Shown here in pieces: positions 1 to 64,000 of a stretch of 64,000 nt of DNA; position 1 is the stretch's first letter, and each line of letters starts with the position of its first letter. The notes under the pieces are model-generated. The model ran no database searches. It was not told the DNA's origin and saw only the letters and a list, made by a program, of their open reading frames with translations. The DNA is from Xanthomonas rydalmerensis. GTDB taxonomy: Bacteria; Pseudomonadota; Gammaproteobacteria; Xanthomonadales; Xanthomonadaceae. The stretch is from contig NZ_CP126170.1 in NCBI RefSeq assembly GCF_033170385.1, forward strand, positions 4,116,001-4,180,000, read 5' to 3'. Made by a program: the position numbers and the translations under genes.

Positions 1-341
1 CTCGCCTGCCGCGGCGTGCGCACATTGGCCGCATGCACCCACAGCTCCGACAGGGTCGCCAGCCGCCGCTCCTGGTCCAGCCCCTGCAATGCGCGCAGCT
101 GCGTGGCGCAGGCCGCAACGTCCGCCTCGCAAGTCTTGGGATCGAGCGCGAGCACGCGCAGCGTCTCCAGGCTGGCGTCGCTGAGCTTGCCGGTGCTGAG
201 GACGTCGCCACGCTGGGTGGCGATGTAATCGGCGGCGCTGCGCGACTGCACGCTGACCATCGCGCAGCCGGTGCCGAGCAGCAGCGCGGCAGCCAACAGC
301 CCGGTGCCGGCGCAGCGGGCAAGACGTGCGCGCAGGGTCAT
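1..341 (-). CDS. Lipoprotein of unknown function, N-terminal part (cut by window edge)
   Basis: The reading frame starts at ATG 341-339 and runs off the left edge, so only about 113 N-terminal residues are seen. The start MTLRARLARC is followed by a hydrophobic stretch ending in a lipobox (LLLGTGC, Cys about residue 27), so it is probably an acylated periplasmic or outer-membrane lipoprotein. The rest of the visible part is helical and polar, with no motif I can assign. Its ATG overlaps the TGA of the DUF4105 gene (ATGA), so the two are translationally coupled and in one operon with the upstream TetR gene. Products in this position in related genomes may be alpha/beta hydrolases, but the catalytic part would lie outside the window, so I do not name it. 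Confidence 0.75.
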   Translation of the reverse strand, partial: MTLRARLARCAGTGLLAAALLLGTGCAMVSVQSRSAADYIATQRGDVLSTGKLSDASLETLRVLALDPKTCEADVAACATQLRALQGLDQERRLATLSELWVHAANVRTPRQA

Positions 342-1414
342 GGCGTGGCCGCCGGATCGTCGCCGGGAATGCCGGCGCGAATGCGCGTGGAGAAGTCGGC
401 GTCAGCGCCCGCAACCCGCGCGCGTTCGCCGATACGGCCGCGCGCACGCAGCGTGGCCAGGCTGTAGCCGGGCATGAAGCCGTGCTGCGCGTAGACGTAG
501 GAAGGCAGGTAGCCGGACAGCAGCAGGCGGACGTCGAGCGGTAGCGCGGGATCAAGCTTGCGCGCCAGTTCGAACACGATGGTGGTGCAGTTGCTGGTGG
601 CGGTGTTGTAGAACCGCGGCGTGCGCTGCAATTGCTGCGCCCGCGCCACGTAGCCCAGGAACAGCTGGCGCAGTTGCGCGCGCGACAGGTTGAGCCGATA
701 CAGGTACACGTCCTCGCCGCGCACGTTGCTGCGCACCGCCAGGATGTCGCGCTCGTCGGCGGCCACCATCACCTGCTCGAAATTGCGGAAGAATCCGGCC
801 AGCGCCGAGAACGCCTCGCCGCGCTCCTTGCGGATCTCCAGCGAGAACACCACGCGACGGCCGTCGTCGAAGCCGAACGAGACCAGGGTGTGGGCGATCG
901 CCGGCCCCATCCAGTACGACAGCGCCAGATCCGCCGAGGCCAGTCGGTCCAGATCGTAGCGGCGGGTCTCCCAGTGCGGGGTGTAGTCGTGGTCGCTGCG
1001 CCAGGCGAAGTTGCGCACGTTGTGCAAGGTGACCACATGCCCGTCCACCTGCGGCTGCAACAGTTGCGCGACATCGTCGGCCCAGTCGCGGTTCTGCTGC
1101 GGCTGCAGCGCCGACCAGCCCACCGCCATGCCCGCGCAACCGACCGCGAACAGCAGCGGCAGTACGCGGTACTCGCGCGGATGCCGCAGGCCCCATAGCG
1201 CAGCGGCGCCGAGCGCGGCCCACAGCAGCGCCGAGCCGTAGCGCACCACGGCGCCGGTATGCGGCAGGTAGCTCAGGAACAGCGCGCCCCACAGGCTGGC
1301 GGCAAGGATCGCCAGCATCGCCAGCGCGCGTGCCAGCCGCCGCGGCCAGCGCCGTCTGGGCGCGCCCGTGTCCGCCGCGGCGCGCTGCCGCGCAGCGCCG
1401 GCAGCGCGGCTCAC
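338..1414 (-). CDS. DUF4105 family membrane protein
   Basis: A protein of 358 residues from a GTG start at 1414-1412 that overlaps the TGA of the upstream TetR gene (TTGTGA). A longer frame extends further upstream but runs through the TetR gene. There are about three transmembrane segments near the N terminus (roughly residues 28-46, 57-72 and 78-96). A soluble domain follows, with DUF4105-type features: the FAWRSDHDY segment, a Trp-rich YW stretch and an SNCTTIVFELA motif with a conserved cysteine near residue 275. The family (Lnb N-terminal-like periplasmic domain) has no firmly established biochemical role. Its stop overlaps the start of the lipoprotein gene. Control by the TetR encoded just upstream is likely, because all three genes are joined by overlaps. 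Confidence 0.85.
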   Translation of the reverse strand: MSRAAGAARQRAAADTGAPRRRWPRRLARALAMLAILAASLWGALFLSYLPHTGAVVRYGSALLWAALGAAALWGLRHPREYRVLPLLFAVGCAGMAVGWSALQPQQNRDWADDVAQLLQPQVDGHVVTLHNVRNFAWRSDHDYTPHWETRRYDLDRLASADLALSYWMGPAIAHTLVSFGFDDGRRVVFSLEIRKERGEAFSALAGFFRNFEQVMVAADERDILAVRSNVRGEDVYLYRLNLSRAQLRQLFLGYVARAQQLQRTPRFYNTATSNCTTIVFELARKLDPALPLDVRLLLSGYLPSYVYAQHGFMPGYSLATLRARGRIGERARVAGADADFSTRIRAGIPGDDPAATP

Positions 1415-1986
1415 AAGTCCGCCGCCGCTGCGGGCGTGGCCAGGGCGTGGCGCAGCAGGCGGCACCCCCGCTGCGCCAGCGCCTTGCGCTCGGCTTCGTC
1501 GCTGCCACGCTGGCAGGCGCCGAGCATGTCCATGGCCAACCCCAGATCCTGGTCGTCCAGGTCGGCACGGCACAGGCCGGCGGCGATCGCACGCTGCAGG
1601 TACGGCAGCAGGATCGCCATCGCCCGCGCATGCGCCGCGGCGATCGTCGGATGCTCGCGCGGCATCGACCGCCAATAGTCGGCCAGCGGCGCCGACATCG
1701 CGATGTGCTCGGCGACGTCGTACAGCAGCAGGAACAGCCCGTCCGGCCGCGTGCCGATCTCGCGCGCGCAGCCCTCCAGGCCGTCCAGGCCGCGTTCCAG
1801 CAGGGCCGCCATCAGTTCGGTGCGGTCGGCGAAATGGCGGTACAGGGTGGCGCGGCCGAGCCCGGCGCGCTCCACCACCAGTTCCAACGGCGCCAACACG
1901 CCATGCTCGCAGAACACCTCGTCGGCGGCGTCCAGCAACAGGCGGCGGCGGTGGGCGGTATCGGCTCGCATTTCCATGCGCGGCAT
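1411..1986 (-). CDS. TetR family transcriptional regulator
   Basis: An N-terminal helix-turn-helix DNA-binding domain shows the TetR hallmark GRATLYRHFADRTEL at about residues 43-57, followed by an all-helical ligand domain; length about 191 residues is normal. I chose ATG 1986 (MPRMEMRAD). An upstream in-frame ATG at 2040 would place a perfect palindrome (1991-2004) inside the coding region; ATG 1977 is also possible. The gene heads an operon with the DUF4105 and lipoprotein genes. The palindrome directly before the start suggests autorepression. The inducing ligand cannot be told from the sequence. Confidence 0.88.
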   Translation of the reverse strand: MPRMEMRADTAHRRRLLLDAADEVFCEHGVLAPLELVVERAGLGRATLYRHFADRTELMAALLERGLDGLEGCAREIGTRPDGLFLLLYDVAEHIAMSAPLADYWRSMPREHPTIAAAHARAMAILLPYLQRAIAAGLCRADLDDQDLGLAMDMLGACQRGSDEAERKALAQRGCRLLRHALATPAAAADL

Positions 1987-1990
1987 TATC

Positions 1991-2004
1991 GGACAATTTT
2001 GTCC
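1991..2004. promoter_or_regulatory. Candidate TetR operator (perfect palindrome)
   Basis: GGACAATTTTGTCC is a perfect 14-bp palindrome in an otherwise GC-rich region. It ends 4 nt before the chosen TetR start. This is the usual size and place of an autoregulatory TetR site. That it is bound by this TetR is inference. Confidence 0.6.
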
Positions 2005-2068
2005 GCTTGCAAGCGGATTACGGTCGGCAGCCGCCGGCATCGACCGGCGGCACCTTGAAGCACTGGCC

Positions 2069-4783
2069 TCAGCCTGTGTTCTGCACGCCCTGGGCGACGC
2101 CGTTGACGCAGGCCACCAGCGCCCGCAGCAGGTCTTCGTCCTCGCCCTCGGTGGCGCGCCAGCGCTGTAGCAGGTCCACCTGCAGCACGCTGATCGGGTC
2201 GATGTAGGGATTGCGCAGGCGGATCGACAAGGCCAGCCGCGGATCGTGCTGCAGCAGCGAGGTTTGCCCGGTCAGCGTCTTCACCCAGCCCTTGGTCAGT
2301 GCCAGCTCGTCGCGGATGCGCGGGAAGAAGCGCTCGTGCAGCGGCCCGGACAGGCGCGAGAACATCTCGGCGATGTTGAGGTCGCCCTTGGACAGGACCA
2401 TGGCGATGTCGTCGAGGAAGGTGCGGAAGAACGGCCAGTCGGCGGCCATCGCGCGCAGCGCGTCCTCGTGGCCGGCGTCCACCGCCGCCTGCAGGCCGCT
2501 GCCCACGCCGTACCAGCCCGGAATCACCGCGCGCGCCTGGCTCCAGGCGAACACCCAGGGAATCGCACGCAGGTTGGACAGCGCCGCATCCTGGCCGAGC
2601 CGCCGCGACGGCCGCGAACCCAGGGTCATGCGCTCGATCACGTCGATGGGCGTGGCCAGGCGGAAATAGCGCATGAACTCGCCATCGCCGACGAAGCCGC
2701 GGTACGCCTGGCTGCTGTGCTCGGCGACCAGGTCCATCACCGGCCGCCAACCGTCCTCGCGCGCGTCGGCCGCACGCGGGCGCAGGCTCGACAGCAGCAC
2801 CGCGCCGGTCATCTGCTCCAGCGAGCGCAGCGCCAGCGCACGGATGCCGTACTTGCGGTGGATCACCTCGCCCTGCTCGGTGACCCGCAGGCGTCCGTCG
2901 ACGCTGCCGCGCGGCGCCGCCTCCAGCGCGCGCGTGGTCTTGCCGCCGCCGCGCACGATCGAGCCGCCGCGGCCGTGGAAGAAGGTCAGGCGGATGCCCA
3001 ATTCGGCCGCCGCCTCCAGCAGTTCCACTTGCGCGCGCTGCAAGCCCCAGCGCGAAGCGGCGATGCCGCCGTCCTTGCCGCTGTCGGAATAGCCGAGCAT
3101 CACCATCTGCACGTCGTCGCGCGCGGCCAGGTGGCGGCGGTAGACCGGATCAGCCAGCAGGTCGCGCAAGGTCGCGGTGCCGCCGCGCAGATCATCCACG
3201 GTCTCGAACAGCGGCACGATGTCCAGCGGCACCGCGCCGTCGTCATCGACCAGGCCGCCGCGGCGCGCCAGCGCCAGCACGGTCAGCACGTCGGCGCGGT
3301 CGTGCGCCATCGAGATGATGTAGCTGCCCAGCGCGTCGGCGCCGTGCCGCGCGCGCGCATCGGCGAGCGCGGCGAACACCGCGTCCAGCCGCGCATTGCC
3401 TTCGTCGTCGGCGGCCGGCAGTTTCTGCTCGCCGCCGGCATAAGGACCGAGCAGGCGCGCGCGCTCCTCCACCGCCCGCGCGTCCCAGTCCTGCGTGTCC
3501 AACGCGGCGGCGACCGCGCGCGCGTGCACGCTGGACTCCTGGCGCACGTCCAGCCGCGCCAGGTGGAAACCGAAGCTGCGCACCCGCCACAGCAGGCGCC
3601 GCACCGCGAACCAGCCGGCGTGCAGGCCCTTGTTGGCCTGCAGGCTGTCCAGGATCAACTGCAGGTCGCTTTCCAGTTCGGCCGGGGCGGCATAGGCACC
3701 CGGCGCGTCGTCCAGGGTCGCCTGCAGGCGCGCGCGCATCAGGTCGTTGAGCAACCGGTAGGGCATGTCGCCGTGGCGCGGCCGCGAGCGCGCGGCGGCC
3801 TCCGGCAGCAGCTGCCGGTAACGCTCCAGTTGCTCCAGCAGCGGTGCGCTGACCGCGACCAGGGTGGTCGACTGGCTGAGCAGGCTGGCCAGTTGCCACA
3901 GTTCCTTCAGATAACGCTCCAGCACCGCGCGCCGCTGCGCGTCGAGGGTGGCGGTGATGGTGGCGGCATCCACATTGGGGTTGCCGTCCATGTCGCCGCC
4001 GACCCAGGTGCCGAAACGCAGCAGCCGCGGCAGGGTCAGCGCCTGCCCGTAGGTCTCCTCGATGGCGTGCTCCAGGGTCTCGTACATCACCGGGATCACC
4101 CGGTACAGCACCTGGGTCAGGTAGAAGCCGACGTGCTCGCGCTCGTCCTCCACGGTGGGACGCACCGGCGAGGAATCGGCGGTCTGCCACGAGGCGGTCA
4201 GCGCCATGCGGAAACGCGCCGCGTCGGTGGCGCGCTCGCCAGGCGTGCGCAGGCCGTCGAGGTTGTCGACCAGGCTGGCCACCATCAACTGTTCCTTCTC
4301 CAGCAGCGCGCGCCGCACCGCCTCGGTCGGGTGCGCGGTGAACACCGGCTCGACGTCGATGCGCGGCAGCCAGTCGCGCAGCTCCTCGAGGCCGACGCCC
4401 TGCGCCTTGAGCCGGCGCAAGGCGTCGTGCAGACCGTCCGGCTGCGGCGTATCGGCACTGCTGCGCTGGTAGTCGCGGCGGCGGCGGATGCGGTGCACGC
4501 GCTCGGCGATGTTGACCACCTGGAAGTAGGTGCTGAAGGCGCGCACCAGCGCTTCGGCGTCGCGCGGTGCGCGGCCGGCGAGTTGCTCGCTCAGCGAGGA
4601 CAGCGGCGCGGCACGCTCACGGCGGGCGATCGCGGTGGTGCGGATGCGTTCGATCTCGTCCAGGAACTGCGCCGAGACCTGTTCGGCGAGCAGGTCGCCC
4701 ACCAGGGCGCCGAGGCGGCGCACGTCGTCGCGTAGGGGAAGGTCGGGCGTGGCGAAGACGATACTGCTGCGGGACTCGTTCAT
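2069..4783 (-). CDS. ppc: Phosphoenolpyruvate carboxylase
   Basis: A protein of 904 residues, a normal length for bacterial PEPC. It makes oxaloacetate from phosphoenolpyruvate and bicarbonate, replenishing the TCA cycle. Diagnostic motifs are the catalytic-histidine segment [11 protein letters not shown] (His about 151), [18 protein letters not shown] at about 562-571, the [15 protein letters not shown] loop, [18 protein letters not shown], and the C-terminal QNTG typical of the family. I chose ATG 4783 (MNESRS); an in-frame ATG lies four codons upstream at 4795. A strong hairpin (4900-4939) separates it from the upstream peptidase gene, so it probably has its own promoter. Confidence 0.97.
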
Positions 4784-4899
4784 CGGGAAACGCATGGCTC
4801 GGCAGTGGGGGCGCCGCAAGCCTAACCGAAAAGGGATCGCGTTCCCGTCGGCCGCGGCGACGGTTTCAAAGCGAACCATTTGCACCGCACGGCAGTGCC

Positions 4900-4939
4900 C
4901 TGTGCCACGGCTGCACGAAAACGTGCGGCCGTGGCACAG
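4900..4939 (-). terminator. Strong stem-loop between the S9 peptidase gene and ppc
   Basis: Arms 4900-4917 and 4922-4939 pair over 18 bp with one mismatch around an AAAA loop. It lies 8 nt after the peptidase stop codon on the minus strand. There is no clear T-tract, so it may act as an RNA-stabilising 3' hairpin or a weak terminator. Confidence 0.55.
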
Positions 4940-4946
4940 GCACGAC

Positions 4947-7487
4947 TCAGCGCGACACAGCGCCTGCCGCGGCCGGCAAGGACGTCGGCGTGGGCGCCGG
5001 CCCCAGATAGGTGCGCAGCCAGCGCTCGCTCTCGGCCAGCATCTGCAGCACCGATTCGCGCGCGCGGTAGGCATGCGCCTCGTTGGGCAGCATCACCAGC
5101 CGCGCAGTGCCGCCGTTGCCCTTGATCGCCGCGTACATGCGCTCGCTCTGGATCGGAAAGGTGCCGGAGTTGTTGTCCTCGGCACCGTGGATCAGCAGCA
5201 GCGGATCCTTGATCCGGTCGGCGTAGTTGAACGGCGACATGGCCTGGTACACCGGCTGCGCCTGCCAATAGGTGCGCTCCTCGGACTGGAAGCCGAACGG
5301 CGTCAGCGAGCGGTTGTAGGCGCCGCTGCGGGCGATGCCGGCCTTGAACAGGCGCGTGTGCGCGAGCAGGTTGGCAGTCATGAAGGCGCCGTAGGAATGC
5401 CCGCCGATGGCGATGCGATCGCGATCGGCGACGCCGCGCCGCACCACCTCGTCCACCGCCGCCTGCGCATCGGCGACCAGTTGCTCGACATAGGTGTCGT
5501 TGGGTTCGCGCGCACCCTCGCCGACGATCGACATCGATGGGTCGTTGAGCACCGCATAGCCCAGCGCCAGGAACGCCTGCGGCCCCCAGTAGCCGATCGC
5601 ATTGAACCGATACGGCGAATCGGTGACCTGGCTGGCGGCGTCGGCGGATTTGAACTCGCCCGGATAGGCCCACATCAGCATCGGCAGCGGGCCGTCGCGC
5701 TTGACGTCGTAGCCCGGCGGCAGCAGCAGGGTCGCGGTCAGTTCCACGCCGTCCTTGCGCCGGTAGCGGATCTGCTCCTTGTGCACGTCGCGCAACTGCG
5801 GCGTGGGATGGGTGAAGCGGGTCAACGCCACCGGCTCGGCGTTCGCGCTGTCGAGCCGATAGAAATTGCGCGGCTCCTGCGGCGTCTCGCGGGTGATCAG
5901 CAGGCGCTGACCGCTGTCGTCGAGCAGAGCCTGCGGCACCGCGTAGTACGGCGCCTGCGACTGGAACAGGCGGGTGCTTTTCCGCGTGTCCAGATCGTAG
6001 CGGTCCAGGAACGGCCGATCGCCCTGCGGCGAAGCGCCTTCGCCGCGCAGGAACAGGCTGTGGCCATCGGCGGCGATCAACAGGCGCGGGTTGCCGGCGG
6101 CATCGCGCTCCGTCACCGGCGTGCCGGGATCTGCGTAGCGGTCCTCCTGCGAACGCTGCGCCAGTAGCTGCGGCGCCTGCGCGGGATGGTCCGGGGCTAC
6201 GCGCCACTGCTTGGTCTGCCGCGTCTTCCACCAGAACTCGTCGATCAGGGCCAGATCGCCGCGGCCCCAGGCAATGCCGGCAAAGCGCGACTGCAGGCGC
6301 GCCAGCGTCACCGGCGGCGCCTTGAACGGCGCCGCCTGCATCATCACCGCGTCGCGCACGGCCGCTTCGCGCGCCGGGTCGCCGCCGTCCTGGGCTTCCG
6401 CCCAGACCAGGGTGGCCGGCGCGTCGCTGCGCCAGTCGATGTCGCGCACGCCGGTGCGCACCGCATCGTTGCCGGTCGGCAGGCCTTCCACCAGCGGCAG
6501 CTGCGCCAGCGTGTGCACCGGCTTGCCGGCGCGGTCGAGCACCTCGATGGTGCGCGGGAAGCCACTGGCCGGCACCAGGTAGGAGAACGGCCGCTGCAGG
6601 CGCTGCGCCAGTAGATAGCGGCCGTCCGGCGACGGCGCCAGCGACAGGTACAGGTCCGGGTTGGCGATGCGCTGCACCTGCCCGTCGACATCGACCAGCG
6701 CCGGCTGCGCGCGCAGTTGATCGTCGAACTGGCGCGCGTCGGCCTCGTTCTTCAGCAGGTCCTGATAGGTGCGCAAGGCGGTGGCGCCACCGCCCGCGGT
6801 CTGCTGCACCGCCGGCCCGGTCGGCACTGCATCGGCGGGCGGCGCCGCGCCCTGCTCCTGCGGCTGCAGCAGCACCAGCAACTGGCGGCTGTCGGGCATC
6901 CATGCGTAACCGTCGCCGGACACCGTGTTCAGCCGCTCGGCGATCCGCCGCGCTCGCTGCGCGGCGATGTCCACCACCCACAGCTCGTTGGCGCCGTTGC
7001 GTGCGTCGACCCGGTTGAAGGCCAGATGACGCTGGTCCGGCGCCCAGGCCATGCCGGCGATCGACAGCGGCGACGGCAGGCCGTCGATGCGCAACTCGCT
7101 GCCGTCGGCGATGCGCAGCAACCACAGTTTGTCGCCGAAGACGAACCGGCTCTGCGAGCGGGTGCGCGGATGGATGCGCAGCCCGGCGAGCTTGAGTTCC
7201 GGCTGGGCGACCTGGGCGATGCCGGGCAGCGCGGGGAGCTGCAGCATCGCCGCCAGATCGCGCCGCGGGCTCAGCGACAGTTGCGGCGGCCGCGGTGCGT
7301 CGACAATGGCCTGCAGCGGCGCCGACGGCAGTTGATAGCCGCTGTCGGCTGGATCGGCGGTGGCCGCCGCCGCAGGTGCCGAGGCCGCGTTGGCGGCGGC
7401 GCTGCCGGCGGCGGCCAGGGCCGCGCACAGCAGGCCGCAGACCGGCCTGGCGACGCGGCGGCGCCCGCGCACTGTGATCTGGTTCAT
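4947..7487 (-). CDS. Secreted prolyl oligopeptidase family (S9) serine peptidase
   Basis: A protein of 846 residues with an N-terminal signal sequence (arginine-rich start, hydrophobic segment, Ala-rich cleavage region), so it is exported to the periplasm or beyond. A beta-propeller-like N-terminal region is followed by a C-terminal alpha/beta-hydrolase domain. The catalytic triad is visible: Ser698 in GGHSYGAF, Asp771 in HGAEDNN and His805 in NEAHAY. The family cleaves peptides and is often annotated as glutamyl or acyl aminopeptidase. I chose ATG 7487 because a purine-rich ribosome-binding stretch (GGAGAGGGGAGAG) lies just before it; the longer frame from 7583 has no such site. It is a single gene facing away from ahcY. 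Confidence 0.9.
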
Positions 7488-7597
7488 CTCTCCCCTCTCC
7501 TTCCCATCGAACGAACCGACGACGGTAGCAGGGCCGGCGTCGGGCGCCCCCTGTCGATGGTTGGGCCTGGGCGTGTCCTCCATGTTCTGACCGCGTG

Positions 7598-7628
7598 TTC
7601 AAGCGCCACACGCAGCAGCCGCTATAAT
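7598..7628 (+). promoter_or_regulatory. Promoter of ahcY
   Basis: A perfect TATAAT -10 box lies at 7623-7628, with a weak -35 (TTCAAG, 7598-7603, 19-nt spacer). The predicted start of transcription falls at about 7635, directly before the riboswitch. Confidence 0.65.
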
Positions 7629-7641
7629 CGGTTACCCCTTG

Positions 7642-7732
7642 CGCCGAGGGGCGCTGCGACCGGATCGAGACCGGATTCTCCGTCTCCAGATCCGGCCAGG
7701 CTCGGCGCGAGGCTTGAGCGACAACGGCGCCC
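7642..7732 (+). ncRNA. SAH riboswitch (S-adenosylhomocysteine sensor)
   Basis: The leader of ahcY carries the conserved SAH-riboswitch blocks in order: CCGAGGGGCGCTGCGAC (7644-7660), a variable hairpin, CCAGGCTCGG (7696-7705), and a 3' segment ending ACAACGGCGCCCG. The CCGAG and CTCGG strands pair, and GGGCGC can pair with GCGCCC as in the family pseudoknot. The known logic is that SAH binding turns on ahcY so that the toxic product of methyltransferases is removed. The start codon lies 40 nt downstream. Confidence 0.92.
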
Positions 7733-7772
7733 GGACTTCGCGAGTTTCTCGCCATTGACCGGAGCTTTATCG

Positions 7773-9218
<1,446 letters not shown>

Positions 9219-9250
9219 GCCGTTGGCAAGACATCGCCATGCAGACAAGA

Positions 9251-9277
9251 ACGGGCGCCGCGAGGCGCCCGTTTTTT
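9251..9277 (+). terminator. Rho-independent terminator of ahcY
   Basis: A 9-bp perfect stem (9251-9259 with 9264-9272, loop GCGA) is followed by a run of T, 33 nt after the ahcY stop codon. Confidence 0.93.
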
Positions 9278-9488
9278 GTGCGGTCGGTGCTGCGAGCGCA
9301 TGGTCGGGAGGCTAGGAACATGCTCGGGAGGCTAGGAATTCGTATCGAGCGAAAACTGCCGGCATCGCTGAGCCAATCCCTGCTCCAAACGGACTTTCCG
9401 GCAAGCTGACCGAAGGCGGCTGTCCGGCCAGGCCGCCTGTACCACACCTGTGCTACATTGATTCCACACCAATCGCCTGGAGCTCCCC

Positions 9489-9773
9489 ATGAGCACCACC
9501 ACCATCCGCCTGCCGGACGCGCTCAAGGCCCGCATCGCCAAGGCTGCGGAAGCGGCCGGCACCACGTCGCACAACTTCATCCTGGAAGCCATTGCCGAGA
9601 AGGCCGAGCTGGCCGAGCGGCGCGTCGACTTCCATGCAGAGGCCGAGCGCCGTTGGGGCCAATTCCTCGAGACCGGCGAGAGCATTCCCTGGGACGAGAT
9701 GCGTCGTTATCTGATGGAACGCATTGAGGGCAAGGACACTCCCCCTCCCGTCCCCCGCAAGTTCGCGAAATAG
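9489..9773 (+). CDS. Ribbon-helix-helix (CopG-like) antitoxin
   Basis: A protein of 94 residues. The start MSTTTIRLPDALKARI is a classic ribbon-helix-helix DNA-binding strand and first helix, and the acidic, flexible C-terminal half would wrap the toxin. GGAG (9479-9482) precedes the ATG. It lies 1 nt upstream of a ParE/RelE-type gene, the usual antitoxin-first order of type II modules. By family behaviour it would neutralise the toxin and repress its own promoter (an extended -10, TGCTACATT, lies at 9451-9459). Confidence 0.85.
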   Translation: MSTTTIRLPDALKARIAKAAEAAGTTSHNFILEAIAEKAELAERRVDFHAEAERRWGQFLETGESIPWDEMRRYLMERIEGKDTPPPVPRKFAK

Positions 9774-9774
9774 C

Positions 9775-10074
9775 ATGGCGCACGTCGAGTTCCTGCCATC
9801 TGTCAACGAGGACCTACGGCGCATCATCGGCCATCTGGAACAACACGAAGCCGAACATATCCAAGAGCGTCTGAGCGAGATCGTCAGCGCATCGAACGTG
9901 CTGACGGACAATCCGCTGATCGGCCGGCTGACGCGCCATGATGTGCGTGAACTGGTCATTGGCCAAGGCGCTCACGGATATATTGCCCTCTACCGATACG
10001 TGGTTGCGCTGGATACCGTCTTTGTCCTGGCGATCCGCGCGCAACGCGAGGCAGGCTATGCACGCGATGCCTAA
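9775..10074 (+). CDS. ParE/RelE family type II toxin
   Basis: A protein of 99 residues with the compact toxin fold signature: MAHVEFLPSVNEDLRRI at the start, DNPLIGRLTRHDVREL in the middle, and a C-terminal GYIALYRYVVALDTVFVLAIRAQ strand region ending in arginine-containing residues. ParE-type toxins poison gyrase and RelE-type toxins cut mRNA on the ribosome; the sequence does not settle which, though the RHH partner fits ParE better. The start is the ATG one base after the antitoxin stop. It sits at the left edge of the accessory block that interrupts the ahcY-metF neighbourhood. Confidence 0.82.
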   Translation: MAHVEFLPSVNEDLRRIIGHLEQHEAEHIQERLSEIVSASNVLTDNPLIGRLTRHDVRELVIGQGAHGYIALYRYVVALDTVFVLAIRAQREAGYARDA

Positions 10075-10463
10075 CATCAAGGCCGGCGCGCCAACCTGAT
10101 CGATGCGATGCTGACAGGGACATGGGCGCGCGAAGCCCCACCCCGACTGATTTGCTACAACTGCGCCCCCTCGCGCCTGCTAGCGCGGCACTTCGCTGCC
10201 GGAAGATGAAATGCTGAGTGACTCCCGCAGCAAACTGGCGATCGCGAAGCCAATCGCACCGTGCTTGGTCGTGGCACGAGCGTCGACCAGACCAAGCACG
10301 ATGCGGCGCGGCTGCAGGCGCGGTTCGCCCATGACACCAACGGTATCGACCGGTATCGCATCGGCATGGACACGCAGGCGCCAAAGGTGACATGGCCCCA
10401 CTGCAGATTCCGCAACGCACACACCGGACATCGCCATCTAGTGCCTGAGACGGCGCAAGTCTT
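10075..10463. other. Intergenic stretch with no supportable gene
   Basis: This holds about 390 nt between the toxin gene and the convergent methyltransferase gene. A minus-strand frame (10180-10437, 85 codons) is open but lacks a ribosome site or recognisable motif; it could be a decayed gene. GCTTGGTCGTGGCACG and CGTCGACCAGACCAAGC (10263-10298) form an inverted repeat around TTGGTC/GACCAA. Confidence 0.4.
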
Positions 10464-11225
10464 TCAGATCCTGCGCTCGCCAGCCGGCACGTACACCGAA
10501 ATCTGGATGCGGCTGCGCGCGTGATACGGCGCACGTGCCCAGTCGCTCCAGCGCGCCTCACGACGTAGGCCGGCGATCTGCGCCATCAGGTCCAGCTCCG
10601 ATGGCCACACGTAGCGGCGGCGCTCGCTGAAGATGCGCGTGCCGGACTCACCCAGCACCACCACGCGCTGGTCGATGCGTTGCTGCAGCGGATCGGGCTG
10701 CGAGCACACCAGCATCACCGCCGCGCCGTCGCCGTCGGTATCCGGCACGTCCAGCACCTGACTGACCTTGCCGCCGCCGTCGAACACCTCTGCGCCCGGC
10801 ACCGCGGTCTGGATCAGCAGGCGCCCGTCGGGCGCCAGGCAGCGCGCCGCGTTGACCATGCAACGCAGTTGTTCGGCCTGGGTCAACAGATAGCCGAACG
10901 CCGCCACCGCATAGATCAGGCCGAACGGCCCGGACACCGGCATGTCGGCGAAGTCGGCGCAGACCAGTTGCAGACGTTCGCTGCCGGGTTTGGCGCGCAA
11001 GGCCTCGAGCATCGCCGGCGCGTTGTCGATGCCGGTGACCGGCACATCGCGATGCGCGAGCGACAAGCCGAGGCGGCCGGTGCCGATGCCCAGTTCCAGT
11101 GCCGCACGGCCCGCGGCCAGCTCGGCGAGGACACCGACGCACTGCTGCGTGACGACGTCGGGCCAGCGATCGTAGAACCGGTCGTAGATCGCGGCCAGGC
11201 GGTCGTAGTCGTGGGTCACGGGCAT
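10464..11225 (-). CDS. Class I SAM-dependent methyltransferase (possible tailoring enzyme of the RiPP cluster)
   Basis: A protein of 253 residues with a seven-strand methyltransferase fold. Motif I is ALELGIGTGRLGLSLA (Glu44 and the glycine loop), followed by VTGIDNAP for the SAM ribose, an FGLIYAVAAFGYLL motif IV region, and CLAPDGRLLIQT. The N terminus (DYDRLAAIYDRFY) is typical of small-molecule methyltransferases. I chose ATG 11225; the frame is open further upstream but has no better start. It is divergent from the peptide/P450/sulfotransferase unit and shares its 280-nt control region. A methyltransferase also accompanies the P450 in the cittilin pathway, so O-methylation of a peptide tyrosine is a reasonable guess, not shown. 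Confidence 0.88.
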   Translation of the reverse strand: MPVTHDYDRLAAIYDRFYDRWPDVVTQQCVGVLAELAAGRAALELGIGTGRLGLSLAHRDVPVTGIDNAPAMLEALRAKPGSERLQLVCADFADMPVSGPFGLIYAVAAFGYLLTQAEQLRCMVNAARCLAPDGRLLIQTAVPGAEVFDGGGKVSQVLDVPDTDGDGAAVMLVCSQPDPLQQRIDQRVVVLGESGTRIFSERRRYVWPSELDLMAQIAGLRREARWSDWARAPYHARSRIQISVYVPAGERRI

Positions 11226-11440
11226 CCGTAGCCACTCGTTGCCGAAGTGGCGCGACGATAGCACGCACTGATGCGACGGGATGGCGCGTCGCACAGGGCA
11301 ACGCCGTGCATGGCAGGCGCTGCAATGAACGGCGGTTGCGTGCAATACACGGCACGGCGCCGCAGATGACAGGCGCATTGCAGTTGGCCGCGCTTCAGTC
11401 TTTCGCTTGCGTCGCCACACCCAAGCAGGGATGCTTTTCC

Positions 11441-11465
11441 CGCGTCTGTCACGGTGACAGACGCG
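11441..11465. promoter_or_regulatory. Perfect 12-bp inverted repeat upstream of the peptide gene
   Basis: CGCGTCTGTCAC (11441-11452) and GTGACAGACGCG (11454-11465) are exact reverse complements around one base. It lies 40 nt before the peptide ATG and between it and the divergent methyltransferase gene. It is probably an operator for a dimeric regulator not encoded beside the cluster; a 5' RNA hairpin is the alternative. A weak -35-like TTGCGT sits at 11407-11412. Confidence 0.6.
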
Positions 11466-11505
11466 ACAACCGCAACAGATTCCCCGTTCAATCAGGAGTA
11501 TCGCC

Positions 11506-11586
11506 ATGAAACGCCTTTTTGATTCGCTGTCGCGCTGGGTGCAGAGCCTCGGCGGCCGCAAGCTCGGCTACATCTACACCTACTGA
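11506..11586 (+). CDS. Putative RiPP precursor peptide, 26 aa, Tyr-rich C-terminal core (cittilin-like)
   Basis: A small open reading frame of 26 codons. It begins MKRLFDSLSRW and ends GGRKLGYIYTY followed by TGA. AGGAG (11494-11498) is placed 7 nt before the ATG, so translation is well supported. The first 15 residues would form an amphipathic helix suited to leader recognition. A Gly-Gly and a basic pair (GGRK) precede the tyrosines and could mark leader removal. Tyr22, Tyr24 and Tyr26 alternate with Ile and Thr. Known cittilin precursors from Myxococcus are about 27 residues and end YIYY, with a P450 that joins the tyrosines by biaryl and aryl-ether bonds. Here the P450 gene lies 151 nt downstream. 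The assignment rests on size, C terminus and neighbours; no homology search was possible. Confidence 0.75.
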   Translation: MKRLFDSLSRWVQSLGGRKLGYIYTY

Positions 11587-11617
11587 CCTTCCCGCCACCG
11601 TCGTGTGGCGTGCCTGT

Positions 11618-11660
11618 GCGAGAGGGGGCAATCGTCCGCCCTCTCGCGGCGCTTCTTTTC
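11618..11660 (+). terminator. Attenuator-like hairpin between precursor and P450 genes
   Basis: GCGAGAGGG (11618-11626) pairs with CCCTCTCGC (11639-11647) over 9 bp with a 12-nt loop, and a T-rich stretch (CTTCTTTTC, 11652-11660) follows. Partial termination here would give more precursor than enzyme message, a common arrangement in RiPP operons. The T-tract is interrupted, so read-through is expected. Confidence 0.5.
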
Positions 11661-11737
11661 GCCCGGCCACGCGCTTCGTTCGCCATGCGACACATGCCAG
11701 CTTCCGTCTCGCGGCGCGTCACCATGCGGATCTTCGC

Positions 11738-13114
11738 GTGACCGAAGCGCAGCGACTGCCACCAGGGCCGCGCGGGCACTGGGCGTTCGGCAATCGGCAG
11801 GCCTTCGCTGCCGATCCCCTGGAATTCCTGCAACGCAGCGCACGCGAGCATGGCGACGTAGTGCAGATCGCCGAGCGCACCTATCTGATCGCGGCACCGG
11901 CTGCCATTGCCACGGTGCTCGGCGACGACGGCAGCCTCTATGCCAAATCGGATCCGGATCCGCGTGCGCGCCGCGCCGCATTCCCGGGATCGGTGATGAA
12001 CAGCGAGGGCGAGGCCTGGCGGCACAAGCGCCAGGCACTGCAGCCCGCGTTCCGCGCCAGCCTGGTGCGCGACTACGCCGGGCAAGCGCTCGCTGCCACG
12101 CAAGCGTTGTTGCAAGCGCGCAATGACAGCGTCCACGCCCAGGATCTGCGCCTGACGATGACGGCGCTTTGTGCGCAACTGGGCGCCGGTTTCCTGCTCG
12201 GCGACACCGCACACGCGCCAGCACTGCTGCGAATGCTGCCGATGGTCGATGCGATCCTGCAGCAGACGCGCACGCCATCGGCGGCACCGGCCTGGTGGCC
12301 GAGCGCCGGCAAGCGGCAACTGCGTACCGCACGCAGCGAACTGGACAACGCGCTGACGCAGATCCTGGCGTCGCCGCGTTCAGCAGGCACAGGCGCCTCG
12401 GTACTGGAGCTGCTGCAGCGCGACGATCCGCAGGGCCAGGGCGATTGGTGCCGCGACGAAGCGGCGGCGATGCTGATGTCGGCGCTGGAGCCGATGGCGG
12501 CCGGCCTGACCTGGACGCTGCTGCTGCTGGCCCAGCATCCCTCGATCGCGCAGGCGGTGGCGGAGGAAGCCGATGCCCTGCCCGGCCTCGACAGCGCGTC
12601 CGCCACGGCCTGCGACGACGCGCTGGTCGAACGCCTGCCGCTGGCGCGCGCCTGCGTGAAGGAAGCCATGCGCCTGTATCCGCCGGCGTGGATGACCGCG
12701 CGCATCGCCCAACGCGACACCACGCTGGAGGGCTTCGCGGTGCCACGCGGCACCCAGTTGGTCATCAGCCAATGGGTGGTGCAGCGCGATCCGCGCCACT
12801 TCGCCGCGCCGGACCGCTTCATGCCGGCACGCTGGCTGGACGCCGCACATGCGCCGGCGCGCTACACCTACTTCCCTTTCGGCGGTGGCCCGCGCAGTTG
12901 CATCGGCAGCCAACTGGCGCTGGTGCAGATGACCGTGGTCGTGGCCGGCCTGCTGCGCGAGCGCACGCTGCAGCTGGCCGCGGATGCGCAGCCGCGGCCG
13001 TATCCGGCGCTGGTGCTGCGTCCGCTCGATGTCCGCATCGCCCTGCGCCCGCGCACGGCAGCCCCGCCTCGCCAGTCGCCTATCGCGACGGCGCCACTCG
13101 CTCCCACACCGTAA
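11738..13114 (+). CDS. Cytochrome P450, probable peptide tyrosine crosslinking enzyme
   Basis: A protein of 458 residues from GTG 11738; the start is chosen because VTEAQRLPPGPRG is a normal P450 N terminus and the frame further upstream is non-conserved leader. Motifs are the K-helix EAMR (Glu309, Arg312), a PERF-like segment (APDRFMPARW) and the heme loop FGGGPRSCIG with proximal cysteine Cys388. In the I-helix, SALEPMAAGLTWTLLLLAQHP aligns with the usual AGHETT region so that the acid is kept (Glu251) but the oxygen-activating Thr is Pro252. That pattern suits phenol coupling rather than hydroxylation. No ferredoxin gene is nearby, so electrons must come from elsewhere. It is followed after 7 nt by a sulfotransferase gene. 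Action on the upstream 26-residue peptide is inferred. Confidence 0.9.
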   Translation: MTEAQRLPPGPRGHWAFGNRQAFAADPLEFLQRSAREHGDVVQIAERTYLIAAPAAIATVLGDDGSLYAKSDPDPRARRAAFPGSVMNSEGEAWRHKRQALQPAFRASLVRDYAGQALAATQALLQARNDSVHAQDLRLTMTALCAQLGAGFLLGDTAHAPALLRMLPMVDAILQQTRTPSAAPAWWPSAGKRQLRTARSELDNALTQILASPRSAGTGASVLELLQRDDPQGQGDWCRDEAAAMLMSALEPMAAGLTWTLLLLAQHPSIAQAVAEEADALPGLDSASATACDDALVERLPLARACVKEAMRLYPPAWMTARIAQRDTTLEGFAVPRGTQLVISQWVVQRDPRHFAAPDRFMPARWLDAAHAPARYTYFPFGGGPRSCIGSQLALVQMTVVVAGLLRERTLQLAADAQPRPYPALVLRPLDVRIALRPRTAAPPRQSPIATAPLAPTP

Positions 13115-13121
13115 GCCCCGC

Positions 13122-14036
13122 ATGGCTGATCCCGCCGCCTTCGCCAAGACCCGGGAATATCCCAACCGCTTTTTCGATTCGGCCGCCTGGAACGCGCTGG
13201 CCTTCCGCGACGGCGACATCGTCATTGCCAGCTACGCCAAGGCCGGCACCACCTGGCTGCAGCAGATCGTCGCGCAGTTGTTGTTCGAGGGCGCGGCGGA
13301 CGTCGACGTATCGGCGATCTCGCCATGGTTGGACGGCGTGTACCCGGACCGCGCCAGCAAGCTCGCGCTGCTGCAGGCGCAGACCCACCGGCGCTTCATC
13401 AAGACCCATTTGCCGGCCGATGCATTGGCGGTCAGCGATCGCGCCAAGTATCTGTACATCGGCCGCGATGGCCGCGACATCGCGCTCAGTCTGTACGACC
13501 ACCAATGCGCGGTCAGCCAGGATGCGCAGGCGCGGCTGGACGCCGGCGCGGCCGAACCCGGCAAGCTGCGCGTGGTGCCGCCGCCGAGCCTGCCGGTGGA
13601 CGCCTACGTGGCGCATTGGCTGGCCCAAGACGGTGCACCGTTCTGGCCGTTCTGGGAAGGCGTGCGCAGCTGGTGGCAGCAGCGCGCGCAGCCCAATGTG
13701 CTGCTGGTGCACTACGCCGACCTGCTGGAGGATCTGCCCGCACAGGTGCGGCGCATCGCCACGTTCCTGGAGATCCCGGTACGCGAGGCGGCCTGGCAGA
13801 CGATCCTGGCGCACTGCCGATTCGGCTACATGCGCCAACACGCCGCACGCTACGTGCCGCAGGGCGCCGGACTGTGGCGCGAGGGCGGCAAGGCCTTCTT
13901 CAACCAGGGCCGCAGCGGCCGCTGGCGCACGCTGTTGCCGGCGGCCGTCGCCACCGACTATGAGGCGCGCGCGCAGGCAGAGCTGGGCCGCGAGGCCGCG
14001 CAGTGGCTGGCGCAGGGCGCAGGGGCGTCCGCATGA
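13122..14036 (+). CDS. PAPS-dependent sulfotransferase (Sulfotransfer_1 type)
   Basis: A protein of 304 residues. The 5'-phosphosulfate loop YAKAGTTWL lies at residues 38-46, the catalytic histidine is in KTHLP (His96), the 3'-phosphate site is YIGRDGRDIALSLYDH (Arg115, Ser123), and the C-terminal GRSGRWRTLL resembles the GxxG PAPS-binding motif. These are all elements of cytosolic aryl and alcohol sulfotransferases, which move sulfate from PAPS to a hydroxyl group, often a phenol. It starts 7 nt after the P450 stop and its own stop overlaps the next sulfotransferase start, so it is part of the same operon. A tyrosine hydroxyl of the crosslinked peptide is the natural candidate acceptor, by inference. 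Confidence 0.9.
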   Translation: MADPAAFAKTREYPNRFFDSAAWNALAFRDGDIVIASYAKAGTTWLQQIVAQLLFEGAADVDVSAISPWLDGVYPDRASKLALLQAQTHRRFIKTHLPADALAVSDRAKYLYIGRDGRDIALSLYDHQCAVSQDAQARLDAGAAEPGKLRVVPPPSLPVDAYVAHWLAQDGAPFWPFWEGVRSWWQQRAQPNVLLVHYADLLEDLPAQVRRIATFLEIPVREAAWQTILAHCRFGYMRQHAARYVPQGAGLWREGGKAFFNQGRSGRWRTLLPAAVATDYEARAQAELGREAAQWLAQGAGASA

Positions 14037-14737
14037 GCCTGCGCATCATCGGCGCCGGCCTCGGCCGCACCGGTACCCTGTCGCTGAAAGTGGCGCTGGA
14101 GCATCTGGGCCTGGGCCGCTGCTATCACGCCATGGAACTGGCCGCGAACCTGCGCCAGGCCTTGCCGCTGTGGGACGCGGCGATCGACGGGCAGGCGGAT
14201 TGGGAAGCGCTGTTCGCAGGCTACACCGCCACCGTCGATTATCCCGGCTGCTGCTTCTGGCCCGAACTGGTCGCACGCTATCCGCAGGCCCGGGTGATCC
14301 TGACCGTGCGCGATGCCGATGCCTGGTTCGATTCGGTGCGCAGCACCATCTTCGCCAGCGACGGCAGCGTGCCGGCCTTGTTCGGCCCCGATGGCCAACG
14401 TCTGAGTCAGTTCCTGCGCCGTGGGTTCGCCACGCGCATCGACGATCGCGGCTTCATGACCGACTATTTCCACCGCTGGAACCAGGCCGTCATCGCCAAC
14501 GTACCGGCACATCGCCTGCTGGTACTCGACACCGACGCGCAGAGCGGCTGGGAACCGCTGTGCGCCTTCCTCGGCGTGCCGGTGCCGGCACAGCCGTATC
14601 CGCGCGTGCATGCGCGCGGCAGCAACGGCGCGCAAGCGCGCCCGCTACCGAGCGGACCAGCACAACGCGAACAACGCCTGCGCGCCTACCTGGACCGGCT
14701 CGCCGTGGAGGCGTTCGCGCCGTCCGTCGACGGCTGA
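14033..14737 (+). CDS. Second sulfotransferase family protein (Sulfotransfer_4-like)
   Basis: A protein of 234 residues from ATG 14033, which overlaps the previous stop (ATGA). It begins with a P-loop-like PAPS site (IIGAGLGRTGTLSL, residues 5-18), then KVALEHLGLGRCYHAMEL and a 3'-phosphate site RVILTVRDADAWFDSV, as in the compact sulfotransferase family often placed with NAD-binding-like annotations. It is a different subfamily from its upstream neighbour, so the two probably modify different positions or one serves a precursor. Tight coupling to the P450 gene argues for the same pathway. The natural acceptor is unknown. Confidence 0.83.
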   Translation: MSLRIIGAGLGRTGTLSLKVALEHLGLGRCYHAMELAANLRQALPLWDAAIDGQADWEALFAGYTATVDYPGCCFWPELVARYPQARVILTVRDADAWFDSVRSTIFASDGSVPALFGPDGQRLSQFLRRGFATRIDDRGFMTDYFHRWNQAVIANVPAHRLLVLDTDAQSGWEPLCAFLGVPVPAQPYPRVHARGSNGAQARPLPSGPAQREQRLRAYLDRLAVEAFAPSVDG

Positions 14738-14748
14738 TCGCCACCCGG

Positions 14749-15531
14749 CTACAGCGAGAAATTGCGCTTGATGGTGAACGACCAGGCGCCGTCGATCGGA
14801 TTGGTGACATGCACCCGGCCGTCGCCATCCGGTACGCCAGTGGTGTAGCGGCGGTAGACCCCGGCGCTGTTCCAGGCCCGCGAATAGGCCAGCCCGAACT
14901 CGGTGCCGCGCCAGGTGCGGCTCAGGCCTACGCGCGCGTCGGTCCAGCCGTAGTCGGCGAAGTTGCGCACGTGCTGATGGCCCGCATGCATGCTCGCCTG
15001 CCAGTCCGACGCCAGCGGTAGCGTGGCGTCCAGCGCCAGATAGCTGGAGCCGCGCGAGTGCTGGCCCTGGCCGACGCCCAGCGTGGCACTGTTGTAGCCG
15101 AAGTAGTCGCGCGTCCAGGTGCTGGCATAGGACAGCTCCACCGTCCGCCAGTGCCCGGCGACGATGGCTTCGCCGTAGTCGTAGCGGGTGCCGCTGGCGC
15201 TCATGCGCGCGCCGGGATACGCGTAGTGGTAGACGCCGGCGCGCCAGCCCCAGTCGCCATGGCTGGCCGCATAGCCGGCATACACGTCCCACTCCACGTG
15301 CCCGCCTTCGATGAAGTACGAACTCACGCCCGACGCCCAGGTGCCGGCATACCAGCCGCTGTCGGCGGCCACGTCCAGCCCGCCCTGCAGCACCGGCCGG
15401 CCCCAGCTCTGCTCGAAACCGCGCGAGACGTAGTTCGAGGTCGCCGCCAGATTGGCGCTGGCGGTCCCGGCCCAGGCCGGTGCAGCGGCGCCCAACGCGA
15501 GCAGGAGCACTCCCGTGCGCACGGCCCTCAC
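14749..15531 (-). CDS. TorF family putative porin (Gcw_chp)
   Basis: A protein of 260 residues with a clear signal peptide ([15 protein letters not shown], cleavage about residue 21). A mature part rich in alternating aromatic and small residues follows, ending in Phe-Ser-Leu as in outer-membrane beta-barrels. [20 protein letters not shown] is the family hallmark near the mature N terminus. The GTG start (15531-15529) overlaps the TGA of the chemoreceptor gene (GTGA), so it is probably the second gene of that transcript. An alternative GTG lies three codons later. It converges on the second sulfotransferase gene with only 11 nt between the two stops. Its substrate is unknown. Confidence 0.85.
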
Positions 15532-18068
15532 GACGCCAGCTCCAGCCGCGTCCGGCCCGAGGTCCCCAGGCCGCCCGGCGATGGTGCCGCGAGCTTGAAC
15601 AACGCCACCGCGCGCTGCAGTTCCTCGGCTTGCTCCTCCATCGCCCGCGCCGCCGCGGTGGCCTCCTCGACCAGCGCGGCGTTCTGCTGGGTCACCTCGT
15701 CCATCTGCACGATGGTCTTGCCGACCTGTTCGATGCCGGCGCTCTGTTCCTGCGAAGCGGCGGCGATCTCGCTCATGATGTCGGTGACCCGACGCACGCT
15801 GGCCACCACCTCGCGCATGGTGTCGCCGGCGCCGTTCACCAACGCGGTGCCGTCGTCGATCTTCCCGACCGAGGTATCGATCAGGCCCTTGATCTCGTGC
15901 GCCGCGGTCGCCGACCGCTGCGCCAGCGCGCGCACCTCGCTCGCCACCACCGCGAAGCCGCGCCCCTGCTCGCCGGCGCGCGCGGCTTCCACCGCGGCGT
16001 TGAGCGCCAGGATATTGGTCTGGAAGGCGATGCCGTCGATCACACCGATGATCTCGGCCATCTTCTTCGACGCGGCGGCAATGCCGGTCATGGTCTCCAC
16101 CACCTGCTCGACCACTGCGCCGCCACGCGACGCCACACCGGCGGTGTCCTGCGCCAGGCGATTGGCCTGGTGCGCATGCTCGGCGTTCTGCTTCACCGTG
16201 GAGGTCAGCTCCTCCATCGAGGCCGCGGTCTCTTCCAGATTCGCCGCCTGCTGCTCGGTACGACGCGACAGGTCGTCATTGCCGGCCGCGATCTCGCCGG
16301 CGGCGGTGTTGATCGCGGTGGTGGCCTGCTGGATGCGACCGACGATGCCGGTCAGCTGCTCCACGGTGGCATTGGCATCGTCGCGCATCTGCGCGAACAC
16401 GCCATGGAATTCGCCGTGCATGCGCGCGGTGAGGTCGCCCTGCGCCACGGCGCGCAACAGCGCCGACAAGGCCGAGAGATTGCCTTCGGTCAGCTCCATC
16501 AGCCGGTTCAGCCCGACCACCATGCCGCGGAAGTCGTACTGGAAGCGTTCGGCATCGCCGCGCCGGGAGAAATCGCCGGAGGCCGCGGCCTGTGCCAGTT
16601 CGGTGATGGCCTGGTTGATCGCCTGCAGGCTGTGCTTGGTGGTGCGCATCGCCTCGGTGATCGCCGCCTTCTCGCCCGGCAGCGGTTCCATGTCCACCTG
16701 CATGTTGCCGATCGCGTACTGCGACATCACCTCGACCAGGCGCCGCTGCACGTCCACGTGCGCGGCGACCAGCGCGTTGGTGCCGTGGACCATGCGCCCG
16801 TATTCGCCGGGGAAGCGCTCGGCGTCCATCCGGTAACTCATCTCGCCGGCGTCGTGGCGCTGCGCCATCTCCGCCTGGGCCTGCATCACCGCCTGCAACT
16901 GCGTCTGCATGCTGCCCATCGCATCCAGCAGCTGGCCCAGTTCGTCGTCGCGACGGTGGCGGACCTGGCTGTCCAGGCGCCCGGCGGCGACCGCCGAGGA
17001 CACGCGCACCGCCTCGGCCAGCGGATCGAGCACCTGCCGGCGCAGCAACAGGTACAGCGCACCGCTCAGCAACAACGCCGAGAGCAGGCCGACCGCGGCG
17101 ATGGTCCACAACAGCGCACGCGCCTTGGCCATGACCAGCGCATACGGCACCGAGATGCCCAGCGCGAACGCCTGCGGCGCATCGCCGATCTTCAGCGGCA
17201 CGAACACGTTCAATGCATCCTCGCCGTCGGCGCGGCGATGGTCGAATACCACCTCGCCCTTGGCCACGCGCGCGAGCATGTCCTTGGACCAGGCGTCGTT
17301 GCGGGTCTTGCCGACCTGCTGCGGATCGCGGCTGGCCATCACCATGCCCAACGGCGACAGCAGGCTGGCGTAGCCCTCGCCCATCGGCCGCAGCGCGGCG
17401 ATGCGCTGCTGCAGCGTATCCAGGGTGAAGTCGACGGTAACCACACCTAGGAAGCGGCCGTTCTCCAGGATCGGCGTGGCCAGCGTGGTCATCAACGTGT
17501 CCTTGCCGGCCACCGGGTAGTAGTACGGCTCGATCACCACCGGCTTGTGCGTATTGCGCGCCAGCAGGTACCAGTCGCCGTCGCCCGGCTTCTCGTAGTC
17601 GCGCAGCGCCTCGCGCACCAGCTTGCCGTTCTGCCGCGACCACCAGGTCATGTAGCGGCCGGTGGCATCGTGGCCCTCGGCACCGACGAAGGCCTTGTCG
17701 TTGCCGTCGAACGCGTCCGGCTCCCACATCGTGCTGATGCCCAGCCATTGCGGATGCGCGTCGAGCTGGCTGCGCAACACCGCGGTGGCGGTGGCACGCG
17801 ACAGGCCAGCGGCGTGCTGCACGCGGAAGCTGTTGGCCAGCGCATCGCTGGCGTCGAAGGCAACACCGATCTCGCGCGACACGCGCTGCGCTTCCAGTTG
17901 CGCCAGGTTCTCGATGCTGGTGCGCGAGGTCGACAGCAATGCATCGCTGCTGCGCCAGTAGATGATCATCGCGGTCAGGCCGAAACAGGCGAGCGCGAGC
18001 AGGCCGGTACCCAGCATCAGGCGTTTGGCGACGCTGCCGCGACGGCGATGCGGCGACGGAGTGGACAT
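15528..18068 (-). CDS. Methyl-accepting chemotaxis protein with dCache sensor and several HAMP-like repeats
   Basis: A protein of 846 residues from ATG 18068 (AAGGA ribosome site). One transmembrane helix lies at about residues 18-36; a periplasmic dCache-type sensor ([34 protein letters not shown]) leads to a second helix at about 317-339. Then comes a first HAMP ([11 protein letters not shown]) and at least two further HAMP-like modules, before the signalling coiled coil with hairpin tip [17 protein letters not shown] and [15 protein letters not shown]. There is no C-terminal CheR/CheB pentapeptide. It would report ligand binding to CheA and CheW. A FliA-type promoter lies about 200 nt upstream, tying it to the flagellar regulon. 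The porin gene follows with overlap. Confidence 0.95.
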
Positions 18069-18584
18069 GAGGGCTTCCTTGGCGGGGAGAGGGAATACGG
18101 TCGCGGGGAACGCGCCACGCGGCAGCTCACCGCAGCGCGCGGCGCGAGCGCGCCGTGTCCGTTGCCGATGATCTGCCCGGGACGCCTTCCCCATCGGGCC
18201 ACGACGCGCGGCCGGGCATCACGTCCCGGCGCGGCTGCATGGCGGCCCACCCCATCGCTATCGTCCCGTCGCCCGCAAACTTGATGGCCATCCCGCGCCA
18301 GGCCGATGAACGGACGGGTGTTCGCGTTCAAAGCGGCCGATCGCGCGTGGTTTTCTCCTGTATGCATGCGCCAGTGAACAGCCGCGCGCACTGGTGCAGC
18401 ACTGCGTGTCGGCATGCACAAGCGCGACGGCATGAGGGACGAGCCATGCGGATACCGGCGAGGTACGCGCGGTATGCGAGCAAGCCGCACGCGAACGGAC
18501 GGCGCCCCCGGTGCGGCCACGGCAGCCCGGTGTTGCTGCCGGCACGACGGTGCATCGACAATGGCCCGTACAAGGAGAGAGGCC
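18069..18584. other. Divergent control region between chemoreceptor and DUF6630 genes
   Basis: This is 516 nt with no supportable gene. It holds the FliA-type promoter for the chemoreceptor (minus). Plus-strand frames through it are GC-driven and lack a ribosome site. No riboswitch motif was seen. Confidence 0.5.
18258..18284 (-). promoter_or_regulatory. FliA (sigma-28) type flagellar promoter of the chemoreceptor gene
   Basis: On the minus strand TCAAGTTT (18284-18277), an 11-nt spacer and GACGATAG (18265-18258) match the sigma-28 consensus TAAAGTTT-N11-GCCGATAA at 7 of 8 and 6 of 8 positions with exact spacing. Confidence 0.72.
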
Positions 18585-19082
18585 ATGCACCCTGCCCGCG
18601 ACAGCTGGACGTCCATCTGCGACACGGTTGCGCCCGAAGACCACGACCTGGGCGACGACGTTGCGCTCGCCGTGGAGGCGCCGGCGCGCTATCTGCAGCG
18701 GTTCGAAGAATCGCTGTTCGAGCGCGGCATCGAAGAGCCCCATCAGGTCACTCCGTGGCTAGCCCTGGTCGACGGGTTGATCGCCCGGCGCTTGTGCACC
18801 GAGGTGGATTGGAAAGTGGACGCCGCCGACCTCGCCCACGCGCTGGGCGAACTGCGGCCCCTGGCGGGCATGCGGAACGTGCTGTCGCCACTGGCCGCAT
18901 CGCAGACACGCAACGAAGAGGCGCTGACGCTCGCGGCGCGCTGCCTGCACGCGCAGGGCATGGCACTGATCCATCTCGACATCGACAGCGACAGCTATCC
19001 GTTGCTGGTCGTCCCTGTGGACCGGGGCGAGGCGACGCGGCGGATGGCCGAAGCGTTGGGCGAACGCGCCGCCGCCCTGTAA
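18585..19082 (+). CDS. DUF6630 family protein
   Basis: A protein of 165 residues, cytosolic, with no signal sequence or membrane helix. The start is ATG 18585 behind a strong AGGAGAGAGG ribosome site; the longer frame from 18414 is not supported. The ending part (GMALIHLDIDSDSYPLLVVP) and the TRRMAEALGE helix fit the DUF6630 family, whose role is unknown. It stands alone, convergent with the DUF3228 gene. Confidence 0.82.
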   Translation: MHPARDSWTSICDTVAPEDHDLGDDVALAVEAPARYLQRFEESLFERGIEEPHQVTPWLALVDGLIARRLCTEVDWKVDAADLAHALGELRPLAGMRNVLSPLAASQTRNEEALTLAARCLHAQGMALIHLDIDSDSYPLLVVPVDRGEATRRMAEALGERAAAL

Positions 19083-19151
19083 GCCGCGACGCGCGTATCG
19101 CCGTCGCACGCATCTTCCGGCGTGCTGGGCATCGACACGTGCGAGCCGGGC

Positions 19152-19709
19152 TTACGGCCGCCAGTTGGCGTTGTATTCCCAGAACGCCACGCTGCGTCGA
19201 TAGGCGTCGCGATCCAACGGAACGCCGGAGCCACCCTCCTCCACGCCCAGCGCATTGCGCAGCATGGTGATCGGCGCCATCGGGATCTCCTGCGGCTCGG
19301 CGGTGTACAGGCAACCGACCACGCCCCAGTCCGCCTCGATCGGCGCGCCCTCGTGGGCGAGTTGTTCGCGGCTGTAGAGGATGGGCAGCAGGTACTCCGC
19401 CACCGGCGGCTCGACCCCTTCGAACCAGCGCACCAGTACCGGCAGTTCCTCGCGACTGCGCGCCTCGTAGCCGGAACGCAGCAGGCGCCGGTTGGCGTCG
19501 GTGATCGGCACGGTCAGGCAGCGCGTCGAGGTCCAGTTGCGGTGCACGTGCAACTTGCAGAATGGCGCGTAGCCGTCGAGCACCTGCAGCGGCGCGTGCG
19601 CGTTGAGATGCTGCTCGAACTGTTCCGGCGTGCAGTCCTGGATCGCATTGCGGCGGCCATCGCGCGGGAACAGGCGCGTGCGGGCGAACGGCGTGAGGAC
19701 GATGGACAT
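19152..19709 (-). CDS. DUF3228 family protein
   Basis: A protein of 185 residues starting MSIVLTPFARTRLFPRDG, the conserved beginning of the DUF3228 family. It also carries the family segments GYAPFCKLHVHRNWTST, EYLLPILYSREQLA and WGVVGCLYTAEPQEIPMAPI. The family is found in bacteria and some eukaryotes; its function is unknown. It has no membrane or export signal. It is monocistronic, with a REP-like palindrome pair in the upstream gap before the M14 peptidase gene. Confidence 0.88.
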   Translation of the reverse strand: MSIVLTPFARTRLFPRDGRRNAIQDCTPEQFEQHLNAHAPLQVLDGYAPFCKLHVHRNWTSTRCLTVPITDANRRLLRSGYEARSREELPVLVRWFEGVEPPVAEYLLPILYSREQLAHEGAPIEADWGVVGCLYTAEPQEIPMAPITMLRNALGVEEGGSGVPLDRDAYRRSVAFWEYNANWRP

Positions 19710-19824
19710 GGCGGACTTGGCGAACGAGGGCGGACAAGCGTAGCGCGCGGCACGGCCGGTGCCCACCGTGCCGCCAGATCCCGATGCGTATCTGGCGCAT
19801 CAGCCTCAGCATGGGAAACCAGGA

Positions 19825-19887
19825 TAGGAGCGGCTTCAGCCGCGACGGGCGTTACCGGCAATGCCGTCGCGGCTGAAGCCGCTCCTA
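19825..19887. repeat. REP-like element with perfect 24-bp inverted arms
   Basis: Arms 19825-19848 and 19864-19887 are exact reverse complements, each containing GGAGCGGCTTCAGCCGCGAC, around a 15-nt loop. Variants of the same unit recur at 24409-24467, 25876-25901 and 57930-57994. Confidence 0.85.
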
Positions 19888-19912
19888 CGGATGCTACGCA
19901 CCACGCTTCCGG

Positions 19913-20833
19913 TTAGGGATGCGCCAAGGCGTAATCGATCGCCGCGCGCACCGCCGCCGCCTGCGCGGCATTGCACTGCTCCGGCGTCGCGCTGGCGCTG
20001 TCCGGGTATACCTCGGTGGTGGTGGTGTAGCGCGCGTCGGTGATGCCCGCGCACAGGCCCAGCCGCTTCACCGGATAGTTGATGACACCCGGCGCGGCCA
20101 GCGGCGTGCCGATCAGTTCGCCGGCAGCATCGGCCGGTGCGATATGGGTGACCTGCGCCACCGCGGCCAGCACCGCCTGCTGGAACGCCGGCTGCGGATT
20201 CTCGCTGTCGCCGACCAGGTAGAACCCGTCGGGAATGCCGCCCGGCTCGTAGGCGATGCCATCGCGCGCGGCCAGCGCCGGACGGAACTCGGACTCGTCG
20301 CTGTCGGTGGTCTCGTGCAGGTCGATGTGCATGCGCACCCGATCGCGCAGCGGCGCCACCAGGCGCAGCAGCGCGGCCGACTCCTGCGCCGGGCTGTCGG
20401 CGCGGAACGAACGGTTGGGATCCAGCGCATCGGCGTTCCAGCGGTGAATGCGTTCGTACGCCCACGGGCTCACGCACGGCGCCACCAGCACGTTGGCGCG
20501 GCCGGCATACGCGTCGGCATGCTGCTGCGCGAACTGCAGCGCGCCATGCACGCCGCTGGTCTCGTAGCCATGCACGCCGCCGGTAACCAGCATGCACGGC
20601 GAGGCGTCGTCCCAGTTGCGGCTGCGCAAGGCCAGCAGCGGATAACGCTCCTGCGCATACGCCAGTTCCCCGTACGCGACCACCTCCCACTGCCCGCGCA
20701 GGCCTTCGATGGCGGCGACTACCTCGTCCTGGTAGCTGCGCCGGCTTGGCTGTGTAGCCAGCCAAGCCGCCTTCTCGGCGGGGCCCCAGGGCACGCCGGG
20801 GGTTCCGATCGGATAGAAGGCTGCGCTGGTCAT
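19913..20833 (-). CDS. M14 family metallocarboxypeptidase
   Basis: A protein of 306 residues. Zinc ligands are visible in GGVHGYETSG (His88, Glu91) and in MHIDLHETTD (His173); the catalytic glutamate is probably in TTTTEVYPD near residue 276. No signal peptide is evident from ATG 20833, so it is cytosolic or exported by other means. The family trims C-terminal residues from peptides or hydrolyses related amides; members close to this one have untested substrates. It is divergent from the secreted alpha-amylase gene across about 280 nt, which should hold both promoters. Confidence 0.88.
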   Translation of the reverse strand: MTSAAFYPIGTPGVPWGPAEKAAWLATQPSRRSYQDEVVAAIEGLRGQWEVVAYGELAYAQERYPLLALRSRNWDDASPCMLVTGGVHGYETSGVHGALQFAQQHADAYAGRANVLVAPCVSPWAYERIHRWNADALDPNRSFRADSPAQESAALLRLVAPLRDRVRMHIDLHETTDSDESEFRPALAARDGIAYEPGGIPDGFYLVGDSENPQPAFQQAVLAAVAQVTHIAPADAAGELIGTPLAAPGVINYPVKRLGLCAGITDARYTTTTEVYPDSASATPEQCNAAQAAAVRAAIDYALAHP

Positions 20834-21113
20834 GGTGCGGCTCCGCGTCGACAGGTGAGGGCGGCGACTGTAGCAAAGCGCATGGGCCGCGATGCGACAT
20901 GTGCCGCGAATGCAGCGTTCGTGGTGCTCCCATGCGGAAGCGGAAACAGATCCCGCTTTCGCGCGCTGTCGCCATGAATACGTATGTAGCGCGCGCATGT
21001 TGCGCCGCGATGCGCGCTTAGCATCCTCCCGCCGCATGCCAGCCCCGCGGCGACGTCACGCCCCTGTCCTGCAGGCGTTCCTGCCTGCGCCCACGCAACG
21101 AGGAGATCGAACG

Positions 21114-22541
21114 ATGCGCGTCCCATCCGCCGCTGCAAATCGTCTGCTGCGCCTGCATCGCTGGCGCAGCCTGCTGGTCGGCCTGCTGCTGCTCCTGGCC
21201 ACCGCCAGCGCCCAGGCCGACGTCATCCTGCATGCCTTCAACTGGCCGTACGCCACCGTGGAAGCGCGCGCCGCGCAGATCGCCGCCGCCGGCTACCGCA
21301 AGGTGCTGGTGGCGCCGGCCTACCGCTCGCAGGGCGACGCCTGGTGGGCGCGCTACCAGCCGCAGGACATGCGCCTGATCGACAACCCGCTCGGCGACAC
21401 CGACGCCTTCGCCAGCATGGTGCAGGCTCTGAAGGCGGTGGGCGTGGAGACCTATGCCGACGTGGTGCTCAACCACATGGCAAACGAAGCGGCCACGCGC
21501 TCGGACCTGAACTACCCGGGCAGCGCGGTTCTCGGCCAGTACGCCGCCAATCCGCAGCGCTATGCGTCGCTGCGGCTGTTCGGCGACCTCTCGCAGAACT
21601 TCCTCAGCGCCAGCGATTTCGGCCCGGCGCAATGCATCACCAACTACAACGACCCCTACCAGGTGCGCACCTACCGCATCTGCGGCGGCGGCAACGATCC
21701 CGGCCTGCCGGACCTGGTCGGCAACGACTGGGTGGTGCAGCAGCAGCGCAACTATCTGCTGGCGCTGAAGGCACTGGGCGTGACCGGCTTCCGCATCGAT
21801 GCGGCCAAGCACATGACCTTCGACCATTTGAACAAGGTGCTCGATGCGCAGGTGCGCTCCGGCGTGCTGGTGTTCGGCGAAGTCATCACCGGCGGCGGCA
21901 GCGGCAATTCCGACTACGACCAGTTCCTGGCGCCGTACCTGCAGGCCACCCCGCACGCGGCCTACGACTTCCCCTTGTTCAACTCGGTGCGCAACGCCTT
22001 CGCCTATGGCGGCAGCATGGACCAGCTGGTGGACCCGGGCGCCTACGGCCAGGCGCTGCCCGGCGCACGTGCGGTGACCTTCGCCATCACCCACGACATC
22101 CCCAACAACGCCGGCTTCCGCTACGCGATCATGGACCCGGTCGACGAGACCCTGGCCTACGCCTACCTGCTCGGCCGCGACGGCGGCGTGCCGATGGTGT
22201 ACTCGGACAACAACGAGAGCGGCGACAACCGCTGGGTCAACGCTTACCAGCGCGACGACCTCAAGCGCATGGTCGGCTTCCACAACGCCGCGCAGGGCCG
22301 CGACATGCAGGTACTGGCGCACGGCGCCTGCTACCTGCTGTTCCGCCGCGGCGACCTGGGCATCGTCGGCATCAACAAGTGCGGCACTACCGTCACCGCC
22401 GCCGTACCGATGAACGGCAGCGTGCTGCGCTGGAACGTCGACTACACCGATGCGCTGGGCTCCGGCAGCGTGGTGCGCATTTCCAGCGGCAGCTACACCT
22501 TCAGCCTGCCGCCGCGGCAGGCGCGGATGTGGAAGCGCTGA
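21114..22541 (+). CDS. Secreted alpha-amylase (GH13)
   Basis: A protein of 475 residues with a signal peptide ending ATASAQA (about residue 35). The GH13 conserved regions occur in order: DVVLNHM (I), GFRIDAAKHM with nucleophile Asp229 (II), VFGEVI with acid/base Glu256 (III), and FAITHD with Asp328 (IV). A C-terminal beta domain completes a short bacterial alpha-amylase that hydrolyses alpha-1,4-glucans outside the cell. AGGAG (21100-21104) precedes ATG 21114; the longer frame from 20892 is not supported. It is a single gene with its own promoter region. Confidence 0.93.
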   Translation: MRVPSAAANRLLRLHRWRSLLVGLLLLLATASAQADVILHAFNWPYATVEARAAQIAAAGYRKVLVAPAYRSQGDAWWARYQPQDMRLIDNPLGDTDAFASMVQALKAVGVETYADVVLNHMANEAATRSDLNYPGSAVLGQYAANPQRYASLRLFGDLSQNFLSASDFGPAQCITNYNDPYQVRTYRICGGGNDPGLPDLVGNDWVVQQQRNYLLALKALGVTGFRIDAAKHMTFDHLNKVLDAQVRSGVLVFGEVITGGGSGNSDYDQFLAPYLQATPHAAYDFPLFNSVRNAFAYGGSMDQLVDPGAYGQALPGARAVTFAITHDIPNNAGFRYAIMDPVDETLAYAYLLGRDGGVPMVYSDNNESGDNRWVNAYQRDDLKRMVGFHNAAQGRDMQVLAHGACYLLFRRGDLGIVGINKCGTTVTAAVPMNGSVLRWNVDYTDALGSGSVVRISSGSYTFSLPPRQARMWKR

Positions 22542-22646
22542 GCCTGCGAGCGGACGCGGCGCGCCCACCGGCGCGCCGCAAGGGGGCTGCGTCGCCGATC
22601 CGGGCGGCGCGGTGGCGGCTGACCAAGGTGCGGCCGCCATCGCCTA

Positions 22647-22677
22647 TTGCATATCCATCCGGATGAAGAGATATACT
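22647..22677 (+). promoter_or_regulatory. metF promoter with a palindromic operator in its spacer
   Basis: A -35-like TTGCAT (22647-22652) and a -10 TATACT (22672-22677) are separated by 19 nt. CATCCGGATG (22656-22665), a perfect 10-bp palindrome within a looser ATATC...GATAT repeat, fills the spacer. This is a classic repressor position. The regulator is not identified. Confidence 0.5.
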
Positions 22678-22704
22678 GACGACACCGCCCGCTGCGTTGC
22701 GCCC

Positions 22705-23547
22705 ATGACCGCCATCAGCTTCGAGTTCTATCCGCCCAAGACCGACGAGCAGCGCGCGCAGCTCGACCGCACCGCCGCGCGGCTGAAGGCCTACGCCCCG
22801 GAGTACGTGTCCTGCACCTTCGGCGCCGGCGGCTCGACTCTGAGCTACACCTCGGAGACCGTGCGTCACCTCAAGCAGCACCACCGCTTCGAGGCTGCGC
22901 CGCACCTGTCCTGCGTGGGCGGCAGCCGCGAGGAGATCCGCGAACTGCTCAAGTTGTACCGCGCCATCGGCTGCCGCCGCCTGGTCGCGCTGCGCGGCGA
23001 CCTGCCGTCCGGCATGGGCCACCCCGGCGACCTGCGCTACGCCGCCGACCTGATCGCCTTCATTCGCGCCGAGCACGGCGACGCCTTCCACCTGGAAGTG
23101 GGCGCGTATCCGGAGACGCATCCGCAGGCCAACGATGCGCTCAGCGACCTGCGCCACTTCAAGGCCAAGGTCGACGCCGGCGCCGATGCCGCCATCACCC
23201 AGTACTTCTACAACGCCGACGCCTACTTCCACTTCGTCGACGCGGTGCGCAAGCTCGGCGTGCAGATCCCGATCGTGCCCGGCATCATGCCGATCTCCAA
23301 CTTCAGCCAGCTGCGGCGCTTCTCCGAACAGTGCGGCGCCGAAATCCCGCGCTGGATCGGCAAGCGCATGCAGGCCTACGGCGACGATGCCGAGGCCATC
23401 CGCGACTTCGGCACCGACGTGGTCGCCACGCTGTGCCAACGCCTGATCGACGGCGGCGCGCCCGGGCTGCATTTCTACACGCTCAACCTGGCCAAGCCGA
23501 CCACCAGCGTGCTGGCACGCCTGCGCGGCGCCATCGCCGCCGGCTGA
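22705..23547 (+). CDS. metF: 5,10-methylenetetrahydrofolate reductase
   Basis: A protein of 280 residues, the usual MetF length. It is an FAD enzyme reducing 5,10-methylene-THF to 5-methyl-THF for methionine synthesis. Features are SFEFYPPKTDEQRAQL at the start, TFGAGGST, HLSCVG, LVALRGDLP, AAITQYFYNAD and VPGIMPISNF. I chose ATG 22705; an in-frame ATG at 22663 lies inside the promoter palindrome and would add 14 unconserved residues. There is no clear ribosome-binding sequence. It works in the same methyl cycle as ahcY at 7773. Confidence 0.95.
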   Translation: MTAISFEFYPPKTDEQRAQLDRTAARLKAYAPEYVSCTFGAGGSTLSYTSETVRHLKQHHRFEAAPHLSCVGGSREEIRELLKLYRAIGCRRLVALRGDLPSGMGHPGDLRYAADLIAFIRAEHGDAFHLEVGAYPETHPQANDALSDLRHFKAKVDAGADAAITQYFYNADAYFHFVDAVRKLGVQIPIVPGIMPISNFSQLRRFSEQCGAEIPRWIGKRMQAYGDDAEAIRDFGTDVVATLCQRLIDGGAPGLHFYTLNLAKPTTSVLARLRGAIAAG

Positions 23548-23573
23548 GTGTCGCCGCCGCTGTCGCGGCCGCT

Positions 23574-23661
23574 CGGGATTGGGCATTGGGGATTCGGGAT
23601 TCGCCAAAGCGGGGCAGCGCGCCGCTGTTGCCAATCCCGAATCCCGAATCACCAATCCCCG
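23574..23661. repeat. Heptamer-repeat element, inverted arms
   Basis: GGGATTG/GGGATTC units (23575-23603) are followed by about 30 nt of unique sequence and by the reverse-complement units (23632-23660). This can fold into a long hairpin and is directly after metF. Confidence 0.85.
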
Positions 23662-23713
23662 CGTGACCACCCATTCGCTCCGCGGTCACGCCGGCTGCCG
23701 CTACCCTGCGCCG

Positions 23714-24337
23714 ATGCGCGCTCTTCCGCCGATCCTGCTGGTTCTGTGCCTGTGCCTGTACGTGTTCGCCACTCCCGCCGCGGCGCAGCGGGTGAACCGC
23801 TGCAGCGGCCCCGACGGCACCACCGTGTTCAGCGATCGCCGTTGCGAGGACGTCGGCGCGATCGACCGCCTGCCGCCACCGGCCGCGCCCGGCAATGTCG
23901 GCAGCAAGACCGCCGCCCTGGCGCCACCGCAGTGCGTGCGCCGGCTCAGCGTGCTGGTCCAGCAGATCCGCACCGCAGTCGAGACCCGCGACGTCAACCG
24001 GCTGTCGGCGCTGTATTGGTGGAACGGCGCTTCCGACGACGGCGCGCAACGCATCTTCGACCGGCTGGAGGCGATCGTGCGTCGCCCCCTGGTCGCGATC
24101 GTGCCGGTGGTGCCGGACACCAGCGGGACCAACGCTCCTGCAGCCGGCACGTCGTCGACAGTCGCGTCCGCGACAACGGCCACGTCGGCCGCGGCAGATG
24201 CCGACAGCGGCGAGGCGCCATCGCGTCCGCATCCGACCGGCCTGCGTCTGCAGCAGACCCTCGCCGGCAGCATCACCCCCACCTCCACCGTGCTGGACCT
24301 GCGCCGGCAGTACGACTGCTTCTGGATCAGTTTCTGA
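23714..24337 (+). CDS. Secreted DUF4124-like protein
   Basis: A protein of 207 residues with a signal peptide (PPILLVLCLCLYVFATPAAA). Directly after cleavage comes a short DUF4124-like motif with two cysteines (RVNRCSGPDGTTVFSDRRCE). The middle is helical (VRRLSVLVQQIRTAVETRD), then a low-complexity Ala/Thr/Ser linker, and an ending IDxY-like QYDCFWISF. It is probably periplasmic; the function is unknown. It starts within 55 nt of a heptamer-repeat element, and the longer open frame upstream reads through that repeat, so ATG 23714 is preferred. Confidence 0.72.
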   Translation: MRALPPILLVLCLCLYVFATPAAAQRVNRCSGPDGTTVFSDRRCEDVGAIDRLPPPAAPGNVGSKTAALAPPQCVRRLSVLVQQIRTAVETRDVNRLSALYWWNGASDDGAQRIFDRLEAIVRRPLVAIVPVVPDTSGTNAPAAGTSSTVASATTATSAAADADSGEAPSRPHPTGLRLQQTLAGSITPTSTVLDLRRQYDCFWISF

Positions 24338-24343
24338 GGAGCC

Positions 24344-24367
24344 GGGATTGGGGATTGGGGATTGGGA
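24344..24367 (+). repeat. Heptamer repeats (GGGATTG units)
   Basis: Three to four GGGATTG copies immediately follow the DUF4124-like gene. The flank CGCAACAGCGGCG recurs beside other copies of the repeat. Confidence 0.75.
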
Positions 24368-24408
24368 AATCGCAACAGCGGCGTCCCGTACGCTCCTCCC
24401 CCTCGCGC

Positions 24409-24524
24409 AGGAGCGGCTTCAACCGCGACCTGTCGGAGATCCGCTGTTGCGGCTGAAGCCGCTACCACAAGTACGGCGCCAGCCTCGTCGGAGGATCACT
24501 GTGGGAGGGACTTCAGTCCCGACG
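24409..24524. repeat. REP-like palindromes, two types in tandem
   Basis: Arms around 24409-24430 and 24446-24467 (AGGAGCGGCTTCAACCGCG and its imperfect complement) are followed at 24500-24524 by the other type, GTGGGAGGGACTTCAGTCCC. The stretch 24338-24610 carries no gene. Confidence 0.75.
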
Positions 24525-24610
24525 CATTGCGCCATCGGAAGGCGCACCACTTCGCGCGCCACGGCTGCATGACAGTTGACTCCTACGGGGAGCGGTTGCC
24601 ACCGCCCCGC

Positions 24611-25573
24611 TCACGCCACATCGGCCGGCAGCGGCCATAGCCCGCGGATCGCGGCGATGCCCTGGCCGCCGTGGCGGCGTGCCTCGGTTACCTGGGTCGG
24701 CGCCAGGCCGCCGATCGGATAGATCGGCAGGGCGACCTGCTCGCGCAGGCGCTCGAATGCCTCCCAGCCCAACGGCGCGGCGCCGGGGTGGCTGGCGGTG
24801 GCCGCCAGCGGCCCGACCACCGCGAAATCGCAGCCGATGCGCTGCGCCGCCTGCAATTCTTCGAGACTGTGGCAGGACGCCGCCACGGGCTGGCCGGCCG
24901 GCAACGGACGCGCCTGCCAGTGCGGCAACTGCTCCGCGCCCAGGTGCACGCCCACGCCCAGTGCCTGCGCCAGCGCCACGTCGCGGTTGAGCAGCACCTG
25001 CGCGCCACGTGCCGCGCACAGCGCCGCCGCGGAACGCGCCAGCGGCGACCACTGCTCGGCCTGCAAGCCCCGCGCGCGCAACTGCACGCGGCGCACACCG
25101 CCATCCAGCGCGCGCTCCAACGCCGCCAACCAGGGGCCCGGTTCGGCCGGCTCAGGCGTGACCAGGTAGCACGCGGGCTGGCGCAGCATCGCCACCACCG
25201 GCTGGTCGGCCGGCGGCATCGCGTAGCGGCCCAGCTTGTCGGCGCTCACCCAGGTCAGCGCCTGGCCCTCGCGGCCGCGTGGCGTGCCCTTCCACGCCGA
25301 CACCTGGCGCACTTCCAGGCGCAACCGCTTGTCCGGGTAACGCTGCGGCACTTCCATCAGCCACTCGCCGACCACCGCGTCGATGCCCAGTTCCTCCTGC
25401 AGTTCGCGCACCAGCGCCTGCTCCGAGGTCTCGCCGGGCTCGCGCTTGCCGCCGGGGAATTCCCACAGACCGGCCAGGTCGCGGCCCTCGGTACGGCGGG
25501 TCAGCAGGATACGGCCGCGCGCATCGGTGATGACGCCGGCGACGACATGGATGGATCTGAGCGGTTCGGACAT
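24611..25573 (-). CDS. MutT-ThiE fusion: Nudix hydrolase with thiamine-phosphate-synthase-like domain
   Basis: A protein of 320 residues from ATG 25573. The N-terminal half is a MutT-type Nudix hydrolase (box GGKREPGETSEQALVRELQE, then ELGI, about residues 41-64) expected to clean 8-oxo-dGTP from the nucleotide pool. The C-terminal half (about 150-320) resembles ThiE/TenI (QLRARG, FAVVGPLAATASHPGAAPLG, GGL), but departs from true thiamine-phosphate synthases around the phosphate site, so activity there is doubtful. The same fusion sits near secA in relatives; here about 2.9 kb of accessory genes separate them. It is monocistronic. Confidence 0.92.
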   Translation of the reverse strand: MSEPLRSIHVVAGVITDARGRILLTRRTEGRDLAGLWEFPGGKREPGETSEQALVRELQEELGIDAVVGEWLMEVPQRYPDKRLRLEVRQVSAWKGTPRGREGQALTWVSADKLGRYAMPPADQPVVAMLRQPACYLVTPEPAEPGPWLAALERALDGGVRRVQLRARGLQAEQWSPLARSAAALCAARGAQVLLNRDVALAQALGVGVHLGAEQLPHWQARPLPAGQPVAASCHSLEELQAAQRIGCDFAVVGPLAATASHPGAAPLGWEAFERLREQVALPIYPIGGLAPTQVTEARRHGGQGIAAIRGLWPLPADVA

Positions 25574-25967
25574 GGCGCAAGCTTGCCGTTTCCGGCAGCG
25601 CCAACGCAATCAACCAGGGTCACATCGGCGCCGATCGGCCGCGGAGGCGACATCCCGCGCGGCCGGGCAATCCCCGGGACGGGACCATGACCTGCACCCA
25701 GCGCGGCTTGAAGGCGCGGGCGTGTCGCGCCGACACCAAGCATCGCGCGCTGGTCCACATGCGACGCTGCGTGGCGTGCGCCGCTCATCGCGCTGCTGCG
25801 GTACGCATCGTGGTGGTTGGGCGCACTTCCGCAGCCCCGGTTGCGTTCCAGCCGGGACGGGCCTTCACGGAAAACCGCCACGGCTGAAGCCGCTCCCACG
25901 GAGACGGCTGCATTCCAGATCGCGGTGCCGATCATCCCCACTCCCACTCCCGACTCCCGACTCCCGC
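25574..25967. other. Intergenic region with repeat remnants
   Basis: This is 394 nt with no supportable gene (a 66-codon plus frame at 25687 has no ribosome site). It contains a half REP unit (25876-25901, CACGGCTGAAGCCGCTCCCA) and degenerate complement-strand heptamers (25934-25967). Confidence 0.55.
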
Positions 25968-26342
25968 TCAGGCGACCAGGTCGTGGCCGATCCGCCACAG
26001 CACCCCGCCGGGATCGTGCAGGGTGAAGTCGCGCATGCCCCAGGGCCGGTCCTCGGGTTCGCCCAGGCGCGCGCCGTAGCGGGCGACCAGGTCGGCCGCG
26101 TGCAGCCGCCGCCACCAGGCATCGGCGTCCTCCACCCACAGGTGCAGCATCAGGTTGTGCGCTAGGGCTTGGTGGTAGCCATCCTGCAGCAGGAACGCGC
26201 AGCGGTCACCGTGGCGGAAGCAGGTCAGGCCGTCGCCGAGCGGCTCGGGCACGAATCCGACCTCCGCATAGAACCGCGCCGACACCCCGAAATCCTGCGC
26301 CGGCACGAAGACCTTCAGTTCCAGGCTGCGCAAGGTTTCCAT
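25968..26342 (-). CDS. VOC (glyoxalase/bleomycin-resistance) superfamily protein
   Basis: A protein of 124 residues and one complete vicinal-oxygen-chelate unit: LELKVFVPAQDFGVSARFYAEVGF at the start, HLWVEDADAWWRRL, and the ending RDFTLHDPGGVLWRIGH. A purine-rich GGAGGAAG site precedes ATG 26342. Such single-domain proteins act as dimers in metal-dependent ring opening, isomerisation or drug binding; no substrate can be named. It lies in an accessory block with a TetR and a FAD-monooxygenase gene but on its own transcript. Confidence 0.85.
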   Translation of the reverse strand: METLRSLELKVFVPAQDFGVSARFYAEVGFVPEPLGDGLTCFRHGDRCAFLLQDGYHQALAHNLMLHLWVEDADAWWRRLHAADLVARYGARLGEPEDRPWGMRDFTLHDPGGVLWRIGHDLVA

Positions 26343-26513
26343 GGCACTTCCTCCAACGCATGCGTGCGATTCGTGACCCAGCATGCCACGCTGCGACGGT
26401 ACACGCGTCTCAGCACGAGCACGCGCAAGCCTCCCTCTCCCCGCCCCGGCCGCGGCATGGCCGCTGGAGCACGCCCCGGCCTTGCGTAAGGGCTTGGCAA
26501 ACGCGCCCCGCAC

Positions 26514-27068
26514 TCACAGCGGCTGGGTCAGATACCGCTGCAGCGTCTCTCCCAACACCCGCACCGCCAGCGGCCGGGTCAGACCCCTGGCCGGAAACTC
26601 CAACACGTAGCGCACCAGGGCGAAGCCCAGCATCTGCGAGGCGATCAGGGTCGCGCGCGTCTCTGCCGCCGCGCCCGGTCCCAGGTAGCGCCGCACCGCC
26701 GTGCGCAACTGCGTCTCGAAGATCTCGGTGATCCGCGCCTTCGCATCGGCATGGCTCACCGCCGCGCGCAGCAAGGCCACCAGTTGATGCCCCGAGGGCG
26801 CGTCCTCCCAGACCGCGAAGAAATGCGCCGCCAGGCGTTCGCCTATTTCCTCGGCTGGCGTGTCGCGTAGATCCGGAAGGTGCAGGTCGAACTCCACCGC
26901 CGCCAGGAACAGCTGCTCCTTGCTGCCGTAGTAGCGGATCACCAGCGCGACATTGGCCTGCGCCTGCGCCGCGATCTGGCGCACGGTGGCGCCGTCGTAG
27001 CCGTGCAGGGCGAACAGCGCCCGCGCCGATTCGAGAATGCGGTCTTTGGTGGCCTGCGAGCGTGTCAC
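26514..27068 (-). CDS. TetR family regulator, divergent from a FAD-monooxygenase
   Basis: A protein of 184 residues from GTG 27068 (VTRSQATKDRILESA). The helix-turn-helix shows GYDGATVRQIAAQAQANVAL and VIRYYGSKEQLF, a typical TetR DNA-binding domain. A longer frame from ATG 27152 would make the operator 27103-27118 part of the coding region, so GTG is preferred. It is divergent from the monooxygenase gene, with two related palindromes in the 103-nt gap. By family precedent it represses both genes until a ligand, perhaps an aromatic compound, binds. Confidence 0.87.
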   Translation of the reverse strand: MTRSQATKDRILESARALFALHGYDGATVRQIAAQAQANVALVIRYYGSKEQLFLAAVEFDLHLPDLRDTPAEEIGERLAAHFFAVWEDAPSGHQLVALLRAAVSHADAKARITEIFETQLRTAVRRYLGPGAAAETRATLIASQMLGFALVRYVLEFPARGLTRPLAVRVLGETLQRYLTQPL

Positions 27069-27102
27069 TGGGGTGTCCGTGGGAGGAACAGACGTAGCGC
27101 CT

Positions 27103-27118
27103 GTAAACGGAAGTTTAC
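27103..27118. promoter_or_regulatory. TetR operator candidate 1
   Basis: GTAAACGGAAGTTTAC is a perfect 6-bp inverted repeat with a 4-nt spacer in the divergent gap. Confidence 0.7.
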
Positions 27119-27142
27119 TCCACGCCGGAAACGGCGCAGGAT

Positions 27143-27158
27143 GTAAACACACGCTTAC
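27143..27158. promoter_or_regulatory. TetR operator candidate 2
   Basis: GTAAACACACGCTTAC has the same half-sites as site 1 with one mismatch. It lies 40 bp (about four helical turns) away, just before the monooxygenase start. Confidence 0.65.
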
Positions 27159-27171
27159 TCAGGGAAGTGCG

Positions 27172-28359
27172 ATGAACACGCATGGCGACATGCTATCGAC
27201 GGACGTACTGATCGTGGGTGCCGGGCCCAGCGGGCTCGCGCTGCGCCTGGCCCTGGATCGCCTCGGGATCACCTCGCTCCTGATCGACCGGCATCCGGCA
27301 GGGCTGAACACCTCGCGCGCCGCGGTGATCCATGCCCGCACCCTGGAAGTGCTCGAACCGCTCGGGGTCGTGCCGCGCCTGCTCGCGGCAGGCGTGAAGA
27401 CCACCCGGTTCCGCGTGCGCGACAGCGACCGGGTCCTGCTGCAGATCGGCTTCGACGACCTGCCCTCGACGCACCGATACGCGCTGATGTGCCCGCAGAG
27501 CGCGACCGAGGCGATTCTCGGCGACGGGATCGGGCCCGATTCCGCCACGGTGTGGCGGCCGGCACGCCTGCTGTCGTTCGCGCAGGCAGCCGATGGCATC
27601 AGCGCCGACCTGGAACTGCCGCAACAGCGCAGGCAGTTGGTGCGTGCGCAATGGATCGTCGGCTGCGACGGCGCGCACAGCACGGTGCGGCAAGGCGCAG
27701 GAATCGCATTCGAGGGCGGGGACTACACGGAAACCTTCGTGCTCGCCGACGTGCGCATGGCATGGCCGCTGCCGCGCGAGGAAGTCAGCCTGTTCTTCTC
27801 GCCGCAGGGCCTGATGGTGGTGGCGCCGTTGCCGGAGCCCGACGGTGCAGCCGGCGATCGCCACCGGATCGTGGCGACGGTGACGGATACAGCCGGGCCT
27901 CCGACCCTGTCGCAGATGCAGGCCTTGCTCGACGCGCGCGGACCGCGCAGTGCGCGCGGCCGCATCGACACGCTGCTCTGGAGTTCGGACTTTCATCTGC
28001 AGCATCGCGTGGCCGCGCAGATGCGACACGGACGCGTCCTGCTGTGCGGCGATGCGGCGCATGTGCACAGCCCCGCCGGAGGCCAGGGCATGAATACCGG
28101 CATCCAGGACGCGATCGCCCTGGCACCTGCGCTGCAGCGGGCACTCCACCAGCAGGATGACCACGACCTGGATGCGTGGGCCAGCCGCCGCCATCGCATC
28201 GCCCGCGGCGTGGTGCGCATGACCGATGCGATGACGCGTGCGGCCACCGCTACCGCGCCGGTGACACGTACTGTTCGCAATGGCCTGCTCGGCCTGATCG
28301 ATCGTGCGCCCCCGATCCAGCGCAGGCTGGCGGCGCGATTGGCCGAGCTGGGCAACTGA
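27172..28359 (+). CDS. FAD-dependent aromatic monooxygenase
   Basis: A protein of 395 residues of the PheA/UbiH-like class A flavin hydroxylases. The dinucleotide-binding loop is VGAGPSGLALRLAL (16-29), the second FAD/NADPH motif is VGCDGAHSTVR, and the GD motif is LCGDAAHVHSPAGGQGMN (about 291-308). These enzymes use NAD(P)H and oxygen to hydroxylate phenols or related compounds. It is slightly short because it lacks the C-terminal thioredoxin-like domain of phenol hydroxylases. AGGGAAG precedes ATG 27172. It is divergent from its likely TetR regulator, so it may be a detoxification enzyme induced by its substrate. Confidence 0.9.
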   Translation: MNTHGDMLSTDVLIVGAGPSGLALRLALDRLGITSLLIDRHPAGLNTSRAAVIHARTLEVLEPLGVVPRLLAAGVKTTRFRVRDSDRVLLQIGFDDLPSTHRYALMCPQSATEAILGDGIGPDSATVWRPARLLSFAQAADGISADLELPQQRRQLVRAQWIVGCDGAHSTVRQGAGIAFEGGDYTETFVLADVRMAWPLPREEVSLFFSPQGLMVVAPLPEPDGAAGDRHRIVATVTDTAGPPTLSQMQALLDARGPRSARGRIDTLLWSSDFHLQHRVAAQMRHGRVLLCGDAAHVHSPAGGQGMNTGIQDAIALAPALQRALHQQDDHDLDAWASRRHRIARGVVRMTDAMTRAATATAPVTRTVRNGLLGLIDRAPPIQRRLAARLAELGN

Positions 28360-28444
28360 GCGTCGGACGGTCGCTGCCCCGCAAGCGTGCGGGAGCAGCG
28401 TCCCCGGGACGCCGGAGACTAGGAAAGGGCCGGCGCCCACAGCG

Positions 28445-28462
28445 GCTGCGCACGTGCGCAGC
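28445..28462. terminator. Palindrome between convergent monooxygenase and secA genes
   Basis: GCTGCGCACGTGCGCAGC is a perfect 18-bp palindrome in the gap between two convergent stops. It may serve as a bidirectional 3' hairpin, but it has no loop bases and no T-tract. Confidence 0.4.
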
Positions 28463-28480
28463 GCTGCGGCGGGACCAGGC

Positions 28481-31222
<2,742 letters not shown>

Positions 31223-31385
31223 TGAAGGAACCGGTTGGAAAGGAACGCCCGCGCGGCCCGATCCCCAGGGAATCGACGGGCCGCAAACGAAACAGGGCGC
31301 GAGGCGCCCTGTCGATGGCAAAGCACATTGTAGCTTGGGGCGGAGCCCGGCGATTCAAGCGCCGGCACGCCGCCCCCTGCCGGAC

Positions 31386-32333
31386 TCAGCCGCGGCCGCG
31401 GCGACCCACCGGAATGGCGCCATCGCCGAGGAACTTGGCCGGGTTCACCACCACCCCGTCCTTCCACACCTCGAAATGCACGTGGGCGCCGGTGGACCGG
31501 CCGGTGGAGCCGGCCTTGGCCACTTCCTGGCCGACCCGCACCAGGTCGCCGACCTTCACCGACAGCCGCGAATTGTGCGCATAGCGGGTGACATAGCCGT
31601 TGCCGTGGTCGACCTCGACCACGTTGCCGTAGCCGCCGCGCACGCCGGAATAGCTGACCACGCCGTCGGCCACCGCCAGCACCGGGTCGCCGACATTGGC
31701 GTGGAAGTCGATGCCCTTGTGGTTGCCGGTGCCGCGGCCGAACGGATCGGCGCGGCCGCCGAAGGCCGAGGTGATGTAGCTGTTGCGGATCGGCATCCGC
31801 GAGGGCACCGCGTTCTGGTCCAGCTGGTGGTCGAACAGCAGCGATTCGAGCACCGACAGCTGCTGGCCGGAGGTGGCGAACTGCTGCTGCAGCCCGTCCA
31901 GCTCCTTGCCGAGCTGCTGCGCGGGCATGTCGTGGCTGGGCTCGTCGTCGCCGCCACCGACGCCGACCGGCTGGTCGAAGTCGAACTCGCCGTCCTGCAG
32001 CTTGCCCATGCGGGTCAGGCGCTCGCCGAGCGCGTTGAGCCGGGTCGCCTGCGCCTGCAGCTCGCCCAGACGCGCGGCCAGGGCGTTGACCTGGGTCTGC
32101 GCGTCGCGGCGCACCTGCGCCAACTCCTGGTCCTGCCGCTCGAGCTTGGCGCGCAGTTGCGCCGAACCACCCCATCCGGCCGCGGCGCTGACACCGATGC
32201 CGAGTACCATGCCGAGACCGAGGACCGCGCCGAGCGCGGCCAGGGGGCGGCGATCGGCGAAATCGCGCAATCGCCACGGCAACGTCTTGACCCCCTTTTC
32301 ACTGGAACGGATTACGATCTTCTTGAACGTCAT
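31386..32333 (-). CDS. M23 family metallopeptidase (LytM-type, peptidoglycan)
   Basis: A protein of 315 residues. A basic N terminus and one transmembrane helix (about 32-52, [18 protein letters not shown]) are followed by a long periplasmic coiled coil (about 58-150) and a C-terminal LytM domain. Zinc ligands lie in NHKGIDFHA (HxxxD) and GAHVHFEV (HxH), so it should be an active endopeptidase or an EnvC/NlpD-like activator with an intact site. ATG 32333 is preferred over ATG 32345, which would overlap the divergent gene's start. Only 10 nt separate the two divergent start codons. Confidence 0.9.
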   Translation of the reverse strand: MTFKKIVIRSSEKGVKTLPWRLRDFADRRPLAALGAVLGLGMVLGIGVSAAAGWGGSAQLRAKLERQDQELAQVRRDAQTQVNALAARLGELQAQATRLNALGERLTRMGKLQDGEFDFDQPVGVGGGDDEPSHDMPAQQLGKELDGLQQQFATSGQQLSVLESLLFDHQLDQNAVPSRMPIRNSYITSAFGGRADPFGRGTGNHKGIDFHANVGDPVLAVADGVVSYSGVRGGYGNVVEVDHGNGYVTRYAHNSRLSVKVGDLVRVGQEVAKAGSTGRSTGAHVHFEVWKDGVVVNPAKFLGDGAIPVGRRGRG

Positions 32334-32343
32334 ATGAGTTTTC

Positions 32344-32820
32344 ATGTCTAAGCGAAAGTCCGGCGAAGGCCATACCGCCACGCCGCAGCCGGCGTTGGAC
32401 GCCGCACTGGCGGACAAGGCGGGCGACCCGTTGCGACGCGCCCTGTGGCTCGACGCGCTGGACCGGCAGTTACGCCCCCATCTGCCGCCGAACCTGGCCT
32501 CCCGTTGCCGGTTGGCCAATGTGAACGGCGAGCAGCTCGTTTTTCTCGTTGAGTCTCCGGTCTGGCACGCCCGGGTCAGGCTGGCCGAGGCCGACATCCT
32601 TGCTGCGGCCCGTTCCCTCGGGCTGAAAGCCACCAAAGTGACCGTCAAGACTGCGACTGCACCCGCGCATTCCCCAATGCAGCAGGCAAGAAGCAAGCCA
32701 GCTCCGGTTTCTGCGGCCACGCACAAGGGGCTGCGCGAGGCTCTGGCTTCCCTGCAGGACGTCGGCTCCGCGACGCCTGATGCGACCGCGGGCTCCGACC
32801 CCGGCCGTCGACGTACGTAG
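32344..32820 (+). CDS. DUF721 domain protein
   Basis: A protein of 158 residues. The DUF721 (Zn-ribbon-less DciA-like) core covers about residues 25-95, with HLPPNLASRCRLANV and LVFLVESPVWHARVRL. The C terminus is Ala/Pro/Ser-rich and basic. DUF721 proteins near secM-secA are related to DciA, the helicase-loading factor found in bacteria without DnaC, so a role in replication initiation is possible but unproven for this copy. ATG 32344 lies 10 nt from the divergent M23 start, so its promoter must overlap the M23 coding region. Confidence 0.85.
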   Translation: MSKRKSGEGHTATPQPALDAALADKAGDPLRRALWLDALDRQLRPHLPPNLASRCRLANVNGEQLVFLVESPVWHARVRLAEADILAAARSLGLKATKVTVKTATAPAHSPMQQARSKPAPVSAATHKGLREALASLQDVGSATPDATAGSDPGRRRT

Positions 32821-32940
32821 ACACGCACGCCGCGACCCGACGCATCCTAGCGGGCGTCGGGCGTGAGGTCGTTACCGATTCGTTAAATCGATGTTAAGGG
32901 GAGAAGAAGAACCGGCCGATTGCCGATTCCGTGATCCCAA

Positions 32941-32957
32941 CCCGGCCGATGGCCGGG
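32941..32957 (-). terminator. Hairpin downstream of lpxC
   Basis: CCCGGCC (32941-32947) and GGCCGGG (32951-32957) form a 7-bp stem with a 3-nt loop, 11 nt after the lpxC stop. It has no T-tract, so it may be a weak terminator. Confidence 0.4.
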
Positions 32958-32967
32958 CTGAACGGAT

Positions 32968-33882
32968 TCAGGCGTAAGCCACGGCCCCGTAGGCCACCGG
33001 CGCCTGCTGCGCGGCGGATTCGAAGCTGACCCATTCCCAGGCCGCCTGTTCGGCGAGCAGCGCGCGGACCAGCTTGTTGTTCAGCGCATGGCCGGACTTG
33101 TAGCCCTCGTAGGCACCGAGGATGGCGCCGCCGGCCAGGTAAAGGTCGCCGATCGCATCGAGGATCTTGTGGCGCACGAACTCGTCGGCATAGCGCAGGC
33201 CGTCATCGTTGAGCACGCGGAACTCGTCGAGCACGATGGCGTTGTCCATCGAACCGCCCAGGCCGAGATTGCGCTCGCGCATGTACTCCAGGTCGCGCAT
33301 GAAGCCGAAGGTGCGCGCGCGGGAGATTTCCTTGATGTAGGCCATCGTCGAGAACTCGATCTCCTGGCGCGACTGCTTGGCCGGGATCATAGGGTGGTCG
33401 AACTGGATGGTGAAACCGAGCTTGTAGCCGCCGTCGTAGGGCACGAAGCGGGCGATCTTGTCGCCGTCGCGCACTTCCACTTCGCGCTTGATGCGGATGA
33501 AGCGCTTGGCCTTGTCCTGCTCGACGATGCCCGCCGACTGCAGCAGGAACACGAACGGACCGGCCGAGCCGTCCATGATCGGCAGTTCGGCCGAGGACAG
33601 TTCGACGATGGCGTTGTCCACGCCGAGGCCGGCCATCGCCGACATCAGGTGCTCCACGGTCTGAATCTTGGCCTGGCCGCGGCTCAAACCGGTGCACAGC
33701 GTGGTCTCGGTGACCAGTTCGGCATCGGCAGGCACGTCCACCGCCGGATCCAAATCCACGCGTCGGAACACGATACCGTGGTCGGCCGGTGCGGGGCGCA
33801 GGGTCATGTAGACCTTGTCGCCGCTGTGCAGGCCCACGCCGGTGGCGCGGATCGTGTTCTTGAGAGTGCGTTGCTGGGTCAT
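32968..33882 (-). CDS. lpxC: UDP-3-O-acyl-N-acetylglucosamine deacetylase
   Basis: A protein of 304 residues, the zinc enzyme for the first committed step of lipid A synthesis. Zinc ligands are His78 in the EHLMSAMAG motif and the HKILDAIGD segment (His near 237, Asp four residues later); [12 protein letters not shown] follows. ATG 33882 starts [15 protein letters not shown], the conserved beginning. It lies after ftsZ, as usual at the end of dcw clusters, but a terminator and its own promoter separate it from ftsZ. Confidence 0.98.
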
Positions 33883-33934
33883 GGCAGACAGTCTGGAAAC
33901 GTCTGTTCGCACGGGAACTGAACAGACAACGAGA

Positions 33935-33963
33935 ATATCACGCGTTTAGCCAAATTTTAACAA
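33935..33963 (-). promoter_or_regulatory. Promoter of lpxC
   Basis: On the minus strand TTGTTA (33963-33958), a 17-nt spacer and TGATAT (33940-33935) form a sigma-70 promoter in an AT-rich island about 50 nt upstream of lpxC. Confidence 0.6.
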
Positions 33964-34018
33964 AGCGGTCACAGCATCCCATGGGTGCAACGCTGGCCCG
34001 TGCCGGCGTCGCGGTCGC

Positions 34019-34049
34019 AAAAACCTGCCGGGTCGCGAGGACCCGGCAG
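34019..34049 (-). terminator. Rho-independent terminator of the dcw operon after ftsZ
   Basis: A perfect 10-bp stem (34049-34040 with 34034-34025, 5-nt loop) is followed on the minus strand by a T-run, about 215 nt after the ftsZ stop. A second perfect palindrome without T-run lies at 34203-34224. The stretch between ftsZ and lpxC has no gene. Confidence 0.8.
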
Positions 34050-34264
34050 CAAGGGACACGGCGCGCCGACCAGGGAGGCGCTCCTGGACGGCGGTGTTGC
34101 GGACCGGCGCGAACGCCGGCCGATGACGCATCGACCTCAGTCGGCCTGGCGGCGCAGGGCGGGACGCTTGCTTGCAGAGCACGGCTTCGCGAGCGGCCCC
34201 GCGCCCGGCCATGGATGGCCGGGCAGGCCCATCCGCAAGCCGGACGGCTGCGCCAGGGACGGCA

Positions 34265-35491
34265 TCAGTCGGCCTGACGGCGCAGGAACGCCGGAATATC
34301 CAGGTAGTCGCTCGGCAGGTCCGCCGCGGCCGGGGTCGGCGCAGCGGCCGCCGGGCTCATCGACTCGCCGCTCGGACGACGCAGGCCCAGGCCCATCGCA
34401 CCGCCGACCGCCTTGGACACGGCGTCGCCGCCTTGCTCGAAGTCGCCGAACTCCGGCTGGCCGGTGGTGGCGTTGCGCACCAGCTTGATCGGCGCACGCT
34501 GCTCCGGACGCTGCGACTGGCGCGACACCGCGCGGTTCAGGCCGGTGGCGACCACGGTCACGCGCACTTCGTCCTGCATGTCCGGATCCAGCACGGTGCC
34601 GACCACCACGGTGGCGTCCTCGGAGGAGAAGCCCTCGATGGTGCGGCCGATCTCGTCGAACTCGGCCATGGTGAAGTCCGGGCCGGCGGTGATGTTGACC
34701 AGGATGCCGTTGGCGCCGGCCAGGTTGACGTCGTCCAGCAGCGGGTTCTGGATGGCGGCTTCGGCAGCGGCCTGCGCGCGATCGTCGCCGCGGGCCGAGC
34801 CGGTGCCCATCATCGCCAGGCCCATTTCCGACATCACCGTGCGCACGTCGGCGAAGTCGACGTTGATCAGGCCCGGACGCACGATCAGGTCGGCGATGCC
34901 CTGCACCGCGCCCTGCAGCACGTCGTTGGCGGCGCGGAACGCCTGGATCATGGTGGCGTTGCGGCCGAGCACGGTGATCAGCTTCTCGTTGGGGATGGTG
35001 ATCAGCGAGTCGCAGTGCTGGCTCAGTTCCTCGATGCCCTTCAGCGCCACCTGCATGCGGCGGCGGCCTTCGAACGGGAACGGCTTGGTGACCACGGCCA
35101 CGGTCAGGATGCCCATTTCCTTGGCCAGCTGCGCCACCACCGGCGCGGCGCCGGTGCCGGTGCCGCCGCCCATGCCGGCGGTGATGAACACCATGTCCGC
35201 GCCCTGCAGCGCGTCCATGATGCGCTCGCGGTCTTCCAGCGCGGCCTGGCGGCCGACTTCCGGGTTCGCGCCCGCGCCCAGGCCCTTGGTGACGTTGGTG
35301 CCGAGCTGCAGCTGCAGCTTGGCGCCGCAGTTCTTGATCGCCTGCGAGTCGGTGTTGGCGGTGATGAATTCCACGCCGTCCACGCTGCTGCTGACCATGT
35401 GCGCGACCGCGTTGCCGCCGCCGCCGCCCACGCCAACGACCTTGATCACTGCATTGGGTGCCATCTTTTCAATCAGTTCGAAATGCGCCAT
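34265..35491 (-). CDS. ftsZ: Cell division GTPase FtsZ
   Basis: A protein of 408 residues that polymerises into the division ring. The GTP-binding tubulin signature is GGGTGTGA (108-115), with NTDSQA near 46-51 and the catalytic T7 loop [12 protein letters not shown] variable linker leads to the conserved C-terminal peptide [12 protein letters not shown] that binds FtsA. The start is ATG 35491 ([15 protein letters not shown]). It is separated from ftsA by about 285 nt containing heptamer repeats, so ftsZ may have its own promoter there. Confidence 0.99.
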
Positions 35492-35776
35492 GTCCGTGTC
35501 CTCTTGAGCCGGGATTGGGGAGTGGGGAGTGGGGATTCGGAGAACTCCGATCCTTTTTTCCTGCCTCTCCGTCCGGCGAGTGTTGTTGTTTGGATGCCGG
35601 GATTCGGGATTCGGGAGTGGGGATTCGCAAGAGCGACTACCCGGTTCCGTGACCCTTTCCGCGGCGGAATCACTGCAAAAAAACCTATCGCCTGCCTACC
35701 TACCGCTCTCCACTCTCTCTACCTACCGCTGTTGCTCCCACCAATTTCGAATGTCGAATCCCGAATCCCGGCTCCA
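35492..35776. repeat. ftsA-ftsZ intergenic gap filled with heptamer repeats
   Basis: Units of GGGATT(G/C) and GGGGAGT occur at 35514-35539 and 35598-35637, and complementary units (GAATCCCGAATCCCGG) at 35755-35770. The arms could pair. No gene is seen in this gap. Confidence 0.8.
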
Positions 35777-37012
35777 TCAAAATTCGCCGCGATACCAGTT
35801 CTTCAATTTCTTGAACAAGCTGCCGGCGCGGCCGGTCGGCAGCGACGGGCGGCGCGGGTGTTCGATCTGGCTGCCCATCAGCAGCAGGCCCACGCCGGTG
35901 GCGTGGACCGGGTTGCCCACGACCTCGCCCAGGCCGGTGACGTGCTGGGGAATGCCTACGCGTACCGGCATCTGCACCATTTCCTCGGCCAGTTCGACCA
36001 CGCCTTCCATCTTCGAGGCGCCGCCGGTCAGCACCATGCCGGCACGCACCAGTTCCTCGAAGCCGGAGCGGCGCAGTTCCGCCTGCACCATCTCGAAGAT
36101 TTCCTCGTAGCGACCCTGCACCGCCTGCGCCAGCGAATGGCGCGGCATGCGCCGCGGCGGACGGTCGCCGACGCTGGGCACCTGGATGCTTTCTTCCGCG
36201 GTGGCCAGCTGCGCCAGCGCGCAGGCGTAGCGCACCTTGATCTGCTCGGCTTCCGGGGTGGGCGTGCGCAGCATGTGCGCGATGTCGTTGGTGACGTGGT
36301 CGCCGGCGATCGGCAGCGAGGCGGTGTGGCAGATCGCGCCCTGCACGAACACCGCCAGGTCGGTGGTGCCGGCGCCCATGTCCACCAGCACCACGCCCAG
36401 CTCGCGCTCGTCGGCGGTCAGCACCGCCACCGAGGACGCCAGCGAGGACAGGATCAGGTCGTCCACCTGCAGGCCGCAGCGCTGCACGCACTTGCTGATG
36501 TTGGCCGCGGCCGACTGCGCGCACACCACCAGGTGCGCGTGCACCTCCAGGCGCACGCCGGTCATGCCAACCGGGTTGCGGATGCCTTCCTGCGAATCGT
36601 CCAGCACGTACTCGCGCGGGATCGCGTGGAGGATGCGCTGGTCGGCCGGGATCGCCACCGCCTTGGCCGCTTCCAGCACGCGGTCCAGATCGTTCCAGGT
36701 CACCTCGCCGTCGCGGATCGGCACGATGCCCGGCGAGTTCTTGCACTGCACGTGGTTGCCGGAGATCGACGCATACACCGAGCGGATCTCGCAGCCGGCC
36801 ATCAGCTCGGCTTCCTCGATCGCGCGCTGGATCGACTGCACGGTGGATTCGATGTCCACGACCACGCCGCGCTTGAGACCGCGCGATTCGTGCGAACCGA
36901 TGCCGATCACCTCGATCGGGTTGCCGGGCGAGTATTCGCCGACCAGCGCGACGACCTTGGAGGTGCCGATGTCCAGTCCAACGATGAGGGATTTGTCGCC
37001 TTTGCGGTTCAT
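35777..37012 (-). CDS. ftsA: Cell division protein FtsA
   Basis: A protein of 411 residues with an actin-like ATPase fold that anchors FtsZ to the membrane. The phosphate-1 motif is LIVGLDIGTSKVVALVGE near the N terminus; phosphate-2 is DMGAGTTDLAVF; the adenosine motif is VLTGGASKMEGV. A C-terminal amphipathic, basic tail (GSLFKKLKNWYRGEF) is the membrane-targeting helix. Its ATG (37012) overlaps the ftsQ stop (ATGA), so it is coupled to ftsQ. Confidence 0.98.
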   Translation of the reverse strand: MNRKGDKSLIVGLDIGTSKVVALVGEYSPGNPIEVIGIGSHESRGLKRGVVVDIESTVQSIQRAIEEAELMAGCEIRSVYASISGNHVQCKNSPGIVPIRDGEVTWNDLDRVLEAAKAVAIPADQRILHAIPREYVLDDSQEGIRNPVGMTGVRLEVHAHLVVCAQSAAANISKCVQRCGLQVDDLILSSLASSVAVLTADERELGVVLVDMGAGTTDLAVFVQGAICHTASLPIAGDHVTNDIAHMLRTPTPEAEQIKVRYACALAQLATAEESIQVPSVGDRPPRRMPRHSLAQAVQGRYEEIFEMVQAELRRSGFEELVRAGMVLTGGASKMEGVVELAEEMVQMPVRVGIPQHVTGLGEVVGNPVHATGVGLLLMGSQIEHPRRPSLPTGRAGSLFKKLKNWYRGEF

Positions 37013-37863
37013 GTTTTGGAGCCGGGAATAGAGAATGGGGAATGGGGAATGGAGAAGAGCGAGCGCGTGCGCGGGGTCGGAGGGTCGGCCAGTGCCGCGT
37101 GGCGCGTGGGCTGAGCCGGCGCCGCTGGTTTCTTCTCCTTGCCCGGCTCCTTACTCGGCTCTTTGCTCTCGGGTACCCATGCCACCGTGAATCCGTTGGT
37201 GTAGCGAAGATCGGCGCGCGCCAGCGGCGGCTGGCCCGGCTGCAGCAGTTGCGGCAGCACCCGGGCGAAGCGCTCCAGGCGCGCGCGCGCGTCGTCGCGG
37301 CCGACCACCACCTGCACGCCGTTGCCCAGCGCCAGCGACCAGCTGCCGCGCGCGTCCAGGGCCACGCCCTGCACCGGCAAGCCGACCGGGGCGAACAGCG
37401 CGCGCGAGGCGTTGTACAGCGCGACCACGTCGGCGGCCTTGGCGTCGGGACCGTCCAGGTGCGGCAGCGCCACGTCGCGCAGTTCGTTGGGCAGGGCGAA
37501 GATGCGCCCCTGCTCGGACAGCATGCGGTCCGCGCCCCAGCGCGCGAACGGACGATGTTCGGTGACGCGCACTTCCAGCACGTCCGGCCAGCGCTTGCGC
37601 ACGCGCGCACTCTCCACCCACGGCAGGCGCTCGATCGCGTTCTGCGTATCCTGCAGGCGCACCGCGAAGAAGCCGCGCCGCGCGTACGGCAGCACCACCT
37701 GGCGCAACTGCTCGGCGGACACGCGCTTGAAGTCGCCACTGACCTGCAGCCGGCTCAGCGGCCAGCGCTCGGCGCCGACCCAGCCGTTGAGCACGGCCAC
37801 GATCGGCAGCGCGACCAGGGCCAGTGCCAGCAGCCAGGCGAGGATGCGCAGGGAGGCGTTCAT
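37009..37863 (-). CDS. ftsQ: Cell division protein FtsQ, with repeat-encoded C-terminal tail
   Basis: A protein of 284 residues: a short cytoplasmic N terminus, one transmembrane helix (RILAWLLALALVALPIVAVL), a POTRA domain (LSRLQVSGDFKRVSAEQLRQ) and a beta domain (WPDVLEVRVTEHRPFARWG). It links FtsB/FtsL to the divisome. The start ATG 37863 precedes the membrane helix. The last 16 or so residues (SLFSIPHSPFSIPGSKT) are encoded by a heptamer-type repeat (about 37021-37060). A Pro/Lys-rich, probably disordered stretch precedes them. The repeat reached the coding region without breaking the ATGA overlap with ftsA. Confidence 0.95.
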   Translation of the reverse strand: MNASLRILAWLLALALVALPIVAVLNGWVGAERWPLSRLQVSGDFKRVSAEQLRQVVLPYARRGFFAVRLQDTQNAIERLPWVESARVRKRWPDVLEVRVTEHRPFARWGADRMLSEQGRIFALPNELRDVALPHLDGPDAKAADVVALYNASRALFAPVGLPVQGVALDARGSWSLALGNGVQVVVGRDDARARLERFARVLPQLLQPGQPPLARADLRYTNGFTVAWVPESKEPSKEPGKEKKPAAPAQPTRHAALADPPTPRTRSLFSIPHSPFSIPGSKT

Positions 37864-37877
37864 GGGCGCGCTCCGCG

Positions 37878-37990
37878 TGCGGGATTGGGGATTGGGCATT
37901 CGGGATTGGCGCAATGCGCGCAGCAGACCGCGCCGGCGGCGCGAAGCGCCGACGGTGCGAATCCCCAATCCCGAATCCCCAATCCCGGCT
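37878..37990. repeat. Heptamer-repeat element between ddlB and ftsQ
   Basis: GGGATTGGGGATTGGGCATT (37882-37901) and the complementary CCCAATCCCGAATCCCC units (37962-37986) flank about 55 nt that itself holds a GC hairpin. It ends at the ddlB stop. Confidence 0.85.
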
Positions 37991-38932
37991 TCACAGCGTC
38001 TGCTCCAGGATGCGCCAGCACAGGCCGGCGAAATCCACGCCCAGCTGCGCCGCGGCCTTGGGTACCAGCGAATGGCTGGTCATGCCCGGGGCGGTGTTGA
38101 CCTCGATCAGCTGCAGGCCGCGCACGCGGTCGCGCATCACGTCCACGCGGCCCCAGCCGCTGCAGCCGGCCGCGGCGAAGGCCTGCAGCGCGAGCTGGCG
38201 GATCCGGGTCTCGTCCTCACCCTCCATGCCTGGGCACAGGTATTGGGTGTCCTCGGCGATGTACTTGGCGTGGTAGTCGTACCAGTCGCCCGCGGGCACG
38301 ATGCGGATCGACGGCAGCGCGACGTCGCCGAGGATGCCGACGGTGTATTCCTCGCCCTGCACCATCTGCTCCATCAGCAGTTCGCCGCGGTAGTCGGCAG
38401 CGAAGGCGCGCACCGGCGCCAGGTCGGCCTCGGACAGCACGCGGAACACGCCGACGCTGGACCCCTCGCAGGCCGGCTTGACGAACAGCGGATAGCCCAG
38501 CGCGGCGGCCGCCGCGGCCAGGTCGGCCTGGGCGTCGATGCGGGCGAAGCCCGGAGTCGGCAGGCCGGCGGCGATCCACACCTGCTTGGTGCGGATCTTG
38601 TCCAGGGTCAGCGCGCTGCCGAGCACGTCGGGGCCAGTGAACGGCACCTGCAACGCGCGCAGCAGACCCTGCAGCACGCCGTTCTCGCCGTCGCCGCCGT
38701 GCAGGATGTTGAATACGCGGTCGACCTCGCCGGAGCGGATGCGCTCCAGCAAGGCGGGAATGCCGTCCACCGGCTGCGCGTCGACGCCGCGGCTGCGCAG
38801 CGCCTCAAGCACGTTGGCGCCCGAGTTCAGCGACACCTCGCGCTCGCTGGAGCTGCCGCCAAGCAGCACGGCGACGCGGCCGAACGCGGCCGGGTCGGTG
38901 ACGCGCGGCGGCGGCAGGGTCTGCGCGCTCAT
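37991..38932 (-). CDS. ddlB: D-alanine-D-alanine ligase B
   Basis: A protein of 313 residues that makes the D-Ala-D-Ala dipeptide for the peptidoglycan stem. ATP-grasp features are [45 protein letters not shown], and the metal site [24 protein letters not shown] 38932 overlaps the murC stop (ATGA). It is part of the dcw operon, between murC and ftsQ as in many gammaproteobacteria. Confidence 0.97.
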
Positions 38933-40365
38933 GCGTCCGCTCCGCCGGCGAAGCCGTGCTGGGCGATGTGCTGGGCGACGTAGCCGATGTCGCCCGCGCC
39001 CATCATCAGCAGCAGGTCGCCGTCCTGCAGCACGTCCGGCAGCACGCTGTCGAGTTCGCCGACCTGGCCGACCACCACCGGTTCGCTGCGGCCACGTGCG
39101 CGGATCGCACGGGCGAGCGAGCGCGCGTCTGCGCCCGGGATCGGTGCCTCGCCGGCTGGGTAGACCTCGCTGAGCACCAGCGCGTCCACTTCCGACAGAA
39201 CCGCAGCGAAGGCATCGAACTGGTCGCGGGTGCGGCTGTAGCGATGCGGCTGGAACGCGACCACCAGGCGCTTGTCCGGCCAGCCGCCACGCGCGGCAGC
39301 GAACACCGCGGCCAGCTCGCGCGGATGATGGCCGTAGTCGTCGACCAGGCGCACGCGCGCGCCGGCGGCGGTGGTCACTTCGCCCAGGTCGTTGAAGCGG
39401 CGGCCGATGCCGGCGAAGCTCTGCAGCGCGCTGGCGATCGCCTCCGGCGCCACGCCCAGCTGCCAGCCGATGGCGGCGGCGGCGAGCGCGTTGAGCACGT
39501 TGTGGCGGCCCGGCAGCGCCAGGGTCACCGGGATGCTGCTGCCTTCCGGCAGGCGCAGGGTGAAGCGCATGCGCGGGCCGTCCTGGACCACGTCCTCGGC
39601 GCGCACGTCGGCGTTCTCGCTGAGGCCGTAGCTCATCACGTGGCGCGGGGTCTTCCCCGCCAGCGCGGCCACTTCCGGATCGTCGATGCACAGCACCGCC
39701 AGGCCGTAGAACGGCAGGCGCTGCAGGAACTCGGCGAACGCGGCCTGGACCCGGGCGAAGTCGTTGCCGTAGTTCTCCAGGTGGTCGGCATCGATGTTGG
39801 TGATGACCGAGATCAGCGGGTTCAGGCGCAGGAAGCTGCCGTCGCTCTCGTCGGCCTCGGCCACCAGCCACTGGCCGCCGCCGAGCTTGGCGTTGGCGCC
39901 GGCGGCGAGCAGTTGCCCGCCGATCACGAAGGTCGGGTCCAGCCCGCCTTCGCTGAGCACCGCCGCGGCCAGGCTCGTGGTGGTGGTCTTGCCGTGGGTG
40001 CCGGCCACCGCGATGCCGCGGCGGAAGCGCATCAGCTCGGCCAGCATCGCCGCGCGCGGCATGATCGGAATGCGCTGGCTGCGCGCTTCCATCAGTTCCG
40101 GGTTGTCTTCGCGGATCGCACTGGACACCACCACGCAGTCGGTGCCGAGCACGTTGGCGGCCGAGTGCCCGCGCATCACCCGCGCGCCGAGCTTGACCAG
40201 GCGCCGGGTGGCCGCGTTGTCGGCGTTGTCCGAACCGGAGACCTCATAGCCCAGGGTCAGCATGACCTCGGCGATGCCGCTCATGCCGGTGCCGCCGATG
40301 CCGACGAAGTGCACGCGCGGGAACGCGCGGACCAGATCGCCGGTGTCGTGGAGACGGCGGATCAT
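38929..40365 (-). CDS. murC: UDP-N-acetylmuramate-L-alanine ligase
   Basis: A protein of 478 residues that adds L-Ala to UDP-MurNAc. The substrate-binding N terminus has [16 protein letters not shown], the ATP loop is GTHGKTTTT (122-130), and [13 protein letters not shown] and [11 protein letters not shown] lie in the C-terminal domain. The start ATG 40365 overlaps the murG stop (ATGA). The operon order is murG-murC-ddlB. It is the only L-Ala ligase gene here, and the next ligase in the pathway (murD) is not in this cluster. Confidence 0.98.
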
Positions 40366-41600
40366 TGGGCACCTCCGGTGGAGGTGCCGGGATTCGGCAT
40401 TGGGGATTGGAGATTCGCGTCGCCGGCGGCCGATGGCCGCAGCGCCGCACGTTGTACGGGTGTCTGCATGGTGTCCTGCTTGTGCTCCTGCTTTTTACCA
40501 ATCCCCAATCCCGAATCCCGACTCCCGGCTTCTTCCAACACGATGTCCGCGATGCGTTCGGCCGCATCCGGCTTGGCCAGCTGGCGTGCGGCCTCGGCCA
40601 TGGCCAGGCGCTGTGCGGGCTGTGCCAGCAGGTCGCGCAGCACGCGCTGCAGGTGACCGGCCAGGGCGTCGTCCTGTTTCAGCAGCACGGCCGCGCCGCG
40701 CTCGACCAGGTATTCAGCGTTGCGGGTCTGGTGGTCGTCGACGGCGGCGGCGAACGGCACCAGCACGCTGCCGATGCCGACCGCGCACAGTTCGGCCAGG
40801 GTCGAGGCGCCGGCGCGACACACCACCAGGTCGGCCCAGGCGTAGGCGCCGGCCATGTCGCCGATGAAGGCTTCGACGCTGGCGGCCACGCCGGCATCGG
40901 CATAGGCGCGCGCGGCTTCCTCGCGCAGCGCTTCGCCGCACTGGTGGCGCACCTCGACGGCCACGCCGAGCGCGGCCAGCGCCTGCGGCAGCGCCTGGTT
41001 GAGCACGCGTGCGCCCTGGCTGCCGCCCAGCACCAGCAGCCGCGGCGCGCCGTGGCGACCGGCCAGGCGCTGCGCCGGCGGCGCCAGCGCGGCGATCTCG
41101 GCGCGCACCGGGTTGCCCACCGCTTCCTCGCGGGTGGCGAAGCTGCCGGGGAAGCCGGTCAGCACGCGCCGTGCGACCCGTGCCAGCACCTTGTTGGTCA
41201 GGCCCGGCGCGCGGTTCTGTTCGTGCACCAGCAGCGGCAGCTTGAGCAGCCGCGCGGCCAGGCCGCCGGGACCGGCAGCGAAGCCGCCGAAGCTGATCAC
41301 CGCGCGCGGCGCACGCCGGCGCAGCACGAAGCCGGCGGCGCGCACGGCGCGCATCACCCGCACCGGCGCGCCGAACAGGGCCAGCGCGCCCTTGCCACGC
41401 AGGCCGCCGATCTCGATGGTGTCCAGCTCGATGCCGTGCTCCGGCACCAGCCGCGTTTCCATGCGCCCGGCCGCGCCCAACCACACCACCGGCACGCCGC
41501 GCGCGCGCAGCACCTTGGCCACGGCCAGCGCGGGGAAGATGTGCCCACCGGTGCCGCCGGCGAGGATCATTACCGGACGATCGCCCTGCACCGCGCTCAT
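40362..41600 (-). CDS. murG: MurG glycosyltransferase with a repeat-encoded C-terminal extension
   Basis: A protein of 412 residues, about 50 longer than most MurG proteins. It transfers GlcNAc to lipid I to form lipid II on the inner face of the membrane. The core is complete: [48 protein letters not shown] and [11 protein letters not shown]. From about residue 356 the sequence ([20 protein letters not shown] ... LQSPMPNPG) is encoded by an inverted heptamer-repeat element at 40386-40534. The extension still ends in the ATGA overlap with murC. ATG 41600 overlaps the ftsW stop. Confidence 0.96.
40386..40534. repeat. Inverted heptamer-repeat element inside murG
   Basis: GGGATTCGGCATTGGGGATT (40390-40409) and the complementary CCAATCCCCAATCCCGAATC (40498-40517) flank about 85 nt containing CTCCTGCTTTTTACC. 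It encodes the MurG tail. Confidence 0.85.
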
Positions 41601-42919
41601 CCCAGCCTCCCGAAGGTGGGCTCGACGCGCGGCTGCATGCGGCTGGTGCCGCGCCCCGGGGCGCCGCCCTGGATCGCCGCGGCGACCGCGCTGGCGCTGG
41701 CCTCGCGCGCGGCGTGCAGGTCCTCGGCGTTGTCGACGGTCTGCTTGACCGGCATCGCCGCATCGCTGCGCACCAGCGCCACCTGGCGCTCGGCGCGGTT
41801 GAGTTCGTAGGACACGCGCAGCAGCAGGCCCATCGCCACGCAGGTCATCAGCACGCTGGAACCGCCGGCGGAGATCAGCGGCAGGGTCAGGCCCTTGGTC
41901 GGCAGGATGCCCAGGTTCACGCCGACCGAGACGAAGCTCTGCAGGCTGATCCACAGACCGATGCCGAAGGCGATGTAGCCGGAGAAGTGGCGCTTCATCT
42001 CCACGCAGCGCATGCCCAGCCAGAACGCACGGCCGACCAGCAGCGCGTACAGCGAGATGATCAGGCACACGCCGACGAAGCCCAGCTCCTCGGCGATGAC
42101 CGAGAAGATGAAGTCGGTGTGCGCTTCCGGCAGGTAGTTGAGCTTCTGCACCGAGCCGCCCAGGCCGACCCCGAACAGTTCGCCGCGGCCCACCGCCATC
42201 AGTGCGTTGGACAGCTGGTAGCCGGAGCCGAGCTGATCGGCCCAGGGATCGAGGAAGGAGGTGATGCGGCGCAGGCGATACGGCTCGAGGATCGCGATGA
42301 AGGCGAACACCGGCAGGCCGATCACGATCGGCATCGACATGCGCGGCAGGTTCACCCCGCCCAGCACCAGCATGCCGGCGGTGATCGCCAGCAGCAGCGT
42401 GGACGAGCCGAAGTCCGGCTGCAGCAGCAACAGGCCGACCAGCGCCACCGCCACGCCCAGCGGCTTGAGCATCGCCGGCCAGGTCGCGTTGACCTCGTCG
42501 CGGAAGCGCACCAGGTAGCTGGACAGCCACACGATGTACAGCACCTTCACCGCTTCCACGGTCTGGAAGCGCGAGATGCCCAGGTTGATCCAGCGCCGCG
42601 CACCGTTGACGGTGCTGCCCAGGCCGGGCACGAACACCACCAGCAGCAGGCCGAAGCAGGCCAGCAGCAGCAACTGGTTGTACTGCTCGATGTTCTTCAG
42701 CTCGGTGCGCATCGCCCAGATCGCCAGGCCGACGCCGCCGGCCAGGAACAGCAGGTGGCGGCTCAGGTAATAGAACGGGCTGGTGGTCAGCTCGATCGAG
42801 CTGGAGCCGACCATGACCACGCCCAGCGACGCCAGCGCCACCGCGGCGCCGAGCAGCCACGGGTCGTAGCGGCCACCGATGGCCTCCAGGCGGGTCGCTT
42901 GGCGGGCGGTGTCGTTCAT
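41597..42919 (-). CDS. ftsW: Lipid II polymerase/division protein FtsW
   Basis: A protein of 440 residues and a SEDS-family glycosyltransferase with about ten membrane helices. Features are [41 protein letters not shown] (catalytic Asp region), and [19 protein letters not shown]. It works with FtsI to build septal peptidoglycan. Its start (ATG 42919) overlaps the mraY stop by one base (TGATG). murD, which lies between mraY and ftsW in many bacteria, is absent here. Confidence 0.97.
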
Positions 42920-44004
42920 CAGCGTACCTTCAACGTGGCGAGGCCGACCAGCACCAGCACCACCGAAATGATCCAGAAGCGCACGATCACCCGCGGCTCC
43001 GGCCAACCCTTCAGTTCGAAGTGGTGGTGGATCGGGGCCATGCGGAACACGCGCTTGCCGGTGAGCTTGAATGAGGCGACCTGGATCATCACCGACAGGG
43101 TCTCGATGACGAACACGCCGCCCATGATCACCAGCACCAGTTCCTGGCGCACGATCACCGCGATGGTGCCCAGCACCGCGCCCAGCGCCAGCGCGCCGAT
43201 GTCGCCCATGAACACCATCGCCGGGTAGGTGTTGAACCACAAGAAGCCCAGGCCCGCTCCGGCGATCGCCGCGCAGATGATGATCAACTCGCCGGCACCG
43301 GGAATGGTCGGGATCTTCAGGTAGGCGGAGAACACCGCGTTGCCCGAGGCGTAGGCGAACACGCCCAGCGCGCAGGCCACCAGCACCGTCGGCATGATCG
43401 CCAGGCCGTCCAGGCCGTCGGTCAGGTTGACCGCGTTGGAGAAGCCGACGATCCAGAAGTAGGCGATGGCGACGAAGCTGATCCCGGCCAGCGGCAGCGC
43501 GATCGACTTGAACATCGGGATGTAGAAGGTGATCGCCGCCGGCACGTCGGCGGTGTAGTACAGGAACAGGCCGGCGGCCAGGCCGAAGATCGACTGCAGC
43601 AGGTACTTCCAGCGCGACTTCAGGCCGTTCGGGTCGCGGCGCACGATCTTGATCCAGTCGTCGTACCAGCCGATCACGCCGAACGCCAGCATCACCGCCA
43701 GCACCAGCCACACGTAGCGGTTGCGCAGGTCGCCCCACAGCAGCACCGACAGCAGCACGGTGAGCAGGATCAGCGAGCCGCCCATGGTCGGGGTGCCGGC
43801 CTTGGAGAAATGGGTCTGCGGGCCGTCCTGGCGGATCGGCTGGCCGCCCTTGAACTGCGCCAGCTTGCGGATCACCGCCGGGCCCAGCCACAGCGACAGG
43901 AACAGCGAGGTCAGCGCCGCGAGGATGCCGCGGAAGGTCAGATAGCCGAACAGCCCGAACATGCTTTCGAGCTGCTGCAGCCAGCGGGCGAGTTCAAGCA
44001 GCAT
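42919..44004 (-). CDS. mraY: Phospho-MurNAc-pentapeptide transferase
   Basis: A protein of 361 residues with ten membrane helices that makes lipid I by joining UDP-MurNAc-pentapeptide to undecaprenyl phosphate. Motifs are [23 protein letters not shown] (catalytic Asp pair), [30 protein letters not shown] and [15 protein letters not shown]. It starts at ATG 44004, 11 nt inside the end of the murF coding region, so the genes overlap. Confidence 0.98.
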
Positions 44005-45508
44005 GCGGCGCCTCCTGTGCCTGGTTCAGCAGCGCGCGCACGACGGTATCCATGGCGCTGCCGCGCGAGCCCTTGACGAGGAGCGTGGCCGGGACCCGGG
44101 ACCCGGGTCCCAGGTCCCGCGAAGGCGCGCCAACGGACGGCGCGCCGGTGTTCTCATGCATGTGCTTCACTTCCTGCTCTTGATCCTGCTGTTCCCGGGT
44201 CCCGGCCACGGCCGCCAGATCGCGCTGCAGCGCTTCGATCAGCGCCGCATGGCTGTCGAACACACGGCCGTTCTCGCCGAACGCCTGTGCGGCGTGGGCG
44301 CTGAGCGGGCCGAGCGCGTACAGCCGGGTCAGCCCGGCATCGCGCGCGCGGCGCCCGCCACTGGCATGCAGCGCCTCGGCGCCGGCGCCGAGTTCGCGCA
44401 TGTCGCCCAGCACCAGCCAACGCTCGCCGCCGGCCGCGGCCAGGGCGTCGATCGCCGCGGCCAGCGAGCCGGGGTTGGCGTTGTAGCTGTCGTCGATCAA
44501 CACCGCGCCATTGGGCAGCGTGTGGGTGATCTGCCGACCCGGCACCGGCTGCACCTGCGCCAGGCCGGCGGCGATGCGCGCCGGCGCCACGTCCAGCGCC
44601 AGCGCCAACGCGGCGGCGGCCAGCGCGTTCTGCAGGTTGTGCCGGCCCGGCAGCGGCAGCGTCGCCTCGACGTCGCCGCGCGGGGTGGTCAGCACGAACT
44701 GGGTGCGGTCGGCGGCCATGCGGATCTGCGCGGCACCGACCTCGGCGCCCGGCTGCAGGCCGAAGCGCAGCACCTGCGGCCGCGCCTCGCCCATCGGCAG
44801 GCGCTGCTCGAACCACAGGCCGAACGCGTCGTCGGCATTGACCACCGCGGTGCCGTCGGCCCGCAGCGCGGTGTAGATCGCGCCCTTGGTCTGCGCCACG
44901 CCGAGCAGGCTGCCCATGCGCTCGAGGTGCGCGGCGGCGATGTTGTTGACCAGCGACACCTGCGGCGGCGCGATGTCGGCGAGGTAGGCGATGTCGCCCG
45001 GCTTGCCGGCGCCCATCTCGTAGATCGCGTAGTCGGCGTCGTCCGGCGCCTCGATCACCGCCAGCGGCAGGCCGATCTCGTTGTTGCGGTTGCCGGGGTT
45101 GGCATAGACGCTGCCGCCGTCGATGCGGCAGGCGTGCTGCAGGATCGCCAGCAGCAGCGCCTTGACGCTGGTCTTGCCGTTGCTGCCGGTGATCGCGGCC
45201 ACCCGGGTGGCGCGGCCGCGCTGCATGCCGGCGGCGATCCGCGCCAGCGCCAGTTGGGTATCGGCGGCGACGATCTGCGGCAGTTCGATCTGCGGCTGCA
45301 CGCGCTCCACCAGCAGCGCGCTGGCGCCGCGCGCGGCGGCGTCGGCGGCGAAGGCGTGGCCGTCGAAACGCTCGCCGCGCAGCGCCACGTACAGGCTGCC
45401 GGCAGCCAGGCTGCGGGTGTCGTGGCTGATCGCATCGATCGCCACGTCGTCGCCATGCAGTTCGGCGCCGGCCCAGTGCGCGATCATCGACAACGGCAGG
45501 CGCTTCAT
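43994..45508 (-). CDS. murF: MurF ligase with in-frame repeat insertion near the C terminus
   Basis: A protein of 504 residues, about 40-50 longer than usual. It adds D-Ala-D-Ala to UDP-MurNAc-tripeptide. The ATP loop is [10 protein letters not shown] (107-116), with [10 protein letters not shown] and [10 protein letters not shown] as further family motifs. Between about residues 434 and 474 an insertion ([20 protein letters not shown] ... [10 protein letters not shown]) interrupts the C-terminal domain just before the conserved [11 protein letters not shown]. It is encoded by a GGGACCC-type repeat element at 44091-44207 and keeps the frame. ATG 45508 overlaps the murE stop. Confidence 0.95.
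44091..44207. repeat. GGGACCC-type repeat element inserted in murF
   Basis: Tandem GGGACCC units and their complements (44091-44119) pair with GGGTCCCGGCC at 44197-44207. The core GTTCTCATGCATGTGC ... CTGCTCTTGATCCTGCTG resembles the core of the murG element. Confidence 0.75.
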
Positions 45509-46989
45509 CGGGCCGCCTCCGTCGCATGCGCGCGCAGGGCCTGCGCGGCGACCTCGGTGTCGTCGAACGGATGGCGCACGCCGGCGATCTCCTGGTAGGG
45601 CTCGTGGCCCTTGCCGGCGATCAGCACGATGTCCTCGGCGCCGGCGTCGGCGACCGCCATGGCGATCGCCTGCGCACGGTCGCGCTGCACCTGCACCGCC
45701 TGCATGCCGTCGAAGCCGGCCAGGATGTCGGCGACGATGCGGTCGCCGTCCTCGCCACGCGGGTTGTCGTCGGTGACCACCACGCGCTCGGCCAGGCGCT
45801 GCGCGATCGCCGCCATCTGCGGGCGCTTGCCGGTATCGCGCTCGCCGCCGCAACCGAACACGCAGGTGATGCGGCCCTGCACGTGCGCGCGCAGGCTCTG
45901 CAACGCCTGTTCCAGCGCGTCGGGGGTGTGCGCGTAGTCGACCACCACCAGCGGCTGCGCGCCATCGCCGCCCAGCCGGTTCATGCGCCCGCGGATCGGC
46001 TGCAACTGCGCCAGGGTGGCGGCGATGCGCACCGGCGCCACGTCCAGCGCGTGCAGCGCGCCGGCCACGGCCAGCAGGTTGTCGACATTGAAGCGGCCCA
46101 GCAACGGCGACTGCAGCGGATGCCGCTCTTCGCCGATCGCCAGGGTGAAGCCGATGCCGCGCGCGTCCAGGCGCAGCGCCTCTGCGCGCACCTCGGCACC
46201 GTCCTGGCCGCGCGAGCTGACCGCGATGCGGCGCAGCGCCGGATCCAGTTTTTCCAGCAACGCGCGGCCGAACGCATCGTCCAGGTTGATCACCGCCGAC
46301 TTCAGCCCCGGCGTGGCGAACAGGCGCGCCTTGGCCGCGCCGTAGCCCGCCATGTCGCCGTGGTAGTCGAGATGGTCGCGGGTGAGATTGGTGAACACCG
46401 CCACGTCGAAATGCACCGCGTCCACGCGGCCCTGGTCGAGCGCGTGCGAGCTGACTTCCATCGCCACCGCCTGCGCGCCGGCGTCGCGCAGCTGCGCCAG
46501 CAGCGCGTGCAGCGGCAGCACCAGCGGCGTGGTGAAACCGGTCGGCTGCACCTGTCCGTACAGGCCGGCGCCGAGCGTGCCGATGCTGCCGCTGCGCGTG
46601 CCCAGCAGATGCCAGGCCTGCGCCAGCAGTTGCACGGTGGAGGTCTTGCCGTTGGTGCCGGTGACGCCGACCATGGTCATGGTCTGCGACGGATGGCCAT
46701 GGAACTGATCGGCCATCGCGCCCATGCGCGCGCGTAGGCCCGGCACCGCGATCGCGTCGGCCGGCGCCGGCAGCTCGGCCGGGGCCGGCGGGTCGTACAG
46801 CACCGCGACGGCGCCGTTGGCGCGCGCCTGTTCGACGAAGCCCAGGCCGTGCGCGCCGAACCCGGCGATCGCCACGAAGGCATCGCCCGGGCGCACCGCG
46901 CGGCTGTCCATCACCAGCCCGGACACCTGCACGTCGTGCGGCAAAGCCACACCCGGCAACAGTTGCGACAGCGACATCGCGCGGGTCAC
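45505..46989 (-). CDS. murE: UDP-MurNAc-dipeptide:meso-diaminopimelate ligase MurE
   Basis: A protein of 494 residues. The ATP loop is [13 protein letters not shown] (108-120), the Mur ligase lysine region is [20 protein letters not shown], and the DNPR motif ([11 protein letters not shown]) marks specificity for meso-diaminopimelate. GTG 46989 overlaps the ftsI stop (GTGA), and ATG 46977 (MSLSQLL) is an alternative four codons in. Because murD is missing from the operon, its substrate may come from a separate MurD or MurD2/MurL route, as known in Xanthomonas. Confidence 0.97.
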
Positions 46990-48854
46990 TGGCGGGTCTC
47001 CTGCAGCGGCGCCGGCAACGCGGCCGGCGCCGGCGGCGCCACCGCGCGCGCGCTGGGCAGCGCGGCATCGACCTCGGCGGCGGCGTCGGGCACGGTCGCC
47101 GGATCCGGTTCAACCTGCGCCGGCGGCGGCGCGTGGCCGCTCTTGCCGGCGGCCTGCGCGGCCAGCCACGACTGGATGTCGTCCGGCGGCACGTCCATCA
47201 GCCGCAGCGCGCCTTCCATCACGTTGTGGAACACCGGCGCCGAGACCAGGCCGCCGTAGTACTTGGCGCCCTGCGGGTCGTTGATCACGATGACCGTGGC
47301 GAAACGCGGGTTGCTCGCCGGCACCAGGCCCGCGAACAGCGCGTTGTAGTGGCCGCGCTCGTAGCCGCCGGGGCCGGCCTTGCGCGCGGTGCCGGTCTTG
47401 CCGGCGACGTGGTAGCCCAGGATCGCCGCGCCCTTGGCGCCGCCCTGGGTGACCACGGTCTCCATCATCGCCACCACTTCCTTGGCGATCGCCGGGTCCA
47501 GCACCTGCTTGCTGTCCTCGTGCTGACCCTTGACGAAGGTCGGGGTCACCAGGCGGCCGCCGTTGCCCAGCGCGCAATAGGCGCGGGCGATCTGCAGCGG
47601 CGTCACCGACAGGCCGTAGCCGTAGGACATGGTGGTCTTGGACGAACCGCTCCAACGCGCCGGCGACGGGAACACGCCGGCCGATTCGCCGGGGAAGCCG
47701 CTGTGCGGGGAGCTGCCGTAGCCGTAGCTGTGGACCTGGTCGTAGAAGGTCTGGTCCGGCAGCTTGGCCGCGATCTTGGCCGCGCCGATGTTGGAGCTGC
47801 GGGTGATCACCCCGGTCACGGTCAGCACGCCGTTGTTGCGCGGCACGTCCTTGATGGTGAAGCGGCCCACGGCCATGTAGCCGGGGTTGGTGTCGATCAG
47901 CGTGTCCTTGGTCACCACCCCGGCCTTGAGCGCGGTGGAGATGGTCAGCGGCTTCATCGTCGAGCCCGGCTCGACCAGGTCGGTGACCGCGCGGTTGCGG
48001 CGCACGTCCGGGTTGACCCCGTTGACCGCATTGGGGTTGTAGGTCGGCAGGTTGACCATGGCCAGGATCTCGCCGGTGGCCACGTCCATGATCACGATCG
48101 AGCCGCCGGCGGCCTTGTTCTCGACCAGCGCGTTGCGCAGTTCCTTGTAGGCCAGGAACTGGATGCGGCGATCGATGCTCAGGGTCAGGTCCTTGCCCGG
48201 CTGCGCCGGCTTGACCAGGTCGATGCTCTCGACGATCGCGCCCTTGCGGTCGCGGATCACCCGCTTGGCGCCCGGCTTGCCGCGCAGCCAGGAATCGAAT
48301 GCCAGCTCCAGCCCTTCCTGGCCGCGGTCGTCGATGTTGGTGAAGCCCAGCACGTGCGCCATCGCTTCGCCCTGCGGGTAGAAGCGGCGGAATTCGCGCT
48401 GCGAGAACACGCCGGGGATGCCCAGCGCGACCACCGCATGCGCCTTGTCCGGGTTGATCCGGCGCTTGAGGTACATGAACTCCTTGTCCGCCTTCTGCGA
48501 CAGCTTGGCGGTCAACTCGTCGACCGGCAGCTCCAGCGCCTGCGCCAGCTGCGGGATGCGGTCCGGGCTGCGCAGCAGTTCCTGCGGATTGACCCAGATC
48601 GACTCCACCGGCGTGGACACCGCCAGCGGCTCGCCGTTGCGGTCAGTGATCATGCCGCGCGAGGTGGCGATCGGCAGTTCGCGCAGATAGCGCGCCTCGC
48701 CCTGCCGTTGGTAGAAGTCGCTGTTGATCAGCTGCACGTAGGCCGCACGGCCGATCAGGGTCACCGAGCACAGGCCCAGCGCCGCGCCGACCAGCACCAG
48801 GCGGCCACGCAGGTTGAAGTTGCTGCGGGTGCGGTTGCGTCCGCTCTTGCTCAC
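46986..48854 (-). CDS. ftsI: Septal transpeptidase FtsI (PBP3)
   Basis: A protein of 622 residues, a single-span membrane class B penicillin-binding protein. An N-terminal helix ([20 protein letters not shown]) is followed by a pedestal domain ([18 protein letters not shown]) and the transpeptidase domain with Ser298 in [11 protein letters not shown] (ITRSSNIGA) and KTGTARK. It crosslinks septal peptidoglycan with FtsW. The C-terminal 60 residues are Ala/Pro-rich and disordered. GTG 48854 overlaps the ftsL stop (GTGA); the long open frame upstream of it is not coding. Confidence 0.97.
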
Positions 48855-49114
48855 GGGCGCACCACCACGATGTCGCCGGTCTCGGGGAACTTCATTCCCA
48901 GCCGCTCGCGCGCGACCTGGTCGACGCGATTGCTCTCGGCCCAGGTCGCCTGCTCCAGCTGCAACCGGCCGAACTCGATGTTCAGCTCGTCGCGGTTGTG
49001 CTCCAGCCGCGACAGCTCCACGAACAACTGGCGATGGCGATGGCGCATGTACACGACGCCGATCGCCGAGGCGATGGTGCAGGCGAGCAGCACGATCAGC
49101 AGCAACCGGCTCAT
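48851..49114 (-). CDS. ftsL: Cell division protein FtsL
   Basis: A protein of 87 residues: a membrane helix from the very start ([20 protein letters not shown]) and a leucine-zipper coiled coil ([20 protein letters not shown]). It ends with [14 protein letters not shown], typical of FtsL. It bridges FtsQ/FtsB to FtsW/FtsI. Its ATG overlaps the rsmH stop and its stop overlaps the ftsI GTG, so translation of all three is coupled. Confidence 0.95.
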
Positions 49115-50178
49115 GGGGCGTCTCCGTGCGGAGACGCCGGGATTGGGGAGTGGGGATTGGAGATTGGGGAGGAGCGCTCGTCGAATCCCGAATCCCCACT
49201 CCCCAATCCCAGCTTCTCAGCCACCCGCAGCACCGCACTGCGCGCGCGCGGGTTCACCGCCAGTTCGTCGGCGTCGGCCTTGATCGCGCCGCCATGCAGG
49301 CGCAGGGTCGGCACGAACGTGCTGGCCTCGGGCAGGCGACGGTTGCTCGGCGGAGCCTTGGCGTGGCGCTGCATGAACTGCTTGACGATGCGGTCTTCCA
49401 GCGAGTGGAAGCTGATCACCGCCAGGCGGCCGCCGGGCTTGAGCCGGGCCAGCGCCGCGTCCAGGCCGGTCTCCAGATCGGCCAGTTCGCGGTTGATATG
49501 GATGCGGATGGCCTGGAAGCTGCGCGTGGCCGGGTGGGTCTTGCTGTCGCCGCGCGGCATCACGCTGGCGATCAATTCGGCCAACTCGGCGGTGCGGGTC
49601 AGCGGCTGCTTCTCGCGGCGGGCGACGATGGCGCGAGCGATGCGCCGGCTCTGCCGCTCTTCGCCGTAGGTCCACAGCACGTCGGCGATCTCGCGCTCCT
49701 CGGCGCGCGCCAGCCACTGCGCCGCGCTCTCGCCGGCCTCCGGGTCCATGCGCATGTCCAGCGGGCCGTCCTTGCCGAAGGAGAAGCCGCGTTCGGCCAC
49801 GTCCAGCTGCGGCGAGGACACGCCCAGGTCGAACAGCACCCCGTCCAGGGCGGTGGCGGCGTCCCACTGGCCCAGCTCGGCGAAGCTGCCGCGATAGATG
49901 GACACGCGCGCGTCGCCGCCGAACGCATGTTCGGCTTCGGCGATCGCCTCGGGGTCCTTGTCCATCACCAGCAGCCGGCCTCCTGGGCCGAGTTTGTGCA
50001 GCACCCCGCGCGCGTGTCCGCCACGCCCGAACGTGCCATCCAGATAGATTCCGTTTTCGATCACCTGCAGCCCGTCCAGGACCTGCGCGAACAACACCGG
50101 CACATGCGCCGCCGATGGTTGCGACACCGGGAGGTGACCGGCCTGCGCCTGTCCGCGCATCCGGACACCCCGACTCAC
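49111..50178 (-). CDS. rsmH: 16S rRNA (cytosine-1402-N4)-methyltransferase RsmH, with repeat-encoded tail
   Basis: A protein of 355 residues from GTG 50178, which overlaps the mraZ stop (GTGA). Motifs are [53 protein letters not shown] and [14 protein letters not shown]. It methylates C1402 in the ribosomal P site. From about residue 324 the tail ([20 protein letters not shown]) comes from an inverted heptamer-repeat element (49137-49208) instead of the usual end after [10 protein letters not shown]. The stop still overlaps ftsL. Confidence 0.95.
49137..49208. repeat. Heptamer-repeat element inside rsmH 3' end
   Basis: GGGATTGGGGAGTGGGGATT (49139-49158) pairs with AATCCCCACTCCCCAATCCC (49191-49210) around a short centre. 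It encodes the RsmH tail. Confidence 0.88.
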
Positions 50179-50621
50179 AACTTCAGATCGAGCAATCCAT
50201 CGCCCAGATCCTCGTCAGACAATGTCTGCTGGATCAGTGCGCGATGAGCCTGCTCGCTCCACAGTTCGAACTTGTCGCCCATGCCCAACAGCACGGCGCG
50301 CTTTTCAATGCCCACCGCGGCGCGATGGCTCGGCGGAATGGTGATGCGGGCGTTGGCATCCAGCTCCAGCGCCGCCGACGAACCCACCAGCTTCTGCTGC
50401 AGGACCCGCACCACGCGCTGGGTGTTGGGCTTGGCCATGACGTCGTCACGGACCCGCTCCCACTCCTTCTCCGCATACAGCCACAGGCAGCCGGCCTCGA
50501 ACGGGTTGTAGGTCAGCACCAGCCGATTGCCGCTCACGCGCGCGACGAGGTCGCGGTACGCGGTGGGAACCGCCATACGCCCCTTGTCGTCCACAGTGAT
50601 TGCGGTCTCGCCCTGAAACAC
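50175..50621 (-). CDS. mraZ: Transcriptional regulator MraZ
   Basis: A protein of 148 residues with two AbrB-like swapped-hairpin repeats ([17 protein letters not shown] and [18 protein letters not shown]). It is the first gene of the dcw operon and represses it. The GTG start at 50621 ([10 protein letters not shown]) has AAAGGTG about 12 nt upstream. The gene is followed by rsmH with a GTGA overlap. Three 10-nt-spaced TGG-type repeats lie about 40 nt upstream of the start, fitting autoregulation. Confidence 0.97.
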
Positions 50622-50660
50622 GACGCCTGCACCTTTCCGAATCCGCCTGGGCGGTCATTG

Positions 50661-50685
50661 AACCACGAAAAACCACAAAAAACCC
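50661..50685 (-). promoter_or_regulatory. Candidate MraZ operator (three direct repeats)
   Basis: On the minus strand GGGTT, TGGTT and TGGTT begin exactly 10 nt apart (50685, 50675, 50665), between promoter and start codon. MraZ proteins bind TGGGN direct repeats with 5-nt spacers; these match the geometry with a T in the fourth position. Confidence 0.55.
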
Positions 50686-50704
50686 GGTTTCCCCTCAAGT
50701 GCCC

Positions 50705-50732
50705 ACCTTAGCAGCGCGCAACAGGTTGTCAA
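50705..50732 (-). promoter_or_regulatory. Promoter of the dcw operon
   Basis: On the minus strand TTGACA (50732-50727), a 16-nt spacer and TAAGGT (50710-50705) lie about 85 nt upstream of mraZ. Confidence 0.6.
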
Positions 50733-50802
50733 CAACTTTGCGAGCGGCAAATCGCTAGCGGGATCAATGGTTTGCAGCAATCTTTAGAGACTTGTTCAAG
50801 GC

Positions 50803-50811
50803 TTATCCACA
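50803..50811 (+). promoter_or_regulatory. Perfect DnaA box upstream of mraZ
   Basis: TTATCCACA, the strongest DnaA consensus, lies in the mraZ-NRDE divergent gap, 71 nt upstream of the dcw -35 box. An inverted repeat TCTCAAATTTTGAGA follows at 50825-50839. Confidence 0.55.
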
Positions 50812-50947
50812 AGTTACTGTTTCGTCTCAAATTTTGAGATTGAACGGAAATTCAGGCCTGTGTACGGGGCGTTAAGGCCATCGTCACCGGCCGTCGACAC
50901 GGCACATGGACTCGCACCCGGTTGCGCAAGCGCGCACACTGCGGCGC

Positions 50948-51712
50948 ATGTGTCTGGTCGTTCTCGCGCACGCTGCGCACCCGCGATGGCGCTTGCTGCT
51001 GGTCGGCAACCGCGACGAATTCCACGCCCGCCCGACCGCGCCGCTGCAGCGCTGGCCGGCCCCGGCGCAACGCCTGCTGGCCGGGCGCGACCTGCGTTCC
51101 GGGGGTACCTGGGTGGGGCTGGACGAGGCCGGCCGCTGCGCCGTGGTCACCAATGTGCGCGACCCGCTGGCGTCGATGTCCGGCGCTTCGCGCGGCGCCC
51201 TGATCGCCGACTACCTGACTGGCGCGCAGCCGGCCGCCGCCTTCGCCGAGGCACTGGCGGCGCGCGCCGACGCCTATCCGCCGTTCAACCTGCTGCTGGC
51301 CGATGCCGCCGGCGCCGCCTACGTCGGCAACCACCCGCCCGGCCGCAGCGCCCTGGCGCCCGGCGTGCACGGCATGTCCAACGGCGCGCTGGACGCGCCC
51401 TGGCCGAAGACCCTGCGCCTGCGCACTGCCGTGACCGCCTGGATCGCGGCCGGCGACGACGACCTGGCGCCGCTGTGGCGGGCGCTGGCCGACGAGACCC
51501 TGGCCGACCCGGCCGACCTGCCCGACACCGGGGTCGGCCCGGAACTGGAGCGGCGGCTGTCGCCGGCCTTCATCCGCGGCCACGACTACGGCACCCGCGC
51601 CAGCACCATCGTCGCGGTGGACGCCGCCGGCCACGGCTGGATCCACGAGCGCCGGTTCGGCCCGGATGGGGTGTTCCTGGGGGAGACGCGGCTGGAGAAC
51701 CGGGACTCGTGA
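50948..51712 (+). CDS. NRDE family protein (TANGO2-like)
   Basis: A protein of 254 residues. It begins Met-Cys (MCLVVLAH), putting Cys2 in place for an N-terminal-nucleophile-like fold. The family motif follows as LLVGNRDEFHARPT, then GTWVGLDEAGRCAVVTN and RGALIADYL. Eukaryotic TANGO2 relatives are implicated in heme or lipid handling; the bacterial role is not established. I chose ATG 50948 because it places the Cys at position 2; an ATG 14 codons upstream is unlikely. It is divergent from mraZ. Confidence 0.9.
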   Translation: MCLVVLAHAAHPRWRLLLVGNRDEFHARPTAPLQRWPAPAQRLLAGRDLRSGGTWVGLDEAGRCAVVTNVRDPLASMSGASRGALIADYLTGAQPAAAFAEALAARADAYPPFNLLLADAAGAAYVGNHPPGRSALAPGVHGMSNGALDAPWPKTLRLRTAVTAWIAAGDDDLAPLWRALADETLADPADLPDTGVGPELERRLSPAFIRGHDYGTRASTIVAVDAAGHGWIHERRFGPDGVFLGETRLENRDS

Positions 51713-51893
51713 CCCGGGATTCGGGATTCGGGATTCGGGAAGCATGGGATGAGGCGCGAAATCGCTGTCAGCGACCTGATACAAAAAGCGGCGATTTTCG
51801 TGGGAGGAACTTCAGTCCCTCCCACAATGCAATCGCAACCGCCCTGCACTCGCGGAAAAATCCCGAATCCCGAATCCCGAATCCCGGGCTCCG
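51712..51893. repeat. Inverted heptamer repeats flanking a REP-like palindrome
   Basis: Three GGGATTC-type units (51716-51739) and complementary units (51869-51892) surround a second repeat type, GTGGGAGGAACTTCAGTCCC (51800-51819, palindromic to 51825). It sits between the NRDE gene and rnpB. Confidence 0.8.
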
Positions 51894-51914
51894 GCTTAAC
51901 ATGCGACAATGCGC

Positions 51915-52287
51915 GCGGCGGAGTCGGCCAGACAGTCGCGTCATCCCCTCGCACTTCGGTGCGGCGGGATGCCGAGGAAAGTCCGGGCTCCATAGGGCAA
52001 GGTGCCAGGTAACGCCTGGGCGGCGCGAGCCGACGGACTAGTGCAACAGAAAGATACCGCCTACGTCTGCGCAAGCAGGCCGGTAAGGGTGAAATGGTGC
52101 GGTAAGAGCGCACCGCGAGTCCGGTAACGGACCGGCACGGCAAACCCCACCTGGAGCAAGACCAAATAGGGACCTCATGGCGCGGCCCGCGTCGGGTCCG
52201 GGTAGGTTGCTCGAGCGTACCGGTGACGGTGCGCCTAGAAGAATGACTGTCCACGACAGAACCCGGCTTATCGGCCGGCTCCGCCGC
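51915..52287 (+). ncRNA. rnpB: RNase P RNA (type A)
   Basis: About 373 nt. Ends pair (GCGGCGG at 51915 with CCGCCGC ending 52287). Conserved core elements in order are GAGGAAAGTCCGGGCTCC, GGTGCCAGGTAACGCCTGG, AGTGCAACAGAAAG, the GGTAAGGGTGAAATGGTGCG hairpin strand, and GCAAACCCCACCTGGAGCAA, followed by ACCAAATAGG and the 3' block GAATGACTGTCCACGACAGA. It is the catalytic RNA that matures tRNA 5' ends. TTTTTT directly after the closing stem (52288-52293) acts as the terminator. Confidence 0.97.
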
Positions 52288-52351
52288 TTTTTTCTACGCC
52301 CCCTGCCCACCGCTGGCCGGGGACAGCCGCCCGGCCTGTCCAGACGGGCCA

Positions 52352-52780
52352 CTATTGCGCTGCGCCAGTCACCATGGCGACGAATTCGGGGCCGGTCATG
52401 TTCCTGGTGGGTTCGGCGAACGAGTAGCTGGCCGACTTTTCGTCGATGAAGATTTGCGACGTCAACGCGAAGCCGGAAGGATCCTCGAAGAGGTGAACGG
52501 ACAGCGCGTGGTGCGTCCCGTCCTTGGACCGCCACATCAGCGTACTGCCGCAGACCTTGCAGAAGCACCGCTCCCCCCATTCGGACGAGGCATACACGCC
52601 CACGTTCTCTGCGTTCTCGACCTCGACGTCGCGGCATTCCACCGCGAGGAATACGCCGCCGGACCAGCGACGGCACATCGAACAGTGACACGCCCCCATT
52701 TCGCGGGCGGAAAACGTCGCCTGCAGCCGAACGGCGCCGCAGAGACACGCGCCCTGCTCCTTCGCAACTGCTGTGCTCAT
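52352..52780 (-). CDS. GFA family protein (glutathione-dependent formaldehyde-activating-like)
   Basis: A protein of 142 residues with the zinc cysteines of the CENP-V/GFA fold: GACLCGAVRL, CHCSMCRRWSGG and CFCKVCGSTLMW. It is convergent with rnpB and divergent from nothing obvious. I chose ATG 52780, with AAAGG eight nt upstream; ATG 52798 would add six residues. Family members vary, and many are not proven to act on formaldehyde, so the function is left open. Confidence 0.88.
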   Translation of the reverse strand: MSTAVAKEQGACLCGAVRLQATFSAREMGACHCSMCRRWSGGVFLAVECRDVEVENAENVGVYASSEWGERCFCKVCGSTLMWRSKDGTHHALSVHLFEDPSGFALTSQIFIDEKSASYSFAEPTRNMTGPEFVAMVTGAAQ

Positions 52781-52865
52781 GGTGTGCCCTTTCATCAAAG
52801 AAGCAGAAATGGAACGCCGCTACAGCCTGGCACGGGTGGTGCCGAACGCCCGGCCTACTGCCACG

Positions 52866-53690
52866 TCAGCCGCCGTACAAGGCCTTTCGCGAAGCACCGG
52901 TCAGTTCGGCGGCCAGCTTGGCGGCGGTGGACGGCGGCAGGTGCTCGCTGAGCTTGGCGTAGACGCGGCGGCCCTCGGCCAGTTGCGCGTCGGCGTCGTC
53001 GCCGGCGCCCTGCACCATCAGCACGAACTCGCCCTTGCGCTGGTTGTCGTCGGCCTCGACCCGGGCGTGCAGGTCGGCCAGGGTCCCGTCGAGCACGGTC
53101 TCGAACAGCTTGGTCAGTTCGCGCGCCAGCACCGCCGGGCGGGCATCCCCGAAAGCAGCGCGGCAGTCGGCCAGGGACTCGGCGATGCGGTGCGAGGCTT
53201 CGTAGAACACCAGGGTGCGCGGCTCGCCGGCCAGACGCAGCAGGCGCTCGCGGCGCGCCGAGGCCTTGGCCGGCAGGAAGCCCTCGAAGGCGAAGCGGTC
53301 GCTGGGCAGGCCGGCCACGCTGAGCGCGGCGATCACCGCACAGGCGCCGGGCACCGGACTGACCCGCACTCCGGCCGCGCGCGCCGCGCGCACCAGGCGG
53401 TAGCCGGGGTCGCTGACCAGCGGGGTGCCGGCGTCGCTGACCAGGGCCAGCGACTGGCCCTCCAGCAGGCGCGCGACGATGCGCTGGGACAGCGCCTCCT
53501 CGTTGTGTTCGTGCAGCGCCAGCAGCGGCCGCTCGATGCCGAAGTGGGCCAGCAACTGGCCGCTGCGGCGGGTGTCCTCGGCACAGATCGCCGCCACCGA
53601 GCGCAGCGTCTCCTGGGCGCGCGGCGTCAGGTCGGCGAGATTGCCGATCGGCGTGGCGACGACATGCAGGGTTCCGGGCTGGGCGCTCAT
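52866..53690 (-). CDS. rsmI: 16S rRNA (cytidine-1402-2'-O)-methyltransferase
   Basis: A protein of 274 residues of the tetrapyrrole-methylase fold: TLHVVATPIGNLADLTPRA, ICAEDTRRSGQLL, SDAGTPLVSDPGYRLV and PGACAVIAALSVAGLPSD. It modifies the same nucleotide as RsmH, encoded 3.5 kb away. It is divergent from lpoA with 80 nt between, the usual arrangement in gammaproteobacteria. Confidence 0.97.
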   Translation of the reverse strand: MSAQPGTLHVVATPIGNLADLTPRAQETLRSVAAICAEDTRRSGQLLAHFGIERPLLALHEHNEEALSQRIVARLLEGQSLALVSDAGTPLVSDPGYRLVRAARAAGVRVSPVPGACAVIAALSVAGLPSDRFAFEGFLPAKASARRERLLRLAGEPRTLVFYEASHRIAESLADCRAAFGDARPAVLARELTKLFETVLDGTLADLHARVEADDNQRKGEFVLMVQGAGDDADAQLAEGRRVYAKLSEHLPPSTAAKLAAELTGASRKALYGG

Positions 53691-53770
53691 CTACGGCTTT
53701 CCATGGTCAAGGGTAGAATCGTAGCGGTTTTCCCCGGCGCGCCCGGCGTGCCCAGCCGAATGGACCAGAA

Positions 53771-55495
53771 ATGAACAAGCGATTCGCAAGGATTTCCGCC
53801 CTGTCGCTGCTGGCGTTGCTCATCGCCGGCTGCGCCACCTCCAGCGTGACGCCGAGCGCCTCGCCGGCCCAATCGGCGGCGCTGGCGCTGCTGGACCAGG
53901 GCAAGCCGCGGGACGCGGCGCAGCAGCTCGAGGCGCAGGCCGCCGGCGCCACCGGCAGCGAGCGCAACCAGTTGCTGGGCGACGCCGCCTTCGCCTGGTA
54001 CGAGGCCGGCGACGCCGCGCGCGCGCGCAGCCTGCTGGCACAGGTGCAGGTGCGGCAGTTGCCGCCGCTGAGCAAGGTGCGGGTGGCGCTGGTCGAGGCC
54101 GAACTGGCCCTGGCCGACCGCCAGCCGGCCAAGGCGTTGCAGGCGCTGGGCAGCGATCCGCAGGCGGTGCCGCAGAACCTGCGCGCGCGCTGGCACCTGG
54201 CCCGCGCGCAGGCGCTGGAAGGCACCGGCGATGCCACCGCCGCGCTGGACGAGCGTGCCCGCGCCGACAACGGCCTCAGCGGCCAGGCGCGCAGCGACAA
54301 CCAGCGCGCCATCGTGCGCCAGCTCGCAACGCTCAACGACGCCACCCTGCAGGCGCGCGCCGCCGCGCTGCCGGCCGGCGACCCGCTGTACAACTTCGTC
54401 GGCCGCGCGCTGCTGAGCCGCGGCCTGGCGCTGCCGCGTCCGTTCGACCGCGGCGAGCAGTGGGGCTTCGACACCAGCAAGCGGCCGCCGGCCGAGCGTG
54501 ACGGCTACCGCCCGCCGGCCAAGCTGGCGGTGCTGCTACCGCTGAGCGGCAGCCTGGCCACCGCGGCCGCGCCGGTGCGCGACGGCCTGCTCGCCGGCTA
54601 CTACGGCGAGACCCGCCGCCGTCCTGCGATCGACTTCATCGACACCACCGGCACCCCGGCCGGGGCGCTGGCCGCCTACCAGAAGGCGGTCGACGGCGGC
54701 GCCGATTTCGTGGTCGGCCCACTCGGCCGCGACGAGGTCACCGCGCTGTTCGGGCGCGACGCGCTGCCGGTGCCGTTGCTGGCGCTGAACCGCGGCACTC
54801 ACGCGCCGCCGGGCGGCAGCGCCGGTTTCTCGCTGGCGCCGGAAGACGACGGCATCGCCGCCGCCGAGTACCTGCTGGCGCACGAGCGCCGCAACACGCT
54901 GGTGATCGGCAGCAACGACGACAACGGCCGCCGCGCGGTGGCCGCGTTCCGCGACCGCTTCAGCGAGCGCGGCGGCAAGGTCGCCGGCAGCGTCAGCGTG
55001 GCCGACACCCCGGGCGACATCGGCGCGCAGCTGCGCAACGCCGGTGCCGCCGACTCGGTGCTGCTGGCAGTGAAGGGCAACACCGCCCGCGTGCTGGCGC
55101 CGCAGTTGGCGCTGGCCGGTTTCGCCGGCAAGACCCGGGTGGCGACCTCGCAGCTGGTGCTGGGCACCGGCAAGCCGGAGGACGACCTGGTACTGGACGG
55201 CATCGTCTACCCGAGCGAACTGTGGAACGTGCGTGGCGTCGGCGGCCTGCCGGCGGCGACCAGCGTGGCCGACATGCTGCCGACCGCGCGCGGCCCGGCC
55301 GCGCGCCTGTTCGCCTTCGGCTACGACGCCTGGCAGATCACCGCGTACCTGGAAAAGCTGGCGACCGGCAAGGACAGCGGCCTGCGCGGCGCCACCGGCG
55401 TGCTGCACCTGGACGGCTTCGGCAACATCGTGCGCACCCCGGCCTGGTCCACCTTCAGCGGCGGGCGCCCGACCCCGCTGCCCGATGGAAACTGA
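53771..55495 (+). CDS. lpoA: Penicillin-binding protein activator LpoA (LppC family lipoprotein)
   Basis: A protein of 574 residues. It is a lipoprotein by its signal and lipobox (LLALLIAGC), bound for the outer membrane. The N-terminal half is TPR-like ([20 protein letters not shown]); the C-terminal half is a periplasmic-binding-protein-like domain ([50 protein letters not shown]). In Enterobacteria LpoA activates PBP1a from the outer membrane; that role is presumed here. Its 3' end overlaps yraN by 11 nt. Confidence 0.93.
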
Positions 55496-55853
55496 GCGGC
55501 GCCGACGCGGCAACGCGGTGGAAGCGGCGGCGCGCGCCGAACTGGAGCGCGCCGGCCTCCGCCTGATCGCCGCCAACGTCGCCTTCCGCGGCGGCGAGCT
55601 GGACCTGGTGATGCAGCAGGCGCAGAGCCTGGTGTTCGTCGAAGTGCGCTACCGGCGCAGCAGCGCGTTCGGCGGCGGCGCGGCCTCGGTCGACCTGCGC
55701 AAGCGCCGCCGCCTGCTGCTGGCGGCGCAACTGTTCCTGGCCGCGCATCCGCAGTACGCCACCTGGCCGTGCCGTTTCGACGTGGTCGAGGCCGAGGGCG
55801 ATCCGCCGCGGCTGACCTGGCTGCGCGACGCGTTCCGCGCCGAGGATTGCTGA
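55485..55853 (+). CDS. yraN: YraN family protein (UPF0102)
   Basis: A protein of 122 residues with a restriction-endonuclease-like fold: [41 protein letters not shown], where the spaced Glu/Asp residues and the E-V-R strand match the nuclease-like core, and [15 protein letters not shown]. It follows lpoA as in most proteobacteria. Its role is unknown; a DNA or RNA processing function is often suggested. Confidence 0.93.
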
Positions 55854-55854
55854 G

Positions 55855-56406
55855 ATGCCGAGCATCTTCACCCACGCCGCAGTGCCGCTGGCGCTGTGGG
55901 CCGCCGCCGACCGCGGGCGCATCTCCACGCGCCTGCTCGGCGCCGGCATCGTCGCGGCGATGCTGCCCGACGCCGACGTGCTCGGCTTCGCCCTGCACAT
56001 CCCCTACGCCGACGCTTTCGGTCATCGCGGCGCCAGCCACTCGCTCTTGTTCGCGGCGGTGCTGGGCGTGCTCGGCGGATTGCTGCACCGTCCCTTGCGC
56101 GCCGGCGCGTTGCAGGCGGCCGTCTGGATGTTCGTCTGCACCGCCTCGCATCCACTGCTCGATGCGATGACCTCCGGCGGCCTCGGCGTGGCCCTGGCCT
56201 GGCCGTGGAGCGAGCAGCGCTGGTTTGCGCCGTGGCGGCCGATCCGGGTCTCGCCGTTCGCCAACGGCTTCTTCAGCGCGCGCGGCATGGCCACGCTGTG
56301 GTCCGAGCTGCGCTGGGTGTGGCTGCCGCTGGCGCTGGCGGTGCTCACCTGGAAACTGCTGCAGCCGCCCTCGCCCTCCGCTCCCTCTTCACCGCCTTCG
56401 CCATGA
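55855..56406 (+). CDS. Metal-dependent hydrolase-like inner-membrane protein (YdjM/DUF457)
   Basis: A protein of 183 residues with four or so membrane helices. Conserved histidines and aspartates lie at membrane edges: MPSIFTHAAVPLALW, MLPDADVLGF, FGHRGASHSLLF and CTASHPLLDAMTSGG. This is the signature of the DUF457/YdjM family. It starts 1 nt after the yraN stop and overlaps the next gene start (ATGA), so it is the middle of an operon. The Pro/Ser-rich tail ends at the overlap. The substrate is unknown. Confidence 0.88.
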   Translation: MPSIFTHAAVPLALWAAADRGRISTRLLGAGIVAAMLPDADVLGFALHIPYADAFGHRGASHSLLFAAVLGVLGGLLHRPLRAGALQAAVWMFVCTASHPLLDAMTSGGLGVALAWPWSEQRWFAPWRPIRVSPFANGFFSARGMATLWSELRWVWLPLALAVLTWKLLQPPSPSAPSSPPSP

Positions 56407-57788
56407 CCACACCCCTCCCCGCCGCACTCACCGACACCCTCGCCGCGCTGCTCGGCGCCGACGGTTGGCGCACCGATGCCGACAGCCGCCGCAGCTACGG
56501 CGAGGACGATTCGCGGCGCTGGGCATTGGCCGACGCGGTGGCACTGCCGCAGACCCGCGAGCAGGTGCAGGCGATCGTGCGCGCCTGCCGTGCGCACCGC
56601 GTGCCACTGGTGGCGCGCGGCGCCGGCACCGGCACCGCCGGCGCCGCGGTGCCGTTCAGCGGCGGCGTGGTGCTGTCGTTCGCGCGCATGAACCGCATCG
56701 TGCAGTTGCGCCCGGCCGACCGCTGCGCGGTGGTCGAACCCGGCGTGCTCAACGGCGACCTGCAGCAGGCGCTGGCGCCGCACGGGCTGTTCTGGCCACC
56801 GGATCCGTCCAGCGCGGAGATCTGCAGCGTCGGCGGCAACCTCTCCACCAACGCAGGCGGGCCGCGCGCGGTGAAGTACGGCGCCACCCGCGACAACGTG
56901 CTCGGCGTGGTCGCGGTGACCGGCAGCGGCGAGCTGATCCGCTGCGGCGGCGCCTACACCAAGGACGCCACCGGCTACGACCTGACCCACTTGCTGGTCG
57001 GCAGCGAAGGCACCCTGGCGCTGATCGTGGAAGCGACGCTGAAGCTGTCGCCGCGGCCGCTGGCGCAGGCCGGCCTGCGCGCGCTGTACCGCGACGCCGC
57101 CGGTGCCGCCGCGGCGGTGTCGCGGCTGATGGCGCAGCCGAGCACGCCGACCATGCTGGAATTCATGGACCGCAGCGCGATCGCGCTGCTGCGTCGCAAC
57201 GGCAGCGACGTGCCCGAGGCCGGCGCGATGCTGCTGATCGAGGCCGACGGCGACCACGACACCCTGCCCTACGCGCTGCAGGCGCTGGGCGCGGCGGCCG
57301 AGGGCGACGGCCTGCTGGCCCTGGACGTGGCCGCCGACGGCAGCGCACGCGACCGCCTGTGGGCCGCGCGCCGCGCGCTGTCGCCGGCGCTGCGCACGAT
57401 CCGGCCCGGCAAGATCAACGAAGACGTGGTGGTGCCGGTGTCGCGCATCCCCGAGTTGGTTGCCGGTGTGGAAGCGCTGGCCGCCGAGTTCGACCTGCCG
57501 ATCGTCGCCTTCGGCCATGCCGGCAACGGCAACCTCCACGTCAACATCATGTACGCGCCCGACGATGCCGACGAGACTGCGCGCGCGCAGGCCGCCCTGC
57601 CGCGGCTGTTTGCCCTGGTGCTGTCGCTGGAAGGCACGCTGTCGGGCGAACACGGCATCGGCGTGGCCAAGCGCGACTACATGGATCAGGCCTTCGACGC
57701 CGCCACCCTGGACGCGATGCGCGCGATCAAGCGGGCACTGGATCCGGATGGGATTCTCAATCCGGGGAAGGTGTTGCCGGAGGCTTGA
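56403..57788 (+). CDS. FAD-binding oxidoreductase (D-lactate/glycolate dehydrogenase type)
   Basis: A protein of 461 residues, an FAD-linked 2-hydroxyacid dehydrogenase. The PCMH FAD domain has VPLVARGAGTGTAGAAVPFS and SVGGNLSTNAGGPRAVKYG; the C-terminal cap has PGKINEDVVVPVSRIPELV, FGHAGNGNLHVNI and the ending GEHGIGVAKRDY, typical of GlcD/Dld2 members with the conserved histidines. It probably passes electrons from a 2-hydroxyacid (D-lactate, glycolate or 2-hydroxyglutarate) to quinone or cytochrome c. ATG 56403 overlaps the previous stop. Confidence 0.9.
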   Translation: MTTPLPAALTDTLAALLGADGWRTDADSRRSYGEDDSRRWALADAVALPQTREQVQAIVRACRAHRVPLVARGAGTGTAGAAVPFSGGVVLSFARMNRIVQLRPADRCAVVEPGVLNGDLQQALAPHGLFWPPDPSSAEICSVGGNLSTNAGGPRAVKYGATRDNVLGVVAVTGSGELIRCGGAYTKDATGYDLTHLLVGSEGTLALIVEATLKLSPRPLAQAGLRALYRDAAGAAAAVSRLMAQPSTPTMLEFMDRSAIALLRRNGSDVPEAGAMLLIEADGDHDTLPYALQALGAAAEGDGLLALDVAADGSARDRLWAARRALSPALRTIRPGKINEDVVVPVSRIPELVAGVEALAAEFDLPIVAFGHAGNGNLHVNIMYAPDDADETARAQAALPRLFALVLSLEGTLSGEHGIGVAKRDYMDQAFDAATLDAMRAIKRALDPDGILNPGKVLPEA

Positions 57789-57790
57789 GC

Positions 57791-57839
57791 GGGATTCGGG
57801 ATTCGGGATTCGGGATTCGGGATTCGGGATTCGGGATTC
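57791..57839 (+). repeat. Seven perfect tandem GGGATTC heptamers
   Basis: Exactly seven uninterrupted copies begin 3 nt after the oxidoreductase stop. This is the purest tract of the heptamer in the window. It is followed by the recurrent flank TAACAGCG. Confidence 0.95.
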
Positions 57840-57929
57840 GTAACAGCGTCTTTCGCGTGCGGATCCATTGCAACGTCGACCTAATCCTGATTTCCGTCGC
57901 TGTCGGGCTGTGTCCGTCGCGATACGCCC

Positions 57930-57994
57930 TGTGGAGCGACTTCAGTCGCGACGGGCCTTACCGAAAACGCGGGGTCGCGGCTGCAGCCGCTCCA
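57930..57994. repeat. REP-like element
   Basis: TGGAGCGACTTCAGTCGCGA (57932-57951) and GTCGCGGCTGCAGCCGCTCC (57974-57993) form an imperfect inverted pair of the same family as 19825-19887. Confidence 0.75.
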
Positions 57995-58024
57995 ACGAAC
58001 ACCGGGCAAGGCCGACGCGACACA

Positions 58025-58753
58025 TCACGCGGACGGACACTGCACGCCGATGAAGCGCAACCCCACGCCCGGCTCGGTGGCGATGTAGCGCGGGGCCACC
58101 GCGCTGTCGCCGAGTTTCTGCCGCAGCTTGCCGACCAGGATGCGCAGGTAATGCGTGTCGTCCTGGTGGGTGGGACCCCACAGTTCGCGCAGCAGTTGCG
58201 GCTGTGTCACCACGCGGCCGCTGTGCCGCAGCAGCAGCGCGAGCAGCGCGTACTCCTTGCGGCTGAGCGGCAGCGCCTCGCCGTCCAGGCGCACCTCGCG
58301 CAGGCCCAGGTGGATGTGCAGGTGGCCGTCGTCGAACACCGGCTCGGCCTCGCCGGCCACCGGTTGCATGCGCAGCAGCACGCGGATGCGCGCCATCAGC
58401 TCCTGCACGCCGAACGGTTTGGTCACGTAGTCGTTGGCACCGGCGTCCAGCGCCTGCACCTTCTCGTCCTCGCCGGCACGCACGGTCAGCATGATTACCG
58501 GCACCGACGACCATTGCCGCAGTTCGCGCAGCACGCTGTGCCCGTCCTGGTCGGGCAGGCCGATGTCCAGCACCACCAGTTCGGCGCCGTGCGCGGCCAG
58601 TTGCGCCAGGCCGGCGGCGCCGGTGTCCGCCTGCAGCACGCGGTAGCCCTGCGCGCGCAGGCTGATGTCGAGGAACCGGCGGATCTGCGGCTCGTCGTCG
58701 ATGACCAGCACGCGCGGCGGCGGAATCGGATCGGCGTGGGACTCAGTCGGCAT
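58025..58753 (-). CDS. kdpE: Response regulator KdpE
   Basis: A protein of 242 residues. The receiver domain has acidic pocket VLVIDDEPQ, phosphoacceptor Asp63 in VLDIGLPDQDG and Lys in YVTKPF; a winged-helix OmpR-type domain follows (LSRKEYALLALLLRHSGRVV, HYLRILVGKLRQKLGD). It activates kdp transcription on low K+ or osmotic stress. ATG 58753 lies 11 nt inside the kdpD 3' end, so the two are coupled. Confidence 0.96.
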   Translation of the reverse strand: MPTESHADPIPPPRVLVIDDEPQIRRFLDISLRAQGYRVLQADTGAAGLAQLAAHGAELVVLDIGLPDQDGHSVLRELRQWSSVPVIMLTVRAGEDEKVQALDAGANDYVTKPFGVQELMARIRVLLRMQPVAGEAEPVFDDGHLHIHLGLREVRLDGEALPLSRKEYALLALLLRHSGRVVTQPQLLRELWGPTHQDDTHYLRILVGKLRQKLGDSAVAPRYIATEPGVGLRFIGVQCPSA

Positions 58754-61421
58754 CGGGGCGGGACGGCGGCGCGGCGGGTTCGATGAGCGGCAGGGTAATG
58801 CGGATTGTGGTGCCACGACCATCGGGGCCGGGCAGCGCCTCGACGCTGCCGCCGTGCGCGCCGATCATGCCCTGGCAGATGGTCAGGCCCAGGCCGGTGC
58901 CGTGGCGGCCGCGGTCGCCGCGCTCGACGCTGTAGAACATATCGAAGATGCGCGCGCGCTCGTCCTCGGGAATGCCCGGGCCGCGGTCGCTGATGTCGAT
59001 GCGCAGGCGGCCCTCGACCATGCCCGCGGCGACGCGGATCGCCGCATCCGCCGGCGAGAACTTGGCCGCGTTCTCCAGCACGTTGAAGATCGCCTGCTCG
59101 ACCAGCGCCGGGTGCACCCACAGCGTCGGCAGGTCCGCGGCCAGGGCGATGTCCAGGCGCACCTGCGGCTGGTAGCGCTGCAGGCGCCGCGCGGCCGAGC
59201 CGATCAGTTCGTCCACGCCGATCCAGTCGCGGTTCAAGGTCAGCCCGGTGTGGCCGAGCCGGGTCATGTCCAGCAGGTTCTGGATGTAGCGATCCAGGCG
59301 CTCGCCTTCCAGTTGGATCGTCTCGAGCAGGCTGCGGCGATCCTCCGCGTCCATCGCCTGGCCGTAACTGGACAGGCTGCTGGCCGCGCCGATCATCGCC
59401 GCCAGCGGCGAGCGCAGGTCGTGTGAGACCGAGGACAGCAGCGCCGAACGCAGCCGCTCGGTCTCGCCGCTGACCCGCGCACTCTCCAGGTCGGCGACCA
59501 GGCGCGTGCGCAGCGCGGCCTGGCCGATGTCCTCGACCATCGCCTCGGCCAGGCGCTGCTGCTCCAGGCCAGGGCGCTGCACGCCGGCGCCGAAGCGCAG
59601 CCCGACCACGCCGATGGTGCCGCGCTCGTGGCGCACCGGCAGGAACCACCAGCTCGCGCCGGCCAGCGTATCGGTGAAGCGACCGGTGGCCTGGCCGTGG
59701 CGCTGCGCCCAGTCGGCGGCGCTGCGGTCCACCGCGGCCATCGTCGGCGCGTAGTCGTCGGCGCCGTCATGGGCGCGCTCCAGCGGCTGCAGGCGCAACC
59801 AGGCCTCGGCGTCGAGCGTACCGGCGAGCGCGCGGCGCCCGGCCTCCAGCACCTGGCCGAGGTCGGCGGCGCTGGTCAGTTCGCGGCCCAGCCGCTGCAG
59901 TGCGGTGGTCTGCGCATTGACCGCACGCAGCGCCAGCACCTGCATGCGCAGGCGCGAGGCCAGGCGCCCGGCGACCAGCGCGGCGACCAGGAACAGCAGC
60001 ACCGTGACCACGCCCTGGCGCGCGCCGATCTGGAAGGTGAAGCGCGGCTCGATGAAGAAGAAGTTGTAGCTGAAGAAGCTCAGCAGCGCCGCCAGTACCG
60101 CCGCGGCCATTCGTGTCTTCGACGCCACCATCACCACCGCGACGATGAACACCATCGACAGGTCGTCGATACCGACCCAACGTTCGGCGACCCAGGCCAC
60201 CACCACCGCCAGGACGGAGGCCAGCGTGGCGAACACCAGGTCGTCGCGCGACAGCCAATGCCCCGGACTGCGCCAGCGCCGCCGCGCGCGGGCGCGCGCT
60301 TCCGGCGAACTGATGATCACCAACTCGTAGTGCGCGCCGCGTTGCAGCAGTTGCTGGGTCAGGGTGCGGTTGATCATCCGCGCCAGCGGACGCTCGCGGG
60401 TGCGCCCCAGCACCAGCGTGGACACGCCGCTGCGCGCGGCATGGTCGAGCAAGGTATCGGCGACGTTGGCGCCGTGCAGCAGCGCGGCGTCGCCGCCGAG
60501 CCGACGCGCCAGCGCGAAGGCGCGGTCGATCTCCAGTTGCCAGTCGGCGTCGGGCTGCGCCTGGGTCTGCACGGTGACCACGGTCCACGGCGCGCCGCGG
60601 CGCTCGGCCAGGCGCCGCGCCACCCGCACCAGGTAGTCGGACTGGCCGCGCCCGTCGATCGCCACCATCACCGTGCGCCGCAGCGCCACGCTGGTGCGGC
60701 CCTGCGCGGCCTGCACATCGCGCAGATCGTTGTCGACGCGGTCGGCGGCGGTCTGCATCGCCAGTTCGCGCAGCGCGGCCAGGTTCGACGGCGAGAAGAA
60801 CGCCTGCAGCGCCTGCCCGGCCTGCTCGGGCAGGTAGACCTTGCCCTGCTGCAGGCGCTCGATCAGTTCGCGCGGCGGCAGGTCGACCAGCACGATGTCG
60901 CGCAGGCGGTCGAAGATCGCATCGGGCACGGTCTCGCTCACGCGCACGCCGGTGATGCGGTGGACCACGTCGTTGAGGCTCTCCAGGTGCTGGATGTTGA
61001 CCGTGCTGTAGACGTCGATGCCGGCGTCGAGCAATTCCTGCACGTCCTGCCAGCGCCGCTCGTGGCGGCTGCCGGGCGCGTTGCGATGGGCCAGCTCGTC
61101 CACCAGCACCAGCGGTGGGCGCAGCGCCAACAGCGCATCCAGGTCCATCTCGTCGAGGGTGCGGCCGCGGTACTCCAGGCGCCGCCGCGGCTGCACGGTG
61201 AGGCCCTCCAGCAGTGCCGCGGTCTCGGCGCGGCCGTGGGTCTCGACCACACCGACCACCAGGTTGCTGCCCTGCTGCTGCAACTGCCGCGCGCGCGACA
61301 GCATCGCGTAGGTCTTGCCGACCCCTGGCGCCGCGCCGAGGAACACGGTCAGTCGCCCGCCGCGCTCGCGCTGCAGTTCGCCGATCAGGGCGTCGGCCTG
61401 TTGGGTGCGGGGGTCGGGCAT
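58743..61421 (-). CDS. kdpD: Sensor histidine kinase KdpD
   Basis: A protein of 892 residues. The N-terminal KdpD domain with Walker A FLGAAPGVGKT (27-37) and VVETHGRAET is followed by a USP-like domain (VMVAIDGRGQSDYLV, LVLGRTRERPLARM). Then come four membrane helices, a GAF-like region, a HisKA domain with His667 in VSHDLRSPLAAMIG, and an HATPase domain (NVLENAAKFSP, DRGPGIPEDE, GTGLGLTICQGMI). It senses K+ limitation and phosphorylates KdpE. It is separated from kdpC by a 66-nt repeat-containing gap. Confidence 0.97.
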   Translation of the reverse strand: MPDPRTQQADALIGELQRERGGRLTVFLGAAPGVGKTYAMLSRARQLQQQGSNLVVGVVETHGRAETAALLEGLTVQPRRRLEYRGRTLDEMDLDALLALRPPLVLVDELAHRNAPGSRHERRWQDVQELLDAGIDVYSTVNIQHLESLNDVVHRITGVRVSETVPDAIFDRLRDIVLVDLPPRELIERLQQGKVYLPEQAGQALQAFFSPSNLAALRELAMQTAADRVDNDLRDVQAAQGRTSVALRRTVMVAIDGRGQSDYLVRVARRLAERRGAPWTVVTVQTQAQPDADWQLEIDRAFALARRLGGDAALLHGANVADTLLDHAARSGVSTLVLGRTRERPLARMINRTLTQQLLQRGAHYELVIISSPEARARARRRWRSPGHWLSRDDLVFATLASVLAVVVAWVAERWVGIDDLSMVFIVAVVMVASKTRMAAAVLAALLSFFSYNFFFIEPRFTFQIGARQGVVTVLLFLVAALVAGRLASRLRMQVLALRAVNAQTTALQRLGRELTSAADLGQVLEAGRRALAGTLDAEAWLRLQPLERAHDGADDYAPTMAAVDRSAADWAQRHGQATGRFTDTLAGASWWFLPVRHERGTIGVVGLRFGAGVQRPGLEQQRLAEAMVEDIGQAALRTRLVADLESARVSGETERLRSALLSSVSHDLRSPLAAMIGAASSLSSYGQAMDAEDRRSLLETIQLEGERLDRYIQNLLDMTRLGHTGLTLNRDWIGVDELIGSAARRLQRYQPQVRLDIALAADLPTLWVHPALVEQAIFNVLENAAKFSPADAAIRVAAGMVEGRLRIDISDRGPGIPEDERARIFDMFYSVERGDRGRHGTGLGLTICQGMIGAHGGSVEALPGPDGRGTTIRITLPLIEPAAPPSRPDAD

Positions 61422-61431
61422 CGAAGGGCCG

Positions 61432-61534
61432 GGATTGGGGATTCGAAATTGGGGATTCGCGAAGCGTACAGCGTCAGGCCATGCGCTCTACTGCTTTTGC
61501 CCATTCCCGATTCCCGTTTCCCCATTCCCGTCCG
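61432..61534. repeat. Heptamer-repeat element spanning the kdpC 3' end
   Basis: GGGATTGGGGATTCGAAATT (61432-61451) and complementary units (CATTCCCGATTCCCGTTTCC, 61502-61521) form inverted arms. The right arm lies in the kdpC coding region. Confidence 0.8.
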
Positions 61535-62111
61535 CGTCCAAGGCCAAATTCAGCGCCAGCACATTCACCCGCGGCTCGCCCAGCACGCCGAACTGGCGCG
61601 GCTGGGTCTGTGCGGCGACCAGGGCGGCGACGGTCTGCGGCGGCAGGCCGCGCGCGGCGGCGACGCGCGCCACCTGGATCTGCGCCGCATCGACGCTGAT
61701 GTCCGGGTCCATGCCGCTGCCGGACTGGGTGACCAGATCGTCCGGCACCTGCGCCGGGTCGATGCCTTCGCGCGCGGCCACCGCCTGGCGGGTGTCGTCC
61801 AGGCGCTTGCGCAGGTCGGGGTTGCTGCGCGCCTGGTTGCTGCCGGCCGCCGACATCGGGTCGTACTTGGCGCCGGACGGACGCGGCTGGAAGTAGCCCG
61901 CGGCGGCGAACGGCTGCGCCACCAGCGCCGAGCCGACCACGCGGCCAGCGTGGGTGTGCAGGCTGCCGTTGGCCTGCGCGGGGAACAGCGCGCCGGCCAG
62001 CACGGTGGCCAGCAACGAGTACAGCGCCGCGGACGCGAGCACCAGCAACGGCAGCACCAGCACGGCGCGCCAGCGCATCGGCTCGCGGGGAGAAACGGAA
62101 GACACGGTCAT
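61488..62111 (-). CDS. kdpC: K+-transporting ATPase subunit KdpC, with repeat-encoded tail
   Basis: A protein of 207 residues. One N-terminal membrane helix (VLVLPLLVLASAALYSLLAT) is followed by a periplasmic domain with family segments GSALVAQPFAAAGYFQPRPS, YDPMSAAGSNQARSNPDL, VTQSGSGMDPDISVDAAQIQ and FGVLGEPRVNVLALNLALD. KdpC stabilises the KdpA/KdpB complex. The last 14 or so residues (GNGETGIGNGQKQ) come from a repeat element. ATG 62111 is preferred over the upstream frame that overlaps kdpB. Confidence 0.95.
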   Translation of the reverse strand: MTVSSVSPREPMRWRAVLVLPLLVLASAALYSLLATVLAGALFPAQANGSLHTHAGRVVGSALVAQPFAAAGYFQPRPSGAKYDPMSAAGSNQARSNPDLRKRLDDTRQAVAAREGIDPAQVPDDLVTQSGSGMDPDISVDAAQIQVARVAAARGLPPQTVAALVAAQTQPRQFGVLGEPRVNVLALNLALDADGNGETGIGNGQKQ

Positions 62112-62151
62112 GGGAGCGATTCCGGAAGGAGCGTCAAAATCGGCGCCGGGC

Positions 62152-64000
62152 TCAGCCCAGCGCCACCAGCAACAGATCAATGGCCTTGATCCCGACGAAC
62201 GGCAGCAGCACGCCGCCCACGCCGTAGATCAGCATGTTCCGGCGCAACAGCGAGGTCGCAGAGGACGGGGTGAAGCGCACGCCGCGCAGCGCCAGCGGGA
62301 TCAGCGCGGGGATCACCAGCGCGTTGAAGATCAGCGCCGCGAGCACTGCGTTGGTTGGGCTGGACAGGCGCATCACGTTCAGCGCGGCCATCTGCGGGAT
62401 CGAGGCGGCGAACAGCGCCGGCAGGATCGCGAAGTATTTGGACACGTCGTTGGCCAGCGAGAACGTGGTCAGCGCGCCGCGGGTGATCAGCTGCTGCTTG
62501 CCCACTTCCACCACCGCCAGCAGCTTGGCCGGATCCGAATCCAGGTCGACCATGTTGCCGGCCTCCTTGGCCGCCTGGGTGCCGGAGTTCATCGCCAGGC
62601 CGACGTCGGCCTGGGCCAGCGCCGGCGCGTCGTTGGTGCCGTCGCCCACCATCGCCACCAGGCGTCCGCCGGCCTGCTCCTGGCGGATGCGCGCCAGCTT
62701 GTCCTCGGGCGTGGCTTCGGCGATGTAGTCGTCGACGCCGGCCTCGGCGGCGATGGCCGCGGCGGTGAGCGGGTTGTCACCGGTGATCATCACCGTCTTG
62801 ACGCCCATCGCACGCAACCGCGCGAACTTCTCGCGCACGCCGTGCTTGACCACGTCCGACAGTTCGACCACGCCCAGTACGTGCCGGCCCTCGGCCACCA
62901 CCAGCGGCGTGGCGCCGCTGCGCGCGACCTGCTCGACCCGGCTCTTCAGCTCCGCCGGCACCTGCCCGCCCAGCGCGGTGACGTGGCGGATCAGCGCATC
63001 GGCGGCACCCTTGCGGATCGACCGCGGCGACGCCGTGCCGAACCCCGGCAGGTCGACGCCGGACATGCGCGTCTGCGCGGTGAAGGCGACGAACTCGGCG
63101 TCTTCCGGATCGGCCGGCGGCAGGCCCTGCTCGCGCGCCAGGCGCACGATCGACTTGCCTTCCGGGGTCGGGTCGGCCAGCGACGACAGCATCGCCGCCT
63201 CGCGCAGTTGCGCCACGTCCACGCCGCTGAGCGCATGGAACACGGTGGCCTGGCGATCGCCGTGGGTGATGGTGCCGGTCTTGTCCAGCAGCAGCACGTC
63301 GACGTCGCCGGCCACTTCCACCGCCTTGCCCGACTTGGCCAGCACGTTGGCCGACAGCGCGCGATTCATGCCGGCGATGCCGATCGCCGGCAGCAGCCCG
63401 CCGATGGTGGTCGGGATCAGGCACACCAGCAGCGCGATCAGCAGCAGCGGATCCACGTGCACGCCGACGAAGCCGGCGATCGCCGGCAGCGAGGCGACCA
63501 CGATCAGGAAGGTCAGGGTCATCGCCGCCAGCAGCATGGTCAGCGCGATCTCGTTCGGGGTCTTCTGCCGGTTTGCGCCTTCCACCAGCGCGATCATGCG
63601 GTCCAGGAAGCTGTGGCCCGGCTCGGCGGTGACCTTCACCAGGATCTCGTCGGACAGCACCTTGGTGCCGCCGATGACGCCGGAGCGGTCGGTACCGGCC
63701 TCGCGCAGCACCGGCGCGGATTCGCCGGTGACCGCGGCCTCGTTGATCGTGGCCAGGCCGTGCACGATCTCGCCGTCGGCCGGGATCAGTTCGCCGGCTG
63801 AGACCACCACCAGGTCGCCCGGGCGCAGTTCGGCGGCGGGCACGCTGGCCTCGCCGTCCAACCGCGCGCTGGCGACCCGGCGCGCCACCAGGTCCTTGCG
63901 TGCGCGCCGCAACGAGGCGGCCTGGCCGCGGCCGCGCGCCTCGGCCACCGCCTCGGCGAAGTTGCCGAACAGCACGGTGATCAACAGGATCGCGGTCACC
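62152..64000 (-). CDS. kdpB: K+-transporting ATPase subunit KdpB (N-terminal end outside the window)
   Basis: About 616 residues are visible; roughly 65 N-terminal residues lie beyond the right edge. It is a P-type ATPase: TGES ([13 protein letters not shown]), phosphorylation site [12 protein letters not shown], nucleotide-binding [21 protein letters not shown] and hinge [17 protein letters not shown]. It uses ATP to drive high-affinity K+ uptake through KdpA (gene outside the window). It is followed by kdpC after 40 nt, in the usual kdpABC-kdpDE order. Confidence 0.97.

What the first reader, a model, noticed from the sequence alone, without database searches (positions are those of the whole stretch)
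11226..14737. Compact P450/sulfotransferase cluster around a 26-residue Tyr-rich peptide: a candidate new cittilin-like RiPP system
Seen: a well-translated 26-codon ORF (AGGAG, ATG 11506) ends LGYIYTY; then come a P450 gene and two sulfotransferase genes separated by 7 nt and by an ATGA overlap, with a divergent methyltransferase gene sharing the control region. Known: cittilins (Myxococcus) arise from a precursor of about 27 residues ending YIYY, crosslinked by a P450 into biaryl and aryl-ether rings with a methyltransferase nearby. Inference: Tyr22-Tyr24 and Tyr24-Tyr26 are joined here, giving a YIYTY scaffold that differs from YIYY by an inserted Thr and may carry phenol sulfates. The unmodified YIYTY pentapeptide is about 721.33 Da; each crosslink would remove 2.02 Da, each sulfate would add 79.96 and each methyl 14.02.
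Basis: partly seen in the sequence, partly recalled or inferred. Interest (0 to 1): 0.95.

Follow-up and report, generated by a model that had tools for sequence, protein, structure and literature searches.

The report
Bacterial copy of plant hormone phytosulfokine
A small gene cluster in a Xanthomonas-like plant bacterium encodes a short peptide ending YIYTY next to two sulfate-adding enzymes and a tyrosine-crosslinking-type P450; most sister genomes without the P450 encode YIYTQ at the same spot, the exact sequence of the sulfated plant growth hormone phytosulfokine, so the cluster probably makes a hormone look-alike.

Summary
In detail: a 26-codon ORF ending LGYIYTY, then P450, two sulfotransferases (ST1, ST2) and a divergent methyltransferase (MT). 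The P450 falls in one supported clade with P450s beside cittilin-type YIYY peptides in Myxococcus, so the cittilin link holds. The same genes occur beside sahH in Xanthomonas relatives, and on Agrobacterium vitis plasmids with an identical YIYTY core and an unrelated leader. Ten Xanthomonadaceae genomes without the P450 keep ST1, ST2 and MT (decayed in one) at that site; their peptides end YIYTQ (8), YIYTN (1) or YIYIP (1). YIYTQ is phytosulfokine-alpha and YIYTN phytosulfokine-delta, plant hormones sulfated on both tyrosines. Within the family Tyr5 tracks the P450 (12/12 against 0/10). Tyr1 tracks ST1: two loci without ST1, in separate lineages, have Phe1. Best reading: a phytosulfokine-type RiPP locus in which each sulfotransferase serves one hormone tyrosine; the window's version adds a C-terminal tyrosine that a cittilin-type P450 probably couples to Tyr3. 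Chemistry, export and receptor binding are untested. Five full-text searches on phytosulfokine listed no report of such a bacterial cluster.

The parts
11506..11586 (+). Precursor peptide gene, 26 aa: 21-residue leader plus C-terminal core YIYTY
   Evidence: found at 12 of 12 P450-bearing family loci; core pN/pS 0.19 against leader 0.53
11569..11583 (+). Core codons Tyr22-Ile23-Tyr24-Thr25-Tyr26 (phytosulfokine-type YIYT plus Tyr)
   Evidence: Identical core in Agrobacterium vitis/Allorhizobium ampelinum with an unrelated leader; YIYTQ/YIYTN at 9 of 10 P450-less orthologous loci
11738..13114 (+). Cytochrome P450 of the cittilin-type clade; proposed to couple the C-terminal Tyr26, most likely to Tyr24
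   Evidence: PF00067; clade of 24 rows, SH-aLRT 99, that holds 23 of the 23 peptide-bearing rows; heme motif FPFGGGPRSCIG; I-helix reads LEPM, with Pro after the acid (motif meaning recalled)
13122..14036 (+). ST1, PAPS-dependent sulfotransferase; proposed to sulfate core Tyr1 (Tyr22)
   Evidence: PF00685; KAGTTWL, KTHLP, RDGRD, GRSGRWR; matched in 21 of 395 family genomes, one of them with an in-frame stop (G263); not found where core Tyr1 is Phe
14033..14737 (+). ST2, sulfotransferase; proposed to sulfate core Tyr3 (Tyr24)
   Evidence: PF17784; GLGRTGTLSL loop; 58-59% identical in Agrobacterium vitis, 41-44% in Nocardiopsis-family YxYY loci
10464..11225 (-). Class I SAM methyltransferase, divergent, co-conserved; target unknown
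   Evidence: PF13649; matched at 11 of 12 P450-type loci (in two pieces in G263 and G416) and 10 of 10 P450-less loci (decayed in G294), and beside all five Agrobacterium-group loci opened
11226..11505 (.). Divergent control region between methyltransferase and precursor
   Evidence: no sigma-70-type site or PIP-box-like repeat found
11618..11647 (+). GC-rich hairpin just after the precursor stop, a possible attenuator between precursor and enzymes
   Evidence: z -2.3 here; hairpins at the same place with different sequence in the 6 of 6 P450-type loci picked for folding; the terminator scan found none

Best explanation
The window holds the P450-bearing form of a bacterial phytosulfokine-type RiPP locus. 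SHOWN by sequence: precursor, P450, ST1, ST2 and MT travel together; two alternative forms sit at the same site beside sahH. Form A has no P450 and mostly the core YIYTQ/N; form B (the window) has the P450 and mostly the core YIYTY. INFERRED: the cittilin-type P450 couples the C-terminal Tyr5, most likely to Tyr3; ST1 sulfates Tyr1 and ST2 sulfates Tyr3; MT adds a methyl at an unknown place; an unidentified protease cuts near the basic pair before the core; an unidentified exporter releases the product. The product is a sulfated phytosulfokine (form A) or a ring-constrained phytosulfokine analogue (form B), and it acts on the phytosulfokine receptor of the host plant, which would damp immunity and promote growth.
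For: Form A cores are YIYTQ in 8, YIYTN in 1 and YIYIP in 1 of 10 loci. YIYTQ is PSK-alpha, sulfated on both Tyr; YIYTN is PSK-delta (passages of PMC11534595). The DNA pattern for YIYTQ-stop occurs in 3 of 85 whole genomes, each time at this locus. Two sulfotransferases stand for two hormone tyrosines. Tyr5 tracks the P450: 12 of 12 P450 loci, 0 of 10 P450-less loci (Fisher p 1.5e-6, ignoring shared descent). Tyr1 tracks ST1: Tyr1 in all 21 family loci with an ST1 match and in all 5 rhizobial plasmid loci opened; Phe1 in G017 and in R. lemnae copy 2, where no ST1 was found. Identical YIYTY core with an unrelated leader in the five Agrobacterium-group loci opened, of six found. The same six plasmids head the P450, ST2 and ST1 searches of 72,556 plasmids. 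P450 clade with the Myxococcus YIYY loci. Named ST1 relatives outside Xanthomonas include Brenneria, Paracidovorax anthurii, Robbsia andropogonis, Trinickia caryophylli and the Agrobacterium group, known to me as mostly plant pathogens. PSK is proposed to damp pattern-triggered immunity, and pskr1 mutants resist biotrophic bacteria better (passage of PMC12873527).
Against: No chemistry, expression or activity data. MT has no place in plant PSK that I know of. No protease or exporter is among the genes identified at the locus; no signal-peptide predictor was run. YIY alone is older than plant association: YIYY stands in Myxococcus and Nocardiopsis, and most Nocardiopsis-family loci also have an ST2 relative, so part of the likeness is inherited. 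A Tyr3-Tyr5 ring might not fit a PSK receptor. Core variants YIYSY, YIYIY, FTYIY and YIYIP depart from PSK. One Tyr1 locus has an ST1 with an in-frame stop (G263). ST1 relatives at about 52-55% also occur in marine and other bacteria, and the Sulfitobacter locus opened had no such peptide.
Confidence: 0.65

Rival explanations
1. A plain cittilin-like RiPP: two crosslinks within YIYTY, phenols decorated with sulfate and methyl, role unrelated to plants; the phytosulfokine likeness is inherited YIY plus chance.
For: P450 clade with Myxococcus YIYY loci; YIY also in Nocardiopsis with an ST2 relative; cittilin made by one P450, CitB, from a 27-residue precursor (passage of PMC8708641).
Against: P450-less orthologous loci keep both sulfotransferases and in 9 of 10 read exactly YIYTQ or YIYTN; Phe or His at core position 1 argues against an obligatory Tyr1-Tyr3 link.
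Confidence: 0.2
2. The P450 does not crosslink but hydroxylates or otherwise oxidises the C-terminal Tyr of a linear sulfated phytosulfokine analogue.
For: Tyr5 tracks the P450; the sulfated tyrosines of phytosulfokine are positions 1 and 3.
Against: Its clade holds the Myxococcus YIYY loci, whose P450 type makes biaryl and aryl-ether bonds; Tyr3 and Tyr5 are both invariant in the 12 family P450 loci; the I-helix Thr usual in hydroxylases is Pro here (meaning recalled).
Confidence: 0.12
3. The product signals between bacteria or inhibits an enzyme, and the plant hormone match is convergence without host effect.
For: No exporter or host-induced promoter motif seen at the locus; sulfotransferase relatives also in non-plant bacteria.
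Against: Exact hormone sequence in two natural variants, a matching pair of sulfotransferases, and plant-associated carriers in two classes.
Confidence: 0.1
4. The ORF is a regulatory leader or chance ORF and the P450 oxidises a small molecule.
For: Short ORF with a hairpin downstream.
Against: Amino-acid-level constraint on the core; same core with unrelated leaders in two classes; 24 of 96 P450 loci against 0 of 1374 random windows.
Confidence: 0.02

Closest known systems
Cittilin RiPP system of Myxococcus (CitA/CitB/CitC)
   Same: Short precursor of 26-27 residues, MK(K/R) start, core at the extreme C-terminus with YIY, one P450 about 200 nt downstream, same P450 clade; a methyltransferase is used (passage of PMC11285071)
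   Different: Core YIYTY, not YIYY; two sulfotransferases; P450 only 40% identical; sister loci drop the P450 altogether
Plant phytosulfokine (PSK-alpha YIYTQ, PSK-delta YIYTN)
   Same: Form A core identical to each; two tyrosines and two sulfotransferases; two of the hormone's natural endings occur
   Different: Bacterial precursor of 29-30 residues, bacterial PAPS-type sulfotransferases in place of plant TPST (recalled), an added methyltransferase; form B ends in Tyr and has a P450
RaxX/RaxST of Xanthomonas (mimic of the PSY hormones)
   Same: Related hosts, bacterial tyrosine sulfation, mimicry of a sulfated plant peptide (passages of PMC8618561)
   Different: Other hormone, other precursor (60 residues per the abstract of PMC6637879 in a listing), one sulfotransferase with secretion genes (partly recalled); no P450
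Aminopyruvatide P450 ApyO
   Same: P450 that joins two Tyr in a C-terminal YxY (passages of PMC11117315 and PMC13192836); best NCBIfam hit of the window P450
   Different: 195.6 bits against a cut-off of 525, and a P450 without such a peptide scored 198 (L058), so the hit is not specific; no MNIO or B12-radical enzyme among the genes identified here

Membership tests
Cittilin-type RiPP | Short precursor with a C-terminal Tyr-rich YIYY core | tested here: not met
   Core is YIYTY; related but with an extra residue
Cittilin-type RiPP | P450 of the CitB clade next to the precursor | tested here: met
   One 24-row clade, SH-aLRT 99, with the Myxococcus ...PYIYY loci; identity of those loci with citAB rests on the peptide and on recall, no citB record was read
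Cittilin-type RiPP | Biaryl plus aryl-ether crosslinks | not testable with these tools
   Needs MS/NMR; comparison favours one Tyr3-Tyr5 link
Phytosulfokine | Pentapeptide YIYTQ (or YIYTN) | tested here: not met
   Window core is YIYTY; met by 9 of 10 P450-less orthologous loci
Phytosulfokine | Sulfate on Tyr1 and Tyr3 | not testable with these tools
   Two co-conserved sulfotransferases with the usual motifs; ST1 presence tracks Tyr1
Phytosulfokine | Acts through PSK receptor | not testable with these tools
   No assay
RaxX/RaxST | RaxX-like PSY core in the precursor | tested here: not met
   Core is YIYTY; PSY-type cores read DY... (passage of PMC11534595)
RaxX/RaxST | Secretion genes beside the precursor | tested here: not met
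   Genes identified at 7773-18194 are SahH, RHH antitoxin, ParE toxin, MT, P450, ST1, ST2, TorF-type porin and a chemotaxis receptor; genes further away were not examined for this
Aminopyruvatide | ApyO above its curated cut-off | tested here: not met
   195.6 of 525 bits

The most novel reading that the evidence does not exclude
Xanthomonas and other plant bacteria make genuine phytosulfokine (PSK-alpha, and in one case PSK-delta) with a dedicated pair of sulfotransferases, one per tyrosine. The window's lineage, and the Agrobacterium vitis lineage, carry a P450 that turns it into a ring-locked phytosulfokine analogue with altered stability or receptor output. The two forms are alternative alleles of one hormone-mimic locus, possibly derived from a cittilin-like ancestor.
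Probability: 0.5. Interest if true: 0.97.

Novelty: new variant of a known kind. Interest (0 to 1): 0.93.

Why it matters
RaxX is the one bacterial tyrosine-sulfated plant-hormone mimic in the parts of a 2026 review table that I saw (PMC13157962). If this reading holds, a second hormone, phytosulfokine, is copied by several plant-pathogen lineages with enzymes of their own, and some of them lock it with a P450. That would link RiPP chemistry to hormone mimicry, give P450/sulfotransferase tools for making constrained sulfopeptides, and give a function to a locus found in 22 of the 395 Xanthomonadaceae genomes searched (union). It is directly testable with a known standard and known receptor mutants.

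Tried and rejected
Regulatory uORF and chance ORF: rejected by core constraint and controls. ApyO membership: rejected; the NCBIfam hit is below cut-off and a P450 without such a peptide scores as high. More distant P450s of the order (L044-L048) showed no such peptide. Viral contigs: 6 pattern matches, none a relative. Sulfitobacter indolifex, a P450 plus ST1-like locus: no YxYxY peptide. Mesorhizobium ciceri and Streptomyces NBC_00704 ST2-like loci: no P450/ST1 set in the annotation tables; the Nonomuraea stretch has no annotation. ST1 in 250 genomes of the Acidovorax family: none at 1e-80, with no positive control. PIP box: none. Rfam: none. Peptide by tblastn in plasmids: none, although the Agrobacterium peptides are there, so that search is insensitive. 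A hairpin after the precursor was clear in only 1 of the 4 P450-less loci folded.

Literature: five searches on phytosulfokine and five on cittilin, P450 RiPPs or the core letters. I saw listings, some of them cut (25 of 85, 20 of 93), and no listed title or abstract described a bacterial phytosulfokine cluster. Most subscription papers are not in that library. Passages only were seen of PMC8618561, PMC11534595, PMC13157962, PMC12873527, PMC8708641, PMC13417212, PMC11285071, PMC11117315, PMC13192836 and PMC11450843. The 2021 database-mining paper reported to name one metagenomic proteobacterial PSK is not held; I know it only through PMC8618561.


Full report
WHAT IS THERE. The window lies at 4,116,001-4,180,000 of a one-contig 5.04 Mb genome. 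Its P450 is 98% identical to that of Xanthomonas sp. 3498. Between sahH (with a small toxin-antitoxin pair after it) and a TorF-type porin gene lie a divergent methyltransferase (10464-11225 -), a 26-codon precursor (11506-11586 +), a P450 (11738-13114 +), ST1 (13122-14036 +) and ST2 (14033-14737 +).

CONSERVATION OF THE P450 FORM (form B). The P450 is in 7 of 20 genus genomes at E<=1e-30 and 12 of 395 family genomes at E<=1e-60, one of them split in two pieces (G416). All 12 have the precursor upstream and lie beside sahH. Cores: YIYTY in 9, YIYSY (G001), YIYIY (G132 = X. axonopodis DSM 3585) and FTYIY (G017). Eleven of 12 have MT and ST1 matches; G017 has neither beside its P450, and no ST1 anywhere at 1e-40. 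Nine of 12 have all four enzymes as single pieces without stops. Besides G017 the exceptions are G263 (MT and ST2 in two pieces, one stop in ST1) and G416 (MT and P450 in two pieces). A search with the peptide itself matched the same 7 of 20 genus genomes and none of the other 13; it missed the diverged peptides of G002 and G016 described below. Summed over pairs of sequences, pN/pS is 0.53 in the leader and 0.19 in the last six codons, most core amino-acid changes coming from G017; for seven form A peptides it is 0.54 and 0.13.

THE SAME SET ELSEWHERE. Among 72,556 plasmids the P450 query hits 12 records at 1e-40, six of them Agrobacterium vitis or Allorhizobium ampelinum. I opened five of those six (the sixth, H4, has the same coordinates as H3). 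All five carry MKKFLAVFIGASKLNRRKPRYIYTY, absent from their gene tables, then P450 (34-37%), MT (46-47%), ST2 (58-59%) and ST1 (55-56%). The core is identical, the leader is not. Rhizobium lemnae has two loci. Copy 1 (YIYTY, P450, MT, ST2) runs to a contig end, and the genome's only ST1 match starts about 110 bases into another contig. Copy 2 (FIYTY, P450, MT, ST2) has no ST1 in the 12 kb read. Myxococcus loci read ...KLSAPYIYY, which I recognise from recall as the cittilin precursor type. In the Nocardiopsis family 9 of 150 genomes have the P450 at 1e-60; 7 of these have a PY[IV]YY peptide, one (L174) reads PYTYY without the stop, one (L177) has none, and 8 of 9 have an ST2 relative next to it; a further Nocardiopsis locus (L056) has PYIYY but no ST2 match. 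An Acidovorax MAG reads HRYIY, with no ST1 match in its genome at 1e-10 and no ST2 match beside its P450.

P450 KINSHIP. Of 96 P450 loci scanned, 24 have an upstream peptide ending [YFH]xYx?Y; reverse strands gave 0 of 96 and random windows 0 of 1374 (several of the 24 are near copies). In a tree of 95 P450s the 23 peptide-bearing rows and one more (L174, the PYTYY locus) form one clade with SH-aLRT 99, the window's P450 inside it (quick method, no bootstrap, some long branches). So it groups with peptide P450s and not with the other P450s sampled; those were found by likeness to this family, and named small-molecule hydroxylases were not put in. The NCBIfam ApyO hit is weaker evidence than it looks: it is under the cut-off, and a P450 without such a peptide scores the same.

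THE P450-LESS FORM (form A). ST2 turned up in two genus genomes without the P450 (G002, G016; a third, G005, has only a short piece with a stop), and ST1 in ten family genomes without it (21 of 395 in all). At all ten the locus sits beside sahH in the order ST2-peptide-ST1-MT on one strand; nine of ten have the three enzymes as single pieces without stops, and in G294 the MT is decayed. The peptides end AYIYTQ (8), AYIYTN (1) and AYIYIP (1, G294). [quoted passage not shown] The DNA pattern for YIYTQ-stop occurs in 3 of 85 whole genomes and only at this locus; the reversed control gave 0 (the other seven form A genomes were not in that sample). By ST1 identity the ten include relatives of X. 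euvesicatoria and X. arboricola (99%) and X. fragariae (100%). Forms A and B do not occur together: 0 of 22 genomes that have either. ST1 splits into an A clade and a B clade; the ST2 of G017 falls in the A clade, so that locus looks like a recombinant.

MECHANISM. Three associations assign the enzymes. (i) Tyr at core position 5 goes with the P450: 12 of 12 against 0 of 10 within the family (Fisher p 1.5e-6, not corrected for descent), and in all seven rhizobial loci read. (ii) Tyr at position 1 goes with ST1: Tyr1 in all 21 family loci with an ST1 match (one of them with a stop, G263) and in all five plasmid loci; Phe1 in G017 and in R. lemnae copy 2, which lack it. (iii) ST2 matches in each of the 22 family loci and seven rhizobial loci read, where Tyr3 is invariant. 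Hence ST1 for Tyr1, ST2 for Tyr3, P450 for Tyr5, most simply coupled to Tyr3. These are inferences. ST1 carries the PAPS and catalytic motifs of cytosolic sulfotransferases, and ST2 the loop of its family (motif names recalled). The residues before the core share a basic pair in most members of both forms and in Agrobacterium (GRKLG, PRKVA, RRKPR), a possible cleavage signal. A hairpin follows the precursor in the 6 of 6 P450-type loci folded (z -2.2 to -4.5) but clearly in only 1 of 4 form A loci, and the terminator scan found none. Attenuation is therefore a suggestion only.

WHY A PLANT ROLE. Exogenous PSK is proposed to suppress pattern-triggered immunity, and pskr1 mutants resist biotrophic bacteria better (passage of PMC12873527). 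Fungal PSK genes and one metagenomic proteobacterial PSK are on record (passages of PMC8618561), and RaxX is the known sulfated bacterial mimic. Named ST1 relatives outside Xanthomonas include Brenneria, Paracidovorax anthurii, Robbsia andropogonis, Trinickia caryophylli and the Agrobacterium group (120 of 3303 proteins listed); marine relatives follow at lower identity. Against this: MT is unexplained, no exporter or protease is among the genes identified, YIY predates plant association, and a ring might hinder receptor binding. PSK-beta (YIYT) has about a tenth of the activity of PSK-alpha, so a changed fifth residue need not abolish activity.

VERDICT. The cittilin reading is half right: the P450 is of that kind, but the core and the sulfotransferases point to phytosulfokine. 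I file it as a new variant of a known kind (bacterial mimic of a sulfated plant hormone, made by RiPP enzymes), not as a cittilin or as phytosulfokine itself, since one defining feature of each is not met.

Noticed in passing
L202, L203, L226, L228-L233 (form A loci): 29-30 codon ORFs ending YIYTQ or YIYTN between ST2 and ST1, the exact PSK-alpha and PSK-delta sequences.
   Followed up: yes
L168:4838-4912 and L055:5800-5874 (Rhizobium lemnae): Two paralogous loci in one genome, cores FIYTY without ST1 and YIYTY with ST1 possibly next to it across a contig gap.
   Followed up: partly
L043 (G017): Apparent recombinant locus: form B P450 and precursor (core FTYIY), ST2 of form A type and inverted, MT and ST1 missing.
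   Followed up: partly
L139 (G416, X. phaseoli pv. phaseoli ATCC 49119): P450 and MT each in two pieces while precursor, ST1 and ST2 match in one piece.
   Followed up: no
L136 (G263): Form B locus that seems to decay: MT and ST2 in two pieces and a stop in ST1, with P450 and core YIYTY intact.
   Followed up: no
L227 (G294, ST1 100% identical to X. fragariae): Decaying form A locus: fragmented methyltransferase and core YIYIP.
   Followed up: no
L089, L090, L171-L176 (Nocardiopsis family): YIYY/YVYY precursors with cittilin-type P450 and an adjacent ST2-like sulfotransferase: candidate sulfated cittilins in actinomycetes.
   Followed up: partly
L204 (G005): Short ST2 remnant with a stop at the same site beside the porin gene, a likely lost locus.
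   Followed up: no
window 9489-9773 and 9724-10074 +: Ribbon-helix-helix antitoxin and ParE-type toxin pair beside sahH; the antitoxin is found at the same site in 5 of the 7 form B genus loci.
   Followed up: no
L140-L144, downstream of ST1: A phytanoyl-CoA dioxygenase family gene on the opposite strand follows the cluster in all five Agrobacterium-group loci opened; possibly a further tailoring enzyme.
   Followed up: no
Proteins P0132, P0137, P0140, P0144, P0146: ST1 relatives at about 58-60% in Brenneria, Paracidovorax anthurii, Robbsia andropogonis, Trinickia caryophylli and Sphingobium mellinum; their neighbourhoods could not be read here.
   Followed up: no
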